From Chloroflexota bacterium (GTDB lineage: Bacteria > Chloroflexota > Dehalococcoidia > Lucifugimonadales > UBA3495): a stretch of DNA of 63,996 nt. Position 1 is the stretch's first letter; each line of letters opens with the position of its first letter. Below are positions 1 through 63,996 of the stretch, piece after piece. The DNA lies in the NCBI GenBank assembly GCA_028873965.1, contig JAPPMU010000020.1, positions 1 through 63,996 on the forward strand, in the 5' to 3' direction. Both the position numbers and the translations under genes were made by a program. The notes under the pieces were generated by a model. It worked only from the letters and a program-made list of their open reading frames with translations, did no database searches and was not told the DNA's origin.

Positions 1-143
1 GGTCCCCGGACATTAGCACATTTCTAAAAATCATATTAAGACGCGATTGCCCTGCCTGCCGTAGCCGACGTAAAGACTCTCGCGTCCTTTGCATGTAATA
101 TTGACCTCCCGACCTCGACCAAGATCGTCTGGATACTGACCCT

Positions 144-452
144 ATGATGGAGCACCAGGGCATACGCTGGGGTTACGTCTTCCTCCGTGCTCCCAACTTT
201 CTCAGCGGCGAGGACCGGGACTCCCTCATGACGACGGCTGTCGAGATGTACCTTGCCGGTGAGCCCGAGCGCGATATCCAGACCGAAGGATACGAAGGCC
301 GCGTCTACACCGAACGCCGCTTCGTAATGCTCGGCGAATTCGGTGGCCAGCGCTTCGACGCAGAATTGGAAACCGCTCACGGCCGAGACACCGCCACTTT
401 TCTCGTCAACGAGCAGACCCGTGGTATCGGCGGCGGTTTCTCACGCAACTAG
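144..452 (+). CDS. Hypothetical protein, about 100 residues
   Basis: An open frame of 102 codons starts with two consecutive ATGs (144 and 147). The product is acidic, with a charged middle and a glycine-rich C-terminus ending in GIGGGFSRN. No family is recognised and no membrane segment or signal peptide is visible. There is no clear Shine-Dalgarno sequence in front. It lies 104 bp before the PAC2-like gene on the same strand and may be co-transcribed with it. The opposite strand has an overlapping frame (36-380) that reads less like a protein, so the plus strand is preferred. The first 140 bp of the window hold nothing else that can be named. Confidence 0.45.
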   Translation: MMEHQGIRWGYVFLRAPNFLSGEDRDSLMTTAVEMYLAGEPERDIQTEGYEGRVYTERRFVMLGEFGGQRFDAELETAHGRDTATFLVNEQTRGIGGGFSRN

Positions 453-556
453 ACCCGTCACGCTCATCCCAGCCAACGTCCGGCGCCACGCCATCGCGGT
501 CGGCCACGGACGATGTGATATATTGGGCGAAACCTCAGCGTGGCAGGCGGTCAACT

Positions 557-1507
557 ATGCCAGAGGATCTTTTCACCTTCACCGACAAGCCGGAAGCCAG
601 CTATCTGCTGGCCGGTTGGCGACGCCAATGGTCCAATGGCGGCCGCATCTCCAGCGGTTTGCCCCGCTACCTCATCGAGAAAAATGGCGGACGCCAGGTC
701 GGCCAGTTCAGCGAATATGTCAACCGGATGTGCTATCCGTTCCAGGTGGCCGGCACCCACGACGCATTCCGACCGTCCGCAGCATTCAACGAAGGCTTGC
801 CCAGCGTCGCCATGTCGCGGCAGAACTCTTTCTACGAGGTCGGCAGCGGCCTGGTAGTTTTTCTCGGCGAGGAACCCTGGTATCGCCTGGACATCTACGC
901 TGAAGCGTTCTTCTCGGCGATCCAGGAATTGGGCGTGCAACAGACCGTCGCCGTTGAAGGCGTCAACGGTCCCGCTCCCCCGGATCTGGAACGGCGCATC
1001 ACCTGCGTGTATTCCCGTCCCGAAATGCGCGAACAGTTGGAGCGCCACGGCGTCCAGTTCAGCAGCTACGGTAGCCGCGGCCGGCAGGGGCCAACCATCG
1101 GCATGGCTCTGGTATCCGTTGCCCACTACCAGTATCCCGAGGTCCAGATGTTCCGCATGGGCGCCATGGCCCCCATGTACCCGTTCATGACCAGCAACAA
1201 CAACCAGCTGGGCATTACCCAGGACCACCGGGCCTACTACGACATCCTACGCCGGCTCCGGTCGATCTTCAAAATCGAGATGGACCTGTCCGAACTGGAG
1301 CAGATGGGGAACCGGGAATCCCAAGAGCTTTTGGACAACCTGGAACGCCTCGGGCGCACCAACAGCGAAGCCAAGCAGATCATCGACCAGGTCCGCCTGG
1401 ACTATCAGTACACCCCATACGTCGAACCGGTGGATCTTGACCCGGCTCTGGACCAAGCTCTGGAGAATATCCTCCGCGACATCGGGGAACCTGGCCAGGA
1501 AACCTGA
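557..1507 (+). CDS. PAC2 (proteasome-assembly-chaperone-like) family protein
   Basis: The 316-residue product opens with an ASYLLAGW segment followed by an IEKNGGRQVG stretch. It then alternates hydrophobic strands with helices as in PAC2/COG1938-type proteins, which share a purine-nucleoside-phosphorylase-like fold and often have about 300 residues. The C-terminal third (after about residue 225) is helical and rich in Glu, Leu and Asn, as in many bacterial members. The frame is open from 515, but ATG 557 (MPEDLFTF) is chosen because the upstream codons give an untypical basic tail. The biochemical role of bacterial PAC2 proteins is not established, so no function is claimed. It converges with the amidohydrolase gene 19 bp downstream. 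Confidence 0.6.
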   Translation: MPEDLFTFTDKPEASYLLAGWRRQWSNGGRISSGLPRYLIEKNGGRQVGQFSEYVNRMCYPFQVAGTHDAFRPSAAFNEGLPSVAMSRQNSFYEVGSGLVVFLGEEPWYRLDIYAEAFFSAIQELGVQQTVAVEGVNGPAPPDLERRITCVYSRPEMREQLERHGVQFSSYGSRGRQGPTIGMALVSVAHYQYPEVQMFRMGAMAPMYPFMTSNNNQLGITQDHRAYYDILRRLRSIFKIEMDLSELEQMGNRESQELLDNLERLGRTNSEAKQIIDQVRLDYQYTPYVEPVDLDPALDQALENILRDIGEPGQET

Positions 1508-1525
1508 TCCGGTCGTCTGATACGT

Positions 1526-2908
1526 TCACACAACGGGCCAGCGTGGCGGAAACTCCACGCTGGTTCGCTTTAACAGGGCCTCTCCCCGGCCCTGTACTTC
1601 ATCCACCAGAGCGGCCTCGTCCACGAACAGCGGTTGGTGATCCGCTACGACAACCCTGCCATCGACGATTACGGTGTGCACACTGCGCCCGTCGGCGTTG
1701 TAAACCAGGCTGTTGACCGGATTATGCAACGCGCCCCACTCGGCCCGGCGCGTATCGAACAACACCAGGTCCGCAGCCTTGCCCGGCTCGATTGAGCCTA
1801 TGAGGTGATCCATGCCCAGGGCGGCCGCTCCTCCGATCGTTCCCAGTTCCAACGCCGCCTCCGCCGGTATCATCCCCACGTCCCGCCGGCCGTCCTTGTA
1901 CAGCACGGCCGCCAAGTAAACCGACCGCAACGTTTCCAGCAGGTTGGAATTGTTGCCCGCGTCGGTGCCCAGGCCCACGGTCGCCCCGAACTCCAACAGC
2001 TCGGGAAGCAGACCGTGTGCGGCGGTTCCGGCACCGCCTTTGACCGCCGCGGTGGGACACATGACCACTGCTGACCCGCGATCTGCGATCAGGCGGGCTT
2101 CGTCCGTGCCAATCCCCAGGCAGTGCGCCAACGTCATTCGCGGATTGAGTACGCCACATCGCTCCAGATACTCCGTGGGCGAACACCCGTGGGTTTGCCG
2201 GCATTCTTCGATCCAACGGGGCCCGTTGGTGAAGTGCAATGTGGACCGCGTGTTATGTTCAGAAGCAATCCGGTCGCACGCGGCCAGCAGTTCCGGCGTG
2301 CAGAATTCCGCGGAGAACGGCATCGACCAGGCCGTTACCAACCCTCTCGACGTGCTGCCCACCAGGGACATGATTTCTTCCGTGGCCCGGATCGCCTCGT
2401 CGGTCTCGTACACCGGCAAGTTCAGTGGGTTGGGGCGATCCTGCACGTTGCGACCGATCACTATCCGGCAGCCGGCCTGATCGTACGCAGCGATGCACTC
2501 TTCGACGTGGGTAGTTGTTCCCGGGTCGATGAAGGTCGTGGTTCCGTACTTCAGCAGCTCGACGATGGCCAGCATCGAGGTCGCGTATTCGTCATCGGCG
2601 GTCATTGCCTGCTGGAGCCGAAACACGTTGGGCAGGTATTCCGCGCCGAGATCATCCGGAAACAGTCCCCGCGCCGCGTGGGCATAGCTGATGTGCATGT
2701 GGCCGTTTACGAACCCGGGCGTGACGACCATCCCGGATCCGTCGATCGTTCGATCCGCCGCCACTGAAGACAGGTCGGACGTCTTGCCTACCTGGCTGAT
2801 ACGGTCTCCGGTTATGACAACCGACCCGTCGGCCACTATACGGCGGTCTGCGTCCATCGTGACGATGTAACGCACGCCGTCGATCTTCAGGGTGGGGGCA
2901 TTAGCCAT
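1526..2908 (-). CDS. Amidohydrolase, chlorohydrolase/deaminase (TrzA/AtzA-SsnA) subfamily
   Basis: This 460-residue metal-dependent hydrolase probably deaminates or dechlorinates an N-heterocycle; the substrate cannot be read from sequence. The first metal motif is HMH at residues 70-72 inside GFVNGHMHISYAH. Further ligands are expected at the His of TLHFTNG (about 223), the His of LAHCLGIG (about 262) and the Asp of GLGTDAGNNSN (about 317). The C-terminal beta-sandwich (SIEPGKAADLVLFD, HTVIVDGRVVV) is also typical, and the length matches the family. ATG 2908 has a GGAGGT immediately upstream. The nitroreductase lies only 15 bp upstream on the same strand, suggesting a two-gene catabolic operon for a nitrogenous aromatic or heterocyclic compound (inference). 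Confidence 0.85.
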   Translation of the reverse strand: MANAPTLKIDGVRYIVTMDADRRIVADGSVVITGDRISQVGKTSDLSSVAADRTIDGSGMVVTPGFVNGHMHISYAHAARGLFPDDLGAEYLPNVFRLQQAMTADDEYATSMLAIVELLKYGTTTFIDPGTTTHVEECIAAYDQAGCRIVIGRNVQDRPNPLNLPVYETDEAIRATEEIMSLVGSTSRGLVTAWSMPFSAEFCTPELLAACDRIASEHNTRSTLHFTNGPRWIEECRQTHGCSPTEYLERCGVLNPRMTLAHCLGIGTDEARLIADRGSAVVMCPTAAVKGGAGTAAHGLLPELLEFGATVGLGTDAGNNSNLLETLRSVYLAAVLYKDGRRDVGMIPAEAALELGTIGGAAALGMDHLIGSIEPGKAADLVLFDTRRAEWGALHNPVNSLVYNADGRSVHTVIVDGRVVVADHQPLFVDEAALVDEVQGRGEALLKRTSVEFPPRWPVV

Positions 2909-2923
2909 GGGACCTCCAGGCGG

Positions 2924-3559
2924 TTAATCGGACCAATCACGGAAGCCCCAGCGATTGAACGAGGTGACTTCCGATGGCGGACGTCGGTTGGTGGGGCCAA
3001 AACTTCCGCGCGGATAACCGATCGGGGTCAAGCAGATCATTTCGGCGTGATCGGGAAGCCCCAGGATTTCACGTACTTCGTCCTCCTTGCGGTTCAGGAC
3101 TGTGGTAATTCGCGTACCCAGGCCCAGCGCCCGGCCGGCCAGGAACAGGTTTTGGATCGCCGGCCAAATTGATGCAGCGTGCCTTCCGGGTTCGATGGGC
3201 TGGCCCGGTTGGAACCCACTGCCCCGGGAGTGATCCGCGCACACCACGATCATCGCCGGAACTTCGGGCATATGATGGGCAAGGTACCGGGCGTGACGGT
3301 AAACGCGTGACTCGGTGGGAGATGGCTCCCAACCCATGGCGTCGAGCCACGTGTTCTTGTACAGCTCACCCAGGGCCTTCACAGTGTCCGGGTCGTTCAC
3401 GACCACGAACTCCCACGGCTGGGTGTTGCCGCCGTTAGGGGCGCGGACTGCCGCGTCGATCATTTTCTGGAGTTCGGATTGCGGCACAGGGTCCGGCTTG
3501 TAGCGGGTGATCTGGCGCTGACTGTAGATCGCCTCAAACAGGTCCAATTGGTCGGCCAT
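2924..3559 (-). CDS. Nitroreductase family flavoprotein
   Basis: The 211-residue product has the FMN-binding start of the family (YSQRQITRYKPDPVP, residues 13-27) and the conserved APNGGNTQPWEFVVV block (about 40-54). Near the C-terminus are the GLGTRITTVL and LTPIGYP segments. Such enzymes are cytosolic homodimers that reduce nitro groups, quinones or enones with NAD(P)H; the substrate is unknown here. The ATG at 3559 starts the first gene of the operon with the amidohydrolase. The 66 bp between it and the permease gene show nothing notable. Confidence 0.85.
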   Translation of the reverse strand: MADQLDLFEAIYSQRQITRYKPDPVPQSELQKMIDAAVRAPNGGNTQPWEFVVVNDPDTVKALGELYKNTWLDAMGWEPSPTESRVYRHARYLAHHMPEVPAMIVVCADHSRGSGFQPGQPIEPGRHAASIWPAIQNLFLAGRALGLGTRITTVLNRKEDEVREILGLPDHAEMICLTPIGYPRGSFGPTNRRPPSEVTSFNRWGFRDWSD

Positions 3560-3625
3560 TGCACTACTCCTCCCGCGGGGCGGTATTGCGATATCGACGC
3601 CATTATAGCCCCCGCGGGCCGCGTA

Positions 3626-4510
3626 TCACCGGAACACGGTGATCAGGACCAGGCCGGCGACTATCATCGCAGCTCCGACTACTCTCCCCACTGTAACTAC
3701 TTCTTTCAGCACGACTGCACCGAGCAGGAGGGCGAACAGGAGCCCTACCTCCCGAGCCGGAGCGACGTAGCTGGCATCCGTGAACCGCATCGCGGTCAGT
3801 ACCAAGCCGTACGCGAGGAACAATAGGCCCGCCGCCGCCGCGATCGGCCACGTTGCAGTGCGCCATTCCCGCACTATTGCCGACGCTCCGTGGGCGCGCA
3901 AGATGTAAGGAAGCATGCCGACGGCCACGCCGCACGTCATCAAATAGAGGTACAGGAACGGGCTCACGTAAGCCACCCCCTGTTTGTCGATCAGCGTATA
4001 CAGCGCGATGCACAATCCGGTTGCCAGGGCATAGGCTATCCCTGCCCGTGTAGCAGCGAGCTGACCCCCAACGATGTTGCGCAACTGGCCCCACCAAGCC
4101 ATGGTGTAAATGCCCAGCACGATCACGCCGATACCTATCCACGCCGGGATGGTAACGTTTTCACCCAGCGCGAACACTGCTAGCACCGGCACCAATCCGG
4201 GGCCGAAACCCCGCGCAATTGGGTAGGCCAGTGACAGGTCCGCGCGGGCGAGGCTCCGTCCCAAACTAAGGAAATAGCAGATGTGAACAAGCGCCGATGC
4301 GATGATAAACCAGAGCCCGACGGGATCGAATTCGGTGGTGAACGCGAGAACCACGGCGACCGGGGCAGCGCCCACCGCGCCAGCGGCCGATAGCCACCAC
4401 ACGAAGACTTCCTGTCGTTGGGCCCGTTTCAGGAACAGGTTCCAGGTGGCGTGGGCAAACGCCGATGCCAACACGAGAACCAGCGCCAGCAGAGTCACCG
4501 AATCCGGCAT
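3626..4510 (-). CDS. EamA/DMT-superfamily permease
   Basis: The product of about 294 residues has roughly ten hydrophobic helices arranged as two EamA-like halves. An amphipathic GTWN-like element (SAFAHATWNLFLKRA) lies near the N-terminus and a second half begins around residue 150. Members export amino acids, nucleosides or other small molecules; the substrate is not predictable. The frame is open to 4591, but that extension overlaps the tRNA-Glu terminator. ATG 4510 (MPDSVTLLALVL) places the first transmembrane helix at the N-terminus as expected, so it is preferred. Confidence 0.75.
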   Translation of the reverse strand: MPDSVTLLALVLVLASAFAHATWNLFLKRAQRQEVFVWWLSAAGAVGAAPVAVVLAFTTEFDPVGLWFIIASALVHICYFLSLGRSLARADLSLAYPIARGFGPGLVPVLAVFALGENVTIPAWIGIGVIVLGIYTMAWWGQLRNIVGGQLAATRAGIAYALATGLCIALYTLIDKQGVAYVSPFLYLYLMTCGVAVGMLPYILRAHGASAIVREWRTATWPIAAAAGLLFLAYGLVLTAMRFTDASYVAPAREVGLLFALLLGAVVLKEVVTVGRVVGAAMIVAGLVLITVFR

Positions 4511-4529
4511 CGCGTCACCCCTGCTAAGG

Positions 4530-4569
4530 CCAAAAACCAAACCGCCGACGCCTAAAAACGGCGTCGGCG
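4530..4569 (-). terminator. Rho-independent terminator behind tRNA-Glu
   Basis: Read on the minus strand, a 10-bp stem (4543-4552 pairing with 4560-4569, core GCCGACGCC/GGCGTCGGC) is followed by GGTTTGGTTTTT. It lies just downstream of the tRNA-Glu gene and upstream of the permease start. Confidence 0.8.
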
Positions 4570-4580
4570 CAATTTCCGGT

Positions 4581-4657
4581 TGGTGGCGCATAGGGGATTC
4601 GAACCCCTGATCTCCGCCTTGAGAGGGCGGTGTCCTGGGCCGCTAGACGAATGCGCC
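4581..4657 (-). tRNA. tRNA-Glu (anticodon CTC)
   Basis: On the minus strand the gene begins GGCGCATTCGTCTAGCGG and ends with a matching ATGCGCC, discriminator A and an encoded CCA (4581-4583). The anticodon arm is CCGCC-CTCTCAA-GGCGG, giving anticodon CTC (codon GAG). The T-arm contains GGTTCGAATCC. The acceptor stem pairs over seven positions. A terminator follows directly. The 300 bp between this tRNA and the next gene (4658-4961) contain no gene I can support. Confidence 0.95.
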
Positions 4658-4961
4658 GATGAAAAACCGATTGGCGGCCCAATCGGAACTTGGCAAAATT
4701 ATAGCACGTACTATCGGTCTTGCAACCGAACCGTCGTGATATGGAGCCACTGACATGCTGCAGGCCCATCGGCTCACCATCCTGTTGTATGCTTGTTTCT
4801 GGCACACACGAATTTTGGTTTTGCCGACATGACCGGATGGGCAGTGCAGGAGCGGAAATCGCTTGGCCAAGCCGAGCCTGGGTTTGCGACGCGGCGGAAA
4901 CAAAGCAGTACCGTCGGGCTGCGCTAATACTGAACAGCAGCTATCACGATAGGTGAAATGA

Positions 4962-5987
4962 TTGGAAACTGGAAAGCTGCCTCCGGATGTGCTGGAGGAA
5001 CTACTATCAAATCTCGAAGCAGCCGACCCACGGGTGTTAGTCGGTCCGGGCGTGGGGGAAGACTGTGCGGTCGTGGACATGGGCGATCGTCTCCTGATCG
5101 CTAAATCCGACCCGATAACCTTCGCCGGCGACAATGTGGGTCGATACGTCGTCCAGATCAACGCCAACGACGTGGCTTGCACCGGTGGCGTCCCCTGTTG
5201 GTTTTTACCCACCGTGCTGCTGCCGACCAGCGCTACAACTGAAGATGTGCGAACCATCTTCGCGGACATCGCTGAAGCGTGCCGGCAGATTGGAGTCACG
5301 ATCATCGGTGGGCACACTGAAGTGACCGATGGACTCCCGCGACCAATCGTAGCCGGGACGATGCTGGGCGAGCTTAAGGATCGTTCCCGATTGGTTTCCA
5401 CGGGCGGCGCTCAAGACGGTGACAGCATTATCGTCACCACTGGCGTAGCCATCGAAGGCGCCGCGATACTTGCCCGGGAGCACGCGGCTGAACTACGTTC
5501 GCGCGGCATTGAGGGCACGGCGTTGGAAACCGCCGCGAGCTACCTGGACGATCCCGGAATAAATGTCCTGCCGGCAGCGCGGGCGCTGTTCGAAACAAAC
5601 GCCGTGCACAGCATGCACGACGTCACCGAAGGTGGTCTGATCACCGCGCTCAGGGAAATCGCCGCGGCGTCGAACCTCGGATTGGTTGCCGAAGCGGACA
5701 GCGTCCCGTTGCTTCCCGAGTGTGCCGCCATCTGCGAGGCGTTGGGACTCGACCCCTTGGGCCTGCTGGGCTCAGGGGCGCTGATCGCGACGATGCCGGC
5801 TGGGGACGTTCCGCGAGCCCTGCGCGCGCTGGACCGTGTGGGGGTCACCGGTTGGGAAATCGGGCAGATGATGGAGCGGTCAGACGGCCTATGGCTGATC
5901 GACAGGAACGGCGAACGCACGCTGCCCGAATTCCGGCGCGATGAGCTGGCGCGCTACCTGGAAGAAAGCAGTCATTCCTTCAGGTAG
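4962..5987 (+). CDS. AIR-synthase-related protein (HypE/PurM-like fold)
   Basis: The 341-residue product has the layout of the PurM/HypE/SelD/ThiL superfamily. It starts with a GVGEDCAVVDMGDRLL block (about residues 30-45) and the K-SDP segment. INANDVACTGGVPCWF follows, then IGGHTEVTDGLPRP (about 113-126) and the C-terminal HDVTEGGLITALREIA (about 213-228). These are the nucleotide and metal-binding elements of the family. It is not SelD: the N-terminal Cys/Sec-Gly-Cys-x-Lys motif is absent. It most resembles the HypE-like 'AIR synthase family' of uncertain role. The start appears to be TTG 4962, with AGGTG 6-11 bp upstream; no in-frame ATG lies nearby. Its 3' end overlaps the convergent gene by 16 bp. 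Confidence 0.7.
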   Translation: METGKLPPDVLEELLSNLEAADPRVLVGPGVGEDCAVVDMGDRLLIAKSDPITFAGDNVGRYVVQINANDVACTGGVPCWFLPTVLLPTSATTEDVRTIFADIAEACRQIGVTIIGGHTEVTDGLPRPIVAGTMLGELKDRSRLVSTGGAQDGDSIIVTTGVAIEGAAILAREHAAELRSRGIEGTALETAASYLDDPGINVLPAARALFETNAVHSMHDVTEGGLITALREIAAASNLGLVAEADSVPLLPECAAICEALGLDPLGLLGSGALIATMPAGDVPRALRALDRVGVTGWEIGQMMERSDGLWLIDRNGERTLPEFRRDELARYLEESSHSFR

Positions 5988-6940
5988 AGGTCGATGCAAT
6001 CGCGCAGTTGCGCCAGCGTGATGTTGCCGCCGCTCACGGTGATCGATATCTTCCGACCGCGTACCAGGTCCGGACGGCATGCGGCGCCGGCCAACGCGGT
6101 GGCCCCGGCGCCTTCAGCCAGGGTGTGCGCCTTTTCGATCAGCATTGCCACGGCGCGACGGATTTCGTCCTCGCTAACCAATACGAAATCGTGCAAACGA
6201 TGCCGCATGATCTGCTGCGGCAGCTCATAGCCTTCAGCCGTTGCCGTTCCCTCCACCCAGGTGCGCATCGGCGCCTGCACCAGTTGCCCCTGCTGCCACG
6301 ACAGGTAGGCAGCCGGCGCGGCTTCCGACTGCACCGCGACGACACGGATTTCCGGGTTGAGCGCTTGCGCAACGATGCAGGCTCCGGAAATCCCACTGCC
6401 TCCGCCGATTGGCAAAAACATCACGTCCACGTCGGGCAGGTCTTCGATGATCTCCAGGCTTGCGGTGGCAACTCCGGCGATCAGCTCCGGTTCGTTGACC
6501 GGGTGTACATATCGGTAGCCCTCTTCAGCGGCCAGTCGTTCACAGTATCGGCGGGCTTCATCAAAGTTGGCGCCGTGGAAGATCAGCTCTGCGCCCAGAG
6601 CTTCCATTGACGCCACCTTATTCGGGTTGGCATCCACGGGCAAACCAATCATGGCCCGGGCTCCGAAGGCCCGGCAAGCGCTGGCAATCGATTGACCATG
6701 ATTACCGCTACTGGCAGTGATCACGCCGCGCTCCCGATCTGCCGGATCCATATTGGCAAGGAGATTGATGCCGCCGCGAGCCTTGAAAGCACCCAGTGGA
6801 AGGTGCTCCTCGTGTTTAAGGTACACCTCCGCGTCCAACGCTTGGCTCAGTCCGGTGGAATAGGTAAGCGGCGTGCGCGGGAAGTAAGGGCTGATGGTGG
6901 CGCGGGCGCGGTACACATCGCGCAAGGTAGGGATATTCAA
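5972..6940 (-). CDS. PLP-dependent threonine dehydratase-like enzyme (fold type II)
   Basis: The product of about 322 residues is a tryptophan-synthase-beta-fold enzyme. It has the PLP lysine in PLGAFKARGG, the phosphate-binding SSGNHGQSIA segment and the glycine loop PIGGGSGISG. Members dehydrate or racemise threonine/serine or related amino acids in the cytosol. The frame is open to 7018 from a TTG. I choose TTG 6940 (NIPTLRDVYRARATI) because GGAG sits seven bases upstream and the family normally begins with this helix; the start is uncertain. The C-terminus lacks a regulatory ACT domain, as in catabolic or biosynthetic-like short forms. Confidence 0.8.
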   Translation of the reverse strand: MNIPTLRDVYRARATISPYFPRTPLTYSTGLSQALDAEVYLKHEEHLPLGAFKARGGINLLANMDPADRERGVITASSGNHGQSIASACRAFGARAMIGLPVDANPNKVASMEALGAELIFHGANFDEARRYCERLAAEEGYRYVHPVNEPELIAGVATASLEIIEDLPDVDVMFLPIGGGSGISGACIVAQALNPEIRVVAVQSEAAPAAYLSWQQGQLVQAPMRTWVEGTATAEGYELPQQIMRHRLHDFVLVSEDEIRRAVAMLIEKAHTLAEGAGATALAGAACRPDLVRGRKISITVSGGNITLAQLRDCIDLYLKE

Positions 6941-7057
6941 GGTCAATCTCCGTCCCGGCCGCCGACGCGGCACTGTAGGGTCGACGGCAAGATTAGGCAG
7001 GCTGTCCAGAGGTGTCAACCATCCACGATACCCAGGCGCTTCTCACGCCTACCCAGT

Positions 7058-7151
7058 TTGTCATCGCGAGGAGCGCAGCGACGTGGCGATCTCGTTGCCT
7101 GAGCGACGCTCTCTCCAGCGTCGAGATTGCCACGCTTTGCTCGCAACGACA
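7058..7151. repeat. Dispersed repeat A, full inverted copy
   Basis: Two half-elements face each other: TTGTCATCGCGAGGAGCG... ending in GGCGATCTCGTTG, and ...CGAGATTGCCACGC ending in CTCGCAACGACA. The same architecture recurs at 11631, 51682, 57617 and 59443, and half copies occur elsewhere. No coding content. Confidence 0.8.
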
Positions 7152-7268
7152 GGTTGCGCGAAGTGGGTGCGCATGAACCAGGCGCTTATGTCGCCGGTTT
7201 GAGCGGTGGCCCATAGGCCGCAATCCAACCGGCTCCATCTACATCCCAGGAATGTAATTGTCGTTTCA

Positions 7269-7580
7269 CGATGCAGCAGTACATTCATAATGTAATGAGG
7301 CAGCACAATCAAGGTGTAACCAATTGTGAAGCACATACAAGCATAGCGGTGGCGTGCAATTCAAGTGTACCCTACAGACGCCTAAGTGCAACTGATCGTG
7401 TACTGAGAAAACGATACACGCAAGTACACTGGCACAAATTCGGTACACCAATTGCCTATGAAATGCATTGTTCTGGATCACGCGGCAGGGTACTGCACGT
7501 GTACGTATCATAGTTACACCGATCTGCGACTACTTGACAAAGAAAGCGTGGTAGGAAACGCCGACACACGCAGTACACCG
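7269..7580. promoter_or_regulatory. Cluster of GTGTAC/GTACAC motifs
   Basis: In about 310 bp the hexamer GTGTAC or its complement, with one-base variants, occurs about nine times: near 7312, 7364, 7398, 7413, 7423, 7443, 7498, 7513 and 7573. A tenth copy (GGTACACC, 7942) lies just before the HTH gene at 7964. The stretch is clearly AT-richer than the flanks. It looks like a multi-site operator or an acquired non-coding segment. The 6941-7963 interval contains no gene that I can support. Confidence 0.35.
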
Positions 7581-7842
7581 GTGGGATTCGACCACTCCTG
7601 GTCAGACAGAAAACCCCGTGTGGCAGCTATTCCCCTACATCGTTGCTCAGGTCCCTCGTTCTCTCTATGCCAGGCACCTCGGTCAGGTCCGGAAACGCCA
7701 GACAGGACCAAAACTGCGGAAATTGCCCGGATTTGGTTTGCGCCTTCCTAGCGTCCAGGGGCGCCGTATGTCAAAATAGGCACGTGATCGAGGGTGTTCT
7801 AAAAGAATATAAAAAACTTTTAGTATTATTCTTTGGTTACGC

Positions 7843-7880
7843 TTGACAATCACCAAATTGATCGGTAGTGTAACGTTACA
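7843..7880 (+). promoter_or_regulatory. Sigma-70-like promoter with palindromic operator
   Basis: A perfect TTGACA (7843-7848) is followed after 17 bp by TAGTGT (7866-7871). A perfect 12-bp palindrome TGTAACGTTACA (7869-7880) overlaps the -10 end and the expected start point. It lies about 90 bp before the HTH gene, so autoregulation is possible (inference). Confidence 0.5.
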
Positions 7881-7963
7881 ATGACTTCGGTAACCGGAAA
7901 ACAGGGTGCCTGCACTGCTGATTGGCGAATGTACAAAAATTGGTACACCGATGGAGGTGGATC

Positions 7964-8188
7964 ATGGCACGCAAAACCAAGTTGATGCTTCGCGTAGAAA
8001 AGGAATTCGACCAGCCTCTCGAGCGCTTGCTCCCTGAACTGGTCAACGATCAAGGGCTGACGGCAACAGCCGACACCTTGGGCGTCAGCAAGGCGACGCT
8101 GGGTTACTGGATGCTGAAGATGGGCATCAACGTCAAGCGCGTGGCGTTGGCACCAGGTGAAATCCTGGAAGTCAAGCGCGTCAACTAA
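7964..8188 (+). CDS. Small helix-turn-helix DNA-binding protein
   Basis: The 74-residue product is basic at its start (MARKTKLMLRVEKEF). The middle, LTATADTLGVSKATLGYWMLKMG (about residues 31-53), is a classic helix-turn-helix of the Xre/homeodomain-like type with the ADTLGVSKATLGYW turn and recognition helix. ATG 7964 is chosen because GGAGGT lies at 7953-7958. An in-frame TTG at 7922 would add 14 residues but has no ribosome site. Promoter-like boxes and GTACAC motifs lie directly upstream. It is probably a transcription factor acting locally; the target is unknown. Confidence 0.65.
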   Translation: MARKTKLMLRVEKEFDQPLERLLPELVNDQGLTATADTLGVSKATLGYWMLKMGINVKRVALAPGEILEVKRVN

Positions 8189-8306
8189 TCGCAGCCACGT
8201 CGCGGAGCGTGTCTGAGGCCGCCCGCGACGCAGGTGACACGTCAACGACCCACAGGCGAGCGGGTCGGATGGCGCGCCGGTTCTTCACGTGAGCGAGGGA
8301 CAGCGG

Positions 8307-8343
8307 AACTCCCCGGCCGGTGGCATATGGTCGGGGTGTTTTG
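8307..8343 (+). terminator. Terminator-like hairpin after the HTH gene
   Basis: AACTCCCCGGCC pairs with GGTCGGGGTGTT with one T-T mismatch, around a 10-base loop. A run of T follows. It lies about 120 bp after the HTH gene. Confidence 0.5.
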
Positions 8344-8410
8344 CTGCCTGGCTTAGCTGGTGAACTGCCCGGGTGGCCCTGGACCGATGAGGTGTTACGG
8401 CCCGGGCACG

Positions 8411-8437
8411 AAAATAGGCGCCCCGTTTGGGGCGCCT
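8411..8437 (-). terminator. Rho-independent terminator for the acetamidase gene
   Basis: The minus strand reads a 9-bp stem AGGCGCCCC/GGGGCGCCT with a four-base loop, followed by ATTTTCG. It sits 28 bp beyond the stop of the acetamidase gene. Confidence 0.75.
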
Positions 8438-8464
8438 CAAGAATGCCGTATGTGTGCAGACCGA

Positions 8465-9577
8465 TTATCCGCTGAAAATGTCCTCGGGAAGGAACGCTGA
8501 CACCGTGACGTTGGGCAGGTCCACGATGTTGCTGACGCGCAAATCCACGGCCACGCTACAGATTATGTAGGCTTGTTCCGCGGTCCAGCCCCGCTCCTGA
8601 AGCAGCGCGATCATGTTGAGCAGTGCGTTCCTGGCAGCCAACGTCAGGCTATCCTCGCCCTCCTGGCTGCCATCCGCACGGATGGGATAGCCGATGGTAG
8701 CGGTGAAATTACGCGGAGCTGCCCATTCGGGTGGCAGGAAGTAGCCAGGGTGGGCGTAACGGGGGAATGTTATGTTATGCCGCGTCGCTTCGCCCTTGTG
8801 GATGGCAAAACGCACGGCCGCGGTTGCCCCCATTTCGATCGCGGTGATGCAGACCTCGCCGTCGCCCTGAGCGAAATGACCGTCGCCGGCCGAATACAGG
8901 CCGCCTGGCACCGCCACGGGAATGAACAGCCTGGAACCCGTGGTGAGCTGCTTGGCGTCGACGTTGCCGCAGTTCTCACGCGGCGGAAGAGTGCGGAGAC
9001 CTTGGTTGGCGATCTGGCCGCCGGCGGGGACGGCGTCCTCGGGATCCGGCGGGGCAGCCGTTCCGCCGCGGTTGACCCAGGCGGCTTCGCGGGCGGCCCA
9101 GGCATCCACCTGGGCGTGGGAAGGAGCGAGGCCGGCGGTGCCCATGAAGGAACCATCGGGGATACGAACGCCCGGGATCTGCACGGACGTAGCCCAACCA
9201 TCGGCGATATCCCAGTGGACCAGGTACGGGTTGGTGAAGACGTCTCGGAGGAATCCGGCGCCGGGACGGTTACGGGTCCATCCGCGAGGCTGGGCGATTA
9301 TGTCAAGGTACTCGATTTCGAGAAGGTCACCCGGCTCAGCACCTTTGACGTAGACTGGGCCGGTGAGCGGGTGAGCGACCTTGGCATCGAGGCCGGCGAG
9401 ATCCGCTTCGGTCATGCCCGGCTGGATCTGGGAGTCAGAGGCGTCGCGGGTTTCGAGCACGACCTCCTCGCCGGGATCGACTTCGACGATGGGCGGGATG
9501 TCGGGATGCCAGCGATTGTGCCCGAGTTGGGGTTCCTCTTTAAGGCGCTTGGCGCGGTCAATGGAGACGGTTTGCAT
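8465..9577 (-). CDS. Acetamidase/formamidase (FmdA/AmdA) family
   Basis: The 370-residue product has the family start (HNRWHPDIPPIVEVDPGEEV, residues 20-39), a DLAGLDAKVAHPLTGPVYV block and a GDLLEIEYLDI segment. A catalytic-region GGLYSAGDGHFAQGDGEVC motif lies around residues 225-245. These enzymes hydrolyse formamide or acetamide to ammonia and the acid in the cytosol. GGAGGG lies 8 bases before ATG 9577. The length is slightly shorter than fungal and mycobacterial acetamidases but normal for bacterial members. It may be read from the same region as the thiamine-diphosphate enzyme upstream (136 bp gap), but a repeat copy lies between. Confidence 0.85.
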   Translation of the reverse strand: MQTVSIDRAKRLKEEPQLGHNRWHPDIPPIVEVDPGEEVVLETRDASDSQIQPGMTEADLAGLDAKVAHPLTGPVYVKGAEPGDLLEIEYLDIIAQPRGWTRNRPGAGFLRDVFTNPYLVHWDIADGWATSVQIPGVRIPDGSFMGTAGLAPSHAQVDAWAAREAAWVNRGGTAAPPDPEDAVPAGGQIANQGLRTLPPRENCGNVDAKQLTTGSRLFIPVAVPGGLYSAGDGHFAQGDGEVCITAIEMGATAAVRFAIHKGEATRHNITFPRYAHPGYFLPPEWAAPRNFTATIGYPIRADGSQEGEDSLTLAARNALLNMIALLQERGWTAEQAYIICSVAVDLRVSNIVDLPNVTVSAFLPEDIFSG

Positions 9578-9660
9578 GGTGGTCCCTCCTGGCTTGAATG
9601 GTGTCAGAATAGCAGCAAGGGCGAGTGTTGAACCCGCCCTTGCGAAAATGCCTTGTCGGT

Positions 9661-9701
9661 GCGAGATTGCCGCGTCGCTCCACCTCTCGCGGTGACAGAT
9701 T
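9661..9701. repeat. Dispersed repeat A, half copy
   Basis: GCGAGATTGCCGCGTCG...CGCGGTGACAG matches the right half of the repeat described at 7058. Confidence 0.6.
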
Positions 9702-9713
9702 TGGAGGAGTTGG

Positions 9714-11396
9714 TCAGAGGGACCAGTCGTCGGGGAGCTCAGGGGTGGGAAGCGGGCGGATCATGACCTCGACGAGGGCGGACTGGCCCTCCTCGGTGGC
9801 GCGGATGGCGCGCTGGAAGGCGGGCCGGATGTCCTCGGGGTTCTCCACGCGCTCGGAGTAGCAGCCTAAGCCGTCGGCGACGACGCTGAAGTTGCCTCCC
9901 AGTACGGCCATCTCCGGGGGCGTGCCGTTGGGGTCTTCCATGCCCATCATGCCGCCGCCGGTGCCGCCGTTGTTGATGACGACGGTGAGAATGGGCAGAC
10001 CCATGCGGGAAGCGGTCTCGAGGTCCATGCCGGTCATGCCGAAGGAAGCGTCGCCGAGGACATGGACGACCAGGTGGTCGGGGCGGCCCAGCTTGGTGCC
10101 GATAGCGGCGCCGACGGACCAACCCATGGCAGCCATGCCACCCATGGCGACGAAATTACGCGGCTGAGTGGTCTGCCAGAAGGGCACCACGTAGCCCCGG
10201 CTGCCGCCGGCGTCGTGGAGGGCGATGGTGCGGTCCGGGTCGATGACCTGCTGGAGCTCGTGGACGACGCGGTAGCCGTTGGTGGGGGTTTCAGAATCGG
10301 TGAAGCGGGGCATCCACTCGGCTTCGGACTTCTGGTGGCAAGCGCGGATCTCGTCAACGATTTCCTGCTTCATGCCGCCGCCGTTGGGGCCAATGCGCTG
10401 GCGGACGGCGGCGATGATGGCGCGGAGGGCCAGCTTGGCGTCGGCGAGCATGGGCAGATCGACCTGGTAGGTCTTGTTGAGGTCGGCGGGGTCGGCGTTG
10501 ACATGGATGATGCTGACGCCTTCGGGGATGGGGCGGCCGTCGGTGCCGTTGGGCTGGCGGAAGGAGTTGCCCACGGCGAGAACGACGTCGGCCTTGCGGT
10601 TGATCTGGATGGCCGCGCCGGAGGCGTAGCGGCTGCGGGGATAGACGCCGCCGCCCAGGGAGAGGGGGTGGTTCTCCGGGATGATGCCCTTGGCCATGAT
10701 AGTGGTAGCAACAGGCATGGAGAGCATCTCGGCGAGCTCGCGCACTTCGTCAGCGGCGCCGGCGCTCATGGCACCACCGCCGGCGTTGAGGATGGGGAAG
10801 CTCGCGTTGACGAGCATGTCGGCGGCGCGCTGGACCTCGGCGTCGGACGGGCCGGACTTGCCGGGGGTCCCAACCGGGGTATAGGCGAGGACGGACTCGT
10901 CGGCCTCGGCGGTGAGGACGTCCTGGTGCATCTCAAGGACCACCGGTCCGGGCGAGCCGGAACGCAGGGCGGTAAAGGCGCGGCGCATGACCTGGGGGAT
11001 GTCCTGAACGCGGGTGAAAGCGCCCCGCCACTTGCAAAGGCCGTCAAAGATGCTGGCGGACACCTCCTGCTGCCACTCCTGGCCGAGGTTCCGCATGGGG
11101 TGCTGACCCATAAGGAGCAGCACGGGAACATTGTCGGCGTAACAGCCGGCGATGCCGGTGAGGCAGTTGGTGGCGCCGGGCCCGGTGCCGGTCATGGCGA
11201 CGCCGACCTCGCCGGTGGCGCGGGCGTAGCCGTCGGCGATCTCGACGCCGAGGCGCTCATGTCGGGCGGCGAAGGGCCGGATGGAGGAGGCACGCAAAGG
11301 CCCCCAGAGGGGGGCGAGGCCGCCGCCGGCGAATCCGGATATGTAACGTACTCCTTCCTGTTCGAGGGCCCTGACTACGGCTTCGGATCCACGCAT
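9714..11396 (-). CDS. Thiamine-diphosphate enzyme, acetolactate-synthase-like
   Basis: The 560-residue product has the three domains of the ThDP decarboxylase/ligase family. The Pyr domain carries the activating Glu in ARHERLGVEIADGYARATG (about residues 46-64). A central Rossmann-like domain contains AVGNSFRQPNG. The PP domain carries the metal/diphosphate motif GDASF...NN (about residues 437-468) in VVHVLGDASFGMTGMDL and VVINNGGTGGG. The family covers acetolactate synthase, oxalyl-CoA decarboxylase, benzoylformate decarboxylase and sulfoacetaldehyde acetyltransferase, and sequence alone does not separate these. It has no regulatory-subunit neighbour, so a catabolic rather than branched-chain biosynthetic role is more likely. 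Confidence 0.8.
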   Translation of the reverse strand: MRGSEAVVRALEQEGVRYISGFAGGGLAPLWGPLRASSIRPFAARHERLGVEIADGYARATGEVGVAMTGTGPGATNCLTGIAGCYADNVPVLLLMGQHPMRNLGQEWQQEVSASIFDGLCKWRGAFTRVQDIPQVMRRAFTALRSGSPGPVVLEMHQDVLTAEADESVLAYTPVGTPGKSGPSDAEVQRAADMLVNASFPILNAGGGAMSAGAADEVRELAEMLSMPVATTIMAKGIIPENHPLSLGGGVYPRSRYASGAAIQINRKADVVLAVGNSFRQPNGTDGRPIPEGVSIIHVNADPADLNKTYQVDLPMLADAKLALRAIIAAVRQRIGPNGGGMKQEIVDEIRACHQKSEAEWMPRFTDSETPTNGYRVVHELQQVIDPDRTIALHDAGGSRGYVVPFWQTTQPRNFVAMGGMAAMGWSVGAAIGTKLGRPDHLVVHVLGDASFGMTGMDLETASRMGLPILTVVINNGGTGGGMMGMEDPNGTPPEMAVLGGNFSVVADGLGCYSERVENPEDIRPAFQRAIRATEEGQSALVEVMIRPLPTPELPDDWSL

Positions 11397-11444
11397 GGCT
11401 GCACCTCACATCGGTTGGCGGGCGACCGTCGTTCCGAAGGGAAC

Positions 11445-11484
11445 GGGATTGCCACCCCCGCATCAAGTACGGGGTCGCAATGAC
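11445..11484. repeat. Dispersed repeat A, half copy
   Basis: GGGATTGCCACCCCCGCATC...GGTCGCAATGACGG is a variant of the right half of repeat A. It lies in the 550-bp gene-free interval 11397-11952, which otherwise contains only the two repeats below. Confidence 0.55.
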
Positions 11485-11630
11485 GGCCGGCTAATGGCTG
11501 TCGGATTGGCCGGGATGATAGGGCAGCGCGGGGATGGGGTCAACCGGGGGTCATGGCATGGATGAACAGGATGTACGAGATATGGGCGGATTGTTATGTC
11601 AAACGGGTGCGGCGCTCACGGGTGCCTGGT

Positions 11631-11736
11631 TTGTGATGGCGGGGAGCACAGCGACGTGGCGATCTCGTCACCCGAAGAATGGCCCCTCCGGCAACGAGAT
11701 TGCTACCCCCGCATCGAGTGCGGGCTCGCGATGACA
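11631..11736. repeat. Dispersed repeat A, full inverted copy
   Basis: Left half TTGTGATGGCGGGGAGCACAGCGACGTGGCGATCTCGT and right half CAACGAGATTGCTAC...CTCGCGATGACA face each other as at 7058. Confidence 0.7.
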
Positions 11737-11834
11737 TACGGGTTGCGCAGTTGGGACCGTGATTCCAGCGAAAGCCAGAATCCAATCACCGAAATCGTTA
11801 ATCGTCGGCCCGATCCTTTCACACTGCGACCTTT

Positions 11835-11861
11835 GGACTCCGGCTTTCGCCGGAGTGACGG
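11835..11861. repeat. Dispersed palindrome B
   Basis: GGACTCCGGCTTTCGCCGGAGTGACGG is a compensated variant of the palindrome GGATTCCCGCTTTCGCGGGAATGACG seen at six or more other places in the window. The change on one arm is matched on the other. Confidence 0.75.
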
Positions 11862-11952
11862 GTGTGAGATTTCAAGTGCGTTAGTCCTATGACACTTTGG
11901 ATGAAACTGGGCGCCTGAGCACGGGCGGGGGTTGAATGGGGGCAGCGGGCGG

Positions 11953-12408
11953 CTACGTGGGCGGGCCGTGGGGGAGGGGAAACGGGTCGGCGGTGCGGCA
12001 CCGGAGGCAATTGACCGGGTGGCTGGCATGGGGAGGGTCGTCGGGGAGTTCCAAGAAGGTCCGCAGCTCACCGATGTTTTTCACCGGCGGGAAGGGAGGC
12101 GCGGGCCCGGGCCCGTCGTTGAGGCGCTCGATGATGTCCCGCGTGCGGGCTGGGCTGCGGTGTCCGTCGATGGTGCGCTCGATGTCGGTGAGCAGATGAC
12201 GGACGCGTCGATGCAGGCGCGCCAAGGCAAGGGTACGTCGTCCGGGCTGGAGGGAGTCCAGCCAACTGCCGGTGACGGCGTAAACTTCGCGAAAAGTCCG
12301 GATGTGCCCGTTCGACAGGCCACCGTCGTAGATGACGCAGTAGAGGGCCGTCATCAGCCGGCGTCGGGTGGAATGGGGGCGTCCCCAATTGACGGCCGCC
12401 GCAGTCAC
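11953..12408 (-). CDS. Hypothetical protein; start unclear, possibly decayed
   Basis: The minus frame encodes a protein-like 151-residue sequence with segments such as LYCVIYDGGLSNGHIRTF, GSWLDSL and DIERTIDGH, and a Pro-rich tail. GTG 12408 is the only ATG/GTG in frame. The same frame stays open and protein-like upstream (YFLNQAFVDACFGRS is encoded near 12440-12500) until a stop at about 12636-12638, yet no ATG, GTG or TTG occurs there. Either translation starts at GTG 12408 or the true start has been lost. No family is recognised. A 210-codon frame on the plus strand over the same bases is its antisense shadow. Confidence 0.4.
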   Translation of the reverse strand: MTAAAVNWGRPHSTRRRLMTALYCVIYDGGLSNGHIRTFREVYAVTGSWLDSLQPGRRTLALARLHRRVRHLLTDIERTIDGHRSPARTRDIIERLNDGPGPAPPFPPVKNIGELRTFLELPDDPPHASHPVNCLRCRTADPFPLPHGPPT

Positions 12409-12899
12409 CGCGTGACTGGCGGACCGGCGCAGGGCGCCGGCGGCACGGTCCGACCGGCCGAAACAGGCATCGACGAACGCTTGATTGAGAAAGTAGCGGC
12501 TACGGTGCCGGTGATGTTCTACGGTTCCGATGGCATTGGCTCCTCTGATTGGCGATGGCGGTGATTTGGAGAGGCAGGATTTCGGATCGTTGTCAGAACA
12601 CGGCCGGAGTACGCAACTATTTATCCTACTTTTCCGTGTACTCAGGATGACAAGTCATCCCTGCGCGCGGGCGCGGATGGTCCCGGTGGAGCAGAGGGCA
12701 AAGCGGGTGATCAGTCGAAAAGGTAAGCCGCGGATTGCCCCCTGGGCCGGTTGCGATTTTTTCACTGACGGGGTTGGCCGTCGATCCGTAATCCTGCCTC
12801 CGAGTTTGCGATTGGCAACAGCTGTTTTCCCAGGTGAAAATAGGATATACGTTCCAATAGCGAGGTCGCAAGGGATGGGTGTCACTCCGGCGCACCGAT

Positions 12900-13000
12900 T
12901 TTCGCGAATCGTCAGAAGCAGGATTTGCGGGATTTTATGATTTCGCAGGATTGGGGGATCTCCGGCTCAAAACGGTTTCAATCCGGCGAATCCGCAAATC
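12900..13000. repeat. Decayed CAGGATT-type repeat tract
   Basis: The tract consists of imperfect repeats of the type CAGGATTTGCGGGATTTTATGATTTCGCAGGATT. A comparable tract occurs at 28915-28969, where a MITE-like element has landed in it. The interval 12640-13240 has no gene I can support. A 137-codon plus frame at 12925 runs through the repeat and reads poorly. Confidence 0.4.
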
Positions 13001-13410
13001 TTGAGGATTGGGATCCTGGCGTTTTCTCCGCTAATCCGGTATACGCGAGGCGGGTGTCGGGGCCGTTGCGGATTTGCGGCAGCCGAGAGAATCACAGCCG
13101 CATGGGGAGGACTGACGGAGCGACCGTGGCTCAGCGTCCGGGGGTCGAGGGCTGGCAGGAGATCGGGGACCTAAGGTCAGGAGGCGAACCGAGCGGATTG
13201 GGGTTGGGCCTTGCCGCCATTGAGGGATGGTTCGGCGCATCACTTGGCGGAGCGTTGGCTTATGGCTTGCCAGATCTGCCCATTGAACTCGCCGATATTC
13301 CCGAGCCGGATTTTGGATTGGGCATATTCATACGATAACCCCGCTGAAATTTCGTGGCATCCGGGATCGTATTCGTCGCAACTGCATTCGGCACCAAAAT
13401 TCAGATCGAA

Positions 13411-14379
13411 TCACTTTGAGATTTGGTCGAAGGTCAGTTGCGCACCCGGGTCACGTGCAAACCCTGTTACCGTGTAACGAGGACGGCTAGTGCCTACGCG
13501 GCGAGTGTGAACCGTGATCTGCTGGTCCTGATTCAGGATAGCGTTGATGTCAACTTGCTCAGCAACAGAGGTGTCCACCCGGGCCGTAGCGATTTGACCG
13601 ACTTCGTCGCTCAAATACTCTGCGTCGGCCGCGACTATGATGAACTGTGCGCGGGGGCGGAACGGAAAGAAACCCATGAATCGAACCGAAATCATCGTGT
13701 CGTTCTCTCTGATGTTGTCGGCGCTCAATCGAGCCTCGCTGCGCCGAACCTGGGCCGCATCGACGAAATCAAATGCGTCTCCGTCGTGCGCCAACGTGAA
13801 CGCGGCACCGCCGTCGGCAACTCGCTTCAAGAATTGCTGTAGGGCGGATAGCGCCCGACTGTCGGTATCTGCAATGGCCTCTGACAGATCATCGTCCGTC
13901 CCAATGGTCGCCGATAAAATTCCCTTGACTTTGCTAATGGCCATCTCGACCGGAGTTGCCATATCGTCGAAGGACAGCTGAGGAGAGGCCTCCTCAATTT
14001 GGAAACCGAAGGATCCGTACGCTATTCCCGTAATGGCCAGTTGGAATTGTTCCGCGTTCGGTACTCGCCCGGTAGGCGCTACGGTGGCAGTCAAACTAGA
14101 CCCCACAACGGTTATTGCGTTGGCGAAGGCTTTGGAAGCGTCCGATACAAAATCCATCAAGATGCCACGTCCACCCAGCACAGGGTCTCCCTTGAAGGTC
14201 AACCGAGCAGTTCGCAATCGGGCTGATGACCCATGGTAATCGGCGAGCTGCGCTTCAACGGCTCCTAGGCGAGCTTGTAAACTGATCCGACTAATGATGT
14301 CGGACTCCGAAATCTCGCCGATCAATCGGTTGAGTGTGGCTTGCTCGGCTAACAGGAAGCGGTAGTCGTGCACATTCAC
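13411..14379 (-). CDS. Hypothetical protein, partner of a nucleotidyltransferase-like gene
   Basis: The 322-residue product starts with a helical segment (residues 1-50, rich in Leu, Glu and Gln) and continues with alternating strands. It includes GDPVLGGRGILMDFVSD and a DTDSRALSALQQFLKRV helix near the centre. I do not recognise a family. ATG 14379 overlaps the stop of the upstream gene in ATGA (14376-14379), so the two are translationally coupled. The frame remains open for 56 codons beyond the TGA stop (13411-13413) down to 13240, and the extra stretch looks protein-like and cysteine-rich near its start. The coding region is less GC-rich than the neighbouring enzymes. The coupled pair resembles a two-component toxin-antitoxin or defence module (inference). 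Confidence 0.65.
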   Translation of the reverse strand: MNVHDYRFLLAEQATLNRLIGEISESDIISRISLQARLGAVEAQLADYHGSSARLRTARLTFKGDPVLGGRGILMDFVSDASKAFANAITVVGSSLTATVAPTGRVPNAEQFQLAITGIAYGSFGFQIEEASPQLSFDDMATPVEMAISKVKGILSATIGTDDDLSEAIADTDSRALSALQQFLKRVADGGAAFTLAHDGDAFDFVDAAQVRRSEARLSADNIRENDTMISVRFMGFFPFRPRAQFIIVAADAEYLSDEVGQIATARVDTSVAEQVDINAILNQDQQITVHTRRVGTSRPRYTVTGFARDPGAQLTFDQISK

Positions 14380-14966
14380 GGTTCACCTCCTGATTGGATG
14401 TATGAGTCAAGGATCTGCTTGGCTTGCAGATCTTCGGCTTGGGATAGATCGACTTCCAAGAATCCTTTCCACAATCCATTTCGGTCGTGTGACCATAAAC
14501 TGTACCAATAGATCGTTTGTTTTACTATATCACTGGGCGCCTGCGGGTTGAAGGGGGCGAAGTAAGCATCAGTCTGATGCCTGGCTTTGACGATCTGCGG
14601 ATCGAATAGATCCCGATTTGAGAGCCACAACGACTGGATAGTCTCCCCTTCCGGAATATGGAAGAACGTAACCAAGTCCACGTCATTCGGTGGCCTGTCA
14701 GCGGTATCCTCTACCCGCTCCACGAAGCTGCCGTTGATCCATTGGAAACCCTGTATTAACCCGGCTCGATGCAGCTCCGCCCTGAAATCGAGCAAGCCGG
14801 AGAGCAGACGCCTCCGTTCCTCAGTAAACCCGAACCGGGCTATCAATGCGGCAAGGGAGACAATGTACGGCGACCTCGCGCGAGAGGTCGGGTCGTCTGG
14901 ATCGGTAGCCGGAAGTACTCCGGCGTCCGTCCAGCCTGGGATGGTAATGGGCGGAAGGTCCATCAC
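14376..14966 (-). CDS. DUF6932-like protein with nucleotidyltransferase signature
   Basis: The 196-residue product contains GFQWINGSFVE (residues 73-83) followed by RPPNDVDLVTFF (91-102). This is the G-S-x(n)-D-x-D arrangement of minimal nucleotidyltransferases: GSF at 79-81 and DVD at 95-97. The rest is helical with an aromatic C-terminal third (KQTIYWYSLWSHDRNG). The arrangement matches the family I know as DUF6932, whose members occur beside unknown genes and in defence-like neighbourhoods. Start codons GTG 14966 and ATG 14963 are adjacent, and no clear ribosome site decides between them. It is the first gene of a two-gene unit. Confidence 0.6.
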   Translation of the reverse strand: MMDLPPITIPGWTDAGVLPATDPDDPTSRARSPYIVSLAALIARFGFTEERRRLLSGLLDFRAELHRAGLIQGFQWINGSFVERVEDTADRPPNDVDLVTFFHIPEGETIQSLWLSNRDLFDPQIVKARHQTDAYFAPFNPQAPSDIVKQTIYWYSLWSHDRNGLWKGFLEVDLSQAEDLQAKQILDSYIQSGGEP

Positions 14967-15208
14967 GACATCGAGTTGGAAGCGTATCGGTTGGAATCCG
15001 TAAGTGGTGGATGCATAACCATCATCCAGTGTCCGTGGTGGGGATGCAGGATACCAGTCGTGTCAACCTGAACGCAGAACCATTGTCCAACGAGCAGTTG
15101 CGGAAGACAGTTTGTTGACCGGCCGGCGGGGTGTGGGTATCATCGGCGCTACTTGGCGGGTGGGTCTGGTGATCCTTCGACAAACTCAGGATGATCGGGT
15201 AGGGTCAT

Positions 15209-15370
15209 CGGGATTGCCACGCTGCGCTCGCAATGACAGGAACCTAACCGTCTCGATGACGACGATAGGACGACGAGATTGCCACGCTGCGCTCGCAATG
15301 ACAACGAACCTGACCGTCTCGATGACGACGATAGGACGACGGGATTGCCGCGCTTCGCTCGCAATGACGA
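15209..15370. repeat. Tandem array of repeat A half copies (about 64-bp unit)
   Basis: Three copies of GGGATTGCCACGCTGCG...CTCGCAATGAC are joined by a conserved linker, CCGTCTCGATGACGACGATA, giving a unit of about 64 bp. It fills most of the 445-bp gap before the thiamine-diphosphate gene, which otherwise holds nothing recognised. Confidence 0.75.
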
Positions 15371-15411
15371 CTACCAACCCCCCGCGATGACTATTTCACT
15401 GGAGAATTACC

Positions 15412-17130
15412 ATGCCGCAGGCCCATGAGTTGATTGTGCAGTTTCTGGAGGAGGCGGGGATTGACGCCGTGTTCGGGATACCGGGCGGCGGGACGGGGCA
15501 GATTTTCACCAACCTGGTGGGGAAGGAGCCGGCCATCAACACGTACCTGACGCGGCACGAGCAGACGGCGGCGATCATGGCCGACGCCTACGCGCGGGCG
15601 ACCGGGAAGCCGGCGGTGATCATGGGGCAGGGACTGTTCATGGGGTCGAACGCGGCGTTCGGGATCATGGAGGCGATGCTGAGCAGCAGCCCGATGCTGG
15701 TGCTGACGGACACGTCGGACGGCGGCGTGGGACAGCATCCGGCGAACCAGTCGGGGGCCGGCGAGTACGGGAGCATCGACCTGCACAACATCTTCCGGTC
15801 GATGACGAAGTACACGACGCTGGCGACGTCGCCCAAGGAAGCCGCGCTGGGAGCGCAGCTGGCGATCAAGCACTCGATGAGCGGGCGGCCGGGTCCGACG
15901 TGCCTGCTGATGCGGACGGCGTCCATCGCGGGCGAGGTTGACCTGGAGTCGCCGCCGTTCATCCACGACACGGCGGGATACCTGAACACGGCCAAGCCGC
16001 AGGCGGCGCCGGCGGACATCGAGAAGGCGGTGGAGATCCTGTCGCAGTCGCGGCGGCCGGTGATCGTGGCCGGGAACGGGGTGCACATGGCGGGGGCGCA
16101 CGGAGCCTTGCAGCAGTTGGCGGAGCAATGGAACGCTCCGGTGGCGACGAGCTACAAGGGGAAGTCGGCCATCGCGGAGACGCACCCGCTGTCGGTGGGC
16201 ATGGTGGGGGTGTACGGGCAGGAGGCGGCGAACCGAGCGGTGGGCGACGCCGACACGGTGGTGATCGTGGGGGCGAAGCTGAGCCCGCAGGACACGGTGC
16301 GGGAGCGGCCCAACATCTTCAACCCGCGGGGGCAGCGGATCATCCAGATTGACATCGACGACCGGAACGCGGGGTGGACCTTCCCGGTGGAGCTAGGTCT
16401 GATCGGCGACGCGGGGAGCATCCTCGGTCAGCTGGTTGAGGCGTCGGCGGAGGCGTCAGCATCGACGGTCGGCGACCGGAGCGAGTGGGCCGGCGCGCTG
16501 CCGGGTCGGAAGACGGAGGCCGGGTTCTACGAGGATGCGGGTCTGCACACCGACTCGTCGCCGGTGCTGCCGCAGCGTCTGGTGCGGATCCTGCAGGAGA
16601 CGATGCCGGCGGACACGGTGTACGCGCTGGACGCGGGGAACAACCGGACGTGGATGGCGCATCTGTTCCAGTCGCAGCAGGCGCACACGTTCTTCTGCCC
16701 GGGCGGCACGGCGGGCATGGGCTGGGGGCTGCCGGCATCGGTTGGGCTCCAGATTGCGTATCCGGAGCGGCCGGTGGTGTCGGTGACGGGGGACGGCGGG
16801 TACATGATGACGGTGAACGCGCTGTCCACGGCGATGCAGTACGAGCTGCCGATCATCTGCGTGGTGTTCAACGACGGCGCGCTGGGCATGGTACGGCACC
16901 ACCAGGCGCCGGGGCAGTACATTGCGTCGGAGTTCGCGGAGACGGACAACGCAGCGGTGGCGCGGGGGTTCGGGTGCTTCGGCGTGCAGGTGGCGGACTC
17001 GCGGAACCTGGCCGACGCGCTGCGGGACGCGCGGGCATCGGGTCTGCCGGCGGTGGTGGACGTGCTGATCGATCGGGGGCCGAGCCCGGACGACTGGCGG
17101 GCGGACGCGCGGCGGTCTGGGGAGACGTAG
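15412..17130 (+). CDS. Thiamine-diphosphate enzyme, acetolactate-synthase-like
   Basis: The 572-residue product has the ThDP Pyr domain with Glu in TRHEQTAAIMADAYARATG (about residues 47-65). The central domain includes PVIVAGNGVHMAGAHGAL. The PP domain has GDGGYMMTVNAL...FNDGALGM (about 462-490), which contains the GDG-x(25-30)-N diphosphate site. The Q-rich QHPANQSGAGEYG region after residue 105 replaces the QV motif of true acetolactate synthases, so the substrate is probably different. GGAGA lies 7 bases before ATG 15412. No small regulatory subunit is nearby. The next gene, an ADP-forming acyl-CoA synthetase, is 100 bp downstream on the same strand, and a joint pathway producing and consuming an acyl-CoA is possible (inference). 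Confidence 0.8.
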   Translation: MPQAHELIVQFLEEAGIDAVFGIPGGGTGQIFTNLVGKEPAINTYLTRHEQTAAIMADAYARATGKPAVIMGQGLFMGSNAAFGIMEAMLSSSPMLVLTDTSDGGVGQHPANQSGAGEYGSIDLHNIFRSMTKYTTLATSPKEAALGAQLAIKHSMSGRPGPTCLLMRTASIAGEVDLESPPFIHDTAGYLNTAKPQAAPADIEKAVEILSQSRRPVIVAGNGVHMAGAHGALQQLAEQWNAPVATSYKGKSAIAETHPLSVGMVGVYGQEAANRAVGDADTVVIVGAKLSPQDTVRERPNIFNPRGQRIIQIDIDDRNAGWTFPVELGLIGDAGSILGQLVEASAEASASTVGDRSEWAGALPGRKTEAGFYEDAGLHTDSSPVLPQRLVRILQETMPADTVYALDAGNNRTWMAHLFQSQQAHTFFCPGGTAGMGWGLPASVGLQIAYPERPVVSVTGDGGYMMTVNALSTAMQYELPIICVVFNDGALGMVRHHQAPGQYIASEFAETDNAAVARGFGCFGVQVADSRNLADALRDARASGLPAVVDVLIDRGPSPDDWRADARRSGET

Positions 17131-17138
17131 TGACGGGT

Positions 17139-17168
17139 GCGAGATTGCCACGCTGCGCTCGCAATGAC
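17139..17168. repeat. Dispersed repeat A, half copy
   Basis: GCGAGATTGCCACGCTGCGC...CGCAATGACA lies directly after the stop of the thiamine-diphosphate gene. Confidence 0.7.
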
Positions 17169-17230
17169 AAAATAGGCGCACACAGGTAGGGGCGAATGAC
17201 TGTTCGCCCCTACGCTTGGGGAGAGATGTC

Positions 17231-19360
17231 ATGGCGTTCTGGACGGATGAACAGCTGGCTTCGATTGACCGGATGCTGAACCCGCGGTCGATTGCCGTGG
17301 TTGGGGCGACGCCACGGATGCAGTACGGCGGGCGCTTCGTGGCGGCGGCGATGGGGTCGATGGAGCAGGGGGTGAACGTGTATCCGGTGAACCCGAGATA
17401 CGAGGAGGTGCAGGGGTTGCAATGCTATCCGTCAGTGTCGGCGCTACCGGAGGCTCCGGACGTGGTCGGGATCGTGGTGCCGTACCACGCGGTGCTGGAC
17501 ACGCTGCGGGAGAGCCACGAGAAGGGGGCGAAGTCTGCCATCGTGATCTCGGCGGGGTTTTCGGAGCGGGCGGTTGATGAGCGGCGGGACCTGCAGGCCG
17601 AGTTGGGCCGGTTCGCGCGGGAGTCGGGGATGCGGGTGAGCGGGCCGAACTGCCTGGGGCTGGCGAACCTGAAGGACAACATCTGGGCCAGCGCGTCATC
17701 GCTAGGAGCGGCGGCCTTGAGCGGGCCGATTGGACTGGTGTGCCAGAGCGGGGCATCGGCATTTGGGCCGTTCCTGACGCGGGCGGTGGACGAGGGCATC
17801 GGGTTCACGTACATCGTGTCGACGGGGAACGAGGCGGACCTGGACTTCTGCGACTTCGCGCGGTACCTGCTGGACGATGACGACACGCGGGTTATCGCCG
17901 GATTTGTGGAGGGATTTAAGGACGGGCGCAAGTTCCTGGAAGTGGCGCGGATGGCGGCGGAGCGCGGGAAGCCCATCGTCCTGATCAAGATCGGGCGGTC
18001 GGACCTGGGATCGCGGGCAGCCGGATCGCACACGGCGGCGCTGACCGGCGAAGACTCGGCATACGAGGCGGCGTTCGCGCAGTACGGTGTGATACGGGTG
18101 CAGGACTACGACGACCTACTGCAAGTGTCGAACATGATGGCGCGGTGTCCGCGGCCAGCCAAGCGCGGGGTGGCGGTGGTTTCGCACTCCGGTGGGATCA
18201 GCAGCCTGACGGCGGACATGTTCGGGCAGGCCGGTTTGGATCTGCCTACGCTTTCGGACCGGGCGCGGGACGGCATCAACGACATCCTGAAGGGTTTTGG
18301 CTGGGCGGCCAACCCGTCGGACGTGACCGGGTTTGCCAACAGCGACGACTTCCCGGCGATCATGTCGTTCATGGCGGAGGACGAGGGCATCGGCACGCTG
18401 GTGGTGGCGTCGGCGGGCGCGGACCCGCAGGCGACGCAGGTGATTGCGCAGCGCGACGCCAGCGGGATGCCGGTGGCGTTCCTGTGGACGGGAACGCGGG
18501 GCGCGCAGTCGGGTCTGCCCATGCTGCGGCAAGCGGGGATACCGGTGTTCTACGTGCCGGACAAGCTGGCGGCGGGGGTGCGGTATCTGAACGACTACCA
18601 CGACTGGCGGGAGCGACGGCTGGCGCGTGGGTTCACGCAGGCTGAGGAGATGACGAGCGAGCAGGCTGAGGTCGCCGGGGCACTAGTGGGCGGCGGAGCG
18701 CTCTCTGAGTACGACAGCAAGGGGTTGATCCGCGCGTTCGGCGTGCCCACCACGCGGGAAGAGCTGGCTGGCGACGCCGAGGCGGCAGTCGCAGCGGCGG
18801 AACGGATCGGGTATCCGGTGGCGCTTAAGGTGAACTCGGCGGACATCCTGCACAAAACGGAGGCGGGCGCGATACGGCTGGGGTTGGGTGACGCTGCTGC
18901 GGTTCGCAACGCATTTGAGGAAGTAACCACCAACGCGCGAGCGCACGACGCCAACGCGAGGATCGACGGAACGGTGGTGCAGGAGATGGTGTCCGGCGGC
19001 GTCGAGACCATCGTGGGCGTGTCCTATGACGCGCAATTGGGTCCGATCCTGCTGTTCGGGACGGGCGGCGTGATGGTCGAGGTGTACAACGATGTCGCGC
19101 TGCGGCTGTGTTCGATCACCCGCGAGGATGCGCTGGAGATGATCGACGAGGTGAAGGGTGCAGCGCTATTGCGAGGGTTCCGTGGGGCGCCGGCGGCGGA
19201 CGTCAATGCGCTGGCGGATGTGCTGGTGAACGTCTCTCAGATGGCGGCACGGCTTGAGGGTTCGCTGGTCGAACTGGACATCAACCCGCTGATGGTTCTG
19301 CCGGACGGCCAAGGGGTGAAGGCGGCGGACGCGCTGGCGGTGGGCGGTGGGGTGATCTGA
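17231..19360 (+). CDS. ADP-forming acyl-CoA synthetase (acetate-CoA ligase family), alpha-beta fusion
   Basis: The 709-residue product joins the alpha-like and beta-like parts of NDP-forming acyl-CoA synthetases. A CoA-binding domain comes first (NPRSIAVVGATPRMQYGG, about residues 15-32). The succinyl-CoA-ligase-like domain carries the phospho-histidine in GSHTAALTGED (about 262-272). A C-terminal ATP-grasp domain contains YPVALKVNSADILHKTEAGA (about 530-550) and the closing ELDINPLMVLPDG. The enzyme interconverts acyl-CoA plus ADP and phosphate with acid, CoA and ATP in the cytosol, or it may be a relative such as a protein acetyltransferase lacking the GNAT domain. ATG 17231 follows GGGAGAGATGTC; an in-frame upstream GTG (17216) is less likely. 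Confidence 0.85.
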   Translation: MAFWTDEQLASIDRMLNPRSIAVVGATPRMQYGGRFVAAAMGSMEQGVNVYPVNPRYEEVQGLQCYPSVSALPEAPDVVGIVVPYHAVLDTLRESHEKGAKSAIVISAGFSERAVDERRDLQAELGRFARESGMRVSGPNCLGLANLKDNIWASASSLGAAALSGPIGLVCQSGASAFGPFLTRAVDEGIGFTYIVSTGNEADLDFCDFARYLLDDDDTRVIAGFVEGFKDGRKFLEVARMAAERGKPIVLIKIGRSDLGSRAAGSHTAALTGEDSAYEAAFAQYGVIRVQDYDDLLQVSNMMARCPRPAKRGVAVVSHSGGISSLTADMFGQAGLDLPTLSDRARDGINDILKGFGWAANPSDVTGFANSDDFPAIMSFMAEDEGIGTLVVASAGADPQATQVIAQRDASGMPVAFLWTGTRGAQSGLPMLRQAGIPVFYVPDKLAAGVRYLNDYHDWRERRLARGFTQAEEMTSEQAEVAGALVGGGALSEYDSKGLIRAFGVPTTREELAGDAEAAVAAAERIGYPVALKVNSADILHKTEAGAIRLGLGDAAAVRNAFEEVTTNARAHDANARIDGTVVQEMVSGGVETIVGVSYDAQLGPILLFGTGGVMVEVYNDVALRLCSITREDALEMIDEVKGAALLRGFRGAPAADVNALADVLVNVSQMAARLEGSLVELDINPLMVLPDGQGVKAADALAVGGGVI

Positions 19361-19467
19361 GTAGGAAAGATACCCTTGCAAGAGTATCCTACCTATAGAG
19401 AGGTACAAGAAAGCGAGGTTCAGTCAGGACGGTGCTTGGTGAAGTTGATGCGTTGCTATCGCAAGAG

Positions 19468-20332
19468 TCAGATTGCGCGACACCAAGCACTAAAGCGGGC
19501 AGGCAAAGCTTGTAACTGCGCGGCCCAGTGGTCGAGACCGCGCGCGTACACCAGTGACATCATGTCCTGACGATCGCCATCCCCCTGAGCGAGAGGTACG
19601 GTGACCACCACTCCGTCGCCGAATCTTTGGTCGGTAAGCGCCGCGTCGATCTGGGGTATAACAACCCCCTGCGGAGCCTCGTTGTTGTGCCCGCGGAAAT
19701 ATGTGGACAGCTGGACGATGACTTGGCCGTTCACGTTCCGTATAACGTCCAACAGTCGGACGATATCACCTAGATAGAGATTCCCATCGCCACCAAAACC
19801 TCTGGTAGGGTCGTACCAAAACGGGTCAAACGAGACCAGCGTCAGCGACCCATCCGGCAACCACACGTCGCCGGGTCTCGGGATTCGTCCAAGCCGGTCA
19901 AATCTCTCCCGCCAGTCGCCTTCGTGAAGCTCTGCGGCTGTGCACCGTTCCAAAACACGAGTACGGTCACACTACTGCCTGAGTTCCGCAATGGTTGGCC
20001 TGTCTATTTCGCAGAGCAATAGGGCGAACCTGCGCTGCCAGATCTTCTCCACGAAGACCGCGCTGTTGGCGTAGCCTACATGGGGCCAGATGATGCCATG
20101 CCATTTCATATGTCGACGCCCATTGATGATCCCGATCATGGGGTTGCTGCACACGAGCTTCTACTCGGTTAAATCGGCCATCCGGGTTATCTTTCGTCCT
20201 CGCCAACGGGGCCATGGCATGGGCGTCGATGAAATTCAGCCCGGGGATACGCCTGTCATGTGCAATTCTTACCAGTTCGCAGAGGATCCAGTGCTGCATC
20301 AGGTTGCCGACGTTGCCTTTGTATGTGGGCAT
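19468..20332 (-). pseudogene. Broken gene with one frameshift and one in-frame TAG
   Basis: Three minus-strand pieces belong together. The first starts at ATG 20332 (MPTYKGNVGNLMQHWILCE...FIDAHAMAPLA). Near 20150 the reading shifts to the next frame, which continues with GIINGRRHMKWHGIIWPHVGY. That frame meets TAG at 19972-19974 but remains open afterwards in the same frame (VLERCTAAELHEGDW...FDPFWYDPTRG) to 19468. The joined protein would have about 285 residues, with a helical N-terminus, an FIDAHA strand and a late SFDPFWYD motif that recalls a Rossmann-type methyltransferase or RlmJ-like protein. This assignment is tentative. One frameshift plus one nonsense codon indicates recent inactivation, or two sequencing errors. 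Confidence 0.6.
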
Positions 20333-20364
20333 GTTTCGCCTACCTCACTTCTGATTTCGGGCGC

Positions 20365-20391
20365 TGGATTCCCGCTTTCGCGGGAATGACG
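20365..20391. repeat. Dispersed palindrome B
   Basis: TGGATTCCCGCTTTCGCGGGAATGACG, a perfect copy of the palindrome family. Confidence 0.8.
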
Positions 20392-20404
20392 GGGAGATGC
20401 AGGA

Positions 20405-20452
20405 ATGATGGGGGTTCGCGGATGATGGGGGTTCGCGGATGATGGGGGGGTT
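20405..20452. repeat. Short tandem repeat, 17-bp unit
   Basis: The unit ATGATGGGGGTTCGCGG is present twice in full (20405-20421, 20422-20438) and once as a partial copy. Nothing else is visible between 20392 and 20506. Confidence 0.7.
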
Positions 20453-20506
20453 ACTCTGGCGGCAATCGCGGGGAAGGTTTTGAAAGCGGGAAGACCGCGC
20501 CAATGA

Positions 20507-20791
20507 TTATTCGCGTGGCGGGTTGGACTGACGGCTACGGTTGCTCAACTGAAATGCGATGGCGGCGGCTACGGTTGCCGTGGCGTAGGTGGCCAAGTTC
20601 GAGTCACGGCGCAAGTCGCTGGCAACCGACTTCAAGCAAGCCCGTACGTTGGAAGTCTGCCGGGAGTCGAAGCAGTTGATCGTGGATGTCCAGTAGGGGC
20701 TCAGCAGGAAAATCCACAGGGTCAGCCCAACCATTGCCCAGACGAACGTGCCCACGCTCACCCGGCGCAGAGACTGGGTCCGGGACAGCAT
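20507..20791 (-). CDS. Small membrane protein, 94 residues, unknown
   Basis: The product has one strong transmembrane helix (FVWAMVGLTLWIFLLSPYW, about residues 16-34). A cysteine-containing soluble stretch with CFDSR and RACLKSV follows, then a weaker hydrophobic segment (ATATVAAAIAFQL, about 70-82) and a charged tail. Its ATG overlaps the TGA of the small gene upstream (TGATG at 20789-20793), so the two are coupled. No family is recognised. Confidence 0.55.
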   Translation of the reverse strand: MLSRTQSLRRVSVGTFVWAMVGLTLWIFLLSPYWTSTINCFDSRQTSNVRACLKSVASDLRRDSNLATYATATVAAAIAFQLSNRSRQSNPPRE

Positions 20792-20970
20792 CAGGGATGC
20801 GTGGTTTTAGCCACGATGATCATGCCGGACAGCAAGGTCGCCGCATAAAAGATTGGCAACGCGGCGTGAGAAAGGCCGCCCAGTCCGGGAATCAGTGACA
20901 GCATCAGGACCAAAAATGAGGTCAAGGCTCCCACCAACAGGCCACCTACGATGGAGCTGATCAGTACCAT
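20791..20970 (-). CDS. Small two-helix membrane protein, 59 residues, unknown
   Basis: ATG 20970 opens a 59-codon frame ending in TGA 20791-20793. The product is almost entirely hydrophobic: SSIVGGLLVGALTSFLVLML (residues 5-24) and ALPIFYAATLLSGMIIVA (37-54) are two membrane spans joined by a PGLGGLSHA turn. Its stop overlaps the start of the next membrane-protein gene by one base, and the pair probably forms one membrane complex (inference). It is shorter than the usual gene-finding cut-off. Confidence 0.5.
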   Translation of the reverse strand: MVLISSIVGGLLVGALTSFLVLMLSLIPGLGGLSHAALPIFYAATLLSGMIIVAKTTHP

Positions 20971-21026
20971 GGCATTCGCTTCCCGAGGGAGTTCTCTGCG
21001 CCAAGTATATCAGCCAGGCCGGGGCT

Positions 21027-21443
21027 TCAGCGTTCCTGAAGGACTTCTCCGGAGAGCTGGTTGATGCGGTAGAGGCGCACGAGAACGGCGGCGCCGGTGC
21101 GGTCGGGATCACGATCGAGTTCGCCCTGGACGGTGCGGGACATGACGTTGTCGCGAATCGCGCCTTCGCGGTACATGGTGGCAGTACCGTAGAAGCGCAG
21201 GTTGACGCGGTCGGTGGGATGTCGGTAGAAGAGCACTACCTTGGAGCCGTTCTCGATGTTGGCGGCGGAATTGCGCCACCCGCGCTCCCAAAAGGCGAGG
21301 GTTTCGCGGTCAAAAACCAGGACGCTGCCGCGCATGCTGATCTGAGGTTCGCCGTCGGGCGACACGGTGGCGATGAACATGGGGCAGCGATCGGCCAGAG
21401 CGTTGTCAATGCGATGGCGAAGTTCGTCGTCAATGTAGATCAT
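21027..21443 (-). CDS. Pyridoxamine-phosphate-oxidase-like flavin-binding split-barrel protein
   Basis: The 138-residue product opens with a helix and the strand RCPMFIATVSPDGEPQISMRG (about residues 19-39), the hallmark of the FMN- or F420-binding split barrel. LAFWERGWRNSAANI and VVLFYRHPTD follow. Small proteins of this type reduce or oxidise a flavin or F420 substrate; some bind heme or biliverdin. ATG 21443 is chosen because AGGAG lies 7 bases upstream; the frame is open to 21641 but the extension crosses non-coding sequence. The LLM gene at 32249 shows that F420-type chemistry is plausible here. Confidence 0.8.
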   Translation of the reverse strand: MIYIDDELRHRIDNALADRCPMFIATVSPDGEPQISMRGSVLVFDRETLAFWERGWRNSAANIENGSKVVLFYRHPTDRVNLRFYGTATMYREGAIRDNVMSRTVQGELDRDPDRTGAAVLVRLYRINQLSGEVLQER

Positions 21444-21642
21444 GGGGGATCTCCTGAAGGATGCTGACGAATGCAGAGCCGTTTCGAGGAACTTGCACCC
21501 GACCCGGTGAATGGCTCCTATAGGATACCCGACGAAACGCGGGATGAAGGGCAGGGTCTTTCGGTTTTCAGTTTTGCCATTGTGAGCGGAGCGTGGGAAT
21601 CCGGCTAGAGCGGCAGGATATTCCACAGCAAACAACTCCATC

Positions 21643-21681
21643 GCAACGAGATTGCCACGTCGCTACGCTCCTCGCAATGAC
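21643..21681. repeat. Dispersed repeat A, half copy
   Basis: CAACGAGATTGCCACGTCGCTACG...CGCAATGACA. It is the only recognisable element in the gap 21444-21767. Confidence 0.7.
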
Positions 21682-21767
21682 AATCGCAAGAGCCGAGGTG
21701 AGGAGGCAAGGATTGACGGGCTATCGCTAGCCCGTCCTGCGCCAACGGAGTGTACAAGGAGCAGAGA

Positions 21768-22721
21768 CTAGCCGACCACCGGCACCGAGGGATCGAGAGA
21801 AACTTCGGCAGCGGCCAAGGCGGCCTGCTTTTCGGCGTCACGAGCGGCGCAGGCGGCATTCATAGCAAGCACGTCCTTGGCCCATTCGTCCACGGGCACA
21901 TCGATCATGCGTCCGGCGAAAGGCGCGGCGGCAGTGCCGGCGGCAAGCGCCTGGGCGAAGACCTCGCGAACCTGCGTGTAGTATTCGACCAACGATTCCG
22001 TGGGAGTATAGGCCTCGTTGACCGGGGCGATCCAAGTGGGGTGCCCACAGACCATGCCCTTGAAGCCCAGGTTCCGGGAATCGGTGGCGATCTTGACCAT
22101 ATCCTCGTGGGAAAGATGCCCGGTCTGTACGCCCATGGGATCGGCGACGGCGATGGGCTGGACGCCGGCCGCAGTGGCCTCGATGCACAGCCGGCCGCGA
22201 GCGAACACGAAGGCGTCGTGCTCGGAGGATTGGGTGATCCCGAGAGAGGCAGCCAGGGCGGCCTCATCGATGCCGACCTGTTTCACACGTGGAGACGCGC
22301 TGATGATCTCGCGGACGTGCCAGACGCCGGCCGCCGTCTCGATAGAGGGCGTTATTTCGAGAGAGCGGGGGACCGCGCCGTGGATCTTTTCCAGGTCGGC
22401 CAAAATTATTTCAGCCTCCTCCACTTGATCGGCCGACTCCACACCAGGAAGCACGATGCCAGTCAATCCGGGACCAACGGCAGCAGCGCTGTCGGCATAG
22501 ACGAACTCAGCGTTGACGCGCACAAAGACCTGAGCGCCACCTTTCCCGGCGAGGGCCACGGATTGACGCAGGGTTTTACGAACCTGAGCGAGTTCGGCGG
22601 TGGGCGTGCCGTCCTGCAGATCGATGGTGACGGCGTCGGCGTTGTGCATCCAACTGCGGGAGACCATTCGCGATTGGACAGCGGGAACCATCAGGTTGGA
22701 GCGTCGGACGAGGATAGACAT
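21768..22721 (-). CDS. HpcH/HpaI aldolase - citrate lyase beta (CitE)-like protein 3
   Basis: The 317-residue TIM-barrel protein has the family hallmarks DAVTIDLQDGTP (about residues 28-39), the substrate-binding Arg in QVFVRVNAEF (about 61-70) and the metal ligand Glu in TPSIETAAGVWHV (about 138-150). GIDEAALAASLG supplies the second acidic ligand. Relatives cleave citryl-CoA, malyl-CoA or similar beta-hydroxyacyl-CoA thioesters. ATG 22721 (MSILVRRSNLMVP) is chosen; the open frame extends to 23036 but overlaps the upstream paralogue. It is the last of three tandem paralogues, 16 bp after the second. Confidence 0.8.
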   Translation of the reverse strand: MSILVRRSNLMVPAVQSRMVSRSWMHNADAVTIDLQDGTPTAELAQVRKTLRQSVALAGKGGAQVFVRVNAEFVYADSAAAVGPGLTGIVLPGVESADQVEEAEIILADLEKIHGAVPRSLEITPSIETAAGVWHVREIISASPRVKQVGIDEAALAASLGITQSSEHDAFVFARGRLCIEATAAGVQPIAVADPMGVQTGHLSHEDMVKIATDSRNLGFKGMVCGHPTWIAPVNEAYTPTESLVEYYTQVREVFAQALAAGTAAAPFAGRMIDVPVDEWAKDVLAMNAACAARDAEKQAALAAAEVSLDPSVPVVG

Positions 22722-22737
22722 ATCGGACAACTCCCGA

Positions 22738-23760
22738 TCAGCTTGGGGATTCCGCGGCCTCAGTCGCCCGCACGCGATCGATGGCTTCGGCTTTCTCCTG
22801 ATCGCGCTCCTGGCACAGGCTTTGCCAATGCAACAGCTCTTCCGCTCGCGCGGCTTCGTAGCGGTCAATAACGCGGTGACGGCCCAGGTAGGAGTCGGCG
22901 ACCATCGGACGGGGAGAGGTTTCCCGATCGACAGAGGAAACGTCGATCTGAACCCAGGTTTCTCCCGTGCGAACGAGATTGCGGTACTCCTGGAGCACCC
23001 ACTGGGCGTCCGAAATCTCGTCGTCAGAAGGGGCAAAGCCGCGGATCTGAGGCTCGACCACGGCGGGGTGCAGCCCGCCGCCGATGCGGAATCCGCACTT
23101 TCGCGCCGCGTCCGCCTCGGCGAAAGCGCGGTCGGGGTCGCTGACGCTGCCGGTTATGTTAGGCGTGAAGGGAGACGCATGGGGTTCGCGGCCGGCGGCG
23201 CGGGCGGCAAGTTCGACCTCGCCCTTGCCGTAGACGAACTGGTCAAAGGGGACGAACATCTCGACGCCGAGGTCCCGGGACATATCGTAACCGGCGGCAC
23301 CGCCGAATTCCCGAACGCGAGGGCTGGCGGTGACGATCTCGTAGGCGTTGGCGACGCCAACCGCCGTCTCGATGTTGGCGCCGATTTCTACCGTGCCGGG
23401 TCTGATGCCGCGTTCGGCTTCCAGGCGAGTGATGATCGCGTCCATGCGCTGGATTTCGTGACGGTATTCGGCCTTGGGGTAGTTGACTTGCATGAGGCCG
23501 GGCCAGATGGCGGCGTTGAGGTCCGCTTCCATAAGATCGTGATTGATGCGACAAACCGCATCGGCGCCGCCCTTGTTGACGACGGGGATGGACTCGCGGA
23601 CCAGATTGCGGGCGGCGTCTTTGAGATGAGGAGGAACCGAGTCCTCCAGGTCCATGTTGATGTAGTCGCAGCCGCGATGCCAGGCGTTGTTGATGAAGCG
23701 CGGGGTGACGATAGGCATCGTCAGGCCGGACCGCTTCAGTCGCCGCAGTGTGCTGGCCAT
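22738..23760 (-). CDS. HpcH/HpaI aldolase - CitE-like protein 2
   Basis: The 340-residue product has the best-conserved motifs of the three paralogues: INMDLEDSVPPHLKDAARN, the Arg in DAVCRINHDLM, GANIETAVGVANAYEIV with the Glu ligand, and GAAGYDMSRDLG. It resembles malyl-CoA/citramalyl-CoA lyases. ATG 23760 follows GGAG by six bases. Nine bases separate it from the upstream paralogue, so all three genes form one operon. Confidence 0.85.
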   Translation of the reverse strand: MASTLRRLKRSGLTMPIVTPRFINNAWHRGCDYINMDLEDSVPPHLKDAARNLVRESIPVVNKGGADAVCRINHDLMEADLNAAIWPGLMQVNYPKAEYRHEIQRMDAIITRLEAERGIRPGTVEIGANIETAVGVANAYEIVTASPRVREFGGAAGYDMSRDLGVEMFVPFDQFVYGKGEVELAARAAGREPHASPFTPNITGSVSDPDRAFAEADAARKCGFRIGGGLHPAVVEPQIRGFAPSDDEISDAQWVLQEYRNLVRTGETWVQIDVSSVDRETSPRPMVADSYLGRHRVIDRYEAARAEELLHWQSLCQERDQEKAEAIDRVRATEAAESPS

Positions 23761-23769
23761 GGGCAACTC

Positions 23770-24711
23770 CTAAGGAACAGGAATGGGAATACCTTCGACG
23801 GCGGCAGTCTTGAAACGGTCCCGGGTCAAGCAGGCGTCAGCAAGGGCGATGGTGTTGGCGGCCTGGCCGACGATGTCCGGCGTTAGAACGCGCTCGTCCA
23901 CGGATACCGTGGCGCACGTGCCCGACGCAGTGGCGGACGCGTACGACTCGCACAGGGCATGGGCTGCGGCAACCTCGGACTCGGACGGGGTGAAGCCGGC
24001 GTTCAAGGGACGAACTTGGTTGTCCAGAACGCAGAAGGAGCCCCGGAAACCGATTCTGCGGCCGCGTTGGGCGGCGGCGAGGGTGTTTTCGGGGGTGGCC
24101 AGCAGGCCGCGGTCGGGGAATCGCCACCACGCGCTCAATGGAACGGTTCCCGTGGCCGACGCCAGGGTCACCAGCCGCTGCATAAGGTACTGCATCAAAT
24201 GGGTTTCGCCCGAGGGTTCGGGCCGCAGGTCCATAACCAGGTCGGCGCGGCCGAGGGAGAGCCCCCAAGTGCGCGAACTGGCCGTGGCGACCTCGAAACC
24301 GTTGTGGTTGCCTTGAGCGGTTTCCAGGGAGAGGACCAGTTCGACGCTGCCCGGCGACATGCCACGAAGGCTTTCCAGATCGGATATGATGCCGTCGATG
24401 GCAGCAACCTGCTCCGGAGTTTCGGCGCGGGTCACGACGATACCATCGAGGCCAGGCCACACGGCGGAGGTAAGGTCCGCGAGCATCAACTCAGGATCGA
24501 TTTGGACGAACACTTCTGCGCCGGTGGACCTGGCGGGGACCAAGCAATCGCGCAAGGAATCCCGGGCCGCCGGTTTATCCGGTTCGGCCACAAATTCCAC
24601 CAAGTCCAGGACGATCACATCGGCGCCGGCCGAGGGAGCGTTGGACACGCGATCCGGATGCGAAACCGGGGTGAGCAACCAGGAACGCCGAGCTGCGGAG
24701 GGCGCTGTCAT
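23770..24711 (-). CDS. HpcH/HpaI aldolase - CitE-like protein 1, divergent active site
   Basis: The 313-residue product keeps the fold elements VIVLDLVEFVAEPDKPAARD and LVLSLETAQGNHNGFEV. However, the conserved Arg before the second loop is replaced (EVFVQIDPELM), and the DLED motif reads DLVEF. Activity may be altered or lost. ATG 24711 (MTAPSAARRS) is preferred; the frame is open to 24858. It is the first gene of the three-gene operon, just downstream of the palindrome at 24742. Confidence 0.7.
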   Translation of the reverse strand: MTAPSAARRSWLLTPVSHPDRVSNAPSAGADVIVLDLVEFVAEPDKPAARDSLRDCLVPARSTGAEVFVQIDPELMLADLTSAVWPGLDGIVVTRAETPEQVAAIDGIISDLESLRGMSPGSVELVLSLETAQGNHNGFEVATASSRTWGLSLGRADLVMDLRPEPSGETHLMQYLMQRLVTLASATGTVPLSAWWRFPDRGLLATPENTLAAAQRGRRIGFRGSFCVLDNQVRPLNAGFTPSESEVAAAHALCESYASATASGTCATVSVDERVLTPDIVGQAANTIALADACLTRDRFKTAAVEGIPIPVP

Positions 24712-24741
24712 GGGGTTATCCGTGCATAATTGGGGAATAAT

Positions 24742-24770
24742 CGGCGGCATTATGTTGTATAATGCCGCCG
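24742..24770. promoter_or_regulatory. Perfect inverted repeat in a divergent promoter region
   Basis: CGGCGGCATTAT (24742-24753) and ATAATGCCGCCG (24759-24770) are perfect 12-bp arms around GTTGT. The plus strand carries TATAAT at 24758-24763 and the minus strand CATAAT at 24749-24754, so a -10-like box faces each way. It lies between the CitE operon and the STAND gene and looks like an operator governing divergent transcription. Nothing else is recognised in 24771-25025. Confidence 0.45.
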
Positions 24771-25025
24771 ACTCGATAGAGATCCAAAGGTTTGCCTGAA
24801 AGTGTAGTGAATTATAAGTGAGTTCGCACGGTGTGGCAACATTGCCGAATCGGGTCATGACGTGTTTGAACCGGTCAACATTAGTACCCTAGCACCCTGA
24901 CGTAACTATTCTCGCCTGGCGCGGTCAATGATAGCACTCAATGGCCGCCAGAAGTCTGCCGAAACGCAGTCCGTTTATTGCCAGACAGGAGATGTTGCTG
25001 AACACGAACTACCGCCTTCAACGTT

Positions 25026-28000
25026 ATGTTACATCGTGGCTATCTCGAAGTCTCGCGACAAGGCAACCTGATGCTTGACCGGCGCGTCCAGCCACTCGAA
25101 ACAAACAATCAACCGTTGCAGAACTTACAGGAGCAATTCTCCAAAATGGCCGCTAGTTTGGAAATCCACGATGTGCTCGACACCGGACAGGTGCAGGTGC
25201 GACTAGTTGAAGCGTCGGGCAACGCGCGGGAAGCAGCGCCGGCAACCTTCGGCATCGACCTCTCCGAGGAGGAACGCGGTGCGTTGGACCGTTATCACAC
25301 GGAGTTCCGGCGCGGGTCGCCGGGCGGAATTGCCCAAATCGAAGCGGTGGAACTCGCCATACGCAACCTGGGGCGACTGCTGTTCGAGTCAGCGTTCCCC
25401 GCGGACAGCGAATCCCGCGAGTTGCTGGACGAGGTGATGGCACGGGAAGAGCGCGGCGTGCTGGCGATCGTGTCCTCGCACCCGGAGTTCATGTCACTGC
25501 CGTGGGAGCTGATGAATGACCCGTCGCTGGGATACTTCATCAACGGATTGGTGGGAGTGGTGCGGCAATCCGCCAGCCACACGCCTGCGGATGATGCGGA
25601 AGTCGCCGAGGAAGACACGCTGAACGTGCTGATGCTTTCGACCAGTCCGTTGGCGTTAGAGGTCCCAAGCGCAGGGTCGTTGCTTCCGGAGCCGGTGGCA
25701 GCCGGCGCAAGCCTGGCTGACGCGACGGTGGCCGCGCTGGAGGGTCTGAACGTTCAGGTGTCTTTGGACAATCCGAGGCCGGCCACGCTGAGCGCCTTGC
25801 AGTATCTCCTGGAGCGCAATCCGAATCATTACCACGTAGCCCATATCGACGGGGCGACCCTGGATGATGGCGGGGCCGTCATCCTGGAGCAGGAAGACGG
25901 CAGTTCCAATGCCGTGGCTGCCTCGGAACTGGGCGGCGCGCTGGCGTCGGGCGGCGTCAACGTGGCGCTGATCTCCGCGGGGGTGCAGGAAGAATTTCCG
26001 CCGCTCACAGCATGGACCGAGGCGGCAATAGCGATGGCCGAGGCCGGCGTCGCGCAGGTGGCAGTCCTGCCGGCTCCGGTGCATCCTGATGCCGCGGACG
26101 GCGCGGTGGGGGCGTTCTACCGACGCATCGCGCAAGGTTACACGGTGGCGGAGTCGGTGGCCTCGATCAGGCGCGCGTTGATGGACACGCCGGAGCGGGT
26201 CACGATGTACGGCCGACGGGTGTTCTGGGATTGGCACCTCCCGTGGGTCTACCAGTCGCGGAGCCACCAGCCACCCGTGATAGCGCAGCACCAACCGGAC
26301 CCGCTGGCTCCGCCCGTGATCCATCCGGAAGAAGCACCCACGGAGGATTTGCAGATTCCGGTAGCCGGGCAGTATGGATTGGTGGGCCGGCAAGCGGAGC
26401 TGCGGCAACTGGAACGAGCGCTGAAGGCGCACTCAGTGGTGCACCTGTCCGGTGACACCGGCGTGGGCAAGACGGAACTGGCGCTGGCGCTGTGCCGGTG
26501 GTTCCTGAAGCCGGCCCGCGTGGCCTACCCGGGCGGCGTATTTTACGCGGCGTTTGAAACGTCGCAGCCGGCTGGCCTGGAGCGGGTGGTCCACGAGATC
26601 GGGACCGCGGTATCGGGGTTGGATTTCGCCGACATGCCGGCCGAACAACAGCGCCGTTGGGTGACGGCGTACCTGCAAGGAAACGCGTCGCTATTGGTGT
26701 GGGACAACCTGGAGAACGTCGCCGGCTTCCCGGACGGGGCTCCCGGCCTGCTAAGCACAGAGGAGCTGCCGGAATTGGCGGCGTTCCTGGCAGAGGCGAC
26801 TACGGGGCCGGTGGGCACGAATGCGCTCTTGTTGGGCAGAAGGGCAGACGAGGATTGGGTTTCCACCCCCCACGCCTCCCTGACGCTTGATGGACTGGCA
26901 GGAGCCGACCGGCTGGCTCTGACCTCCCAGATCATGCACCAAGCGGAGGTTCCGGCCACACGCGTCGACGCGGACTTCTTTGAACTGTTGGGGCTGCTGG
27001 ACGGGCACCCGCTGGCGATGCAAATCGCGATACCGCCCGTGAAGGACGTTCCGGCGGCCGCCGTGGTCAGCGAGATGACGAGGCTCATCGACGGCGGGCC
27101 CGAGGGCGACGAGGCCGGACGACGGACGACGCTGACGGCGGCGATGGAGTATTCGTTCTCACGGATGTCGCGGCGGAACCGGACGCATCTGCCGTTCCTG
27201 TCGCTTTTCCAGCGCCGCATCATGCTGGACGTGCTGTCGCACATGACGGAAGAGCGAGCATACGCTCAGATTGTGGGCGACGATCTGACCGCCGGGGCGT
27301 CGCGCAGCTTGCTGTCGCCGGAAGGCGGAATGCAGTCGTCGGGCCGTTCGTATGCGGCGTGCCGAACCATGCTGCGTTCGGCCCATGCCGCCGGGTTCCT
27401 GGAGTCGATTTCGCCCAGCGTTTACCAGATCAACCCGTCGATGCCGTGGTTCCTGGGGCGGAAGCTGGGTCGGCAGGTGTCCGGCAACGGAATACGGCAG
27501 CTGGAAATGGAGTTTGTCCGTGTTTACGCCGACACTGCGGATTACTTTATGGAAAGCCTGTACGAAAACCAGGATACCGGCGTCACCGCGGTGCTGGCGG
27601 AAGAGGGCAACCTGACGCAGGCGCTGGGGTTGGCGCTTGAATACCAGCAGTGGGACAACGCGCAGATACTGTTCCAACCCCTGGCGCAGGTTTACCGGAT
27701 GCAGAAACGGTTCCCGGAGCTGCGGCGGCTGCGCGGGCAACTGCTGGATACCATCGGGCACACCGCCGGCGAAGCGGAAGGCAACGGCGCCATCGAGTTC
27801 TGGCAATACCTTCTGGGGACGGACGCGATGGAATCGGTGGAACGGATGGACCTGGAACGGGCGGACCTGTTCAACCGGCAACTGCTCGACTACCTGTTGG
27901 AGCAGCCGGACGGAGAGATGGACCCGCGAACCGCGGCCGTCTACCACCAGAACGGGCTGATCGCGACGCGCCGGGGGCAATATGACACCGCCTCCGAGTG

Positions 28001-28901
28001 GCTGGAGCGCGGACTGGAAATCATTGACGGCGGCGAGGACCAGGAGTCGATAGCGGACGCCTGTTTCGCCATCGGGCAGGTGCGACACCACCAGCGCCAG
28101 TACGGGGCCGCCAAGGAGTGGTACTCGCGGGCGCTGGACATCCACCAGCGGCTGCCCGACTACGAGGAAATGGTCAACGACTTCCGGGCCCTGGGATCAG
28201 CATGCCACCTGCGGTTCGAATACGACGAGGCGCGGAGTTGGTACAACCGGGCTCGGGAACTGGTGGAAGACAACCGCGACGAGGAAACGGCGGTTTACAT
28301 TTTCCACTCGCTGGGCACGGTGGACCATTCGGAATACCTGTTCGAGGACGCGCAATCCTGGTACCAGCAGGCACTGGGCCTGAGCGACCGCCTGGGCATG
28401 ACCGAGCAGATGATCGTGGAATTCCATCACCTGGGCACCCTGGCGCAGGCGCGGGGCATTCCGGAAGAGGCGGACGAGTGGCTCCGAGTAGCCATGGAGT
28501 ACCGCGAGGAAATGGGCGACCTGCGCGGCGTGGGCGTGGAGGCGCGGCAGCTGGGAGTGGTTCACCACGAGCAGGGAGACCTGGAGCAGGCCTATTACTG
28601 GTACGACCAAGCGCGTATCGCCTTCGAGAACGTGCGCGACGTGTTGCGGGCGGCGCGGACCTACGGCCAGCTGGGCATGGTCGAGGAGCAGCGGGGCAAC
28701 CTGCCCGACGCCCTGGAATGGGTGGCGCGGACATACCAACTGGTGGCGGACCACCAGCTCCCGATGTTGGTGCAGGTAAAGGCGCACCTGGCCCGGCTGA
28801 AGGAGCAGATGGGCGACGAATCGTTTGACCAATGGTGGCGGGACAACACCGGGGCTGAACCGCCATCAGACCTGGACGTGGATCCCGGCGAAGTCTTCTG
28901 A
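25026..28901 (+). CDS. STAND NTPase with degenerate CHAT domain and TPR repeats
   Basis: The 1291-residue protein has three parts. Residues about 60-400 look like a CHAT (caspase-HetF-associated) domain: SLPWELMNDPSLGYF (158-172), VLMLSTSPLALE, YHVAHIDG (268-275), VALISAGV (about 314-321) and a closing AFYRRIAQGYTVAESVASIRRALM. The expected catalytic GHG is replaced (HIDGATLDD) and the NACxSA cysteine segment reads LISAGVQ, so peptidase activity is probably absent. Residues about 455-720 are an NB-ARC-like STAND ATPase with P-loop GDTGVGKTE (476-484) and Walker B SLLVWDNLENV (about 553-563). Residues about 970-1250 form tetratricopeptide repeats of the (Y/W)-x(n)-A-x-x-W(Y/F)-x-x-A-L type. 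Such proteins sense a ligand through the repeats and oligomerise on ATP binding, often in phage defence or signalling. No ribosome site is obvious before ATG 25026. There is no protease-substrate gene next to it. Confidence 0.8.
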   Translation: MLHRGYLEVSRQGNLMLDRRVQPLETNNQPLQNLQEQFSKMAASLEIHDVLDTGQVQVRLVEASGNAREAAPATFGIDLSEEERGALDRYHTEFRRGSPGGIAQIEAVELAIRNLGRLLFESAFPADSESRELLDEVMAREERGVLAIVSSHPEFMSLPWELMNDPSLGYFINGLVGVVRQSASHTPADDAEVAEEDTLNVLMLSTSPLALEVPSAGSLLPEPVAAGASLADATVAALEGLNVQVSLDNPRPATLSALQYLLERNPNHYHVAHIDGATLDDGGAVILEQEDGSSNAVAASELGGALASGGVNVALISAGVQEEFPPLTAWTEAAIAMAEAGVAQVAVLPAPVHPDAADGAVGAFYRRIAQGYTVAESVASIRRALMDTPERVTMYGRRVFWDWHLPWVYQSRSHQPPVIAQHQPDPLAPPVIHPEEAPTEDLQIPVAGQYGLVGRQAELRQLERALKAHSVVHLSGDTGVGKTELALALCRWFLKPARVAYPGGVFYAAFETSQPAGLERVVHEIGTAVSGLDFADMPAEQQRRWVTAYLQGNASLLVWDNLENVAGFPDGAPGLLSTEELPELAAFLAEATTGPVGTNALLLGRRADEDWVSTPHASLTLDGLAGADRLALTSQIMHQAEVPATRVDADFFELLGLLDGHPLAMQIAIPPVKDVPAAAVVSEMTRLIDGGPEGDEAGRRTTLTAAMEYSFSRMSRRNRTHLPFLSLFQRRIMLDVLSHMTEERAYAQIVGDDLTAGASRSLLSPEGGMQSSGRSYAACRTMLRSAHAAGFLESISPSVYQINPSMPWFLGRKLGRQVSGNGIRQLEMEFVRVYADTADYFMESLYENQDTGVTAVLAEEGNLTQALGLALEYQQWDNAQILFQPLAQVYRMQKRFPELRRLRGQLLDTIGHTAGEAEGNGAIEFWQYLLGTDAMESVERMDLERADLFNRQLLDYLLEQPDGEMDPRTAAVYHQNGLIATRRGQYDTASEWLERGLEIIDGGEDQESIADACFAIGQVRHHQRQYGAAKEWYSRALDIHQRLPDYEEMVNDFRALGSACHLRFEYDEARSWYNRARELVEDNRDEETAVYIFHSLGTVDHSEYLFEDAQSWYQQALGLSDRLGMTEQMIVEFHHLGTLAQARGIPEEADEWLRVAMEYREEMGDLRGVGVEARQLGVVHHEQGDLEQAYYWYDQARIAFENVRDVLRAARTYGQLGMVEEQRGNLPDALEWVARTYQLVADHQLPMLVQVKAHLARLKEQMGDESFDQWWRDNTGAEPPSDLDVDPGEVF

Positions 28902-28969
28902 ACTGGGTTGGCATGGATGGACAGGATTGTCAGAAGCAGGATTTGTCGGATTTGAGAGATTTTCGGGAT

Positions 28970-29137
28970 TAGGGCGTGTCGCCAAATTGAGTTTCCAAGC
29001 GTCAAACCGCTCCATTTCCGTCATTCCCGCGAAAGCGGGAATCCAGAATCCCCGGCTGTGTCAGCACGATTTGGATACGGAAACGCCTGGATTCCTGCTT
29101 CCGCAGGAATGACGAGATAATTTGACGACACGCCCTA
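28970..29137. mobile_element. MITE-like element with 19-bp terminal inverted repeats
   Basis: The 168-bp element starts TAGGGCGTGTCGCCAAATT and ends in the inverse AATTTGACGACACGCCCTA, with one mismatch between the arms. TA at both edges could be a TA target duplication, as in IS630/Tc1-type elements. Two palindrome B copies (29019-29045 and 29088-29112) lie inside. It sits within a CAGGATT-type repeat tract (28915-28969 and 29138-29200) between the STAND and hydrolase genes. It has no coding capacity. Confidence 0.6.
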
Positions 29138-29228
29138 GGACGATTGCACCGGGACTAATTTCGATTCGGCGAATCCTGTCATTCAGCAAAAAGACAAAAG
29201 ACGTTGCGGATTTCCGAGGTGGACTGAA

Positions 29229-31220
29229 ATGGCTCTTACCAAGTTGGACATCAGGACACGACAGCCTTTTGCTGAGGGGCAGGTTTTTGACGACGTGGGA
29301 CGGTACGAGCAGATCGACGGGTTGGCGCACTTCGCGGTGGATCCGCTGCATCCGGACAACGCGGTGATCGCGGACATTGCGCTGGCGCCGCGAAACAACG
29401 ACGGGCTCGTGGAGTTCACGTCCGATTTTAGGATCATCAAGCCGGTGGACAACGACCATGGAAACGGTCGGTTGCTGCTGGACGTGCTGAACCGGGGCAA
29501 GGAACTGGCGCTGAAAAACCTGAACAGCGCTCCCGACGGGCCGCCGGACGCCGACCCGCATCCGGGTAACGGGTTCCTGATGAGACAGGGCTACAGCCTG
29601 GTATGGTGCGGCTGGCAGCACGACGTGCCGGATGCGCCGGGCCTGTTCCGGTGCAACGTGCCGAACGCGCACAACGCCGACGGTTCGCCGGTTGCGGGAA
29701 AGATCGTGGTCTCTTTTCAACCGCTGGCTCACGTTAATAACCAATTCCTTTCGGACCGGGACCACCAGCCGTATCCCACCAACCACCTGGAAAGCTGGGA
29801 TTCCGTACTGACCGTGCAGGAACACGAGGACGCGCCCGAGAGCGTCATCCCGCGCGAACGGTGGGCTTTCGCCCGACTGGTGGATGGCAGGCGCGTGCCG
29901 GACGCCGCGCACGTGACCATGGAAGGCGGATTCGAGGCCGGCAAGGTTTACCGGGTGGTTTACGAGACCTCACACGCTCCGTTGGTCGGGCTGGGCTTGC
30001 TGGCGACGCGGGACATCGTGGCGTGGCTGCGGCATGGGAAAGCGGACGCTGCGGGAACGGCCAATCCGCTGGGCGGAGCACTGGGCCGAGCCTACGCCTA
30101 CGGTCGCAGCCAGAGCGGCCGCTTCCTGCGGCAGATGATCCACCTGGGTCTCAATCGCGACGAAGAAGGCAGGATACTCTTCGAGGGGATGCTGCCGAAC
30201 GTGGCCGGCGGCAAGATGGGCGAGTTCAACGTGCGGTTCGGCCAACCGTCGAGCCTGTCCAACCGGAGCGTGAACAACCTGCCGCCGTTCCTGGATCTGG
30301 AACCGGGCGGAGAAGAGGGCATACTCGCCGAGGTGACCCGCCGGAGCATGGCGCCCAAGGTGATTTACACCAACACCTCCTCGGAGTATTGGGGCGGGCA
30401 CGGAGCGCTGGCCCACATCACGGCCGACGGCACAGATGACGCCGCGCTGCCCGACAACGTGCGTTCCTGGCTGTTCTGCGGGACGCAGCACGGCCCGGCC
30501 AACCTGCCGATTTCCGATACGAACCCGGACACGGGGGCAAGAGGCACGCAGGCGTTGAACTATGTCGACTATCGCCCGCTGATGCGCGCGGCGCTGGTGC
30601 ACCTGGACAATTGGGTTACCCATAACGCCACTCCACCAGCCGATGGGTATCCCCAGTATACGGACGAAACCATCATCGAGGCCGGGGAGTTGGCGGAATT
30701 CTTCCGTGCGCTTCCGGGAGTGGAGTTCCCCGAGCACCACAAGGTAATGCGTCGCCTGGACTTCGGGCCGGACCGAGCGGTGCCAACAGTGATCCCGCCG
30801 GGAGTCGGCGAGGCGTATCCGTCGCTGGTGTCGGCGGTGGATGCCGACGGTAACGAGGTGGGCGGCATCCGGTTGCCGGCCGTCGCGGTGCCCCTGGCAA
30901 CATACACGGGATGGAACGTGCGCCATTCCGACATCGGCGGACCGGGGCAGGTGCTGTCGCCGGGCGGGACCGTGGCTGGCGGGGCCATTCCCTTTGCCGT
31001 GAGCCGTGCGGAGCGGACGGCGTCTGGAGACCCGCGGCCTTCCATCGAAGAGCGGTACGGGTCGCGGGAGGAATACCTGGCGCGGGTGCGCGAGTATGCT
31101 GAGACGCTGGTACAGCAGGGCTATGTCCTCGCGGAGGATGTGGACGTCCTGGTGGGGCAAGGCGCGGAGGTTTACGACGCCATCGTGGGCGTGCAGGAAG
31201 CGGTGGCGGCGGATGACTGA
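29229..31220 (+). CDS. Alpha/beta hydrolase, Abhydrolase_10 domain type
   Basis: The 663-residue product matches the large Abhydrolase_10 proteins common in actinobacteria and Chloroflexota. An N-terminal beta-rich region (about residues 1-250) precedes the hydrolase core. The nucleophile motif is AYAYGRSQSGRFLRQMIHLG (about residues 281-300), of GxSxSG type. The acid and histidine positions are not assigned. The late GGIRLPAVAVPLATYTGWN block (about 544-562) is conserved in the family. No signal peptide is visible, so it is probably cytosolic; the ester or amide substrate is unknown. ATG 29229 is preceded by CGAGGTGGACTGAA. Confidence 0.75.
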   Translation: MALTKLDIRTRQPFAEGQVFDDVGRYEQIDGLAHFAVDPLHPDNAVIADIALAPRNNDGLVEFTSDFRIIKPVDNDHGNGRLLLDVLNRGKELALKNLNSAPDGPPDADPHPGNGFLMRQGYSLVWCGWQHDVPDAPGLFRCNVPNAHNADGSPVAGKIVVSFQPLAHVNNQFLSDRDHQPYPTNHLESWDSVLTVQEHEDAPESVIPRERWAFARLVDGRRVPDAAHVTMEGGFEAGKVYRVVYETSHAPLVGLGLLATRDIVAWLRHGKADAAGTANPLGGALGRAYAYGRSQSGRFLRQMIHLGLNRDEEGRILFEGMLPNVAGGKMGEFNVRFGQPSSLSNRSVNNLPPFLDLEPGGEEGILAEVTRRSMAPKVIYTNTSSEYWGGHGALAHITADGTDDAALPDNVRSWLFCGTQHGPANLPISDTNPDTGARGTQALNYVDYRPLMRAALVHLDNWVTHNATPPADGYPQYTDETIIEAGELAEFFRALPGVEFPEHHKVMRRLDFGPDRAVPTVIPPGVGEAYPSLVSAVDADGNEVGGIRLPAVAVPLATYTGWNVRHSDIGGPGQVLSPGGTVAGGAIPFAVSRAERTASGDPRPSIEERYGSREEYLARVREYAETLVQQGYVLAEDVDVLVGQGAEVYDAIVGVQEAVAADD

Positions 31221-31229
31221 CAGGGCAGA

Positions 31230-31829
31230 ATGAAAGTAGCTAGCATAGATCTGAAACCTGACGTATTTGGCGGCCGCACCAATCGTCCGATTGGAGGAAA
31301 CGTGTTCTTTTTCATCCTGGGGCCCAAATGGCACCTGGACACAGACGGATTCAGAGAACATTGCCGGGAAGTGATTTCAGAAATCACTCAGCGGGACGGA
31401 GTCGTTATGATCGAAGACGGCGAGGCTCCTGTTGCAAGAATGACGCGCTACGTCGAAATACGGGATCCCGCGTATGGCGCCTTCAAAGATGTGAAAATCC
31501 TCGGCAATATTGAAGGTCCGATGCCGGTGGAGTGGTACACCGATCCGAAGATACAGGCTGATGAGGACTGGACGATTGACGGCCCAATGCCTGCGTCCTG
31601 GTTCGCTGACCCTTATGAAGGCCAACCGCCGGAATATCAACATCCGGAGAAAGTTGACGTGTCGATTTTGCGCCGGCACAAATTGCTGACGGTTGACACC
31701 GGGGAATTCATAGCCCAACTGGAGGACATTTTGGTTGCCGTGTCCGAGACCAAGGACGGCAAGGTCATAATCTTCGACGACGAAAATCCTCTCGTTGAGG
31801 TTACACGCTGCAAGGAGAGGGTAATTTGA
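31230..31829 (+). CDS. Antitoxin-like protein with two Phd/YefM-type segments
   Basis: The 199-residue product appears to be an internal duplication. Segment one (about 36-74: DTDGFREHCREVISEI...GEAPVARMTRY) and segment two (about 151-193: DTGEFIAQLEDILVAV...ENPLVEVTRC) each look like the compact Phd/YefM DNA-binding antitoxin fold. Between them lie two copies of a short GPMPxxWxxDP motif (about 95-105 and 117-127), resembling the C-terminal toxin-binding tail of Phd antitoxins. The gene overlaps the PIN-domain toxin gene by three bases (TTGA), giving the usual antitoxin-toxin order. An antitoxin with two folds and two toxin-binding tails is unusual; normal Phd proteins have 70-90 residues. 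Confidence 0.6.
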   Translation: MKVASIDLKPDVFGGRTNRPIGGNVFFFILGPKWHLDTDGFREHCREVISEITQRDGVVMIEDGEAPVARMTRYVEIRDPAYGAFKDVKILGNIEGPMPVEWYTDPKIQADEDWTIDGPMPASWFADPYEGQPPEYQHPEKVDVSILRRHKLLTVDTGEFIAQLEDILVAVSETKDGKVIIFDDENPLVEVTRCKERVI

Positions 31830-32224
31830 CGCTGCTTGACACCAACGCGATCATCTGGTTTTTCACACTCAATGGAAGACTGGGCAGGCGAGCCTACGAG
31901 ATGATTACTACGGCCCGGCGCCGGGGAGAAGCGGCGTTCTCCGCGATGTCAATCTGGGAAATCGGAATGCTATTACAAAAAGGCCGCATTTCAAGAAACA
32001 GAACCGTTACACAATGGCATGAACGACTGCTGGCTGAAGGATTTCACGAAATTCCCGTTACTGGCGTAATCGCCGCCAGGGCAGGTGATTTGCCCGACAT
32101 GCACGGAGACCCTGCCGACCGCATCGTCGTAGCCACCGCTCTGGAAGGACACTTGCTAGTTACTAGCGACGCGCCGATTCTGAACTGGCCGCACCGACTT
32201 GACCGTTTTCCGGCGACGCGCTGA
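31826..32224 (+). CDS. PIN-domain (VapC-like) toxin ribonuclease
   Basis: The 132-residue product has the four acidic positions of PIN nucleases: Asp5 in LLDTNAIIW, Glu about 47 in SIWEIG, Asp about 96-99 in GDPADRIVVATA and Asp about 113 in VTSDAPIL. VapC toxins cleave tRNA or rRNA with Mg2+. Translation starts at TTG 31826, inside the last codons of the antitoxin-like gene, with AAGGAGAGG upstream. The pair thus forms a type II toxin-antitoxin operon. Confidence 0.85.
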   Translation: MTLLDTNAIIWFFTLNGRLGRRAYEMITTARRRGEAAFSAMSIWEIGMLLQKGRISRNRTVTQWHERLLAEGFHEIPVTGVIAARAGDLPDMHGDPADRIVVATALEGHLLVTSDAPILNWPHRLDRFPATR

Positions 32225-32248
32225 ACCAACCACCCAAGGAGCTACGAT

Positions 32249-33091
32249 ATGTCTGTTGGCACTTCCATACCTTTGCCGGCCTACACGCTGGATCCGGCGT
32301 TCATGGCCCGCACCGCCGAGGCGCTGGGCTTCGAGTCAATCTGGTACGCCGAGCACCCGATCCTGCCGGTGAGCAGCGAGAGCCAGTTTCCCTCCGGAGG
32401 GCCGATTCCGTGGACCTACGCCCACTTCGCCGACCCGTACATCGCGTTGGCGCGAGCTTCGGGGGCGACGACCACGATCAAACTGGGAACCGGGATCACG
32501 CTGGTGCCGGAACGCAACCCGTTGATGCTGGCCAAGGAAATCGCAACGCTGGACCGGGTCAGCGGCGGGAGGTTCATGTTTGGCATCGGAGCCGGATGGA
32601 ACCGGGAGGAAACCGAGATCTTCGGCGGCGACTTCGACCACCGCTGGACACAGACGCGGGAAGCGGTGGACGTGATGAAGGAACTGTGGACGAAGGACGA
32701 GGCGGAATTTCACGGCACCTACTATGATTTCCCGCCGGTCAAGTCCAACCCCAAGCCGATCCAGCAGCCTCATCCGCCGGTGATCCTGGGTGGGCTGGCG
32801 CGACGGGTGCTGCAACGCGTAGCCACCTGGGGCGACGGTTGGCTGCCGAACCGGATCACGCCGGCCGAGGTGGAAGAAAGCCGGAAACGGTTGGACGAGT
32901 TGGCACAGGCACGGGGTCGCGACCCCAAATCGCTGAGCATCTCGGTGTACGGCCAGGCTCCGGACGGACAGTTGGTGCAGGACTTCCTCAACGCAGGAGC
33001 CGACCGCGTGGTGGTGCGTCCCGAGCACTGCGAGACTGAAGAGGAGATGTCCGCACAGCTGGAGCGGATGGCAGAAGCGGTCATTCGCTGA
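32249..33091 (+). CDS. LLM-class flavin/F420-dependent oxidoreductase
   Basis: The 280-residue TIM-barrel protein has the luciferase-like signature: EALGFESIWYAEHPILP (about 20-36), KLGTGITLVPERNPLMLAKEIATLD and FMFGIGAGWNREETEIFGGDF (about 110-130). The late GDGWLPNR segment is also typical. Family members use F420H2 or FMNH2 to oxidise or reduce diverse organics and are strongly expanded in SAR202-like Chloroflexota. AAGGAG lies 8 bases upstream of ATG 32249. It is followed 92 bp later by MmgE/PrpD on the same strand. Confidence 0.9.
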   Translation: MSVGTSIPLPAYTLDPAFMARTAEALGFESIWYAEHPILPVSSESQFPSGGPIPWTYAHFADPYIALARASGATTTIKLGTGITLVPERNPLMLAKEIATLDRVSGGRFMFGIGAGWNREETEIFGGDFDHRWTQTREAVDVMKELWTKDEAEFHGTYYDFPPVKSNPKPIQQPHPPVILGGLARRVLQRVATWGDGWLPNRITPAEVEESRKRLDELAQARGRDPKSLSISVYGQAPDGQLVQDFLNAGADRVVVRPEHCETEEEMSAQLERMAEAVIR

Positions 33092-33183
33092 GCGCCGGTC
33101 AAAGGCGACCGCGGGTCGACGGACTGTAGAATAGTCCGCGGCGAGTTGACCGACACACGGGAAGAAGAGAGGTAACGGGGCAT

Positions 33184-34536
33184 ATGGACCGCACCACAGA
33201 GCTGTTAAGCTCCTACGCTTGCAATCTCACCTACGAGGACCTGCCGCCCGAGGTGGTGCATCAAGTCAAGCGAACCGTTGCGGATACGCTGGGCTGTGCG
33301 GTCGGGGGCTACCTGAGCGAGCCGGCCAAGGTGGCCCGCAAGCTGGCCGGAGACGTTACCAGCAAGACCTCGGCCCGGATCCTGGGCACCTACGACCGGT
33401 CGTCGCTGGACATGGCCGGGTTCGCCAACGGGGTCATGGTGCGGTATCTGGACTGCAACGACTCGTACTTCTCGCCCGGCGGGGGGCATCCCAGCGACAT
33501 GATCCCGGCGGCGCTGGCGGTTGGCGACAGCGTGGAGGCGGACGGGCGAACGATCATTACGGCCATCGCCCTGGCATACGAGGCTTTCTGCCGTATCGCC
33601 GACCACGTGCCGGACAACCAGTGGGACCAGGGCGTGCTGAGCGTAATCGGGGCCGCCTGCGCGGCCGGGAAGATCCTGGGGCTCGACGAAGAGCAAATGG
33701 GCCACGCGATTTCCCTGGCAGTAGTCCCCAACGTTCCCCTGCGCGTGACCCGGATGGGAGAGCTTTCGATGTGGAAGGGCTGCGCGGCGGCGGCGGCAAC
33801 GCGGGCCGGCATCTTTGCGGCGCAACTGGCGGCCGAAGGGATGACGGGGCCGTTCGAGCCGTTCGAGGGTCGCAAGGGGTTGTGGGAGCAGGCCATTGGG
33901 TATCCGATCGAGCTTGACGCCATGGGGGGTGACGACGCCCCGTTCCGGATCACGGACACCATCTTCAAGTTCTACCCGTCGCAGATCCACACGCAGGCGC
34001 CCATCGACCTGGCGATTCAGCTACACGAGCGGGCGGATGTCGGCGACATCGCATCGATCAAGATCCAGTCGTACCGATCGGCGGTGAGTAGCGCGTCCAC
34101 CGAGCCGGAGAAATGGGATCCCCAGACCCGCGAAACGGCGGACCACAGCATCCCGTTCCTGGCCGCGGTGGGTCTCAGGGACGGCGAGGTGACGCCGGCC
34201 ACGTTTGCGCCGGATCGCATCGCTGACCCCGGGCTGCGGACAATCATCAACAAGATGCGGATCGACGAAAACGCGGAGTTCACGGAGAGGTATCCTGCCG
34301 AGTACAACTGCCGCATCGAGGTAATCAAGAACAACGGGCAGACCGAGGTGGCGGAAACCAGCTTCCCCAAGGGTCACGGGAAAAATCCGCTGAGCGACGC
34401 CGACGTGGATGCGAAGTTCCGTCGGCTGGCCTGCCCTACGATCACGGATCAGCAGTGCGAACAGGCGCTGGAGTTGATCTGGTCGCTGGAGAACCTGCCG
34501 AATATCCAGGACATATTCGACAGCCTCGTGGTGTAA
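33184..34536 (+). CDS. MmgE/PrpD family protein
   Basis: The 450-residue product matches the 2-methylcitrate dehydratase-like family across its length. Characteristic segments are VKRTVADTLGCAVGGY (about 27-42), ANGVMVRYLDCNDSYF (about 81-96), GGGHPSDMIPAALAVGD and the C-terminal YPAEYNCRIEV. Proven members dehydrate 2-methylcitrate or cis-aconitate-type acids, but most Chloroflexota members have unassigned substrates. ATG 33184 follows AGAGAGGTAACGGGGCAT. No prpB or prpC lies nearby, so a methylcitrate-cycle role is not supported. Confidence 0.85.
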   Translation: MDRTTELLSSYACNLTYEDLPPEVVHQVKRTVADTLGCAVGGYLSEPAKVARKLAGDVTSKTSARILGTYDRSSLDMAGFANGVMVRYLDCNDSYFSPGGGHPSDMIPAALAVGDSVEADGRTIITAIALAYEAFCRIADHVPDNQWDQGVLSVIGAACAAGKILGLDEEQMGHAISLAVVPNVPLRVTRMGELSMWKGCAAAAATRAGIFAAQLAAEGMTGPFEPFEGRKGLWEQAIGYPIELDAMGGDDAPFRITDTIFKFYPSQIHTQAPIDLAIQLHERADVGDIASIKIQSYRSAVSSASTEPEKWDPQTRETADHSIPFLAAVGLRDGEVTPATFAPDRIADPGLRTIINKMRIDENAEFTERYPAEYNCRIEVIKNNGQTEVAETSFPKGHGKNPLSDADVDAKFRRLACPTITDQQCEQALELIWSLENLPNIQDIFDSLVV

Positions 34537-34658
34537 ACGCGGGAGGTTCGGTTCGCGCGGGCCTCACCGACGATTTGTGATCCAAGCAATCCGGGCGGGC
34601 AGTCCGAGCGTATATACTGATAACCAGGAATTGCCGAACCCCTGATAACTTTGGAGGG

Positions 34659-35234
34659 GTGGTGTCAGACAACATACATCGTGAAGACGCGCAACGCATC
34701 GCCGCAGTTGGGTCGGGCGACGAAAGAGCCCTGGAAGAGATCTACGATCGCTACGCCCAGAGGGTTTTCTCGTTGGCGGTGTCAGTCCTGAAAGACGAAG
34801 CGCTGGCCGAAGACGCCGTTCAGGAGGTGTTCACCAACATCTGGCTGAAAGCCGAAAGCTACCGGCCGGAAATGGCGGCGCCGAGCACCTGGATAATGTC
34901 GGTGGCCCACCACAAGGTGGTGGACATGTACCGGTCGCGGAGGCGCACCACGGATCACACGGTGTATCCGGAGATGGACGCGCTGCACCGGATACCCGAC
35001 GCCAAGATGAGCGTGGAACGCGAGGTGGAGCGCGGCTTCGACGCCCGACTGGTACGCGAGGCGTTGCTGACCCTGCCCGAGGAGCAGAGCCGACCGTTGT
35101 ACCTCTCAGCCTGGCACGGATACAGTCAATCAGAGATCTCCAAGATGCTGGGAATTCCACTGGGCACGGTGAAGACCCGAATGCGTCTCGGCATGCAAAA
35201 GCTCAAGGCAGCGTTGGAAGTTCATGTGGTCTGA
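34659..35234 (+). CDS. ECF-type RNA polymerase sigma factor
   Basis: The 191-residue product has sigma region 2 (EEIYDRYAQRVFSLA...AEDAVQEVFTNIWLKAESYR, about 26-71) and region 4 with the helix-turn-helix YSQSEISKMLGIPLGTVKTRM (about 154-174). It lacks regions 1 and 3, as ECF factors do. Two GTGs (34659, 34662) follow TTGGAGGG, so the exact start is uncertain. The anti-sigma gene overlaps its 3' end by 11 bp, which fits a SigK/RskA-like membrane-controlled stress regulator. Confidence 0.9.
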   Translation: MVSDNIHREDAQRIAAVGSGDERALEEIYDRYAQRVFSLAVSVLKDEALAEDAVQEVFTNIWLKAESYRPEMAAPSTWIMSVAHHKVVDMYRSRRRTTDHTVYPEMDALHRIPDAKMSVEREVERGFDARLVREALLTLPEEQSRPLYLSAWHGYSQSEISKMLGIPLGTVKTRMRLGMQKLKAALEVHVV

Positions 35235-36324
35235 CAATCCAGGCGAAACATTCGCCGGAGCGGAGCATCCCGAAGGGGAGCTGGCGGCCTTTGCGCTGAA
35301 CGCGCTGGACGACGCCGAATTCCAGGCGGTGTTCCACCACGTGATCCGGTGCCCGCACTGTCAAGAAGTGCTGCTGGGGTTCCAGGAGACAGCGGCGAGG
35401 CTCACGGCCGCGGCGCCGGAGGCAGAGTTGCCGGCGGGACTGAAGCAGCGCGTGCTGGCGAATTCCACAGGACGGGCAGGTGGTCCGGATATGCCTAGGC
35501 GTATCGATCCGGATCCGCGTTGGTCGATGCGGCGGCTGCGGCGATGGCTGGCCCCCGTGGCCATGGGCGTAATGGGCATTGCGCTGGTGGCATCGCTGGG
35601 GCTGATCGTGTCGCAGCAGCAAGAGATCCTCAGCCTGGAAGCCGAGCGGGAGGAAATGGCGGCGCACCGCGAAACGCTGGCACTGGCATCGGCCAGCGCG
35701 GCGATAGCGGCGCTGACGCCGGCATTCGGATTGACACCGGCAGACGCGACGCGCGCGTTGTCCCGGGAGTCGGCGACAGTGGCCGAGCGAGAGGCCATGA
35801 TGGACCCGCCAACGATACCGGACAACCTGACCCGGAATGTCAGCCAGGGGACGAGTTCATCGCAGGTCGCAGCCCAGGCCGACAGCGGGTCGGAGTCGGT
35901 GGACCTGGTGAAGAAGGAAATGTCGGACATGGTTGAAGCCACCGTGCTGTCGGCCCAACCGGAGACGGAGAAACTGTCGATGACCTCCCCCATGGGGACC
36001 GAAACCGCGGCGCGGGGCCTGCTGATGATCGACCCGACCGGCACGCGGGCCGTGCTGATGGTCACCGGAATGCCGGCCGACTCCTACCAAATCTGGCTGG
36101 TGCGAAACGATGAGCGGATGCTGATCGACCGGATCGTGGTGAACGAGCACGATGGGAGCGGGGTCAAAGAGCTGGAACTGGACCGTTCGGTATTCGGATA
36201 TCACGAGGTGGCGCTGCTTCCCGACGAACGGCACGGGCCGACGCTGCCCACGGGCGAGAAGTTCCTGAGCGCGCGCATCATCGGCGGGCCACAGGTGCCA
36301 CCGTCGATCTGGAGAGGGAGGTAA
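35224..36324 (+). CDS. Membrane anti-sigma factor, ZAS plus RskA C-terminal domain
   Basis: The 366-residue product has an N-terminal zinc-binding anti-sigma motif H-x3-C-x2-C (HVIRCPHC, about residues 39-46). One transmembrane helix follows (WLAPVAMGVMGIALVASLGLIVS, about 106-128). The extracytoplasmic part ends in an anti-sigma-K (RskA) domain with AVLMVTGMPADSYQIWLVRN (about 279-298). It should bind and hold the sigma factor encoded upstream at the membrane until a signal leads to its proteolysis. The genes overlap (35224-35234), indicating coupled translation. Confidence 0.85.
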   Translation: MWSDNPGETFAGAEHPEGELAAFALNALDDAEFQAVFHHVIRCPHCQEVLLGFQETAARLTAAAPEAELPAGLKQRVLANSTGRAGGPDMPRRIDPDPRWSMRRLRRWLAPVAMGVMGIALVASLGLIVSQQQEILSLEAEREEMAAHRETLALASASAAIAALTPAFGLTPADATRALSRESATVAEREAMMDPPTIPDNLTRNVSQGTSSSQVAAQADSGSESVDLVKKEMSDMVEATVLSAQPETEKLSMTSPMGTETAARGLLMIDPTGTRAVLMVTGMPADSYQIWLVRNDERMLIDRIVVNEHDGSGVKELELDRSVFGYHEVALLPDERHGPTLPTGEKFLSARIIGGPQVPPSIWRGR

Positions 36325-36330
36325 TGGAAC

Positions 36331-36483
36331 ATGGCGAGCCAGCGCACCGTACCTCAAGCTCCGCGCCCTCCGAGGCGTGACGACGGGCTGGACTGCGAGA
36401 TCTGCGGTTACCGTATGTACGAACGCAGTTGCAAGATCATCTGCAGGAACTGCGGGTTCACCAGGGACTGCTCAGATCCGTAG
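36331..36483 (+). CDS. Small zinc-ribbon protein, 50 residues
   Basis: ATG 36331 opens a 50-codon frame six bases after the anti-sigma stop, with GGGAGGT at 36316-36322. The product contains CEICGYRMYE (about residues 22-31) and IICRNCGFTRDC (about 36-47). The CxxC pairs form a zinc ribbon, with one extra cysteine in between and one at the end. The N-terminus is basic and proline-rich. Its position makes it the third gene of the sigma/anti-sigma operon. It is too short for ordinary gene-finding cut-offs. Confidence 0.55.
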   Translation: MASQRTVPQAPRPPRRDDGLDCEICGYRMYERSCKIICRNCGFTRDCSDP

Positions 36484-36495
36484 TCGACCGAACGG

Positions 36496-37917
36496 CTAAC
36501 CCCGGCCGAAGGGCCACCACGCCGGGGCGTTCCGCAAGGGCAGGTGGCGGAAGAGTTCCGGCTGCGCCTCCACGGCGAGACGCATGGCTTCCAGAACCGG
36601 CTCACGGATCGAGCGGTGGGCTTGCGCGGAACTCCGCAACTTGAACAGGTGATAGCACTCCCGAAGGTTCATCCGGGAAAGCACGCGCTGGCGGTGGGCG
36701 TGGGTGACGGCGTACTGGGCGAGTGCGGGACTCTCTCCGGCCAGCGCTGAATACAACTGCTCCGATTGCGAAACGGCCTGATCGAACATCTCGGTCAGGC
36801 CGGACTCGTCAACCAGGGGCGGGGTATCGTAGCCGTTGACGACGGTCAGCGGCTGCCCGAGGTAGGTCTGCATCCGGTGGCGGCGGAATTCGCGCATGGC
36901 ACCGTAGTCGAAGACGAACTCGAAGGTGTAGCCGGCCAGCTCGAACTCGCGAGGCGGGGCATCGTGCGGGCCGATGTCCCGGACAGTGCGGTCAATGAGC
37001 TTGATCCGTTCCGTTTCGGTCATGGCTTCAGACAAGCTGAGGGCGTGGCCATAGTCGCCGCCTCGCCGAAACTGCAAGGCAGCCGCGAGCTTGCACGTGG
37101 CGTCACGGTCGTAATCGAGCAGCCGCACGGTTACCGGGGCGGCGCTGGTGGCCGATTCGTCCTCGGCGACAGGTATTCGCCGCAGGCCGGCGAGGTAGGG
37201 GCTGTGGTCGGCGTACTTGACCAGGGTGGGCGTGATCGAGCGGCCCTGTTCGCGCAGTTCCGAGCCCACGTTGCGCTCCTCGGCCAAGTCCGAGGACATC
37301 AACTTGCTGATGGCGTGCTCCAGCGTGCGGGCGTTGGCGGTCAGGCCGACGTTGGTAAGGGTGGACGCGGGCAGAATAGCGCGGCAGGCGTCGGTGGCCT
37401 GGCGGCGCAACCGCAAGCGATAGGCCGAATTGCTTTCGCCGTCGCGCTGAGATTGGAGAGAGCGCAGATGCGACGTGACGCCGTCGATGAGTTGGGAGTA
37501 GGTCGTGAACAACGCGCGGCAGGTGGAAACGTATTCGGCGCGGAGAGCGGGTTTGGCGTCCAACTCCGATGGGACGTGGAAACTTTCGGGGTCGATAACC
37601 TGGTAGCGGGAGGACTTCTCGGTGTACGACGCGAGGCGGTTGTCTTCGAGGGCGTCGCAGGCCAGGCGCGAGATGTTCTCCACGGCCAGGTGGACGATGG
37701 CGTGCTCGGCCACGGACGCATGACCGTAGCCGACGACCCATCTCTCGTTGAAGTCGGCGGCGCGCTCGGCGGAGACCTGCGTGGCGATTTCGTCGAAAGG
37801 CTCGGGCCGGCGGGAGGTCATCGCGAAGGTTACCGCGATTTGCTCCTCGGTGAGTTTGCGCGGCGAGAGGGGGTAAATGCGCCGGCGGTGGGCCGGCGCC
37901 GGTAAGGGTTGGCGCAT
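36496..37917 (-). CDS. Tandem ThyX-like protein (FAD-dependent thymidylate synthase fold)
   Basis: The 473-residue product appears to be two ThyX-like halves. In the first (about 30-240), VGYGHASVAEHAIVHLAVENISR and the SYTEKSSRYQ segment match ThyX, but the RHR of the ThyX motif reads EDN. In the second (about 250-460), EFRRHRMQTYLGQPL carries the RHR, while the SxNExSxRY part is missing. LSRMNLRECYHLFKLRSS with an R-S-x-x-x-A-H-x-x-I segment closes it, as in ThyX. The two halves may complement each other, or the protein may not make dTMP at all. Ordinary ThyX has 210-250 residues and is a homotetramer. ATG 37917 is the likely start. Confidence 0.65.
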   Translation of the reverse strand: MRQPLPAPAHRRRIYPLSPRKLTEEQIAVTFAMTSRRPEPFDEIATQVSAERAADFNERWVVGYGHASVAEHAIVHLAVENISRLACDALEDNRLASYTEKSSRYQVIDPESFHVPSELDAKPALRAEYVSTCRALFTTYSQLIDGVTSHLRSLQSQRDGESNSAYRLRLRRQATDACRAILPASTLTNVGLTANARTLEHAISKLMSSDLAEERNVGSELREQGRSITPTLVKYADHSPYLAGLRRIPVAEDESATSAAPVTVRLLDYDRDATCKLAAALQFRRGGDYGHALSLSEAMTETERIKLIDRTVRDIGPHDAPPREFELAGYTFEFVFDYGAMREFRRHRMQTYLGQPLTVVNGYDTPPLVDESGLTEMFDQAVSQSEQLYSALAGESPALAQYAVTHAHRQRVLSRMNLRECYHLFKLRSSAQAHRSIREPVLEAMRLAVEAQPELFRHLPLRNAPAWWPFGRG

Positions 37918-38027
37918 CGGGCTGATACCATGGCATTGCCGCAGATTGACTCGGCTATGTCAGTCCGATTCTAAAAAGATCACCAAAAAATCGTTTCTTA
38001 CATCGCCGGCCCAATTGGGGAAGTTTC

Positions 38028-38053
38028 TGGATTCCCGCTTGCGCGGGAATGAC
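38028..38053. repeat. Dispersed palindrome B
   Basis: TGGATTCCCGCTTGCGCGGGAATGAC lies in the 146-bp gap between the ThyX-like gene and the thiamine-diphosphate gene. Confidence 0.75.
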
Positions 38054-38063
38054 GATACGATGG

Positions 38064-39704
38064 TCAGCTTCGGCAGAAGGCGGGGAATCCATCCGGCATG
38101 ACTACTTCGATCATGTGGATACGGTCGGCGGCGACGGTGTCCTGAACGGTGCGGGTCATTTCAGCGACGTTGTGCACCCGGGTGCCCGGGATTCCGTAAG
38201 CATCTGCCAGCTTCATGAAGTCGGGATTCACGAGATCGGTGGCCATCTGGCGGTCACCACGATCACGCTGGTAGCCTTTGAGGACGCCCCAGGCATTGTC
38301 GTTGAAGATCATGACGATGGGGTTGATGCCGTACTGGACGGCGGTGCCAAGCTCCTGGGCGTTGTACTGGAAACCACCGTCGCCGGACACGCAGATTACG
38401 GGGCTGTCGGGACGCCCCACCTTGGCGCCCATGGAGGCGGGGAAGGCGAAGCCGAGGCCGGCCCAACCGTGAGGGTACATATAGCTGCGTGGGCGGTCCA
38501 TCTGCAGGCATCGCACAGCGCGGTTGGCCGGCACGGTGGCGTCCAGGGAAAAGATGGTGTCGTCGGGTATGACGGAGCGTATGGATTCCCACGCCTTCAG
38601 CTCGGGACCCCACTGATCCTGGAGACCGGAATAGACACTGGACTTCAGTTCGGCGATTTCCTTGCGGTAATCGTCGCCGGTTCCCAAGTCGGCGTCGCCG
38701 GCCGCGCTGAGGAACTGGCGGACCACCGCGCCGCTATTGGCGGCGATGGCAACCTCGGTTTCGTAGTTTTTGCCGATGTAATCGCCGTCGAGGAGGACGT
38801 GGATGATCTTCCCCGGCAACTTGAGCCCAACCCCGGAAGTCGAGCGGTAGGGCAGGTTGCTGCCCAGGACCAGCGCGACGTCACAGTCGCCCATCCAGTC
38901 CAGAACAGGGTTCTGACCCCAGATGCGGTTGCCGAGAGCCATGCCCAGGGACAGCGGATGGCCTTCGGGGAAGGTCCCCTTGGCGCCATCACCGGTGACC
39001 ACGGGAGCGCCGATCTGCTCCGCGAGGCGGATTATGTCATCCGCGCCGCCGGTGGTATGGATCTCCTCGCCGAGGAAGATCACCGGGCGTTTAGCGCTGC
39101 GCAGCAGGTTCCAGGCACGTTCCACCTGGACCGGGTCGCCCTGGGGCACGTCCGGCTGGCGGGGCCGGAGCACCTCGACTTCGGCTTGCTGCCCGAGCAG
39201 GTCGGTGGGCACCTCGAGTTCGATGGGACGGGGACGCCGCTCGCCGAACCGCACGAACGCCTCGACGAAGTGGTCGGGGATGGATTCGATCTGGTCGATG
39301 CGGGCGTTCCAGTCGGTGACGGCGGCGAACATGCCCAGCTGGTCCTTGGTCTCGTGGGTAGCCATCTTGCCGCTGCCGACGAACTCAGCCTCAACGTTGG
39401 TGGTCACCTGCAGAACCGACGAAGCCGAGAAGTAAGCCTCGCCCATCGCACCGACGGAGTCGGCGGCTCCGGGCCCGGTGCTGGTCAGGATTACGCCGGG
39501 CCGGCCGGTGGCGCGGGAGTAGCCGTCGGCCATGTAACCGCAGCCCAACTCGAGACGCCCTCCGATGAACCGGACGTCATCCTGGCGGTCGAACAGCGCG
39601 TCGAACAGGTCAAGGGTATGGACGGATATGATGCCGAACACCGTGTCGACACCCTGGGCGTGCAGGGACGCGACCACGGCCTGGCCGCCGGTCATCTGGG
39701 GCAT
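38064..39704 (-). CDS. Thiamine-diphosphate enzyme at the end of the dehydrogenase operon
   Basis: The 546-residue product is of the acetolactate-synthase/benzoylformate-decarboxylase type. The Pyr domain has the Glu in GGRLELGCGYMADGYSRATG (about 44-63). The central domain contains PVIFLGEEIHTTGG. The PP domain has VSGDGGFQYNAQELG...IFNDNAWGVLKG (about 431-465) with the GDG...N site. GGAG lies eight bases before ATG 39704. It is 29 bp after the E2 gene on the same strand and probably shares its transcript, so it may feed or drain the same 2-oxoacid pool (inference). Confidence 0.8.
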   Translation of the reverse strand: MPQMTGGQAVVASLHAQGVDTVFGIISVHTLDLFDALFDRQDDVRFIGGRLELGCGYMADGYSRATGRPGVILTSTGPGAADSVGAMGEAYFSASSVLQVTTNVEAEFVGSGKMATHETKDQLGMFAAVTDWNARIDQIESIPDHFVEAFVRFGERRPRPIELEVPTDLLGQQAEVEVLRPRQPDVPQGDPVQVERAWNLLRSAKRPVIFLGEEIHTTGGADDIIRLAEQIGAPVVTGDGAKGTFPEGHPLSLGMALGNRIWGQNPVLDWMGDCDVALVLGSNLPYRSTSGVGLKLPGKIIHVLLDGDYIGKNYETEVAIAANSGAVVRQFLSAAGDADLGTGDDYRKEIAELKSSVYSGLQDQWGPELKAWESIRSVIPDDTIFSLDATVPANRAVRCLQMDRPRSYMYPHGWAGLGFAFPASMGAKVGRPDSPVICVSGDGGFQYNAQELGTAVQYGINPIVMIFNDNAWGVLKGYQRDRGDRQMATDLVNPDFMKLADAYGIPGTRVHNVAEMTRTVQDTVAADRIHMIEVVMPDGFPAFCRS

Positions 39705-39733
39705 GATGGGAACTCCGTGGGCTGGCTGGGGAT

Positions 39734-40957
39734 TTAGAGCAGCAGGCTGACCGGGTTTTCCAGGACCCGCTTGATCTCCATGAGGAACTGGGCCGCTTCC
39801 GCGCCGTCAGCCACGCGGTGATCGGTGGACAGGGTGGCTTTCATCATGGTGCCTACCGCCAGTTCTCCATCGCGGACCACGGGCTGCTGCTTGACGCTGC
39901 CCACGGCAAGAATGGCGGCGTGGGGCGGGTAGATGATGGCGGTGAAGCTCTCGACGTCGAACATTCCCATGTTGCTGATGCTGAACGTCGTGCTGCTGTA
40001 CTCCTCGTTGCGGAGGGTTCCGCTGTTGGCGCGGGCAATCAGATCCTTGGTGGCCGCCGCGATCTGCACGAGGCTCTTGCTCTCGCAGTTGCTGACGCCG
40101 GGCAGGATCAGGCCGGACTCCAGGGCGATGGCGATGCCGATGTTCATCGCGCCATGCACTTCCAGGTGATCGCCCCGGAAGAACGAGTTGAACTTGGGGT
40201 GCCTGGCCAGAGCCAAGGCGCAGGCCTTGACCATCAGGTCGTTGACGCTGACGCGGTTCTCGGGATCCGACTCGTCGTTGACATCGCGGCGCAGCGCCAT
40301 GGCCTTGCCCATGTCGATCTCGGCAGTGACGTAGAAGTGGGGAGCGGTGGACTTGCTGTCGGAGGTGACCCGGGCAATGGTCTGCCGCATACGGCTGAGT
40401 TCGATGCGGGAGTCGGACGGGGCGGCAGTCACTGCGGGTGCGGGTGCCGGAGCGGGTTCCGCCGCCGCGGGAGCGGCCTGGTAGTTTTCGACGTCGCGTT
40501 CGGTGATGCGGCCGTTGGGCCCGGTACCCGCGACCAGTGACAGGTCAATCCCGCGCTCGCGCGCCAAGCGGCGGGCAATGGGGGAGGCGCGGACTCCTCC
40601 GTCGGATGCAGGAGCCGGGGCTGCGGGCGGTTCAGGGTCAACGGCTGCCGGAGCCGGGACGGCCGCGGATGCCGGTGCAGGAGCGGCTGCGGGAGCGGCA
40701 ACTTCGGGAACCGATTCGCCGGGCTCGGTGATGATGGCGATGAGCTCGCCGACCGGGACGGCGACACCGGCCTCGGCGACGATGCGTCCCAGGACACCGC
40801 CGGTGTAGGCCTCGAATTCAACCGTGGCCTTGTCCGTCTCGATGTCGGCGATGACCTCACCGCGGTCGACGGTTTCGCCCTCCTGCTTGTACCAGCGGAC
40901 GACGGTGCCTTCCCGCATATCGTATCCCATCTGGGGCATGACGACGTTGGTAGCCAC
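39734..40957 (-). CDS. Dihydrolipoamide acyltransferase (E2)
   Basis: The 407-residue product has one N-terminal lipoyl domain with the modified lysine in ETDKATVEFEAY (about 43-54). An Ala/Pro-rich linker follows, then a peripheral subunit-binding domain (ASPIARRLARERGIDLSLV, about 127-145), a second linker and the catalytic core ending in LSTDHRVADGAEAAQFL, whose His and Asp are the acyltransferase residues. It forms the core of a pyruvate or other 2-oxoacid dehydrogenase complex with the three genes upstream. The substrate is not certain. Confidence 0.9.
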   Translation of the reverse strand: MATNVVMPQMGYDMREGTVVRWYKQEGETVDRGEVIADIETDKATVEFEAYTGGVLGRIVAEAGVAVPVGELIAIITEPGESVPEVAAPAAAPAPASAAVPAPAAVDPEPPAAPAPASDGGVRASPIARRLARERGIDLSLVAGTGPNGRITERDVENYQAAPAAAEPAPAPAPAVTAAPSDSRIELSRMRQTIARVTSDSKSTAPHFYVTAEIDMGKAMALRRDVNDESDPENRVSVNDLMVKACALALARHPKFNSFFRGDHLEVHGAMNIGIAIALESGLILPGVSNCESKSLVQIAAATKDLIARANSGTLRNEEYSSTTFSISNMGMFDVESFTAIIYPPHAAILAVGSVKQQPVVRDGELAVGTMMKATLSTDHRVADGAEAAQFLMEIKRVLENPVSLLL

Positions 40958-41019
40958 GATTTTCTCCTGTGGTTTTCGAGTGTAAAGGGGTATCGGCGGC
41001 CGGACGCCATCGGCGAAAC

Positions 41020-42003
41020 TCAGGCGCCGTTGACTAGTTTTCGAGCGGCGGCGGCGACGGAATCCGCGCTGGGGATAGCCATCTGCTCCAGCGGGAAGGA
41101 ATAGGGTATGGGCACTTCGGCGCCGGCGACGCGGCCGACGGGAGCATCCAGGTACTCAAAAGCCTCTTCCTGCACCTGGGACACCAGCTCGCCGGCGAAA
41201 CCGCCCAAGCGGGTGGTTTCCTCGACCATGAGGGCGCGGTGGGTTTTCTTAACCGAGGTTACGACCGTGTCCATGTCCAGCGGGCGCAGGCAACGCAGGT
41301 CGATCACGTCGGCTTCGATACCTTCGCGGGCGAGGATGTCGGCCGCCTGCTCGGCGACCAGGGCCATGCGGGAGTAGCCGCACAGCGTTATGTCTCCGCC
41401 GGTGCGCGTGATGGCGGCCTGGCCGATGGGGATTCGGAAATCGCCGGTATCGGGAGCCTCGCCTCGCGTGCCATATAGCAGGATGTGCTCCACGAACATG
41501 ACCGGGTCGTTCAGCTCGCGGCAGGAGCGGAACAGGCCGATGACGTCGCGGGGGGTTGAGGGAGTGACGACGGTGAGCCCGGGCACGGACGCGTACCAGC
41601 CCTCGAATGACTGGGAGTGGGTAGCCCCCACCGAAGCACCGGCGCCGGTGACGGTGCGGATGATCAACGGAATCGAGAACTGGCCGCCCGACATGTACCT
41701 GATCTTGGCGGCGTGGTTCACGATCTGGTCCATGGCGAGGAGGCTGAAGTTGATGGTCATCAACTCAACCACGGGCCGCAGGCCGGCCATGGCCGCGCCC
41801 ACCCCGGCACCCACGATGACCGATTCGGCCAGGGGGGAATCCTTGATGCGCTTCTTGCCGTACTGCTCCCAAAAGCCCTTGGTGACGGCGAACGCCCCGC
41901 CGTAGGGTCCGATGTCCTCACCCATGAGGAAGACGCGATCATCCTGGTCCAAGGCTTCCCGGAGAACGGACGATACGGCGTCGCGATAAGTGATGACCGA
42001 CAT
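41020..42003 (-). CDS. 2-oxoacid dehydrogenase E1 component, beta subunit
   Basis: The 327-residue product has the transketolase-like E1 beta features: VFLMGEDIGPYGGAFAVTKG (about 23-42), RIKDSPLAESVIVGAGVGAAM and the C-terminal domain with RCLRPLDMDTV. It pairs with the E1 alpha gene 30 bp upstream to bind thiamine diphosphate and decarboxylate a 2-oxoacid. The length is normal for the family. Confidence 0.9.
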   Translation of the reverse strand: MSVITYRDAVSSVLREALDQDDRVFLMGEDIGPYGGAFAVTKGFWEQYGKKRIKDSPLAESVIVGAGVGAAMAGLRPVVELMTINFSLLAMDQIVNHAAKIRYMSGGQFSIPLIIRTVTGAGASVGATHSQSFEGWYASVPGLTVVTPSTPRDVIGLFRSCRELNDPVMFVEHILLYGTRGEAPDTGDFRIPIGQAAITRTGGDITLCGYSRMALVAEQAADILAREGIEADVIDLRCLRPLDMDTVVTSVKKTHRALMVEETTRLGGFAGELVSQVQEEAFEYLDAPVGRVAGAEVPIPYSFPLEQMAIPSADSVAAAARKLVNGA

Positions 42004-42033
42004 GATGGTTCCTCTCGCCTGCGGTGGGTGGTA

Positions 42034-43041
42034 TTACGCGGGGATACCTTCAGTAGGTCGGTCGGTGTACACGTGGTCGTAGAGGTCGGCGGGTTCGGGC
42101 CAAGGCGATGATTCGCCGAATTCCGCCGCGACCACAATTTCTTCGTCGACGCTGGCGTCGATTTCGTCAAAATCCTCCACGGTTGCGATGCCCTCGTCAG
42201 TGAGCCAATCGCGGAAGCGCGGAATGGGGTCCTGCCCGGCCCAGTAGGAGACCTCGTCTTCGGGACGGTAGTTGGCGGGATCGGCGACGGAGTGGCCGCG
42301 CAGGCGGTAGGTGCGGGCAACGACGAAGGCGGGGCCACTGCCGGAGCGGACCTCGGCGTTGATCTTCTGCATCAGGGCGCGAACTTCCAGAACGTCGTTG
42401 CCATCCACCTCGTAGCGGGACATGCCGTAGGCGGCGGCCATCTCGTGCAGGGAGTCCCACATCACAAGGGTCTCCTTGGACGAGGCGCCCATGCCGTACA
42501 GATTATGTTCACAGAAGAAGATGACGGGGAGATTCCAAATGGCGGCGAGGTTCATGGCTTCGTGGAACTCGCCCTCGTTGACCGCGCCGTCTCCGAAGAA
42601 GCACAGCACCACCTGGTCGTCGCCGCGGTACTGCACGGCCAGGGCGATCCCGGCGGCGATGCAGAGCTGACCACCGACGATGGCGTAGCCGCCCATGAAG
42701 TTCAGGTCGGAGCTGAACAAGTGCATGGACCCGCCCTTGCCCTTACTGCATCCGGTGATCTTGCCCATGAGCTCGGCCATGACCTCGTTGCTGGTCATGC
42801 CGCGGGCGAGGGCCTGGCCGTGGTCCCGGTAGTGGGTCACGATGTAGTCGTCGGGGCGCAGGGTGTTGATGGCTCCGACGGCGATGGCCTCCTCCCCGTT
42901 GTAGACGTGGAGAAAACCCTTGATGTTGCCTCGGGTGTACTGCCGCTCCGACTCTCGCTCAAACTCTCGGATGAGCTTCATCTGCCGGTAGAAACCCAGC
43001 AGGTCGGATTTGTTAAGTTCGGGGACGTCCGCTCTCAGCAT
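42034..43041 (-). CDS. 2-oxoacid dehydrogenase E1 component, alpha subunit
   Basis: The 335-residue product contains GGSMHLFSSDLNFMGGYAIVG and the thiamine-diphosphate motif GDGAVNEGEFHEAMNLAAIW...EHNLYGM. The phosphorylation-loop-like segment YRLRGHSVADPANYR is typical of E1 alpha. It resembles pyruvate/acetoin dehydrogenase alpha subunits, and sequence alone does not settle which. The operon order is E3, E1 alpha, E1 beta, E2, thiamine-diphosphate enzyme. Confidence 0.9.
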   Translation of the reverse strand: MLRADVPELNKSDLLGFYRQMKLIREFERESERQYTRGNIKGFLHVYNGEEAIAVGAINTLRPDDYIVTHYRDHGQALARGMTSNEVMAELMGKITGCSKGKGGSMHLFSSDLNFMGGYAIVGGQLCIAAGIALAVQYRGDDQVVLCFFGDGAVNEGEFHEAMNLAAIWNLPVIFFCEHNLYGMGASSKETLVMWDSLHEMAAAYGMSRYEVDGNDVLEVRALMQKINAEVRSGSGPAFVVARTYRLRGHSVADPANYRPEDEVSYWAGQDPIPRFRDWLTDEGIATVEDFDEIDASVDEEIVVAAEFGESSPWPEPADLYDHVYTDRPTEGIPA

Positions 43042-43068
43042 ATCCCTTCCTCAATGGCAGATTTGCGG

Positions 43069-43090
43069 CGCCGCCCCGGACGGGGCGGCA
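43069..43090 (-). other. Stable intergenic hairpin between E3 and E1 alpha genes
   Basis: GCCGCCCC (43070-43077) and GGGGCGGC (43082-43089) are perfect arms around GGAC. No T-run follows on the minus strand, so it is more likely an RNA-processing, stability or attenuation element within the operon than a full terminator. Confidence 0.4.
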
Positions 43091-43102
43091 CGGTGCGCCG
43101 GT

Positions 43103-44503
43103 CTACATGTGCAGGGCGCGGCCCTCGGCGTCGAGGGCGGCTTCGTGCACCATCTCCGCGACGCTGGGGTGCGCGTGTACCGCCCAACCGAGTTCCAGCG
43201 TGGTGCCTTCCAGCAGGTGGGTCATCTGCAACTCCGCCAGGAGTTCGGTGACCTCGGGGCCGCACATGTGGCCTCCGAGCACCTCGCCGTAGTTGGCATC
43301 GATGACCAGCTTGACCATGCCGTCATTTTCGCCCATGGCGACGGCCTTGCCGCTGGCCTGCACGTTGAAACGGCCGATCTTGACTTGGTAGCCCTGCTCG
43401 ATGGCCTGGGCCTCGGTGAGCCCGAACGAGGCCACCTGGGGATGGCAGTAGGTGGCGCGGGGCATGAAAGTGTAGTCCAGCGGCTGGGTTTCCTCGCCGG
43501 CGATGGCTTCGACCGCGGTTACACCCTGGGCGGACGCGACGTGGGCCAGGGCGAGCTTGCCGGTGACATCGCCGACGGCGTAGATGCCGGGCACGTTGGT
43601 AGCCATCTTGTCGTCGATGACGACATATCCCCTGTCGGTTGCCACGCCCACAGTTTCGAGTCCCAGGTTCTCGGTGTTGGGCAGGACGCCGATGGCCACC
43701 AGCACCTTGTCGAAACGCGCGGTCTCGGTTACGCCGTCCTTGTCGATGGTGAGGGTCACGCCGCTGGAGTCAGCCTGGGCGTTGGTTACGCCGGCTCCGG
43801 TGAGGAGCTTGATGCCGTGGCGATTGAAAGCCCGCTCCAGCTGCTGGCAGATTTCCTCGTCCTCATTGGGGACGATGTGGGGCAGCAGCTCGATAACCGT
43901 GACCTCTGCCCCGTACATGCGGTAGATGTAAGCAAACTCGACGCCGATGGCGCCGCCGCCGACGATGGCTATGGAGCCGGGGACATCCTCGGCAACGATG
44001 CTCTCGCGGCTGGTGATGATGCGTTCGCCATCCACCGGCAGGGGCGGGATGCTGCGGGGTCGCGCTCCGGTGGCGATGATGATGTTGCGCGCTGAGATCA
44101 GGGAAGTTTGTCCGTCCGGGCCGGTTACCTCGACAGCGTTGGGGGCGGCGATGCGGGCGGCGCCGGAGATGCTGTCGACGTTGTTCTTGCGCAATAGGAA
44201 GTCGACGCCGCGGGTCATGCGGTCTACCACCTGCCGGCTGCGCTTCATGGCAACGCTATAGTCGGCGCGGAAGTTGTCGAATTGCAGGCCGAACTGGTCG
44301 GCGCGCTGGACGTAGGAGACGATCTCGGCGTTTTTGAGGAGAGCCTTCGACGGGATGCAGCCCCAATTGAGGCAGACACCCCCCAACGCTTCCTTCTCGA
44401 TGACGCAGGATTTGAGGCCCAATTGACCGGCGCGGATGCCGGCCACATAGCCGCCGGGCCCGCCGCCAATTACTGCTACGTCATACTCCGAGACGGTGGT
44501 CAT
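43103..44503 (-). CDS. lpdA: Dihydrolipoamide dehydrogenase (E3)
   Basis: The 466-residue flavoprotein has the FAD motif DVAVIGGGPGGYVAGIRAGQ (about 7-26), the redox disulfide in GGVCLNWGCIPSKALL (about 40-55), the NAD site IAIVGGGAIGVEFAY and the active-site HAHPSVAEM near the C-terminus with the His-x-x-x-x-Glu pair. It reoxidises the lipoyl groups of E2 with NAD+. ATG 44503 is preferred to the TTG just before it. It is the first gene of the dehydrogenase operon, 215 bp downstream of the selenoprotein gene, with a hairpin between. Confidence 0.93.
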   Translation of the reverse strand: MTTVSEYDVAVIGGGPGGYVAGIRAGQLGLKSCVIEKEALGGVCLNWGCIPSKALLKNAEIVSYVQRADQFGLQFDNFRADYSVAMKRSRQVVDRMTRGVDFLLRKNNVDSISGAARIAAPNAVEVTGPDGQTSLISARNIIIATGARPRSIPPLPVDGERIITSRESIVAEDVPGSIAIVGGGAIGVEFAYIYRMYGAEVTVIELLPHIVPNEDEEICQQLERAFNRHGIKLLTGAGVTNAQADSSGVTLTIDKDGVTETARFDKVLVAIGVLPNTENLGLETVGVATDRGYVVIDDKMATNVPGIYAVGDVTGKLALAHVASAQGVTAVEAIAGEETQPLDYTFMPRATYCHPQVASFGLTEAQAIEQGYQVKIGRFNVQASGKAVAMGENDGMVKLVIDANYGEVLGGHMCGPEVTELLAELQMTHLLEGTTLELGWAVHAHPSVAEMVHEAALDAEGRALHM

Positions 44504-44643
44504 CAATCTGTCCGAACAGGTGGATTGTTCGAGCGCAACATGCCTTGGATCCGGCTGGCGCCACTACGGCGGGGGCTGCGCGCGGACTGTGGCATTATAG
44601 CGGCGGCGGGTGGGTGCGGCAAGGTTGAGCCGCCGGAAACGAG

Positions 44644-44673
44644 TTCCGCCCCCGGCGCGATGCGGGGGCGGAA
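44644..44673 (-). terminator. Hairpin behind the ferredoxin:thioredoxin reductase gene
   Basis: TTCCGCCCCCG and CGGGGGCGGAA are perfect 11-bp arms around an eight-base loop, followed on the minus strand by CTCGTTTCC. It lies 45 bp after the stop at 44718 and should end that transcript, though its T-run is weak. Confidence 0.55.
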
Positions 44674-44717
44674 GTTCCTGTCAGGATCAGGCTCGAACGG
44701 CCTGATTTCCGGCGGGT

Positions 44718-45143
44718 TCAGGATGGGCGCTCCCGGCGCTCGATCTCGCGTTCCTCGGCCTTGTGGCGGAGGGGGCGACCCTTGTCGGGCGTGGGGTCTT
44801 TCACCTCGCCGTAGATCTGGCGGCCTTCGTGGTCTTCGGGGAGATGCTCGGTGATGGGCAGACCTGCCTCATTCACGAACAGCAGTCAATGGCAATACTT
44901 GTAGATCTGCATGTCGTCGCAGGCGCAGACCCACGTGCGGTGCTTGACCTCCTCTTCCTTGGACGGGTAGAAGCGACAGGGACAGAGCGGGCGGCCGATT
45001 TCGTCGACGTTCTGGGCCAGACCCAAAATCACGGCTTCGGCGACTCCTTCTTCCGGATGGGTGAACGTGCCTGATTTTTCGCAATATCGCTCTACGAAAA
45101 GGCGCATCCTGGCTATTGATTTTTCGCTGGGCTGGTCAGCCAC
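44718..45143 (-). CDS. Ferredoxin:thioredoxin reductase catalytic subunit, selenocysteine-containing
   Basis: The frame starts at GTG 45143 (GGAGG seven bases upstream) and contains an in-frame TGA at 44886-44888, read here as selenocysteine 86. Before it stand C54-P-C56, sixteen residues, C73-A-C75, eight residues and C84-H-U86. This is exactly the CPC-x16-CxC-x8-CHC spacing of the FTR catalytic subunit, with the last Cys encoded by TGA. After it the frame continues LLFVNEAGLPITEHLPED...DPTPDKGR to a second TGA at 44718-44720, giving 141 residues. The extension has strong coding character with G/C-rich third positions. In the plant enzyme the equivalents of C56 and U86 form the redox disulfide beside the 4Fe-4S cluster, and the other four Cys bind the cluster. 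The protein should pass electrons from ferredoxin to thioredoxin; the selenium is expected in the redox pair. No variable subunit gene is adjacent. Reading the TGA as a stop would leave an 85-residue protein lacking an essential residue. Confidence 0.85.
44854..44872 (-). promoter_or_regulatory. Bacterial SECIS-like hairpin behind the TGA codon
   Basis: In the mRNA, 13 bases after UGA, AUG-A-GGCA pairs with UGCC-CAU (seven base pairs, one bulged A) around a GGUC loop. The core GCAGGUCUGC is identical to that of the E. coli fdhF SECIS as I remember it. Its GGU lies 22-24 bases after the UGA, against about 19-21 in fdhF. This is the signal that SelB needs to insert selenocysteine. Confidence 0.8.
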
Positions 45144-45174
45144 TTGGGTCCTCCTCGATTGTCGGTCAGTCCGG

Positions 45175-45196
45175 CCGCCAATTTTCGAATTGGCGG
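45175..45196. promoter_or_regulatory. Perfect 9-bp hairpin upstream of the selenoprotein gene
   Basis: CCGCCAATT (45175-45183) and AATTGGCGG (45188-45196) flank TTCG. On the minus strand it would lie in the leader, about 30 bases before GTG 45143. It could be an operator, or a leader hairpin. No T-run follows on either strand. Confidence 0.4.
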
Positions 45197-45391
45197 CATG
45201 GTTGGTAGGTCAATGGTATTCTTATCAACGGAATTGTGCAATGCAGGACTGAAGCGCTCGAACTCAATCACGTGCCGGGGCGCCCGGCGGCGATGGAGTT
45301 GCCGCGCTTCGCTCGCCGCGATAGTTTGCGAAAATGGTGGGGCGTCCGGCGTTCTGATAGAATAGACGCAGCTCCGAGGAGACAAAGCGAC

Positions 45392-45586
45392 ATGCGCATT
45401 GCGGGACTTGGCCTGACCGAACTACTGATTATCCTGCTGGTGGTGCTGCTGATATTCGGCGCATCCCGGCTGCCGGGCGTGGGCTCCGCGCTGGGCAAGG
45501 GGATACGATCGTTCAAGACCTCGGTGACGGGGGAGGACGACAAGCCGGCGGCGGACCGGAGCGCCTCGGAAGAGCAACGCTCGTAA
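45392..45586 (+). CDS. tatA: Sec-independent protein translocase TatA
   Basis: The 64-residue product has the TatA pattern: a short N-terminal segment, one transmembrane helix ([21 protein letters not shown], about residues 8-28, with the FG hinge) and an amphipathic helix [17 protein letters not shown] charged tail follows. It forms the pore of the twin-arginine pathway with the TatC and TatB-like genes encoded convergently downstream. ATG 45392 follows GAGGAG by about ten bases; the open frame begins earlier, at 45236. Confidence 0.9.
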
Positions 45587-45612
45587 CCGCCCAAGGGCAA
45601 CCAAGTGAACTC

Positions 45613-45645
45613 ACGGGCTCGCCGGTGGCGGGCCCGTTTCGTTTT
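45613..45645 (+). terminator. Rho-independent terminator of tatA
   Basis: ACGGGCTCGCC pairs with GGCGGGCCCGT (11 pairs, one T-G) around GGT, followed by TTCGTTTT. It lies between the convergent tatA and tatC genes. Confidence 0.85.
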
Positions 45646-45648
45646 GCG

Positions 45649-46488
45649 TTATTCGCTGGCGGGTTCGGCGTTCAGAGCGGAGTGCTCTCGGTTGCGCCGG
45701 CCGGCCAAGCGGGCGAGGAGGACGCCGACCTCGTAGAGCACAATGAGCGGACCGGCGACTATCGCCTGGTTCAGCGGGTCGATGGTGGGCGTGATCGCCG
45801 CGGCGATCACAAAGGCGGCGACCAGCCAAAACCGTCGAAACCGGGCAAAAGTACGCGCGTTGACCACGCCCAGGATGGCCAGCACGTACATCACCAAGGG
45901 TGTCTCAAAGGACAAACCGAGCCAGAACAGCAGGCGGATCATGATGTTCACGAGGTTGCTGATGCGGATGAGCGGGTCCGCAACCTCGCTGCCGAATCCG
46001 ATGAGGAAGCTGAGGGCTGGCGGGATCATCACGAAATAGCCGAAGGCCATGCCCGCGACGAAAGCCAGCAAGGCGGCGGGCAGGAACGAGAAGAGGATTT
46101 TGCGCTCGCGGGGTGTTAGTCCGGGCGCTACAAAGCGAATGGCGTTGTAGAGGATCACGGGCAGGGCCAGAACAAAGCCGCCCAGTAGCGATACCCGGAC
46201 GGTGATGCTCAAAAACTCGGTGATTTCGGTGCGAACCGGCTTGAACCCAGGGGTGGCCTCGGTGGGATCGGCGGGTCGGAATACGCCGAGGCCGAAGTCC
46301 TGGTAAAAGCGAAGAGGGTTGACGGTGTCCGTGGTTGCGGCGTGCTGAGCGGGCCACAACAGAACCGCGTAAATTTCCTCGTAGAAGTAGAAGCAGACCG
46401 CCGTGCCAATGAGCAGGGCGATGGTGCAGACCAGCGCGCGGGAACGCAGTTCGCGGAAATGCTCCCGCAACGGCATCGACTGGCTCAT
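45649..46488 (-). CDS. tatC: Sec-independent protein translocase TatC
   Basis: The 279-residue product has six hydrophobic helices and the family signatures MPLREHFRELRSR at the N-terminus (residues 5-17), FLSITVRVSLLGGFVLALP and PGLTPRERKILF in the middle, and the LSFETPLVMYVLAILGVV block (about 193-210). The periplasmic loop between helices 1 and 2 is longer than in E. coli TatC (about 70 residues). It recognises twin-arginine signal peptides. It is 11 bp downstream of the TatB-like gene. Confidence 0.93.
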   Translation of the reverse strand: MSQSMPLREHFRELRSRALVCTIALLIGTAVCFYFYEEIYAVLLWPAQHAATTDTVNPLRFYQDFGLGVFRPADPTEATPGFKPVRTEITEFLSITVRVSLLGGFVLALPVILYNAIRFVAPGLTPRERKILFSFLPAALLAFVAGMAFGYFVMIPPALSFLIGFGSEVADPLIRISNLVNIMIRLLFWLGLSFETPLVMYVLAILGVVNARTFARFRRFWLVAAFVIAAAITPTIDPLNQAIVAGPLIVLYEVGVLLARLAGRRNREHSALNAEPASE

Positions 46489-46499
46489 CGGGAGTAGCC

Positions 46500-46811
46500 T
46501 TATTGCCGGTCGGTAGGTGGCGAGGCCGGCGGGTTTTCGTCGGCCCGGTTCTGGGCTTCCAGGTGCGGAGGAGTCGGCACCGGGTCGGCCGGCGGCGACG
46601 GGGGCGCGGCCGGCGCCGGGTTGTCCCTGGCTCGTCCACCGCTCTCGTCGAGCGACGCGGCGTCCATGATCTCGGTGAAGGTGCGTCGGGCTTCGCGGGC
46701 CATCTTGCCGATGGTGCGGGCGACTTCAACCGTCTTGCCCGGGCCCAGCGCAATGAACGCGACGGCCAGGATGACCAGCAACTCCAGGGTGCCGATGCCG
46801 AAAACGTTCAC
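46500..46811 (-). CDS. TatA/TatB-like translocase subunit
   Basis: The 103-residue product has an N-terminal membrane helix (IGTLELLVILAVAFIALGPGKT, about 6-27, with the GPG hinge) and an amphipathic VARTIGKMAREARRTFTEI helix. A Pro/Asp-rich tail of about 50 residues follows. The length and tail suggest TatB, but a second TatA cannot be excluded. The start is GTG 46811. It lies between the RNA methyltransferase-Maf fusion and tatC, all on the minus strand and tightly spaced. Confidence 0.8.
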   Translation of the reverse strand: MNVFGIGTLELLVILAVAFIALGPGKTVEVARTIGKMAREARRTFTEIMDAASLDESGGRARDNPAPAAPPSPPADPVPTPPHLEAQNRADENPPASPPTDRQ

Positions 46812-46830
46812 GGTGCGGTGTCCGACGGGA

Positions 46831-48693
46831 TCAGGGGGAAGGTAAGCGCAAAGTGCAGGGACCGGTGCAGCCCGGCGGGACCGTCATGGACGCCGGATCC
46901 GGCAACGGACATCCCATCTCAGCCAGGGTGTCGACGATCCTGCAAGCCGGCAACCCCATCACGTTGGAGTAGCAGCCGGAAACCAGAGAGGCGGGCCTGA
47001 AGTCCGGATCCTGGATGGCGTAGGCGCCGGCTTTGTCCATGGGAGTCCCGCTGGCGATGGATTCTTCCATCTCGGCGTCGGTGAATTCGCGCATCTGCAC
47101 GTCGGCGGCGTTGGCGTCGGTGATGCAACGGCCGGTGGCGGCGTCGAAGACGGTGTATCCAGTGATCACCTGGTGGGTGGTGCCGCGCAGGCGACGAAGC
47201 ATGGAACGGGCTTCCTTGGCATCCGCCGGCTTGGCGATGGACTCCCCATCCAGGACCACGGTGCTGTCGGCAGCAACGTAATAACCGGCGGTAGGCGACT
47301 CCGCTTCGGCAACCGCCAGGGCTTTCTCGCGCGACAACCGGCGAACCATCTGCTCGGGGCTCTCGTCGGGCTCCTGCTCTTCCGGTATGCCGGCCGGGGC
47401 TACGCGGAAATCGATACCCAAACCGGACAGCAACTCCCTACGGCGGGGAGACGCCGACGCCAGCACGATTTCCGCAGTCGCCGGCTTGGCTACCAGAGTC
47501 GCAACGCACTCGACGTGGTGAGTTTGAGGGAACATGTCCACCGGCTGAACCGACTGGACGCGGTAACCCCGGCTCAATGTGCGCAAATCCCGCGCCAGGG
47601 ATTCGGGGTTGCAGGACACGTAGGCGATGCGGTTCGGTCGCAGCGCAACGAGGGTTTCCAGGACGGCCGGCTGGCACCCGGAACGGGAAGGGTCCAGGAT
47701 CACCGCGTCCGGGGATGACTCCAGGCCCGGCAGGATCTCTTCCACCTTGCCGGTTACCAACTGGACGTTAGGATGGGCAACGGAATTCTTCGCGGCGTCA
47801 GCGATGGCGGCCGTGGATTCTTCCACCACGACGATGCGGCGCGCGTAGGGCGCCAGCAGCACGGCGAAAGTGCCGACGCCGGCGTAAGCATCCACCACGG
47901 TCTCATCGCCACTCAGCTGGAGCGCATCCTTCACCAATTCCGCCAGGCGAGCCGCCTGCCACACGTTTACCTGGAAGAAGGACGGGGACGCTACCCGGAA
48001 CTCCTGCTCGGCGACGGATTCCCGGTAAGTCTTCTGTCCCGTTGGAATTGAGATCTCCGGGTTCTTGAGAGTTGGCTGGACCAGAAAGTCACCGGTATCA
48101 GGTGAGCAACGGATGGCCAGTTGCGAGGTTTCGGCGACGCGCCCCTGCAATTGGGCCAGAACGTCGTTGATGCCGTCGTGCATCAGCAGGCAGCGGTCGA
48201 TGCGCACGAAGCGCCGGCGCTCGCGGTGAGTGAACCCCAAGGCGCCGCTCTCACGCCAGATGTTGAAGCGCGCATGATTCCGGTAATGATACCGGCGGGG
48301 CGAGGCCAACGCAGGCTGGACGACAGGAGCGTGGAAGTTGCCGATCCGCTCCAGAGCGTCCCGCACGATTTCGGTTTTCGTGGCCAGCTGCTCCTCGTAG
48401 TCCACGTGCTGCCACTGGCAGCCGGTGCATTGACCGAAATATTCGCATGGAGGTTCTACCCGCGCCGGGGACGGCGTGATCACCCGGGTCACCTGTGCGG
48501 CGACGTACTTCCGGCGCACGGCCACGATCTCGGCCTCGACCCGCTCGCCGGGTATGCCTCCGAACACGAACACGTCGGAACCGGCGTGTCTGGCCATAGC
48601 TTCGCCCAGGCGACCCCAGGCGTGGAGGTCCAGCTCGACGACGTCACCCCGCTGCAAGTGCGGAGTCGTATCGTTGGAGGTTGCGGCAGTCAT
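46831..48693 (-). CDS. Fusion of RlmD/TrmA-type 23S rRNA uracil methyltransferase and Maf pyrophosphatase
   Basis: The 620-residue protein joins two enzymes. Residues about 12-75 are a TRAM domain. The Cys cluster PPCEYFGQCTGCQWQ (about 81-95) plus the Cys of RIDRCLL forms the 4Fe-4S site of RlmD-type enzymes. The SAM site is VVDAYAGVGTFAVLLAP, and the catalytic Cys lies in IAYVSCNPESLARDL. From about residue 408 a complete Maf domain follows: IVLASASPRRRELL, PDESPEQMVRRLSREKA, VAADSTVVLDG, VITGYTVFD and DKAGAYAIQD. Maf proteins hydrolyse non-canonical or canonical nucleoside triphosphates. The frame is continuous with no start codon or stop at the joint. It lies 19 bp before the TatB-like gene. 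Confidence 0.85.
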   Translation of the reverse strand: MTAATSNDTTPHLQRGDVVELDLHAWGRLGEAMARHAGSDVFVFGGIPGERVEAEIVAVRRKYVAAQVTRVITPSPARVEPPCEYFGQCTGCQWQHVDYEEQLATKTEIVRDALERIGNFHAPVVQPALASPRRYHYRNHARFNIWRESGALGFTHRERRRFVRIDRCLLMHDGINDVLAQLQGRVAETSQLAIRCSPDTGDFLVQPTLKNPEISIPTGQKTYRESVAEQEFRVASPSFFQVNVWQAARLAELVKDALQLSGDETVVDAYAGVGTFAVLLAPYARRIVVVEESTAAIADAAKNSVAHPNVQLVTGKVEEILPGLESSPDAVILDPSRSGCQPAVLETLVALRPNRIAYVSCNPESLARDLRTLSRGYRVQSVQPVDMFPQTHHVECVATLVAKPATAEIVLASASPRRRELLSGLGIDFRVAPAGIPEEQEPDESPEQMVRRLSREKALAVAEAESPTAGYYVAADSTVVLDGESIAKPADAKEARSMLRRLRGTTHQVITGYTVFDAATGRCITDANAADVQMREFTDAEMEESIASGTPMDKAGAYAIQDPDFRPASLVSGCYSNVMGLPACRIVDTLAEMGCPLPDPASMTVPPGCTGPCTLRLPSP

Positions 48694-48853
48694 GGCGAAT
48701 ATAGTAACACCGCACGGTCAGCGCGGGTTTTGCATCGGGCGTGGCGATCAGGGCGATCGCGTCACATACCACAGCGTCGTCACGCCGGCGGCAGCCGGAG
48801 TCCATACGGCAAAATGCAAACGATACCAAGACGCAACTGACGAATTCGGGCAA

Positions 48854-48881
48854 TGGATTCCGGCTTTCGCCGGAATGACGG
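48854..48881. repeat. Dispersed palindrome B
   Basis: TGGATTCCGGCTTTCGCCGGAATGACGG, the CCGGC variant with both arms changed together. It lies in the gap 48694-49061. Confidence 0.75.
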
Positions 48882-48945
48882 GTTTGATGCGATTGCTCTG
48901 GCGTGGCGACGCAGCGGTTCGTGGCGCGCTTTCGGGCTTTCGGGC

Positions 48946-48976
48946 TTGATTGACCGGTCTGTCGCGCCTGTATAAT
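48946..48976 (+). promoter_or_regulatory. Promoter of the thioredoxin-tRNA-Sec unit
   Basis: A perfect TATAAT lies at 48971-48976, preceded by TTGATT (48946-48951, 19-bp spacer) or the overlapping TTGACC (15-bp spacer). It is about 85 bp before the thioredoxin start and probably drives trx together with the tRNA-Sec gene. Confidence 0.55.
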
Positions 48977-49061
48977 ATGAGTACCATCCCGGTCGCCGAG
49001 CGCGGACGATTGGTGTCCCCGCCGCGCGCGGCCAATGAGTGTCTATCCTGGAGGAATTAGA

Positions 49062-49391
49062 ATGCCCGAACCAATCGAAGTGAACGGACAGAACTGGCAA
49101 AGCGTCGTGATGGACTCGGATCTACCCGTGATGGTGGACTTCTGGGCGGAATGGTGCGGGCCCTGCAAGATGATCGCTCCGGCCGTGCACGATTTGGCGC
49201 TGGAGTACGAAGGCAAGATGAACGTGGCCAAGCTGGACGTGGACAACGCGGGGGACATCGCGGCGCAGTACGGCATCCGCAGCATCCCGGCGCTGATCTT
49301 CTTCAAGAACGGCCAGCCGGTGGACCAGGTAGTGGGCGCGCAGCCCAAGCCGGCGCTGAAGCGGAAGATCGACGCGGTGCTGGAGAGCTAA
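49062..49391 (+). CDS. trxA: Thioredoxin
   Basis: The 109-residue product is a canonical thioredoxin: the active site is VDFWAEWCGPCKMIAP (about residues 24-39), followed by KLDVDNAGDIAAQYGIRSIPALIFFKNG with the cis-proline. ATG 49062 follows GGAGGAATTAGA; the open frame begins at 49035. It should be the electron acceptor of the reductase encoded at 44718 (inference from pathway). A tRNA-Sec gene starts 13 bp after its stop with no terminator between, so the two are probably co-transcribed. Confidence 0.95.
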   Translation: MPEPIEVNGQNWQSVVMDSDLPVMVDFWAEWCGPCKMIAPAVHDLALEYEGKMNVAKLDVDNAGDIAAQYGIRSIPALIFFKNGQPVDQVVGAQPKPALKRKIDAVLES

Positions 49392-49403
49392 GCGCCGATT
49401 CGC

Positions 49404-49500
49404 GGGAGTGGATGGGGCCCGGTGGCTCTTGCGGACTTCAAATCCGTTATGCCTCGTGACGAGCGGGGTAGGTGGGTTCGACTCCCTCGCACTCCCGCCA
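49404..49500 (+). tRNA. selC: tRNA-Sec (selenocysteine, anticodon TCA)
   Basis: The gene shows the special features of selenocysteine tRNA. The acceptor GGGAGTG pairs with CACTCCC, then discriminator G and an encoded CCA. The D-stem is six base pairs long with a four-base loop (GGGGCC-CGGT-GGCTCT). The anticodon arm is GCGGA-CTTCAAA-TCCGT, giving TCA at 49438-49440. A long variable arm (about 49450-49470, CTCG-TGA-CGAG core) and a T-loop GTTCGACT follow. Some pairs in the acceptor-T region are imperfect (a G-G at the eighth acceptor position). The total length of 97 is that expected. Together with the TGA-containing gene at 44718 it shows that the organism uses selenocysteine. Confidence 0.92.
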
Positions 49501-49550
49501 ACGAAGCTTCGCGGTAGCGAACGCCGCTGAACCGACACGAAGCCAACAAA

Positions 49551-49590
49551 AACGGCCCCGAGATTTCCACCTCGGGGCCGTTTTGCTTTG
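49551..49590 (+). terminator. Rho-independent terminator after tRNA-Sec
   Basis: AACGGCCCCGAG and CTCGGGGCCGTT are perfect 12-bp arms followed by TTGCTTT. It closes the trx-selC unit. Between it and 49793 I see no gene. Confidence 0.9.
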
Positions 49591-49793
49591 CGCAAATAAC
49601 CGGTTTTTAGCCGATTTTTGTTCAACCCGGCTCCAGAACCTGGAGCAGTTCGAGAGTAGCAGCGGCATGCTCCGCGACGGGGATTAGGTCACTTGGCACC
49701 GCTGCTAGCAATGTGAGCGGCGGTTGCCGAGATATCGAACGCGGAGCGCGTCGGTAGACCGGAGAACTGAAAGTAGATTGAGTATGCCGGATG

Positions 49794-50183
49794 TTATGGC
49801 GGTGCGGTGAGTTGCGTTTCGACCAGCGCGACGTATTCGTTGGCATCCAGTATGCCGGCTTGGACGGCGCCGGCGCTCCGGGTGTTTTCGTAGAAATTGA
49901 CGTGGAGTTGCTCGACGGCGTTAAAGAGCGCCAGGAAATCTTGGTTGCCGGCGCTCTGGGCGAGGTTCCGTGCGATTCTTTTCAGGCTTCCGTGGCTGCG
50001 GTGGTAGGCCGGTGGCGCCAAACTCTCTGCGTACGCCTTCGTAATTTGGGCGACGGCTCCCCAGGCTTTTTCGGAGGCTTGTCTCAGGTCTTGGAGTTGG
50101 AACTCGGCGTTTGCTTGTCGTAGCAGGTGGTGGGCAGCCGTTCGGTAGGTGGCGGTGGTCAATTGCGTTCTCCGCAGGCGCAT
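49794..50183 (-). CDS. PaREP1/HEPN-like helical protein
   Basis: The 129-residue product is all-helical. The helix AHHLLRQANAEFQLQDLRQASEKAWGAVAQITKAYAES (about residues 18-54) has the DLxQASEKAWGA pattern of PaREP1/HEPN-like proteins. A long helix with LFNAVEQLHVNFYEN follows. It starts six bases after the stop of the gene upstream, so the two form an operon. HEPN proteins can be RNases or partners of nucleotidyltransferases. The R-x4-6-H motif is not evident; only SLKRIARNL and QLHVNFYEN contain Arg and His. Confidence 0.6.
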   Translation of the reverse strand: MRLRRTQLTTATYRTAAHHLLRQANAEFQLQDLRQASEKAWGAVAQITKAYAESLAPPAYHRSHGSLKRIARNLAQSAGNQDFLALFNAVEQLHVNFYENTRSAGAVQAGILDANEYVALVETQLTAPP

Positions 50184-50189
50184 TAAGGT

Positions 50190-50549
50190 TCAGCCGCTCA
50201 GATGGCGGTTCATGCGTTGGATGAATTCACCGGTGAAGGTGACCCGTTCTTGGAGGTCTTCGGGGTCGAGGGCCTCAATGAAGGTATCGGGGTCAAGGGC
50301 CTCGGCGCTGGCGAAAAGTGTGAAGATACGGCGGTCTTTGGTCTTGAGGCTGAACTGTAGGACCGTTTCGGCTGGCGTCCGCTCGGGACCCAACCGCCAC
50401 TGTTCGCTGAGGGCGGCGGCTTCGATGACAGTGAGGGCGGCTTGCCATGCTTTGGAACGGGCCTTGGCTTGCTGTCCGGTTTGGGATGCTCGTATAGCTT
50501 CACCGTGGAGTGTTTTGGAACGGTCTTGGAGTTGTCGTATGGTCGTCAT
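50190..50549 (-). CDS. Hypothetical helical protein, partner of the PaREP1-like gene
   Basis: The 119-residue product begins MTTIRQLQDRSKTLHGEAIRASQ and is helical with many Gln, Arg and Ala residues to about 60. A short strand region (VLQFSLKTKDRRIFTLFASA) and a C-terminal helix end in MNRHLSG. No family is recognised. The start at ATG 50549 is chosen; the frame is open to 50642. It precedes the PaREP1-like gene by six bases. The interval 50550-50901 contains no gene I can support. Confidence 0.55.
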   Translation of the reverse strand: MTTIRQLQDRSKTLHGEAIRASQTGQQAKARSKAWQAALTVIEAAALSEQWRLGPERTPAETVLQFSLKTKDRRIFTLFASAEALDPDTFIEALDPEDLQERVTFTGEFIQRMNRHLSG

Positions 50550-50901
50550 GGTGGGACCCCTACTTCGGGAGACGCGCTGCCAGTAGGCAGGTGATTTGAT
50601 TGTGCAAAAACGGACCTTCGTGGTCAACCGCGTCGGCGCCAATGACGACGACGGTGGTTGTGCCGGTGGTGCAACCGCGAGACCGCCAGGGGAATGTGGT
50701 TATGCCGATTAGACCAGAGGCCGTGGGCTGATGAAGCCGTGTTCCCGCGGGTCCGGTTGGGGTCAGGTTTTGGGAGCCACGAAGCGGACACGTTGACCGC
50801 TCTTGCCGACGGCGGTCTATGGGTATTCGCGGATCATGTGCAGGGGCATTTTTCGTTCGGGGTTCGGCCGGTCAGACCCAAAACCTCATTTTTTGTCTGC
50901 G

Positions 50902-51588
50902 TCAGGCGGGCGGCTCAGGAGGATCGGCTTCTTCGGGCTCAGCAGGTGGTTCGGCCATTTCCCGCTGGAGTTGCTCACTCCAATTCTGCAGCCAGCGGCG
51001 GAATTCATCCAGGGCGGGCGGAGCGATGTAGATCACCTCGATATCGCCGGGAAACTGGACCTGGTGCCTTTCGTTGATGAGCAGCAGCCCGGTTTCGTCT
51101 TCGCCCAGCGTGGCGTCGATGGTATCGGCCACGAACTCGTAGCGGCGGTGATTGGCTTCGCCAAACCACTCCTGGAGCCGGTCCGCGACGGCGGGGCTCA
51201 TCAGAGGCTGCATCAGGCAACGCTGCAAGTCCAGGGTTTCCGCCAGGATTTCCATGGATTCGGTGGCTTCCAGAACAGCCCCGGCTTCCACCAGGCCGGC
51301 GGTCAGCTTATGGCTGCCCTGGGCGGTGGCTTCCAGGTAGCCGAGGCCAGCATCACCTCCCTCGGGCAGGTTCTCGTGGTAGACGTGGGTGACGCTACCC
51401 AGGGCGTTCTGCACTGCCCGTACCTGGACATCCACCTGGTCCCAATAGCGCGCGAGGATTCCAGCGCCTTCCGCCGGCATTGCCTCCGCGGGTACGGCCA
51501 AATGGACCAACGGGGCCAGCAGCAGCTTGCGTTTTCCCTGGTAGTTGGCGGTCGCCGGGCGGGTAATTCTGCCGAGTTCTTCCACCAT
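50902..51588 (-). CDS. Conserved-looking hypothetical protein, 228 residues
   Basis: The product is well-formed: a helical first half with AVPAEAMPAEGAGILARYW and LAETLDLQRCLMQPLMSP, and a later block with GEDETGLLLINERHQVQFPGDIEVIYIAPPALDEFRRWL (about 168-206) that resembles a small alpha/beta domain. The tail is Pro- and Glu-rich and acidic. GAGCGCAAT lies just upstream of ATG 51588. I do not recognise a family. It stands alone between the PaREP1-like pair and the insertion sequence. Confidence 0.6.
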   Translation of the reverse strand: MVEELGRITRPATANYQGKRKLLLAPLVHLAVPAEAMPAEGAGILARYWDQVDVQVRAVQNALGSVTHVYHENLPEGGDAGLGYLEATAQGSHKLTAGLVEAGAVLEATESMEILAETLDLQRCLMQPLMSPAVADRLQEWFGEANHRRYEFVADTIDATLGEDETGLLLINERHQVQFPGDIEVIYIAPPALDEFRRWLQNWSEQLQREMAEPPAEPEEADPPEPPA

Positions 51589-51681
51589 GATTGCGCTCCT
51601 GTACGGGAATATGATGGCCGCAATATGATACCCATCGACCGGGCTGAGACCAAGACCGCGCGTGGCTCACACATACCCGGT

Positions 51682-51769
51682 TTGTCATCGCGAGGAGCGA
51701 AGCGACGCGGCGATCTCGTTGGTGAAAGGGACCCCGTTGCCATCACGAGATTGCCACGCTGCGCTCGCA
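51682..51769. repeat. Dispersed repeat A, full copy split by an insertion sequence
   Basis: The left half TTTGTCATCGCGAGGAGCG and the start of the right half GAGATTGCCACGCTGCGCTCGCA are present. The last bases (TCGCAATGACG) are found on the far side of the insertion sequence at 53250-53260. Confidence 0.85.
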
Positions 51770-53249
51770 CTGGACTTTGTACATTTCAGGCGGCGTAGGC
51801 GAGGGTGTCGATAAGTCGGGTGTAGAGTGTGTCGGGGATTTTATCGCTGTTGGGCGCCGCGGTGGACCGGGGGATATTTGGGGAGGCGAGCCACAGGTGG
51901 CGACGGACCAGGGCGATGGTGTCGACGAAGGTGGGGGCCGGTTTGGGATACCAGGCGGCGGTGCGCTGGGTCATGGGTTCGTCTTGCTGGAGCAGGAGGG
52001 CGGCCAGGGTGATCCAGGAGAAGAGGCCCATCAGTGCTGGGGTGGTGCGGGTGATGGCCTGGTCCGACCACTGGCGCTGGGTCTCCACGCCCAGGTGAGC
52101 GCGGACTTCCTGAAAGAGCCTGCCCCGTACTTGATACGGGGTGACTTCCAGTTGCCAGCGCAGCACGAACCATTCCACGATCTGGGTTGGGGAGATGGCG
52201 GGGTCGGTGCAGAGGAGGGCTTGGGGAGGGAATTGACCGGTGGGGTCTTGCACCAGTACCCAGCGGATGGGCAGTGGGGGTTTGCCGGTGCGGTACCAGA
52301 GGGCGCACTGAGAGGTGACGGCCACCAGGCGAGTGGTGTTGTCGTACCAGGCCACGGCCCTTTGCTGCCAGGGGGTGTCGTGATGATCCACCACGGTTTT
52401 CAGGCTGGGGAGACGGGGGCCTTTCACTGGGGAACGCCCGCGCTGCCCCGGCTTGCGGGCTGGCGCTGGGGCGTAGAGGGCGGCATCCAGGCGCAATCGG
52501 GTGATGCAAATCACCGGTTGGGCCAGGCTTTGGCAGCAGTGCAGCAGGTCCAGGGCGGCGTAGCTGCGGTCGGCCACCAGCACCAAGGGACGGTGGGGCA
52601 GCCACCGGCGCAGTTGCAACACCATCTGTCGGGCTCGGTGAGTGAGCCGCAGGGGCGTCCGTCCTCGGCTCCGGTAGTAAGCTTCCGCCGGAGCCAGCGC
52701 CGTCAGCACGGGCAATGCCCAACGCCGTCCCGCCCAGGGGATGGGTGTCAGCCACATCAGGCTGATCCAGCGCAAGCCGCTGACCTTGACCAGGTAGCTG
52801 CGACTGGAACGGGCGCCGTCCCGATAGATGCTCCGCGCCTTGATTTTAGGCCCGCCCCGGCGCTCGATGGTTTCGTCAATGCCAAACACCAGGGGGTCTT
52901 CCCCTTGATCCAGATACTCAAGGAGCAGTGCCAGCAGCAGACCAGCCACTGGCAACGGTGACCACACCGCTCGGTTGAGCACGTGATGAAAACGGGCATA
53001 GTCTGGGAGATGGCTGCGACCCATGACGCGCAGGGCAGCCGCCACGGTCCGTTGCCCAGTGGCCAGTATGGCTCCCACCAGCAGAACCTGGGCCTTGAGC
53101 CAAGTACGACGCTGGAACAGGTTTGCGAAGGGCTCCATGATGGGTAAAATGGCTTCAGGCAGGGTAAGCACGGCTCGACCTTTAGTGAGATTTGGGTCAG
53201 GCCAGCATACCCTGCTTTTTTGTAATTCTAAGTTTTGTACAAAGTCCAG
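51770..53249. mobile_element. Intact insertion sequence, 1480 bp
   Basis: The element begins CTGGACTTTGTACA at 51770 and ends with the inverse TGTACAAAGTCCAG at 53249, a 14-bp perfect terminal inverted repeat. TCGCA at 51765-51769 and again at 53250-53254 is a 5-bp target duplication. Joining the flanks restores an uninterrupted repeat A (CTGCGCTCGCAATGACG), so the insertion point is exact. One transposase gene fills it. Confidence 0.9.
51786..53171 (-). CDS. DDE transposase (DDE_5, IS701/IS4-like)
   Basis: The product of about 461 residues is a DDE-type transposase of the IS701/DDE_5 kind. The N-terminus is VLTLPEAILPIMEPFANLFQRRTW. The first catalytic Asp lies in PLVFGIDETIERRGG, the second in LVLVADRSYAALDLL and the Glu in VEWFVLRWQLEVTPYQ. 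The start is taken as GTG 53171, which gives the family-typical N-terminus; ATG 53138 is an alternative. The frame is intact and the element may still be active. It ends just inside the right terminal repeat. Confidence 0.85.
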   Translation of the reverse strand: MLTLPEAILPIMEPFANLFQRRTWLKAQVLLVGAILATGQRTVAAALRVMGRSHLPDYARFHHVLNRAVWSPLPVAGLLLALLLEYLDQGEDPLVFGIDETIERRGGPKIKARSIYRDGARSSRSYLVKVSGLRWISLMWLTPIPWAGRRWALPVLTALAPAEAYYRSRGRTPLRLTHRARQMVLQLRRWLPHRPLVLVADRSYAALDLLHCCQSLAQPVICITRLRLDAALYAPAPARKPGQRGRSPVKGPRLPSLKTVVDHHDTPWQQRAVAWYDNTTRLVAVTSQCALWYRTGKPPLPIRWVLVQDPTGQFPPQALLCTDPAISPTQIVEWFVLRWQLEVTPYQVRGRLFQEVRAHLGVETQRQWSDQAITRTTPALMGLFSWITLAALLLQQDEPMTQRTAAWYPKPAPTFVDTIALVRRHLWLASPNIPRSTAAPNSDKIPDTLYTRLIDTLAYAA

Positions 53250-53359
53250 TCGCAATGACGTTTCCGATTAAACCGGGTACGCGTGAGCGCGCGCCGGGCT
53301 TGCCTTGTCCGATGGGTGGCACTCTGCTAACCTTGCGGCGCCGCGAGCGAGGATTTGAT

Positions 53360-54112
53360 TTGAGCCAGCCACAGCCCATTCGGGCATCTCTTTTCGTCAC
53401 GTGCATCGTCGACCAGCTTTATCCTGAGGTTGGGGTCAGCGTGGTTCGTGTGTTGAGGGATGCCGGCATAGCCGTGGACTTTCCGGAAGGACAGACCTGC
53501 TGCGGCCAGCCTCTGTACAACTCCGGTTTCACAGTGGAGGCCCGCAAGCTGGCGGAACGCACGCTGGACATCCTGGGCGACCGGGAACACGTGGTCGTAC
53601 CGTCGGGCTCCTGCGGAGCGATGATGCGGGTGTTTTACCTGGATCTGTTCGCTGATGACCCGGAATTGCTGGCCCGGGCGGAAGATTTGAGCCGACGGAT
53701 CTACGAATTCACCGAGTTCCTGGTGGACGTGGTTGGGTACGGGCACGGTTCCCGGAACGAACCGGTGCCTGGGGCGACGGTGGCGTATCACCCTTCGTGC
53801 CACCTGCTGCGCGAGATGGAAGTGACCGATGCCCCACAGCGTTTGCTCGACGCTACGCCAGCCGTCGAGCGGGTCGAGCTGCCGGACGCGGAGCAATGCT
53901 GCGGGTTCGGCGGGACGTTCGCGGTCAAGTATCCTCACATTTCCGAAGAGATGCTGGCCGACAAGGTTGCCGCAGCGACGAGCAGCGGCGCGGACACGCT
54001 GACGGCGTGTGACATGGGTTGCCTAATGCACATCGGCGGGGCGGTCAGCCGCCAGGGATTGCCCTTCCGGGTTCGGCACATCGCCCAGGTGTTGGACGGC
54101 GAGGCCGGTTAA
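53360..54112 (+). CDS. lutA: L-lactate utilisation protein LutA/LldE-type, cysteine-rich domain protein
   Basis: The product of about 250 residues has the two CCG motifs of heterodisulfide-reductase-like CCG domains: EGQTCCGQPLYNSGF (about 40-54) and AEQCCGFGGTFAVKYP (about 178-193). VPSGSCGAMM and VAYHPSCHLLREM are further conserved cysteine positions. LutA acts with LutB and LutC in oxidising L-lactate to pyruvate. The start is uncertain: TTG 53360 after GAGCGAGGA gives the usual N-terminus, while the frame is open from 53192 across the insertion-sequence end. It is followed two bases later by lutB. Confidence 0.85.
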   Translation: MSQPQPIRASLFVTCIVDQLYPEVGVSVVRVLRDAGIAVDFPEGQTCCGQPLYNSGFTVEARKLAERTLDILGDREHVVVPSGSCGAMMRVFYLDLFADDPELLARAEDLSRRIYEFTEFLVDVVGYGHGSRNEPVPGATVAYHPSCHLLREMEVTDAPQRLLDATPAVERVELPDAEQCCGFGGTFAVKYPHISEEMLADKVAAATSSGADTLTACDMGCLMHIGGAVSRQGLPFRVRHIAQVLDGEAG

Positions 54113-54114
54113 TC

Positions 54115-55575
54115 ATGGCAGAGATCGTTACGCGGCAGTTCGTGCCCGCCTCCCAGGCTGCGGTGAAGGATTCCCAGCTCCGCCAGGCGCTGCGTCGCGC
54201 CGGCACGGGGTTTGACGGCACACGGCGCGAGGCCATCGCCGAGGTGACGCCCGAGGTATGGGAAGAGTGGCGTCAGCAGGCACGGCGGATCAAAGAGCAC
54301 ACCATCGGGCATCTGGACTACTACCTGGAGATGCTGGAGCGGAACGTGACCGCGGCCGGCGGACGGGTGCACTTCGCCGTTGACGCGGAACAGGCCAACG
54401 AGATCGTGTCGCAAATTGCACGCGCCAACGACGTTCGGACCGTGACCAAGAGCAAGTCGATGGTGTCCGAGGAGCTTGGGCTCAACCACGTGCTGGAGGC
54501 GCAGGGGGTTGAGGTTTTCGAGACCGACCTGGGCGAGTACATCATCCAGCTGGCAGACGAGACACCTTCGCACCTGGTGGCGCCGGCTTTGCACAAGACC
54601 CGGGGTCAGGTAGCCCAGCTATTCGCGGATCAACTGGGGGTGCCATACTCCGACGACATCGAGGAGATGGCGCGGATTGCACGGGTGGTGCTGCGCCAAA
54701 AGTTCCTGGACGCCGACATGGGCATCAGCGGGGCCAACTTCCTGGTGGCCGAGACCGGATCGCTGGTGATCATCACCAACGAGGGGAACGGCCGGCTGTG
54801 TACCTCGGCGCCGCGGGTGCACGTGGGCCTGGCCGGCATGGAGAAAGTGATCCCCTCCTTGCAGGACCTGGCGGTGTTCCTGAGGCTGCTGCCGCGCTCG
54901 GCTACGGGACAGCGCATCACGTCGTACATGAGCATGGTGACCGGACCTCGTCGTTCCGAAGACGAAGACGGGCCGGAAGAGTTTCACCTGGTGATCGTGG
55001 ACAACGGCCGCAGCCGGCTGCTGGCGGATCCCGCGCTGCGCGAGTCGCTGTACTGCATCCGCTGCGGGGCGTGCCTGAACGTGTGTCCGGTCTACCAACG
55101 AGTGGGCGGCCACGCCTACGGGTGGGTGTATCCGGGGCCGATAGGATCCATCGTGACGCCCGGGTTGGTGGGAGTGGGACAGGCCAAGGACCTGCCCAAC
55201 GCGTCGACATTGTGCGGGGCGTGCCGGGACGCCTGCCCGGTGCAAATCAACATTCCGCGGATGCTGCTGCACCTGCGACACAACATAGCGGAAGGACCGG
55301 AATCTTACCGAGGCACGGGTGCGGATACGGACAGCCTGCTGGCCCGTGGATTTGCCACCGTTATGTCCAGTCCGCGGTTGCTGGACGTGGGACGAAAGAT
55401 CGGGCGGAGGTTGCTGTCGCCGATGGCCAAGGGGGGCGTATTGGGTCAGACACGACTGCCGTTGGTGTCCCGCTGGGCGCGTTCGCGGGACTTACCCATT
55501 CCCGCGCCTCGTTCGTTCTCGGAAATCTGGCGGGACGAGCTGTCGGGCAAAGGGCCCGGCCATCCGCAGGATTAA
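54115..55575 (+). CDS. lutB: L-lactate utilisation iron-sulfur protein LutB
   Basis: The 486-residue product has the LUD domain (residues about 60-290, with TKSKSMVSEELGL, SGANFLVAETGSLVI and NEGNGRLCT). Two 4Fe-4S clusters follow: CIRCGACLNVCPVY (about 311-324) and CGACRDACPVQ (about 362-372). It belongs with lutA two bases upstream and lutC 481 bp downstream. ATG 54115 is chosen because it follows directly on the stop of lutA and gives the family N-terminus; the open frame begins earlier. It is probably membrane-associated through its electron acceptor. Confidence 0.9.
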   Translation: MAEIVTRQFVPASQAAVKDSQLRQALRRAGTGFDGTRREAIAEVTPEVWEEWRQQARRIKEHTIGHLDYYLEMLERNVTAAGGRVHFAVDAEQANEIVSQIARANDVRTVTKSKSMVSEELGLNHVLEAQGVEVFETDLGEYIIQLADETPSHLVAPALHKTRGQVAQLFADQLGVPYSDDIEEMARIARVVLRQKFLDADMGISGANFLVAETGSLVIITNEGNGRLCTSAPRVHVGLAGMEKVIPSLQDLAVFLRLLPRSATGQRITSYMSMVTGPRRSEDEDGPEEFHLVIVDNGRSRLLADPALRESLYCIRCGACLNVCPVYQRVGGHAYGWVYPGPIGSIVTPGLVGVGQAKDLPNASTLCGACRDACPVQINIPRMLLHLRHNIAEGPESYRGTGADTDSLLARGFATVMSSPRLLDVGRKIGRRLLSPMAKGGVLGQTRLPLVSRWARSRDLPIPAPRSFSEIWRDELSGKGPGHPQD

Positions 55576-55693
55576 TTTATGGGTATCCCGATTGTACGGG
55601 ATACAGGCTGACAATTGAAACCCAAAATCCGGTCTGATTTGTGGCAATATGAGCTGATGACAAAGGCCAAACTGATGAAAACGGAGCCGGCTA

Positions 55694-55966
55694 ATGACGA
55701 TTACCATTGACCCGATTACAATCAGTACGCTGGCAATCCTGCCGGGCATGGCGGTGGGGCTGACGGTGTGGTTGGCGCGGCGGGGACAGCGGGCGAGTCG
55801 GCTGGAAACCGACGTTGGCGAGTTAAAGACCGACATCGGCGAGTTGAAACACGGTCAACAGGAAATCAAAGACTTATTGCACCGGACGAATGAAGTCGTC
55901 GTTGCTCTGATGAATCACCGGCACAATGCCCAGGACGAACCGACCTTCGCGCTACCGGCGGACTGA
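55694..55966 (+). CDS. Small membrane-anchored coiled-coil protein
   Basis: The 90-residue product has one N-terminal membrane helix (ISTLAILPGMAVGLTVWLARR, about 10-30), a heptad-like coiled coil (LETDVGELKTDIGELKHGQQEIKDLLHRTNE, about 36-66) and an Ala-Pro-rich tail. It lies between lutB and lutC on the same strand. No family is recognised. The role may be to attach a complex to the membrane (inference). The 120-bp leader has no other content. Confidence 0.55.
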   Translation: MTITIDPITISTLAILPGMAVGLTVWLARRGQRASRLETDVGELKTDIGELKHGQQEIKDLLHRTNEVVVALMNHRHNAQDEPTFALPAD

Positions 55967-56056
55967 TTCTTGACTATAAGACAGGCGGTTGCGGTTCGGC
56001 TCCAAGTTGGCATTTGAGCAGTGCGGATGGCAAGGCATTGAGATCAGGATAGAGCA

Positions 56057-56818
56057 GTGAAACGACGGCAAATCAGCGCTATGGGTATCCCATCGGAGCA
56101 ATTCAGGGAGACCGTGCGGGCGGCATTGGGCCGGAAAAGCGGACCGCCGTCGGAACCTTACGACGTATTGACGCAGGAGTTGCCCGAGATTGAGGCGCAA
56201 GCGCAGGCAGTTCGCCAGCGGATCGCCGAGGAACGGGCAGGACTACTGGACCAATTGGCGGAGACCGCGGGGCTTCGGGGATGGAATGTCCAGAGGTGCG
56301 AGGGAGCAGAGGAAGGACTTGATTATGTCGCGTCGCTGGTGCGGAGCTTGGGCGTGACGTCGGTGGCGAGGTCGGAGCAGCCGGTGCTCGACACGGTGCC
56401 GGTGGACGCTGCCATCGCGGGGGCCGGCGGGCTCTGCTGGCCCGCCGTGTACGATGGGCCCGCCAGCCGGACTGAAGTGCGGCAGCGGCTGGCCGAATCG
56501 GGCATGGGAATCACAGGAGCCGACTACGCCATCGCGGAAACGGGATCGGTGGTCGTGCTGCCCCGGCAGGGCCTGAGCCGCCTGGTGTCGGTGGTTCCGC
56601 CGGTGCACGTGGCGATTGTGCGGCCGTCGGACATTGTGGGCACGCTGGACGACCTGTTCGCGCTGCGGCGGCTGGAATACGTGCGGAACGGCGGCGAGAT
56701 GGGCAGCTACCTGAATTTCATCACCGGGCCCAGTCGCACCGCTGACATCGAGCAGACGATAGTGGTGGGCGTGCACGGCCCGCGCGAAGTCCACATGGTG
56801 CTGCTGAACAAGGAGTAG
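56057..56818 (+). CDS. lutC: L-lactate utilisation protein LutC (LUD domain)
   Basis: The product of about 245-253 residues has the LUD-domain pattern: VTSVARSEQPVLDTVPVDAAI (about 98-118), SGMGITGADYAIAETGSVVVLP (about 152-173) and PPVHVAIVRPSDIV. Members act with LutA/B. GTG 56057 and ATG 56081 are both possible starts. It ends four bases before the MNT-like gene, so it may head an operon with the MNT/HEPN pair. Confidence 0.85.
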   Translation: MKRRQISAMGIPSEQFRETVRAALGRKSGPPSEPYDVLTQELPEIEAQAQAVRQRIAEERAGLLDQLAETAGLRGWNVQRCEGAEEGLDYVASLVRSLGVTSVARSEQPVLDTVPVDAAIAGAGGLCWPAVYDGPASRTEVRQRLAESGMGITGADYAIAETGSVVVLPRQGLSRLVSVVPPVHVAIVRPSDIVGTLDDLFALRRLEYVRNGGEMGSYLNFITGPSRTADIEQTIVVGVHGPREVHMVLLNKE

Positions 56819-56822
56819 GGCA

Positions 56823-57164
56823 ATGCCGATGCGAGTAGGGTTCATCCAGTTCCGGCGGCAGATGATGGAGCAGCAACTGGACGAGATCATGGGGGTGCTG
56901 CCCACTCTGGGCATCGAGAAGGCGATCCTGACCGGCGACATGGTGAGTGGCGATTATTCCCCGGCCAGCACCATAGACCTGGTGTTCGTCCATGACACCG
57001 ACCGCCCCTTCGGGCGCCGGGCCGATTTCTTCTCGTACCACATCGGTTCGCAGGTGGGCCTGACGGCGCAGGTCTACACGCCGGCCGAATTTGAAGAACT
57101 ACAGGACACGCTGCCGGCGCTGTACCAGGCCTGCAAGCAAGGAAGGGTGATTTTCGATGCCTGA
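56823..57164 (+). CDS. Minimal nucleotidyltransferase (MNT)-like protein, degenerate
   Basis: The 113-residue product has the MNT fold pattern around [20 protein letters not shown] (about residues 37-56). The catalytic G-S is replaced by G38-D39 and the first Asp of D-x-D by Thr50 (T-I-D). Metal binding and transfer activity are therefore unlikely. It overlaps the HEPN gene by eight bases, the usual MNT-HEPN arrangement. Classical partners form a toxin-antitoxin in which MNT adenylylates HEPN, and this copy could not do that. Confidence 0.65.
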
Positions 57165-57558
57165 TTTCTTGGCGGAAGGCGCACGCTGGTTTCGACAGGC
57201 GGAGCAGGACCTTGAGGACGCGAGTTTCAACCGGGGAGGCGGGCGCTACAACGTCGCGTGCTTCCTGAGCCAACAGGCCGCGGAGAAGGCGGTGAAGGCG
57301 TACCTGTACCGGCGCGGCGCGGAAGACGTGTGGGGAAACTCGTTGATTGACCTGTGCGAAGACGCCAAGATCTTCGAGATGTTCTTCGACACGATCAAGG
57401 CGGACGCGCGGCAACTGGACAAATACTACGACATCACCAGGTATCCGGAATACCTTCCCAGCGGCATACCCTCCGAAGCGTTCGACGACGTGGACGCGGA
57501 GCGTGCGATGGAGTTGGCGGGGATCGTGCTGCAGTTCGTGTCCTCGCGCATCAGCTGA
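57157..57558 (+). CDS. HEPN-domain protein, degenerate active site
   Basis: The 133-residue helical product has the HEPN signature [15 protein letters not shown] and [24 protein letters not shown] (about residues 31-54). The R-x4-6-H motif would require His near residue 61 after RR52-53, but N61 stands there (WGNSLIDL). The RNase activity is thus probably absent. It overlaps the MNT-like gene upstream and may act as a non-toxic regulatory or structural pair for the lut cluster (inference). Confidence 0.75.
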
Positions 57559-57616
57559 CCCGACCGCGGACAACCGGACTGCGCGCTTTCACACGCACGA
57601 AATTTGACCGGGACCG

Positions 57617-57708
57617 TCATTGCGAGCGAAGCGCGGCAATCTCGTTGGGGCAGGTAACGCTACTGCGATAACGAGATCGCCACGTCGTTCCGCTCCTCGC
57701 GATGACAA
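57617..57708. repeat. Dispersed repeat A, full inverted copy
   Basis: GTCATTGCGAGCGAAGCGCGGCAATCTCGTTG and AACGAGATCGCCACG...CTCGCGATGACA face each other over about 30 bp. Confidence 0.8.
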
Positions 57709-57736
57709 AGAGAGACCGCGTGCGGCAGCGGCCACC

Positions 57737-58183
57737 CTATGCGCCGAATATCTCGGCGAGGCGTTGCTGGCGGAAGGCGAATATTCGGCTCAGGTCGCGG
57801 CGCACCAGCAGACGGTCGGCCAACCAGCCGCCCAGCATGTCGTATTCCACGTGGTCGCCGACGAGGGTGCCACCTTCGTGGGGCGTGAACGTGTGCTCGT
57901 GGACCCACTTTCGATAGGGTCCTCGGACCTGCTCATCCACGAAGCGGTGCGGCGGGTCCCAGTCGGTGATGCGGCTGCGCCATTTCAAGCTCAGCCCGTG
58001 CAGTCGCAAGCGGTAGTCGATTTCCACCCCCGATTGCATGGTGATCGGGGGCGGGGTGACCACCTCAAACCGTAGCCAGGGCGGTGTCAACGTTTCCAGG
58101 TTGAAGGCGTCGGCGTAGAAATCGAAAACGTCTCCCGGTTGGCGGGGCAGCCAATGCTCAGTTTCGAGGGTAAAGGCCGGCAT
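57737..58183 (-). CDS. SRPBCC/START-like ligand-binding protein
   Basis: The 148-residue product has the helix-grip pattern: HWLPRQPGDVFDFYADAFNLETLTPPWLRFEV (about 10-41) and WRSRITDWDPPHRFVDEQVRGPY (about 68-90) with the conserved W-x-PP-x-R-F, and a long C-terminal helix. It resembles polyketide-cyclase/YndB-type proteins that bind hydrophobic ligands. Its ATG overlaps the stop of the glycerate kinase gene (TGATG), so they are coupled. Confidence 0.8.
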   Translation of the reverse strand: MPAFTLETEHWLPRQPGDVFDFYADAFNLETLTPPWLRFEVVTPPPITMQSGVEIDYRLRLHGLSLKWRSRITDWDPPHRFVDEQVRGPYRKWVHEHTFTPHEGGTLVGDHVEYDMLGGWLADRLLVRRDLSRIFAFRQQRLAEIFGA

Positions 58184-59328
58184 CAACGACTGCGCCCCAG
58201 GCCGTAGAGACGGACGGCGCGCTCGGCGGCCCGTTCCAGCAGTTCAGAGCCGTACCGGAGACTGGAATCGAGGTCGGCCGGTTCCTCGGCGATGGGCAGG
58301 ATGGCGTCAATTCCGTGCTCGTAAAGGGTCTCGTAGCCCGAGCCCAGGCTGCCGGCCATCAGGACCGTGGGCACGCCGAACCGGCCGGCGCGACGGGCGA
58401 TACCCACGGGAGCCTTGTCGAACGCCGTGGAACGGTCAGCCCGGCCCTCGCCGGTGATGACGAAATCGGCTCCCGGCGCGTGGCGGTCGAAGTCGAGCAC
58501 GTCGCAGACCATGTCGATTCCCGAACGCAATTCGGCGCCGGAGAAGGCGATCAGTCCCGCGCCCAATCCGCCGGCCGCCCCGGAGCCGGGCGTGTGCAGA
58601 ACGTCGATGCCGAGGTCTGACCGTACCACGCGGGCGAAATTCGCCAGGCAGCCGTCCAGTTCGGACACCATTTCGGGCGTGGCGCCCTTCTGCGGCCCGA
58701 AGATCGCGGACGCGCCCGTTTCGCCGCACAACGGATTGGTCACGTCCGTGGCTCCGATGATGGTGGTCTCGGACAAAGCGGGATGCAGGTCGGCAACATC
58801 GACCCGAACCAGTCGCACGAGGGCGGCTCCGCCTGGGGGCAATTGATCGCCATTCGCATCCAGGAACCGCGCGCCCAAGGCGGACGCCATGCCGGTTCCA
58901 CCGTCGTTGGTGGCGCTGCCGCCCAGGCCCACGATGACGCGACGGTAGCCGTCCTCCAGGGCAGCGCGGATCAACTCGCCGGTACCGAAGGTTGTGGCAC
59001 GGCGTGGATCGCGGCGGTCGTCGGGTATCAGGGCCAAACCGGAGGCCAGAGCCATCTCGATTACGGCGGTTTCACCGTCGCCCATGACGCCCCAACGAGC
59101 GGGAATTGGATCACCCAAAGGGCCGGTAACCACGGCCTCGCGATAGGCACCGCCCGTGGTGTCGATGAGGGCGGCCAGGGTACCATCCCCGCCGTCGGCC
59201 ACTGGAATCAGAACGGTTTCGGCATCAGGCGCAGCCTGGAGAACGCCTCGCTGGATGGCCAGCGCGGCTTCGCGGGCGCCGATGCTGTGCTTGAAAGCCT
59301 GGGGTGAGATGACTATTCGTAGCGGCAT
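58183..59328 (-). CDS. Glycerate 2-kinase (GckI/GlxK type)
   Basis: The 381-residue product has the type I glycerate kinase features. MPLRIVISPQAFKHSIGA opens the protein with the ISP(D/Q)-F-K motif. VADGGDGTLAAL lies at about 49-60, GLGGSATNDGGTGMASALG at about 130-148, and FVITGEGRADRSTAF with DKAPVGIARRA in the second half. The enzyme makes 2-phosphoglycerate from glycerate with ATP. ATG 59328 is chosen; the frame is open to 59367. Confidence 0.88.
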   Translation of the reverse strand: MPLRIVISPQAFKHSIGAREAALAIQRGVLQAAPDAETVLIPVADGGDGTLAALIDTTGGAYREAVVTGPLGDPIPARWGVMGDGETAVIEMALASGLALIPDDRRDPRRATTFGTGELIRAALEDGYRRVIVGLGGSATNDGGTGMASALGARFLDANGDQLPPGGAALVRLVRVDVADLHPALSETTIIGATDVTNPLCGETGASAIFGPQKGATPEMVSELDGCLANFARVVRSDLGIDVLHTPGSGAAGGLGAGLIAFSGAELRSGIDMVCDVLDFDRHAPGADFVITGEGRADRSTAFDKAPVGIARRAGRFGVPTVLMAGSLGSGYETLYEHGIDAILPIAEEPADLDSSLRYGSELLERAAERAVRLYGLGRSR

Positions 59329-59442
59329 GTTTGGATTATAACTTGGTGCCAACGTGAAAACGGGCATAGCCGGCGCATCGCGTACAGATAATGGTCCTGC
59401 ACGGTTCGCGCCACGCGCCGTAACTATTCAGAATCCATGGGG

Positions 59443-59553
59443 TTGTCATTGCGAGGCGCTTGCGCCGTGGCAATCCCGACGCCGTAGCCGCAACGTCTGC
59501 CCCAAAGGGCTCCTCTACGTCAACGAGATTGCCGCGCTACGCTCGCAATGACA
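59443..59553. repeat. Dispersed repeat A, full inverted copy
   Basis: TTGTCATTGCGAGGCGCTTGCGCCGTGGCAATC and CAACGAGATTGCCGCGCTACG...CGCAATGACA. It lies in the 345-bp gene-free gap 59329-59673, which contains nothing else that I can name. Confidence 0.75.
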
Positions 59554-59673
59554 TTTTCCCCGCAAGTCTGAACAGTTACCGGGCGCCGGCCTCAATAGGC
59601 ACGGAACGCAGGTTATGTTACCATTCGCGGGCGGTTGCCAAGGGTGACCTGAGATTGCCCCGGAGGGCTTGGG

Positions 59674-61005
59674 ATGCCAACGAAAGAAGAGCTGAAGGAC
59701 CGGGCATTCGCCGAGATCGATTCCCGCGCCGAGGAGTTGATCAACCTGTCCAAGCAGATCCTGGCCAATCCCGAACCGGGATTCCGGGAATTCAAAACTG
59801 CGGCGCTGGTTGGCGAACAGTTCGCGGCCATGGGCGTGCCTTTCCGGTCCGGTCTGGGCATGACGGGCCTCCGCGGTGAAATCATCGGCGGCAGCGAAGG
59901 GCCGAGCATGGCGATCCTGGGCGAACTGGACAGCCTGATCGTGAACGAGCACCCGCACGCGGACGGGGACACCGGCGCGGCTCACGCCTGCGGACACCAC
60001 TGCCAGATCGCCATGATGCTGGGGGTCACCCGGGCGTTGATGCGGGAAGATGTCCTGCCCCACCTGAGCGGACGCATATTGTCGATGGCGGTTCCCGCCG
60101 AGGAATACATCGAGATCGAATACCGGGACCAATTGCGCCGGGACGGCAAGATCGAATTCCTGGGCGGCAAGCCGGAGTTCATCAAGTTGGGCGAGTTCGA
60201 TGACGTGCATCTGGCGATGATGATGCACACCACCAGCGCGCCCAGCGAGAAGCAGCTATGCCTCACCGGAACCAACAATGGCACCGTAGCCAAGCGGATC
60301 CAGTTCGTGGGCAAGGGAGCCCACGCCGGCGGCTCGCCGCACCTGGGCATCAACGCGCTGAACGCGGCGACGCTGGCAATGTCGGCGATACACTTCAACC
60401 GCGAGACCTTCGTGGACACCGACACGGTTCGCGTGCACCCCATCATCACCAAGGGCGGCGAAGCGGTGAGCGCAGTGCCGGCGGACGTGCGAATGGAAAC
60501 GTTCGTCAGGGGCAAGACCCTGGACGCCATCATGGACGCCAATCGCAAGGTTGACCGCGCGTTGCGAGCCGGGGCCATGGCAATGGGCGCCACGGTGAAC
60601 ATCCAGACCATCCCCGGTTATTTGCCCATGCTGCAAAACGACCGGATGCAGGCCATATTCCGCGCCAATGCGGAAAAACTGGTGGGCGCTGAGAATATCG
60701 GCCGCACGGAGCACCGGACCGGCAGCACCGACATGGGAGACGTGGGCGCCATTATGCCCGTGCTCCACCCCTACGTGGGCGGCGCCACCGGCATCGGCCA
60801 CGGCGCGGATTACGTGATCCAGGACTACCAGATGGCCGTGGTTACCGGAGCCAAGGCCATGGCGTCGACGGTTATCGACCTGATGGCCGACGGGGCTAAA
60901 GAGGCCAACCAGGTGGTGGCAAACCACCGTCCCGAAATGACGTCGCGGGAATATCTGAAATTCATGCGGAGCCTGGCAGCCGAAGAATCGTATAGCGAAG
61001 GCTAA
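59674..61005 (+). CDS. M20-family amidohydrolase (AbgB/peptidase dimer type), copy 1
   Basis: The 443-residue product has LGELDSLIV (about 88-96), the metal motif AHACGHHCQIAMM (about 105-117), VPAEEYIEIEYR with the catalytic Glu pair (about 138-149), a dimerisation domain and GSTDMGDVGAIMPVLHPY (about 350-367). It matches aminobenzoyl-glutamate/amide hydrolases. GGAGGG lies seven bases before ATG 59674. The next gene is a paralogue 49 bp downstream, so these two are a tandem duplicate. Confidence 0.88.
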   Translation: MPTKEELKDRAFAEIDSRAEELINLSKQILANPEPGFREFKTAALVGEQFAAMGVPFRSGLGMTGLRGEIIGGSEGPSMAILGELDSLIVNEHPHADGDTGAAHACGHHCQIAMMLGVTRALMREDVLPHLSGRILSMAVPAEEYIEIEYRDQLRRDGKIEFLGGKPEFIKLGEFDDVHLAMMMHTTSAPSEKQLCLTGTNNGTVAKRIQFVGKGAHAGGSPHLGINALNAATLAMSAIHFNRETFVDTDTVRVHPIITKGGEAVSAVPADVRMETFVRGKTLDAIMDANRKVDRALRAGAMAMGATVNIQTIPGYLPMLQNDRMQAIFRANAEKLVGAENIGRTEHRTGSTDMGDVGAIMPVLHPYVGGATGIGHGADYVIQDYQMAVVTGAKAMASTVIDLMADGAKEANQVVANHRPEMTSREYLKFMRSLAAEESYSEG

Positions 61006-61054
61006 ATTGCATGGATGCACAGGATAGACGGGATTTTTGCGCTGACTGGAAGAG

Positions 61055-62407
61055 ATGATGGCGACTCGCGAAGAACTGAAGCAGGCGGCATGCGCCGCCA
61101 TCGACCGGCACAGCGACGACCTGATTGCGGTGTCCAAAGATATCCTGGAACACCCGGAGCCGGGATACAGTGAATACCGAACTGCCCGGGTCGTAGCGGA
61201 GCAGTTTGCCAAGCTCGGCGTGCAGTTCCGCGCCAACCTGGCGTTGACCGGGCTCAAGGGCAACCTCAAAGGCGGCGCGGGAACCGGTCCGCGCGTGGCG
61301 ATCATCGGGGAGCTGGACAGCCTGATCGTGGACGGCCATCCGTTTGCGGCGGAAACGACCAACGCAGCCCACGCCTGCGGTCACCACTGCCAGATCGGGA
61401 TGATGCTGGGAGCCGTGATCGGGCTGTCTGCGCCGGAGGTTCTGCCGGAACTAAACGGTGAGATCGTGCCGTTCGCGGTGCCGGCCGAGGAGTTCATCGA
61501 GGTGGCGCGGCGGCTGGACCTGCGGGAGCAGGGGAAGATTGAGTTCATGGGCGGGAAGCAGGAGCTGATCCGGCTGGGCGAGTTCGACGACGTTGACATC
61601 GCGATGATGTGCCACACCGCCAGCGACATGGGATCGCACTCGTTCGCCATGGGCGGCACGAGCAACGGGCACATCGTCAAATACGTGCGGTTCACGGGGC
61701 GCGCCGCCCACGCGGGATCTTCGCCGCACCTGGGCATCAACGCGCTGAACGCCGCCAACTTCGCGCTGCAGGCGATTAACGCCAACCGGGAACTCTACCG
61801 GGAACCCGATACGGTGCGGATCCACGGCATCATGACCCACGGTGGACAGGCGGTGAACTCGGTGCCGTCGGACGTTAGGTTGGAATGGCGGGTGCGGTCA
61901 GGGACACCCGAGGCGGTGGTGCGTTACTCGGACATCGTGGACCGGTGTTTCCGGTCAGGCGCCCTGGCCGTTGGGGCGTCGGTGTCGATCACCAACATAC
62001 CGGGCTACCTGCCGATGCGGCACGACCAGCACTTGCTGGACGTATTCCGCGGGAACGCTAATGGCCTGTTGGAAGAAAATCGCGTCTTGATGATGCCTCC
62101 CACGCGAAACCGGGGCGGGTCTACCGACATGGGTGACCTGAGCCATATTATTCCGGCGATTCACCCATACACCGCCGGGGCAGAAGGGCCGGGGCACAGC
62201 CTGGAATACGTGATCAAGGACTATCACCAGGCGGTGGTCAATCCGGCGAAGATCATGGCGATGTCGGTGATTGACCTGCTGGCGGACAACGCCGAAGGGG
62301 CGAAGCGGGTCACAACGTCGTTCCGCCCGGCGATGTCCAAGGGGGCGTACCTCAACTTCCAGCGCCAGCGTGCGGAAGTGGTTGAATTCGACGGCGCGGC
62401 CGTATAG
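61055..62407 (+). CDS. M20-family amidohydrolase (AbgB/peptidase dimer type), copy 2
   Basis: The 450-residue product is a close paralogue of the gene before it: IGELDSLIVDGHPF, AHACGHHCQIGMML, VPAEEFIEVARRLD and GSTDMGDLSHIIPAIHPY are in equivalent places. The tail differs. Both conserve the metal ligands, so both should be active; substrate difference is unknown. Start codons ATG 61055 and 61058 are adjacent, and GGAAGAG lies just upstream. Confidence 0.88.
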   Translation: MMATREELKQAACAAIDRHSDDLIAVSKDILEHPEPGYSEYRTARVVAEQFAKLGVQFRANLALTGLKGNLKGGAGTGPRVAIIGELDSLIVDGHPFAAETTNAAHACGHHCQIGMMLGAVIGLSAPEVLPELNGEIVPFAVPAEEFIEVARRLDLREQGKIEFMGGKQELIRLGEFDDVDIAMMCHTASDMGSHSFAMGGTSNGHIVKYVRFTGRAAHAGSSPHLGINALNAANFALQAINANRELYREPDTVRIHGIMTHGGQAVNSVPSDVRLEWRVRSGTPEAVVRYSDIVDRCFRSGALAVGASVSITNIPGYLPMRHDQHLLDVFRGNANGLLEENRVLMMPPTRNRGGSTDMGDLSHIIPAIHPYTAGAEGPGHSLEYVIKDYHQAVVNPAKIMAMSVIDLLADNAEGAKRVTTSFRPAMSKGAYLNFQRQRAEVVEFDGAAV

Positions 62408-62419
62408 TCCACCGCGCGG

Positions 62420-63037
62420 TCACAGACCGGCGGCGCGGGCCGCCACCATAAAGCCGCCGGCGATCAGAGGCACCGTCAGGTTGTCGTCCAGAGGGAACGG
62501 CGCGAACTCCACTGCGGCGGCAAAAACGGCGGTGATAACCACGGCCCACGACCACGCCCCGAAACCCGCGGCTACGAGGATGGCCCAAACGGCCATTGAG
62601 GCGGCAACGAAAGCGAGGCTGCCCAGGGGCGACTTGCCCCAGAACCTCGGCCCGGGACACCGTGGCCCGATCAGCGCCGCCATGGGATCACCAACGGCGA
62701 CGAACATCAGCACCGGCAACGCCACCTCCATGCCGAAGAAGTAGAACGCGAAGAAGATGGCGATCAGCAGGTAGGTGGCGCCGGTTATGTCGGCGGCCTC
62801 GGCCGGTTTCAGGATCGACCTGAAAATCCCCAGGTAAACGCGGTTGAAGAAACCGGCGCGTTGCCGACCGACGTCCACCGCCAGCGAAAGCAGAGCGCCG
62901 CCGCCGACCAGGGTCATATAGGCCGGCTCCGGCATGGCGAGGGCCAAAAGCGTGGTACCGCTGCCGGCGACCAGGTGGAAGACGCGCCGACCTACGGGTA
63001 TGGTGCTGGCGCCGGCGGATCGGTTCATAGATACCAT
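62420..63037 (-). CDS. Polyprenol/dolichol-kinase-like (CTP-dependent) membrane protein
   Basis: The 205-residue product has six or more hydrophobic helices and the family motifs VGDPMAALIGPRCPGPRFWGKSPLGSLAFV (about 116-145) and an AVEFAPFPLDDNLTVPLIAG end, resembling the dolichol kinase/phytol kinase (VTE5) group. Such enzymes phosphorylate an isoprenoid alcohol with CTP. Start is ATG 63037 or 63028. It converges with the amidohydrolase 12 bp away. Confidence 0.7.
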   Translation of the reverse strand: MVSMNRSAGASTIPVGRRVFHLVAGSGTTLLALAMPEPAYMTLVGGGALLSLAVDVGRQRAGFFNRVYLGIFRSILKPAEAADITGATYLLIAIFFAFYFFGMEVALPVLMFVAVGDPMAALIGPRCPGPRFWGKSPLGSLAFVAASMAVWAILVAAGFGAWSWAVVITAVFAAAVEFAPFPLDDNLTVPLIAGGFMVAARAAGL

Positions 63038-63128
63038 ACCGGCGGGACCGGTGGCGCTGCGGTTCGCGCCGGCCGGCTCATCCGCAAAACACGCTCAGCG
63101 CCCCGTTGACGGTAAACGCCGACGACGA

Positions 63129-63797
63129 CTAAAAGTCGATGATGACGGTGTCGCCGGCGCCCCAGCGGAAAGAACGGAACTCAGTGTCCCTGGGCACTTC
63201 GAACACCATCCACCCGTCAAGACCGGTTCCCCGGGGCAGCTGCTGGGCACGATGTACGAGCTTGACCTGACCGTCGGGCTGCTGCTCCTCGTACACCGCG
63301 TTCCAGAGGAACCGGACGCATTCCGCCGGGGTCTCGGGATTCACCGGCACGTTGCAACGGTCGGACGGCTTTTCGGGGACTTCGGCCTCCTGCGCCAGGG
63401 CGCCGACGTCGATGGGGGCGTACTTGCCCTGGAAGAAGTCGCGCAGCTGCGCAGAGTCACGGTCAACGTTGACGATGGCGCTGGTGGCGGTGTGGTTTTC
63501 GACCCTGACCCGGAGGAGGATGAGTTCGTTGTCGTCGGATTGCGGCGACAGCTTGTAGAGGGGATCGCCAACCGCGCCCTGGGCGGGATAGCGGGTGGAG
63601 GTAGTCCAGCGCAGTTCATCGATGCGCTGCAAATCGGCGACGCTGACGTGGAGGATTCGCCCCTTGTAATACCTGCCGATGTTGGGGGACTGTGACGAGC
63701 AGGCCAGACTGGCCGCTAGCACCAGCAACGCCAACAGGAAAGCTGGCACCAGCCATCGGGCGAAAGAGTGATTGCGGAGACTAGGTTGTGTTGACAT
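63129..63797 (-). CDS. Predicted lipoprotein, unknown
   Basis: The 222-residue product has a lipoprotein signal (ARWLVPAFLLALLVLAASLACSSQ, cleavage before Cys at about residue 33). The mature domain is beta-rich with NELILLRVRVENHTATSAIVNVD (about 90-112), which recalls DUF4352-like immunoglobulin-type extracytoplasmic domains, and the C-terminal WMVFEVPRDTEFRSFRW supports this. It should be anchored outside the membrane. ATG 63797 is the likely start. Confidence 0.75.
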   Translation of the reverse strand: MSTQPSLRNHSFARWLVPAFLLALLVLAASLACSSQSPNIGRYYKGRILHVSVADLQRIDELRWTTSTRYPAQGAVGDPLYKLSPQSDDNELILLRVRVENHTATSAIVNVDRDSAQLRDFFQGKYAPIDVGALAQEAEVPEKPSDRCNVPVNPETPAECVRFLWNAVYEEQQPDGQVKLVHRAQQLPRGTGLDGWMVFEVPRDTEFRSFRWGAGDTVIIDF

Positions 63798-63809
63798 TTA
63801 GAAATTCAC

Positions 63810-63909
63810 CCCGTCGTTCCTGCAAAAGCAGGAACCCAGGAAAATGACTGCCGCCAGAACGTTGACCTGATTTTGCGCTCGTTGGATTCCGGCTTTCGCC
63901 GGAATGACG
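63810..63909. repeat. Two dispersed palindrome B copies
   Basis: CCCGTCGTTCCTGCAAAAGCAGGAACCCAG (63810-63839) and TTGGATTCCGGCTTTCGCCGGAATGACGA (63882-63909). Confidence 0.7.
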
Positions 63910-63996
63910 AATGAAGGTGGCCGGAATGACGAATGAAGGTGGCCGGAATGACGAATGAAGGTGGCCGGAATGACGAATGAAGGTGGCCGGAATGAC
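63901..63996. repeat. 22-bp tandem repeat running off the window end
   Basis: GGAATGACGAATGAAGGTGGCC is repeated four times exactly (63901-63988) plus eight bases. The unit grew out of the right arm of the palindrome B copy before it. The array may continue beyond the window. Confidence 0.9.

Follow-up and report, generated by a model that had tools for sequence, protein, structure and literature searches.

A UGA codon predicted to encode selenocysteine at a redox position of a ferredoxin:thioredoxin reductase catalytic chain from a Chloroflexota bacterium

Introduction

What is encoded when an in-frame UGA takes the place of the last cysteine in the motif of a ferredoxin:thioredoxin reductase (FTR) catalytic chain? 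This question is raised by a gene, here called ftrB, in a stretch of 63,996 nucleotides from a Chloroflexota bacterium (contig JAPPMU010000020.1 of assembly GCA_028873965.1), the whole of which is referred to as the window. FTR is the textbook case of an enzyme that draws electrons from a [4Fe-4S] cluster to split a disulfide. Of its two redox cysteines, it is the first that attacks thioredoxin and the second, its partner, that interacts with the cluster. According to the accessible parts of two publications, two cysteines of FTR form a redox-active disulfide (PMC2398784), and the [4Fe-4S] cluster helps to reduce this disulfide (PMC6006212).

A preliminary description of the locus stated that no characterised selenoprotein of the FTR type was known. 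This holds in so far as none that is biochemically characterised was found in the open-access literature searched, but a selenocysteine (Sec)-containing FTR had already been predicted in 2008 from two Global Ocean Sampling sequences, one of them with two Sec residues, as given in the accessible text of PMC2398784; going by the same text, the second sequence may be a single-Sec form. Sec-FTR also appears as one line of a table in the available portions of PMC9312934 and of PMC13188914. As a predicted kind, Sec-FTR is already known, and the single-Sec variant with a motif ending in CHU, of which no description was found in the open-access literature searched, appears to be new.

Results

The ftrB gene reads through 85 codons, a TGA at codon 86 and 55 further codons to a TGA stop at 44720-44718 (Table 1). 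The preliminary description had placed it at 44718..45143; the coordinates stand, with the correction that the gene is on the minus strand, and the plus strand does not yield the FTR. Its reading of the frame proved accurate, as in translation the last motif cysteine is an in-frame TGA at the spacing given there, the frame runs on for 55 codons that are under constraint (dN/dS, see below) and the other five motif cysteines are present at positions 54, 56, 73, 75 and 84. These are arranged as CPC (54-56), CAC (73-75) and CH-TGA (84-86), giving CPC-x16-CxC-x8-CHU. The corresponding CPC-x16-CxC-x8-CHC, which we take to be the pattern of FTR catalytic chains, is also visible in solved FTR chains, and ftrB matches this six-residue motif with five cysteines and a UGA at the sixth place. 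The product scores 76 bits with PF02943 (FeThRed_B; gathering score 22).

Table 1. Positions of ftrB and associated features in the window.
Feature	Position	Strand	Basis or remark
ftrB, FTR catalytic chain	45143 to 44718	minus	141 codons via one UGA; GTG start, TGA stop
Ribosome-binding-like GAGGAGG	45150..45156	minus	7-13 bases upstream of the GTG at 45143
Cys56, predicted partner of Sec86	44976..44978	minus	alignment; chain position 57 of 1dj7_A
UGA codon 86, predicted Sec	44888-44886	minus	final residue of the CHC motif
bSECIS-like hairpin	44845..44881	minus	folding and comparison of TGA and Cys genes
Thioredoxin trxA (WCGPC), candidate substrate	49035..49391	plus	TIGR01068, 127.6 bits vs 96.8
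tRNA-Sec, UCA anticodon	49404..49496	plus	66.4 bits vs gathering score 47

Comparison of structures points to the same family. All ten Foldseek matches at E <= 0.001 are FTR chains (31-47% identity, best E-value 2e-07), obtained with an AlphaFold model of moderate confidence (pLDDT 68.7, weakest at residues 70-83). Residues 3-91 align without gaps with the two best solved FTRs, 1dj7 and 7bzk, and in this alignment the last CHC cysteine of 1dj7_A, at chain position 87, falls opposite query position 86, and chain position 57 opposite query position 56. A selenosulfide between Cys56 and Sec86, which the preliminary description had proposed, would fit this alignment. By homology, the ftrB product is named an FTR catalytic chain, with a predicted [4Fe-4S] cluster and predicted reduction of a disulfide client. 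The variable subunit FtrA (PF02941) was found in 0 of 21 genomes including that of the window, with a positive Synechococcus control, and judged by this subunit ftrB does not belong to the heterodimeric FTRs of plants and cyanobacteria. Since FtrA is absent, the way in which plant FTR contacts ferredoxin does not carry over to this protein.

Thioredoxin is favoured as the client on three grounds. In six genomes (five with the Cys form and one, L061, with the Sec form), ftrB is followed 216-263 bases past codon 86 by a thioredoxin gene of the same orientation; 12 of 131 loci have a thioredoxin gene at most 1.5 kb from ftrB (some contigs being counted twice and some loci reaching less than 1.5 kb on one side); and trxA lies 3.9 kb from ftrB in the window and is also near it in L033, L034 and L036. 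Both client and electron donor are predictions. Another possibility, to which we give a smaller though appreciable chance, is that the Sec-FTR is real and serves some other disulfide protein, with thioredoxin being left to an NADPH-dependent enzyme. A candidate for NADPH thioredoxin reductase exceeds the cut-off in the same genome (349.6 bits, cut-off 343.45), as it does in 41 of 60 genomes with this one included, and FTR is therefore not the sole possible thioredoxin reductase; the low share of just 12 in 131 loci, the absence of FtrA and the FTR-like Methanosarcina acetivorans protein 4tpu, which is titled a disulfide reductase, also speak for a client other than thioredoxin. Against it stand the same-strand order of the two genes in six genomes, one of them with a Sec-form gene, and the linkage seen in the window and in three further loci. 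The idea that FTR replaces the NADPH thioredoxin reductase was also considered and is unsupported, given the candidate in the same genome and in 41 of 60.

Some further features of the neighbourhood were recorded. In the window, trxA and tRNA-Sec are both about 4 kb from ftrB; they share a strand, with a gap of 12 bases from the end of trxA to tRNA-Sec, and may be co-transcribed. Genes for lipoamide dehydrogenase, E1 and E2 (Pfam) neighbour ftrB in the window and in L033, L034, L036 and L039. An operon of ftrB with these genes is not claimed, as a 211-base gap with an 11-base inverted repeat and a promoter-like site (1 found, 0.3 expected) precedes the next gene. Beside ftrB, at 45392-46811, a tatA gene on the plus strand faces tatC and a tatA/B-like gene on the minus strand (Pfam), and this block recurs in L033, L034, L036 and L039.

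The meaning of codon 86 was addressed by comparing relatives. Among the genomes of the same genus other than that of the window, 11 of 13 have ftrB, and codon 86 is TGA in every one of these; the same TGA in these relatives, which include the one-contig genome G010, argues that it is not a sequencing error. In the two others (G003 and G006, each one contig), no FTR match was found in the genome, which indicates that ftrB is dispensable in the genus; both genomes exceed the cut-offs for selB, selD and tRNA-Sec. Over 108 motif-bearing loci, position 86 is TGA with no second TGA in 33, Cys in 70, and TGA together with a TGA at position 56 in 5, so that the alignment proposed in the preliminary description returns Cys in 70 loci and TGA in the other 38, and no residue other than Cys replaces TGA at this position in the 108. 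As these loci include some contigs twice, the distinct downstream sequences amount to 21 with TGA and 62 with Cys. The remaining five cysteines are kept in 193 of 193 CHU or CHC loci examined, repeats included.

Two findings that would have spoken for termination were sought, namely homologues that stop at the TGA and a lack of conservation beyond it. Relatives do not end at position 86, and the tail is conserved: for the 12 genes of the genus, dN/dS is 0.057 before the TGA and 0.069 after it, and 0.048 for codons 101-141. An in-frame UGA aligned with a cysteine of homologues and coding conservation downstream of it, by which a bacterial selenoprotein gene is recognised, are thus both found in ftrB.

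A SECIS hairpin after the TGA had also been noted in the preliminary description. According to the accessible text of PMC13188914, a bacterial SECIS has a G at the start of the loop, a loop of 3-9 nt, a stem of 4-16 bp, a spacing of 16-37 and a minimum free energy of at most -7.5. The window hairpin has the loop GGUC, a spacing of 21 nt from the UGA, at least 4 pairs and a minimum energy of -15.8 kcal/mol and satisfies four bSECIS constraints of that source, and its apical part, GCAGGUCUGC at 44858-44867 (minus strand), is letter-identical to that of E. coli fdhF as read from NC_000913. The rule as coded is loose, however, being passed by 75 of 76 TGA genes and also by 39 of 82 Cys genes, and the stability of the hairpin alone is unremarkable (z -1.09; 28 of 200 shuffles fold equally well), so that its energy was rejected as proof of a SECIS.

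The hairpin is instead backed by the contrast between TGA and Cys genes, which encode nearly the same peptide here and were counted as distinct 60-base stretches (76 TGA and 82 Cys genes reaching far enough). Around the codon of the invariant Gly94, 72 of 76 TGA genes have an apical stem of 4 or more pairs without interruption, which the other 4 lack, as against 5 of 82 Cys genes. The glycine codon in the loop is GGT in 71 of the TGA genes and in 15 of the Cys genes (Fisher p 1.7e-23, with relatedness not corrected), and stem and GGU loop codon occur together in 69 of 76 and 0 of 82, respectively. When codons were resampled synonymously, the mean stem of TGA genes fell from 4.49 observed to 2.16 pairs, with 0 of 100 resamplings reaching the observed mean, whereas in Cys genes there was no change (1.46 versus 1.53 pairs; 84 of 100). 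When each of nine lineages, named from the material of the first tree, was represented by a single gene, the observed values were still conspicuous, with a stem of 3.0 versus 2.13 pairs (3 of 1000) and an energy of -7.6 versus -4.4 (0 of 1000). The hairpin RNA is thus under selection solely where the codon is UGA.

If the UGA were a true stop, ftrB would yield a truncated product of 85 residues or be a decaying pseudogene. A truncated product is the outcome under the standard code, and the 85-residue frame would retain the four cluster ligands and Cys56; this account is nevertheless very unlikely in view of the purifying selection through codons 87-141, the TGA kept in the 12 genus genes and in many other lineages, the replacement of TGA by Cys alone, and a hairpin whose selection at synonymous sites is confined to TGA genes. 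That UGA86 is read by a near-cognate or reassigned tRNA (e.g., for Trp) is likewise very unlikely, as this idea has the open frame and nothing else in its favour and is opposed by the exclusive replacement of UGA by Cys, by the presence of tRNA-Sec, selA, selB, selD and the SECIS-like hairpin, and by the ends of 83 distinct single-UGA genes (TGA 28, TAG 31, TAA 20, with 4 running off or into unread bases), since ftrB of the window and 28 of these 83 genes end in TGA and UGA is therefore a stop here.

The genes for Sec insertion that the preliminary description had named for a genome search are all over cut-off in the genome of the window, namely selA (542 bits, cut-off 268), selB (357, cut-off 242) and selD (378, cut-off 125), the last with one in-frame TGA of its own, and the tRNA-Sec reported for the same window was recovered as well (Table 1). 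Among 60 genomes including this one, selB exceeds the cut-off in 56, selD in 57 and tRNA-Sec in 54. The machinery was rejected as a predictor of the Sec form, as it is near universal in relatives, Cys-form ones too; it is permissive and does not single out ftrB. From the tests run, Sec at the FTR redox position is supported as the best reading of codon 86, with Sec insertion itself being predicted.

The distribution of Sec and Cys forms was followed in a class-wide draw of 393 genomes including that of the window, 110 of which have a close FTR at E <= 1e-20. TGA is found at position 86 in 64 of these 110 (63 and the genome of the window), which makes the single-Sec form common in this class. 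Besides the window gene, 89 loci from 86 of the 110 genomes were examined, 63 of these genomes having TGA at 86 and 23 Cys only; for the other 23, the survey table lists no in-frame TGA, and the match in one of them (G636) excludes codon 86. Because some loci were chosen for a listed TGA, counts over fetched loci are biased and all 110 genomes serve as the denominator. One bin, G531, contains two CHC-type FTRs, one with Sec and one with Cys (L206 and L137), and could be a mixed bin. A pattern scan of 400 genomes of the phylum matched 4 including that of the window, two of which (G279 and G183, loci L124 and L125) were chance matches with no FTR frame. These two loci were removed after the first tree; the later tree leaves out L212, which is too short, and has proteins of identical sequence collapsed.

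In a careful tree of 84 distinct proteins with position 86 masked, 7 Cys/Sec changes were counted (bootstrap 7-8, not fully settled), and well-supported branches force at least 6. A quick tree of 166 proteins that includes the class survey gave 8 changes, only 3 of them forced by well-supported branches. Neither tree gives a direction of change; Cys is likely the older state. One large clade, with 62 proteins, consists of Sec forms throughout (support 89, not starred), and the genus of the window forms another Sec clade (98, starred), while elsewhere single Sec genes stand amid Cys genes. One Sec gene (L095) from a metagenome-assembled genome labelled Proteobacteria adjoins two Cys genes of Entotheonella. 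The closest Sec/Cys pair, L025 and L049, is 90% identical, and the nearest Cys relative of the window protein shows 83% identity. Many members of the large Sec clade (among L128-L206) carry CHULLFC, with an extra cysteine four residues past Sec, where the window protein has Val90.

Two other groups of FTR-like proteins with in-frame UGA were encountered. The double-selenoprotein family NF041072 (FtrB) is over cut-off in 25 of the 393 class genomes. The window protein, with one internal UGA, is not a member (44.8 bits, cut-off 160), and P0123 from another Sec lineage also scores below this cut-off (40.2 bits). In L230 (genome G473), the gene of a double-Sec FTR lies next to that of a Cys CHC form and points the other way. 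The second group comprises the FTR-like L222-L229 from eight genomes, which were chosen for a listed TGA; in all eight the motif ends in this codon (CYU), while in two relatives, L232 and L233, it ends in Cys. L222 combines FeThRed_B (75 bits) with a C-terminal rubredoxin-like domain (PF21349, 52.5 bits), a tail seen by eye in L223-L229, and a glutaredoxin gene (51.5 bits) lies directly upstream of it. L222-L229 look like a further selenoprotein.

Discussion

It is highly probable that ftrB encodes an FTR catalytic chain in which UGA86 is read as Sec, likely with the aid of the hairpin. What the analysis establishes is the gene with its UGA codon, the conservation around it, the statistics of the hairpin, the Sec machinery and the homology of position 86. 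In the mechanism that we infer, from Sec insertion and cluster to donor, substrate and the role of selenium, cysteines 54, 73, 75 and 84 would hold the [4Fe-4S] cluster and Cys56 and Sec86 would be the redox pair, forming a selenosulfide when oxidised. A low-potential donor, likely ferredoxin, would reduce the cluster; Cys56 would attack the target disulfide, with the cluster-side selenium at position 86 now bonding to the cluster in its place, and the product, reduced thioredoxin or a similar protein, would be set free by a second electron. Selenium at this second position would be part of a selenosulfide at rest and a cluster-bound selenolate in the intermediate, and, as a better leaving group and cluster ligand, it would ease opening of the resting bond.

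More tentatively, the CHU, the CPU/CIU and the rubredoxin-tailed CYU proteins might together represent repeated switching between sulfur and selenium in the class, with a one-electron intermediate that passes through Fe-Se and not Fe-S. If true, disulfide cleavage driven by a cluster would have a selenium-based variant, of which the two ocean sequences gave the first glimpse. With Sec and Cys enzymes occurring in nature at up to 90% identity, the role of the cluster-side residue would be open to direct testing, and selenium, having EPR, X-ray and redox signatures of its own, is usable as a probe at this residue. Standard annotation likely cuts the ftrB product at residue 85, and NF041072, with a score below cut-off, is the sole NCBIfam model that it touches. 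Among the best 120 of 2322 matches in the protein database, none is more than 83% identical to the window protein, although genes of the genus show 87-96% identity; full-length Sec forms may thus be lacking in this database.

Among the closest known systems are the Cys-type FTR chains 1dj7, 7bzk and 7c3f, which share the six-residue motif with the CHC histidine but have Cys where the window protein has the predicted Sec; the alignment with solved FTRs ends at residue 91, so that the conserved tail of residues 92-141 is unmatched. Plant FTR works with an FtrA subunit, according to the accessible text of PMC6006212, in contrast to the genome of the window, which lacks FtrA. The ferredoxin-dependent disulfide reductase 4tpu from M. 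acetivorans has an FTR-like core and is distantly similar (29 bits). The SECIS of E. coli fdhF is alike in the apical sequence and in its location just after the UGA, although the window hairpin lies three bases farther from the UGA and its lower stem is unlike. The CYU group has Tyr where the window protein has His before the UGA. Finally, the NF041072 family, from the same class of genomes, is also an FTR-like chain with Sec at the last CxC cysteine site, but it is 33-35% identical to the window protein over the aligned part (five loci) and places Sec at each of the two redox positions (CPU ... CIU) without the CHC histidine, whereas the window protein keeps this histidine and the sequence of an ordinary FTR.
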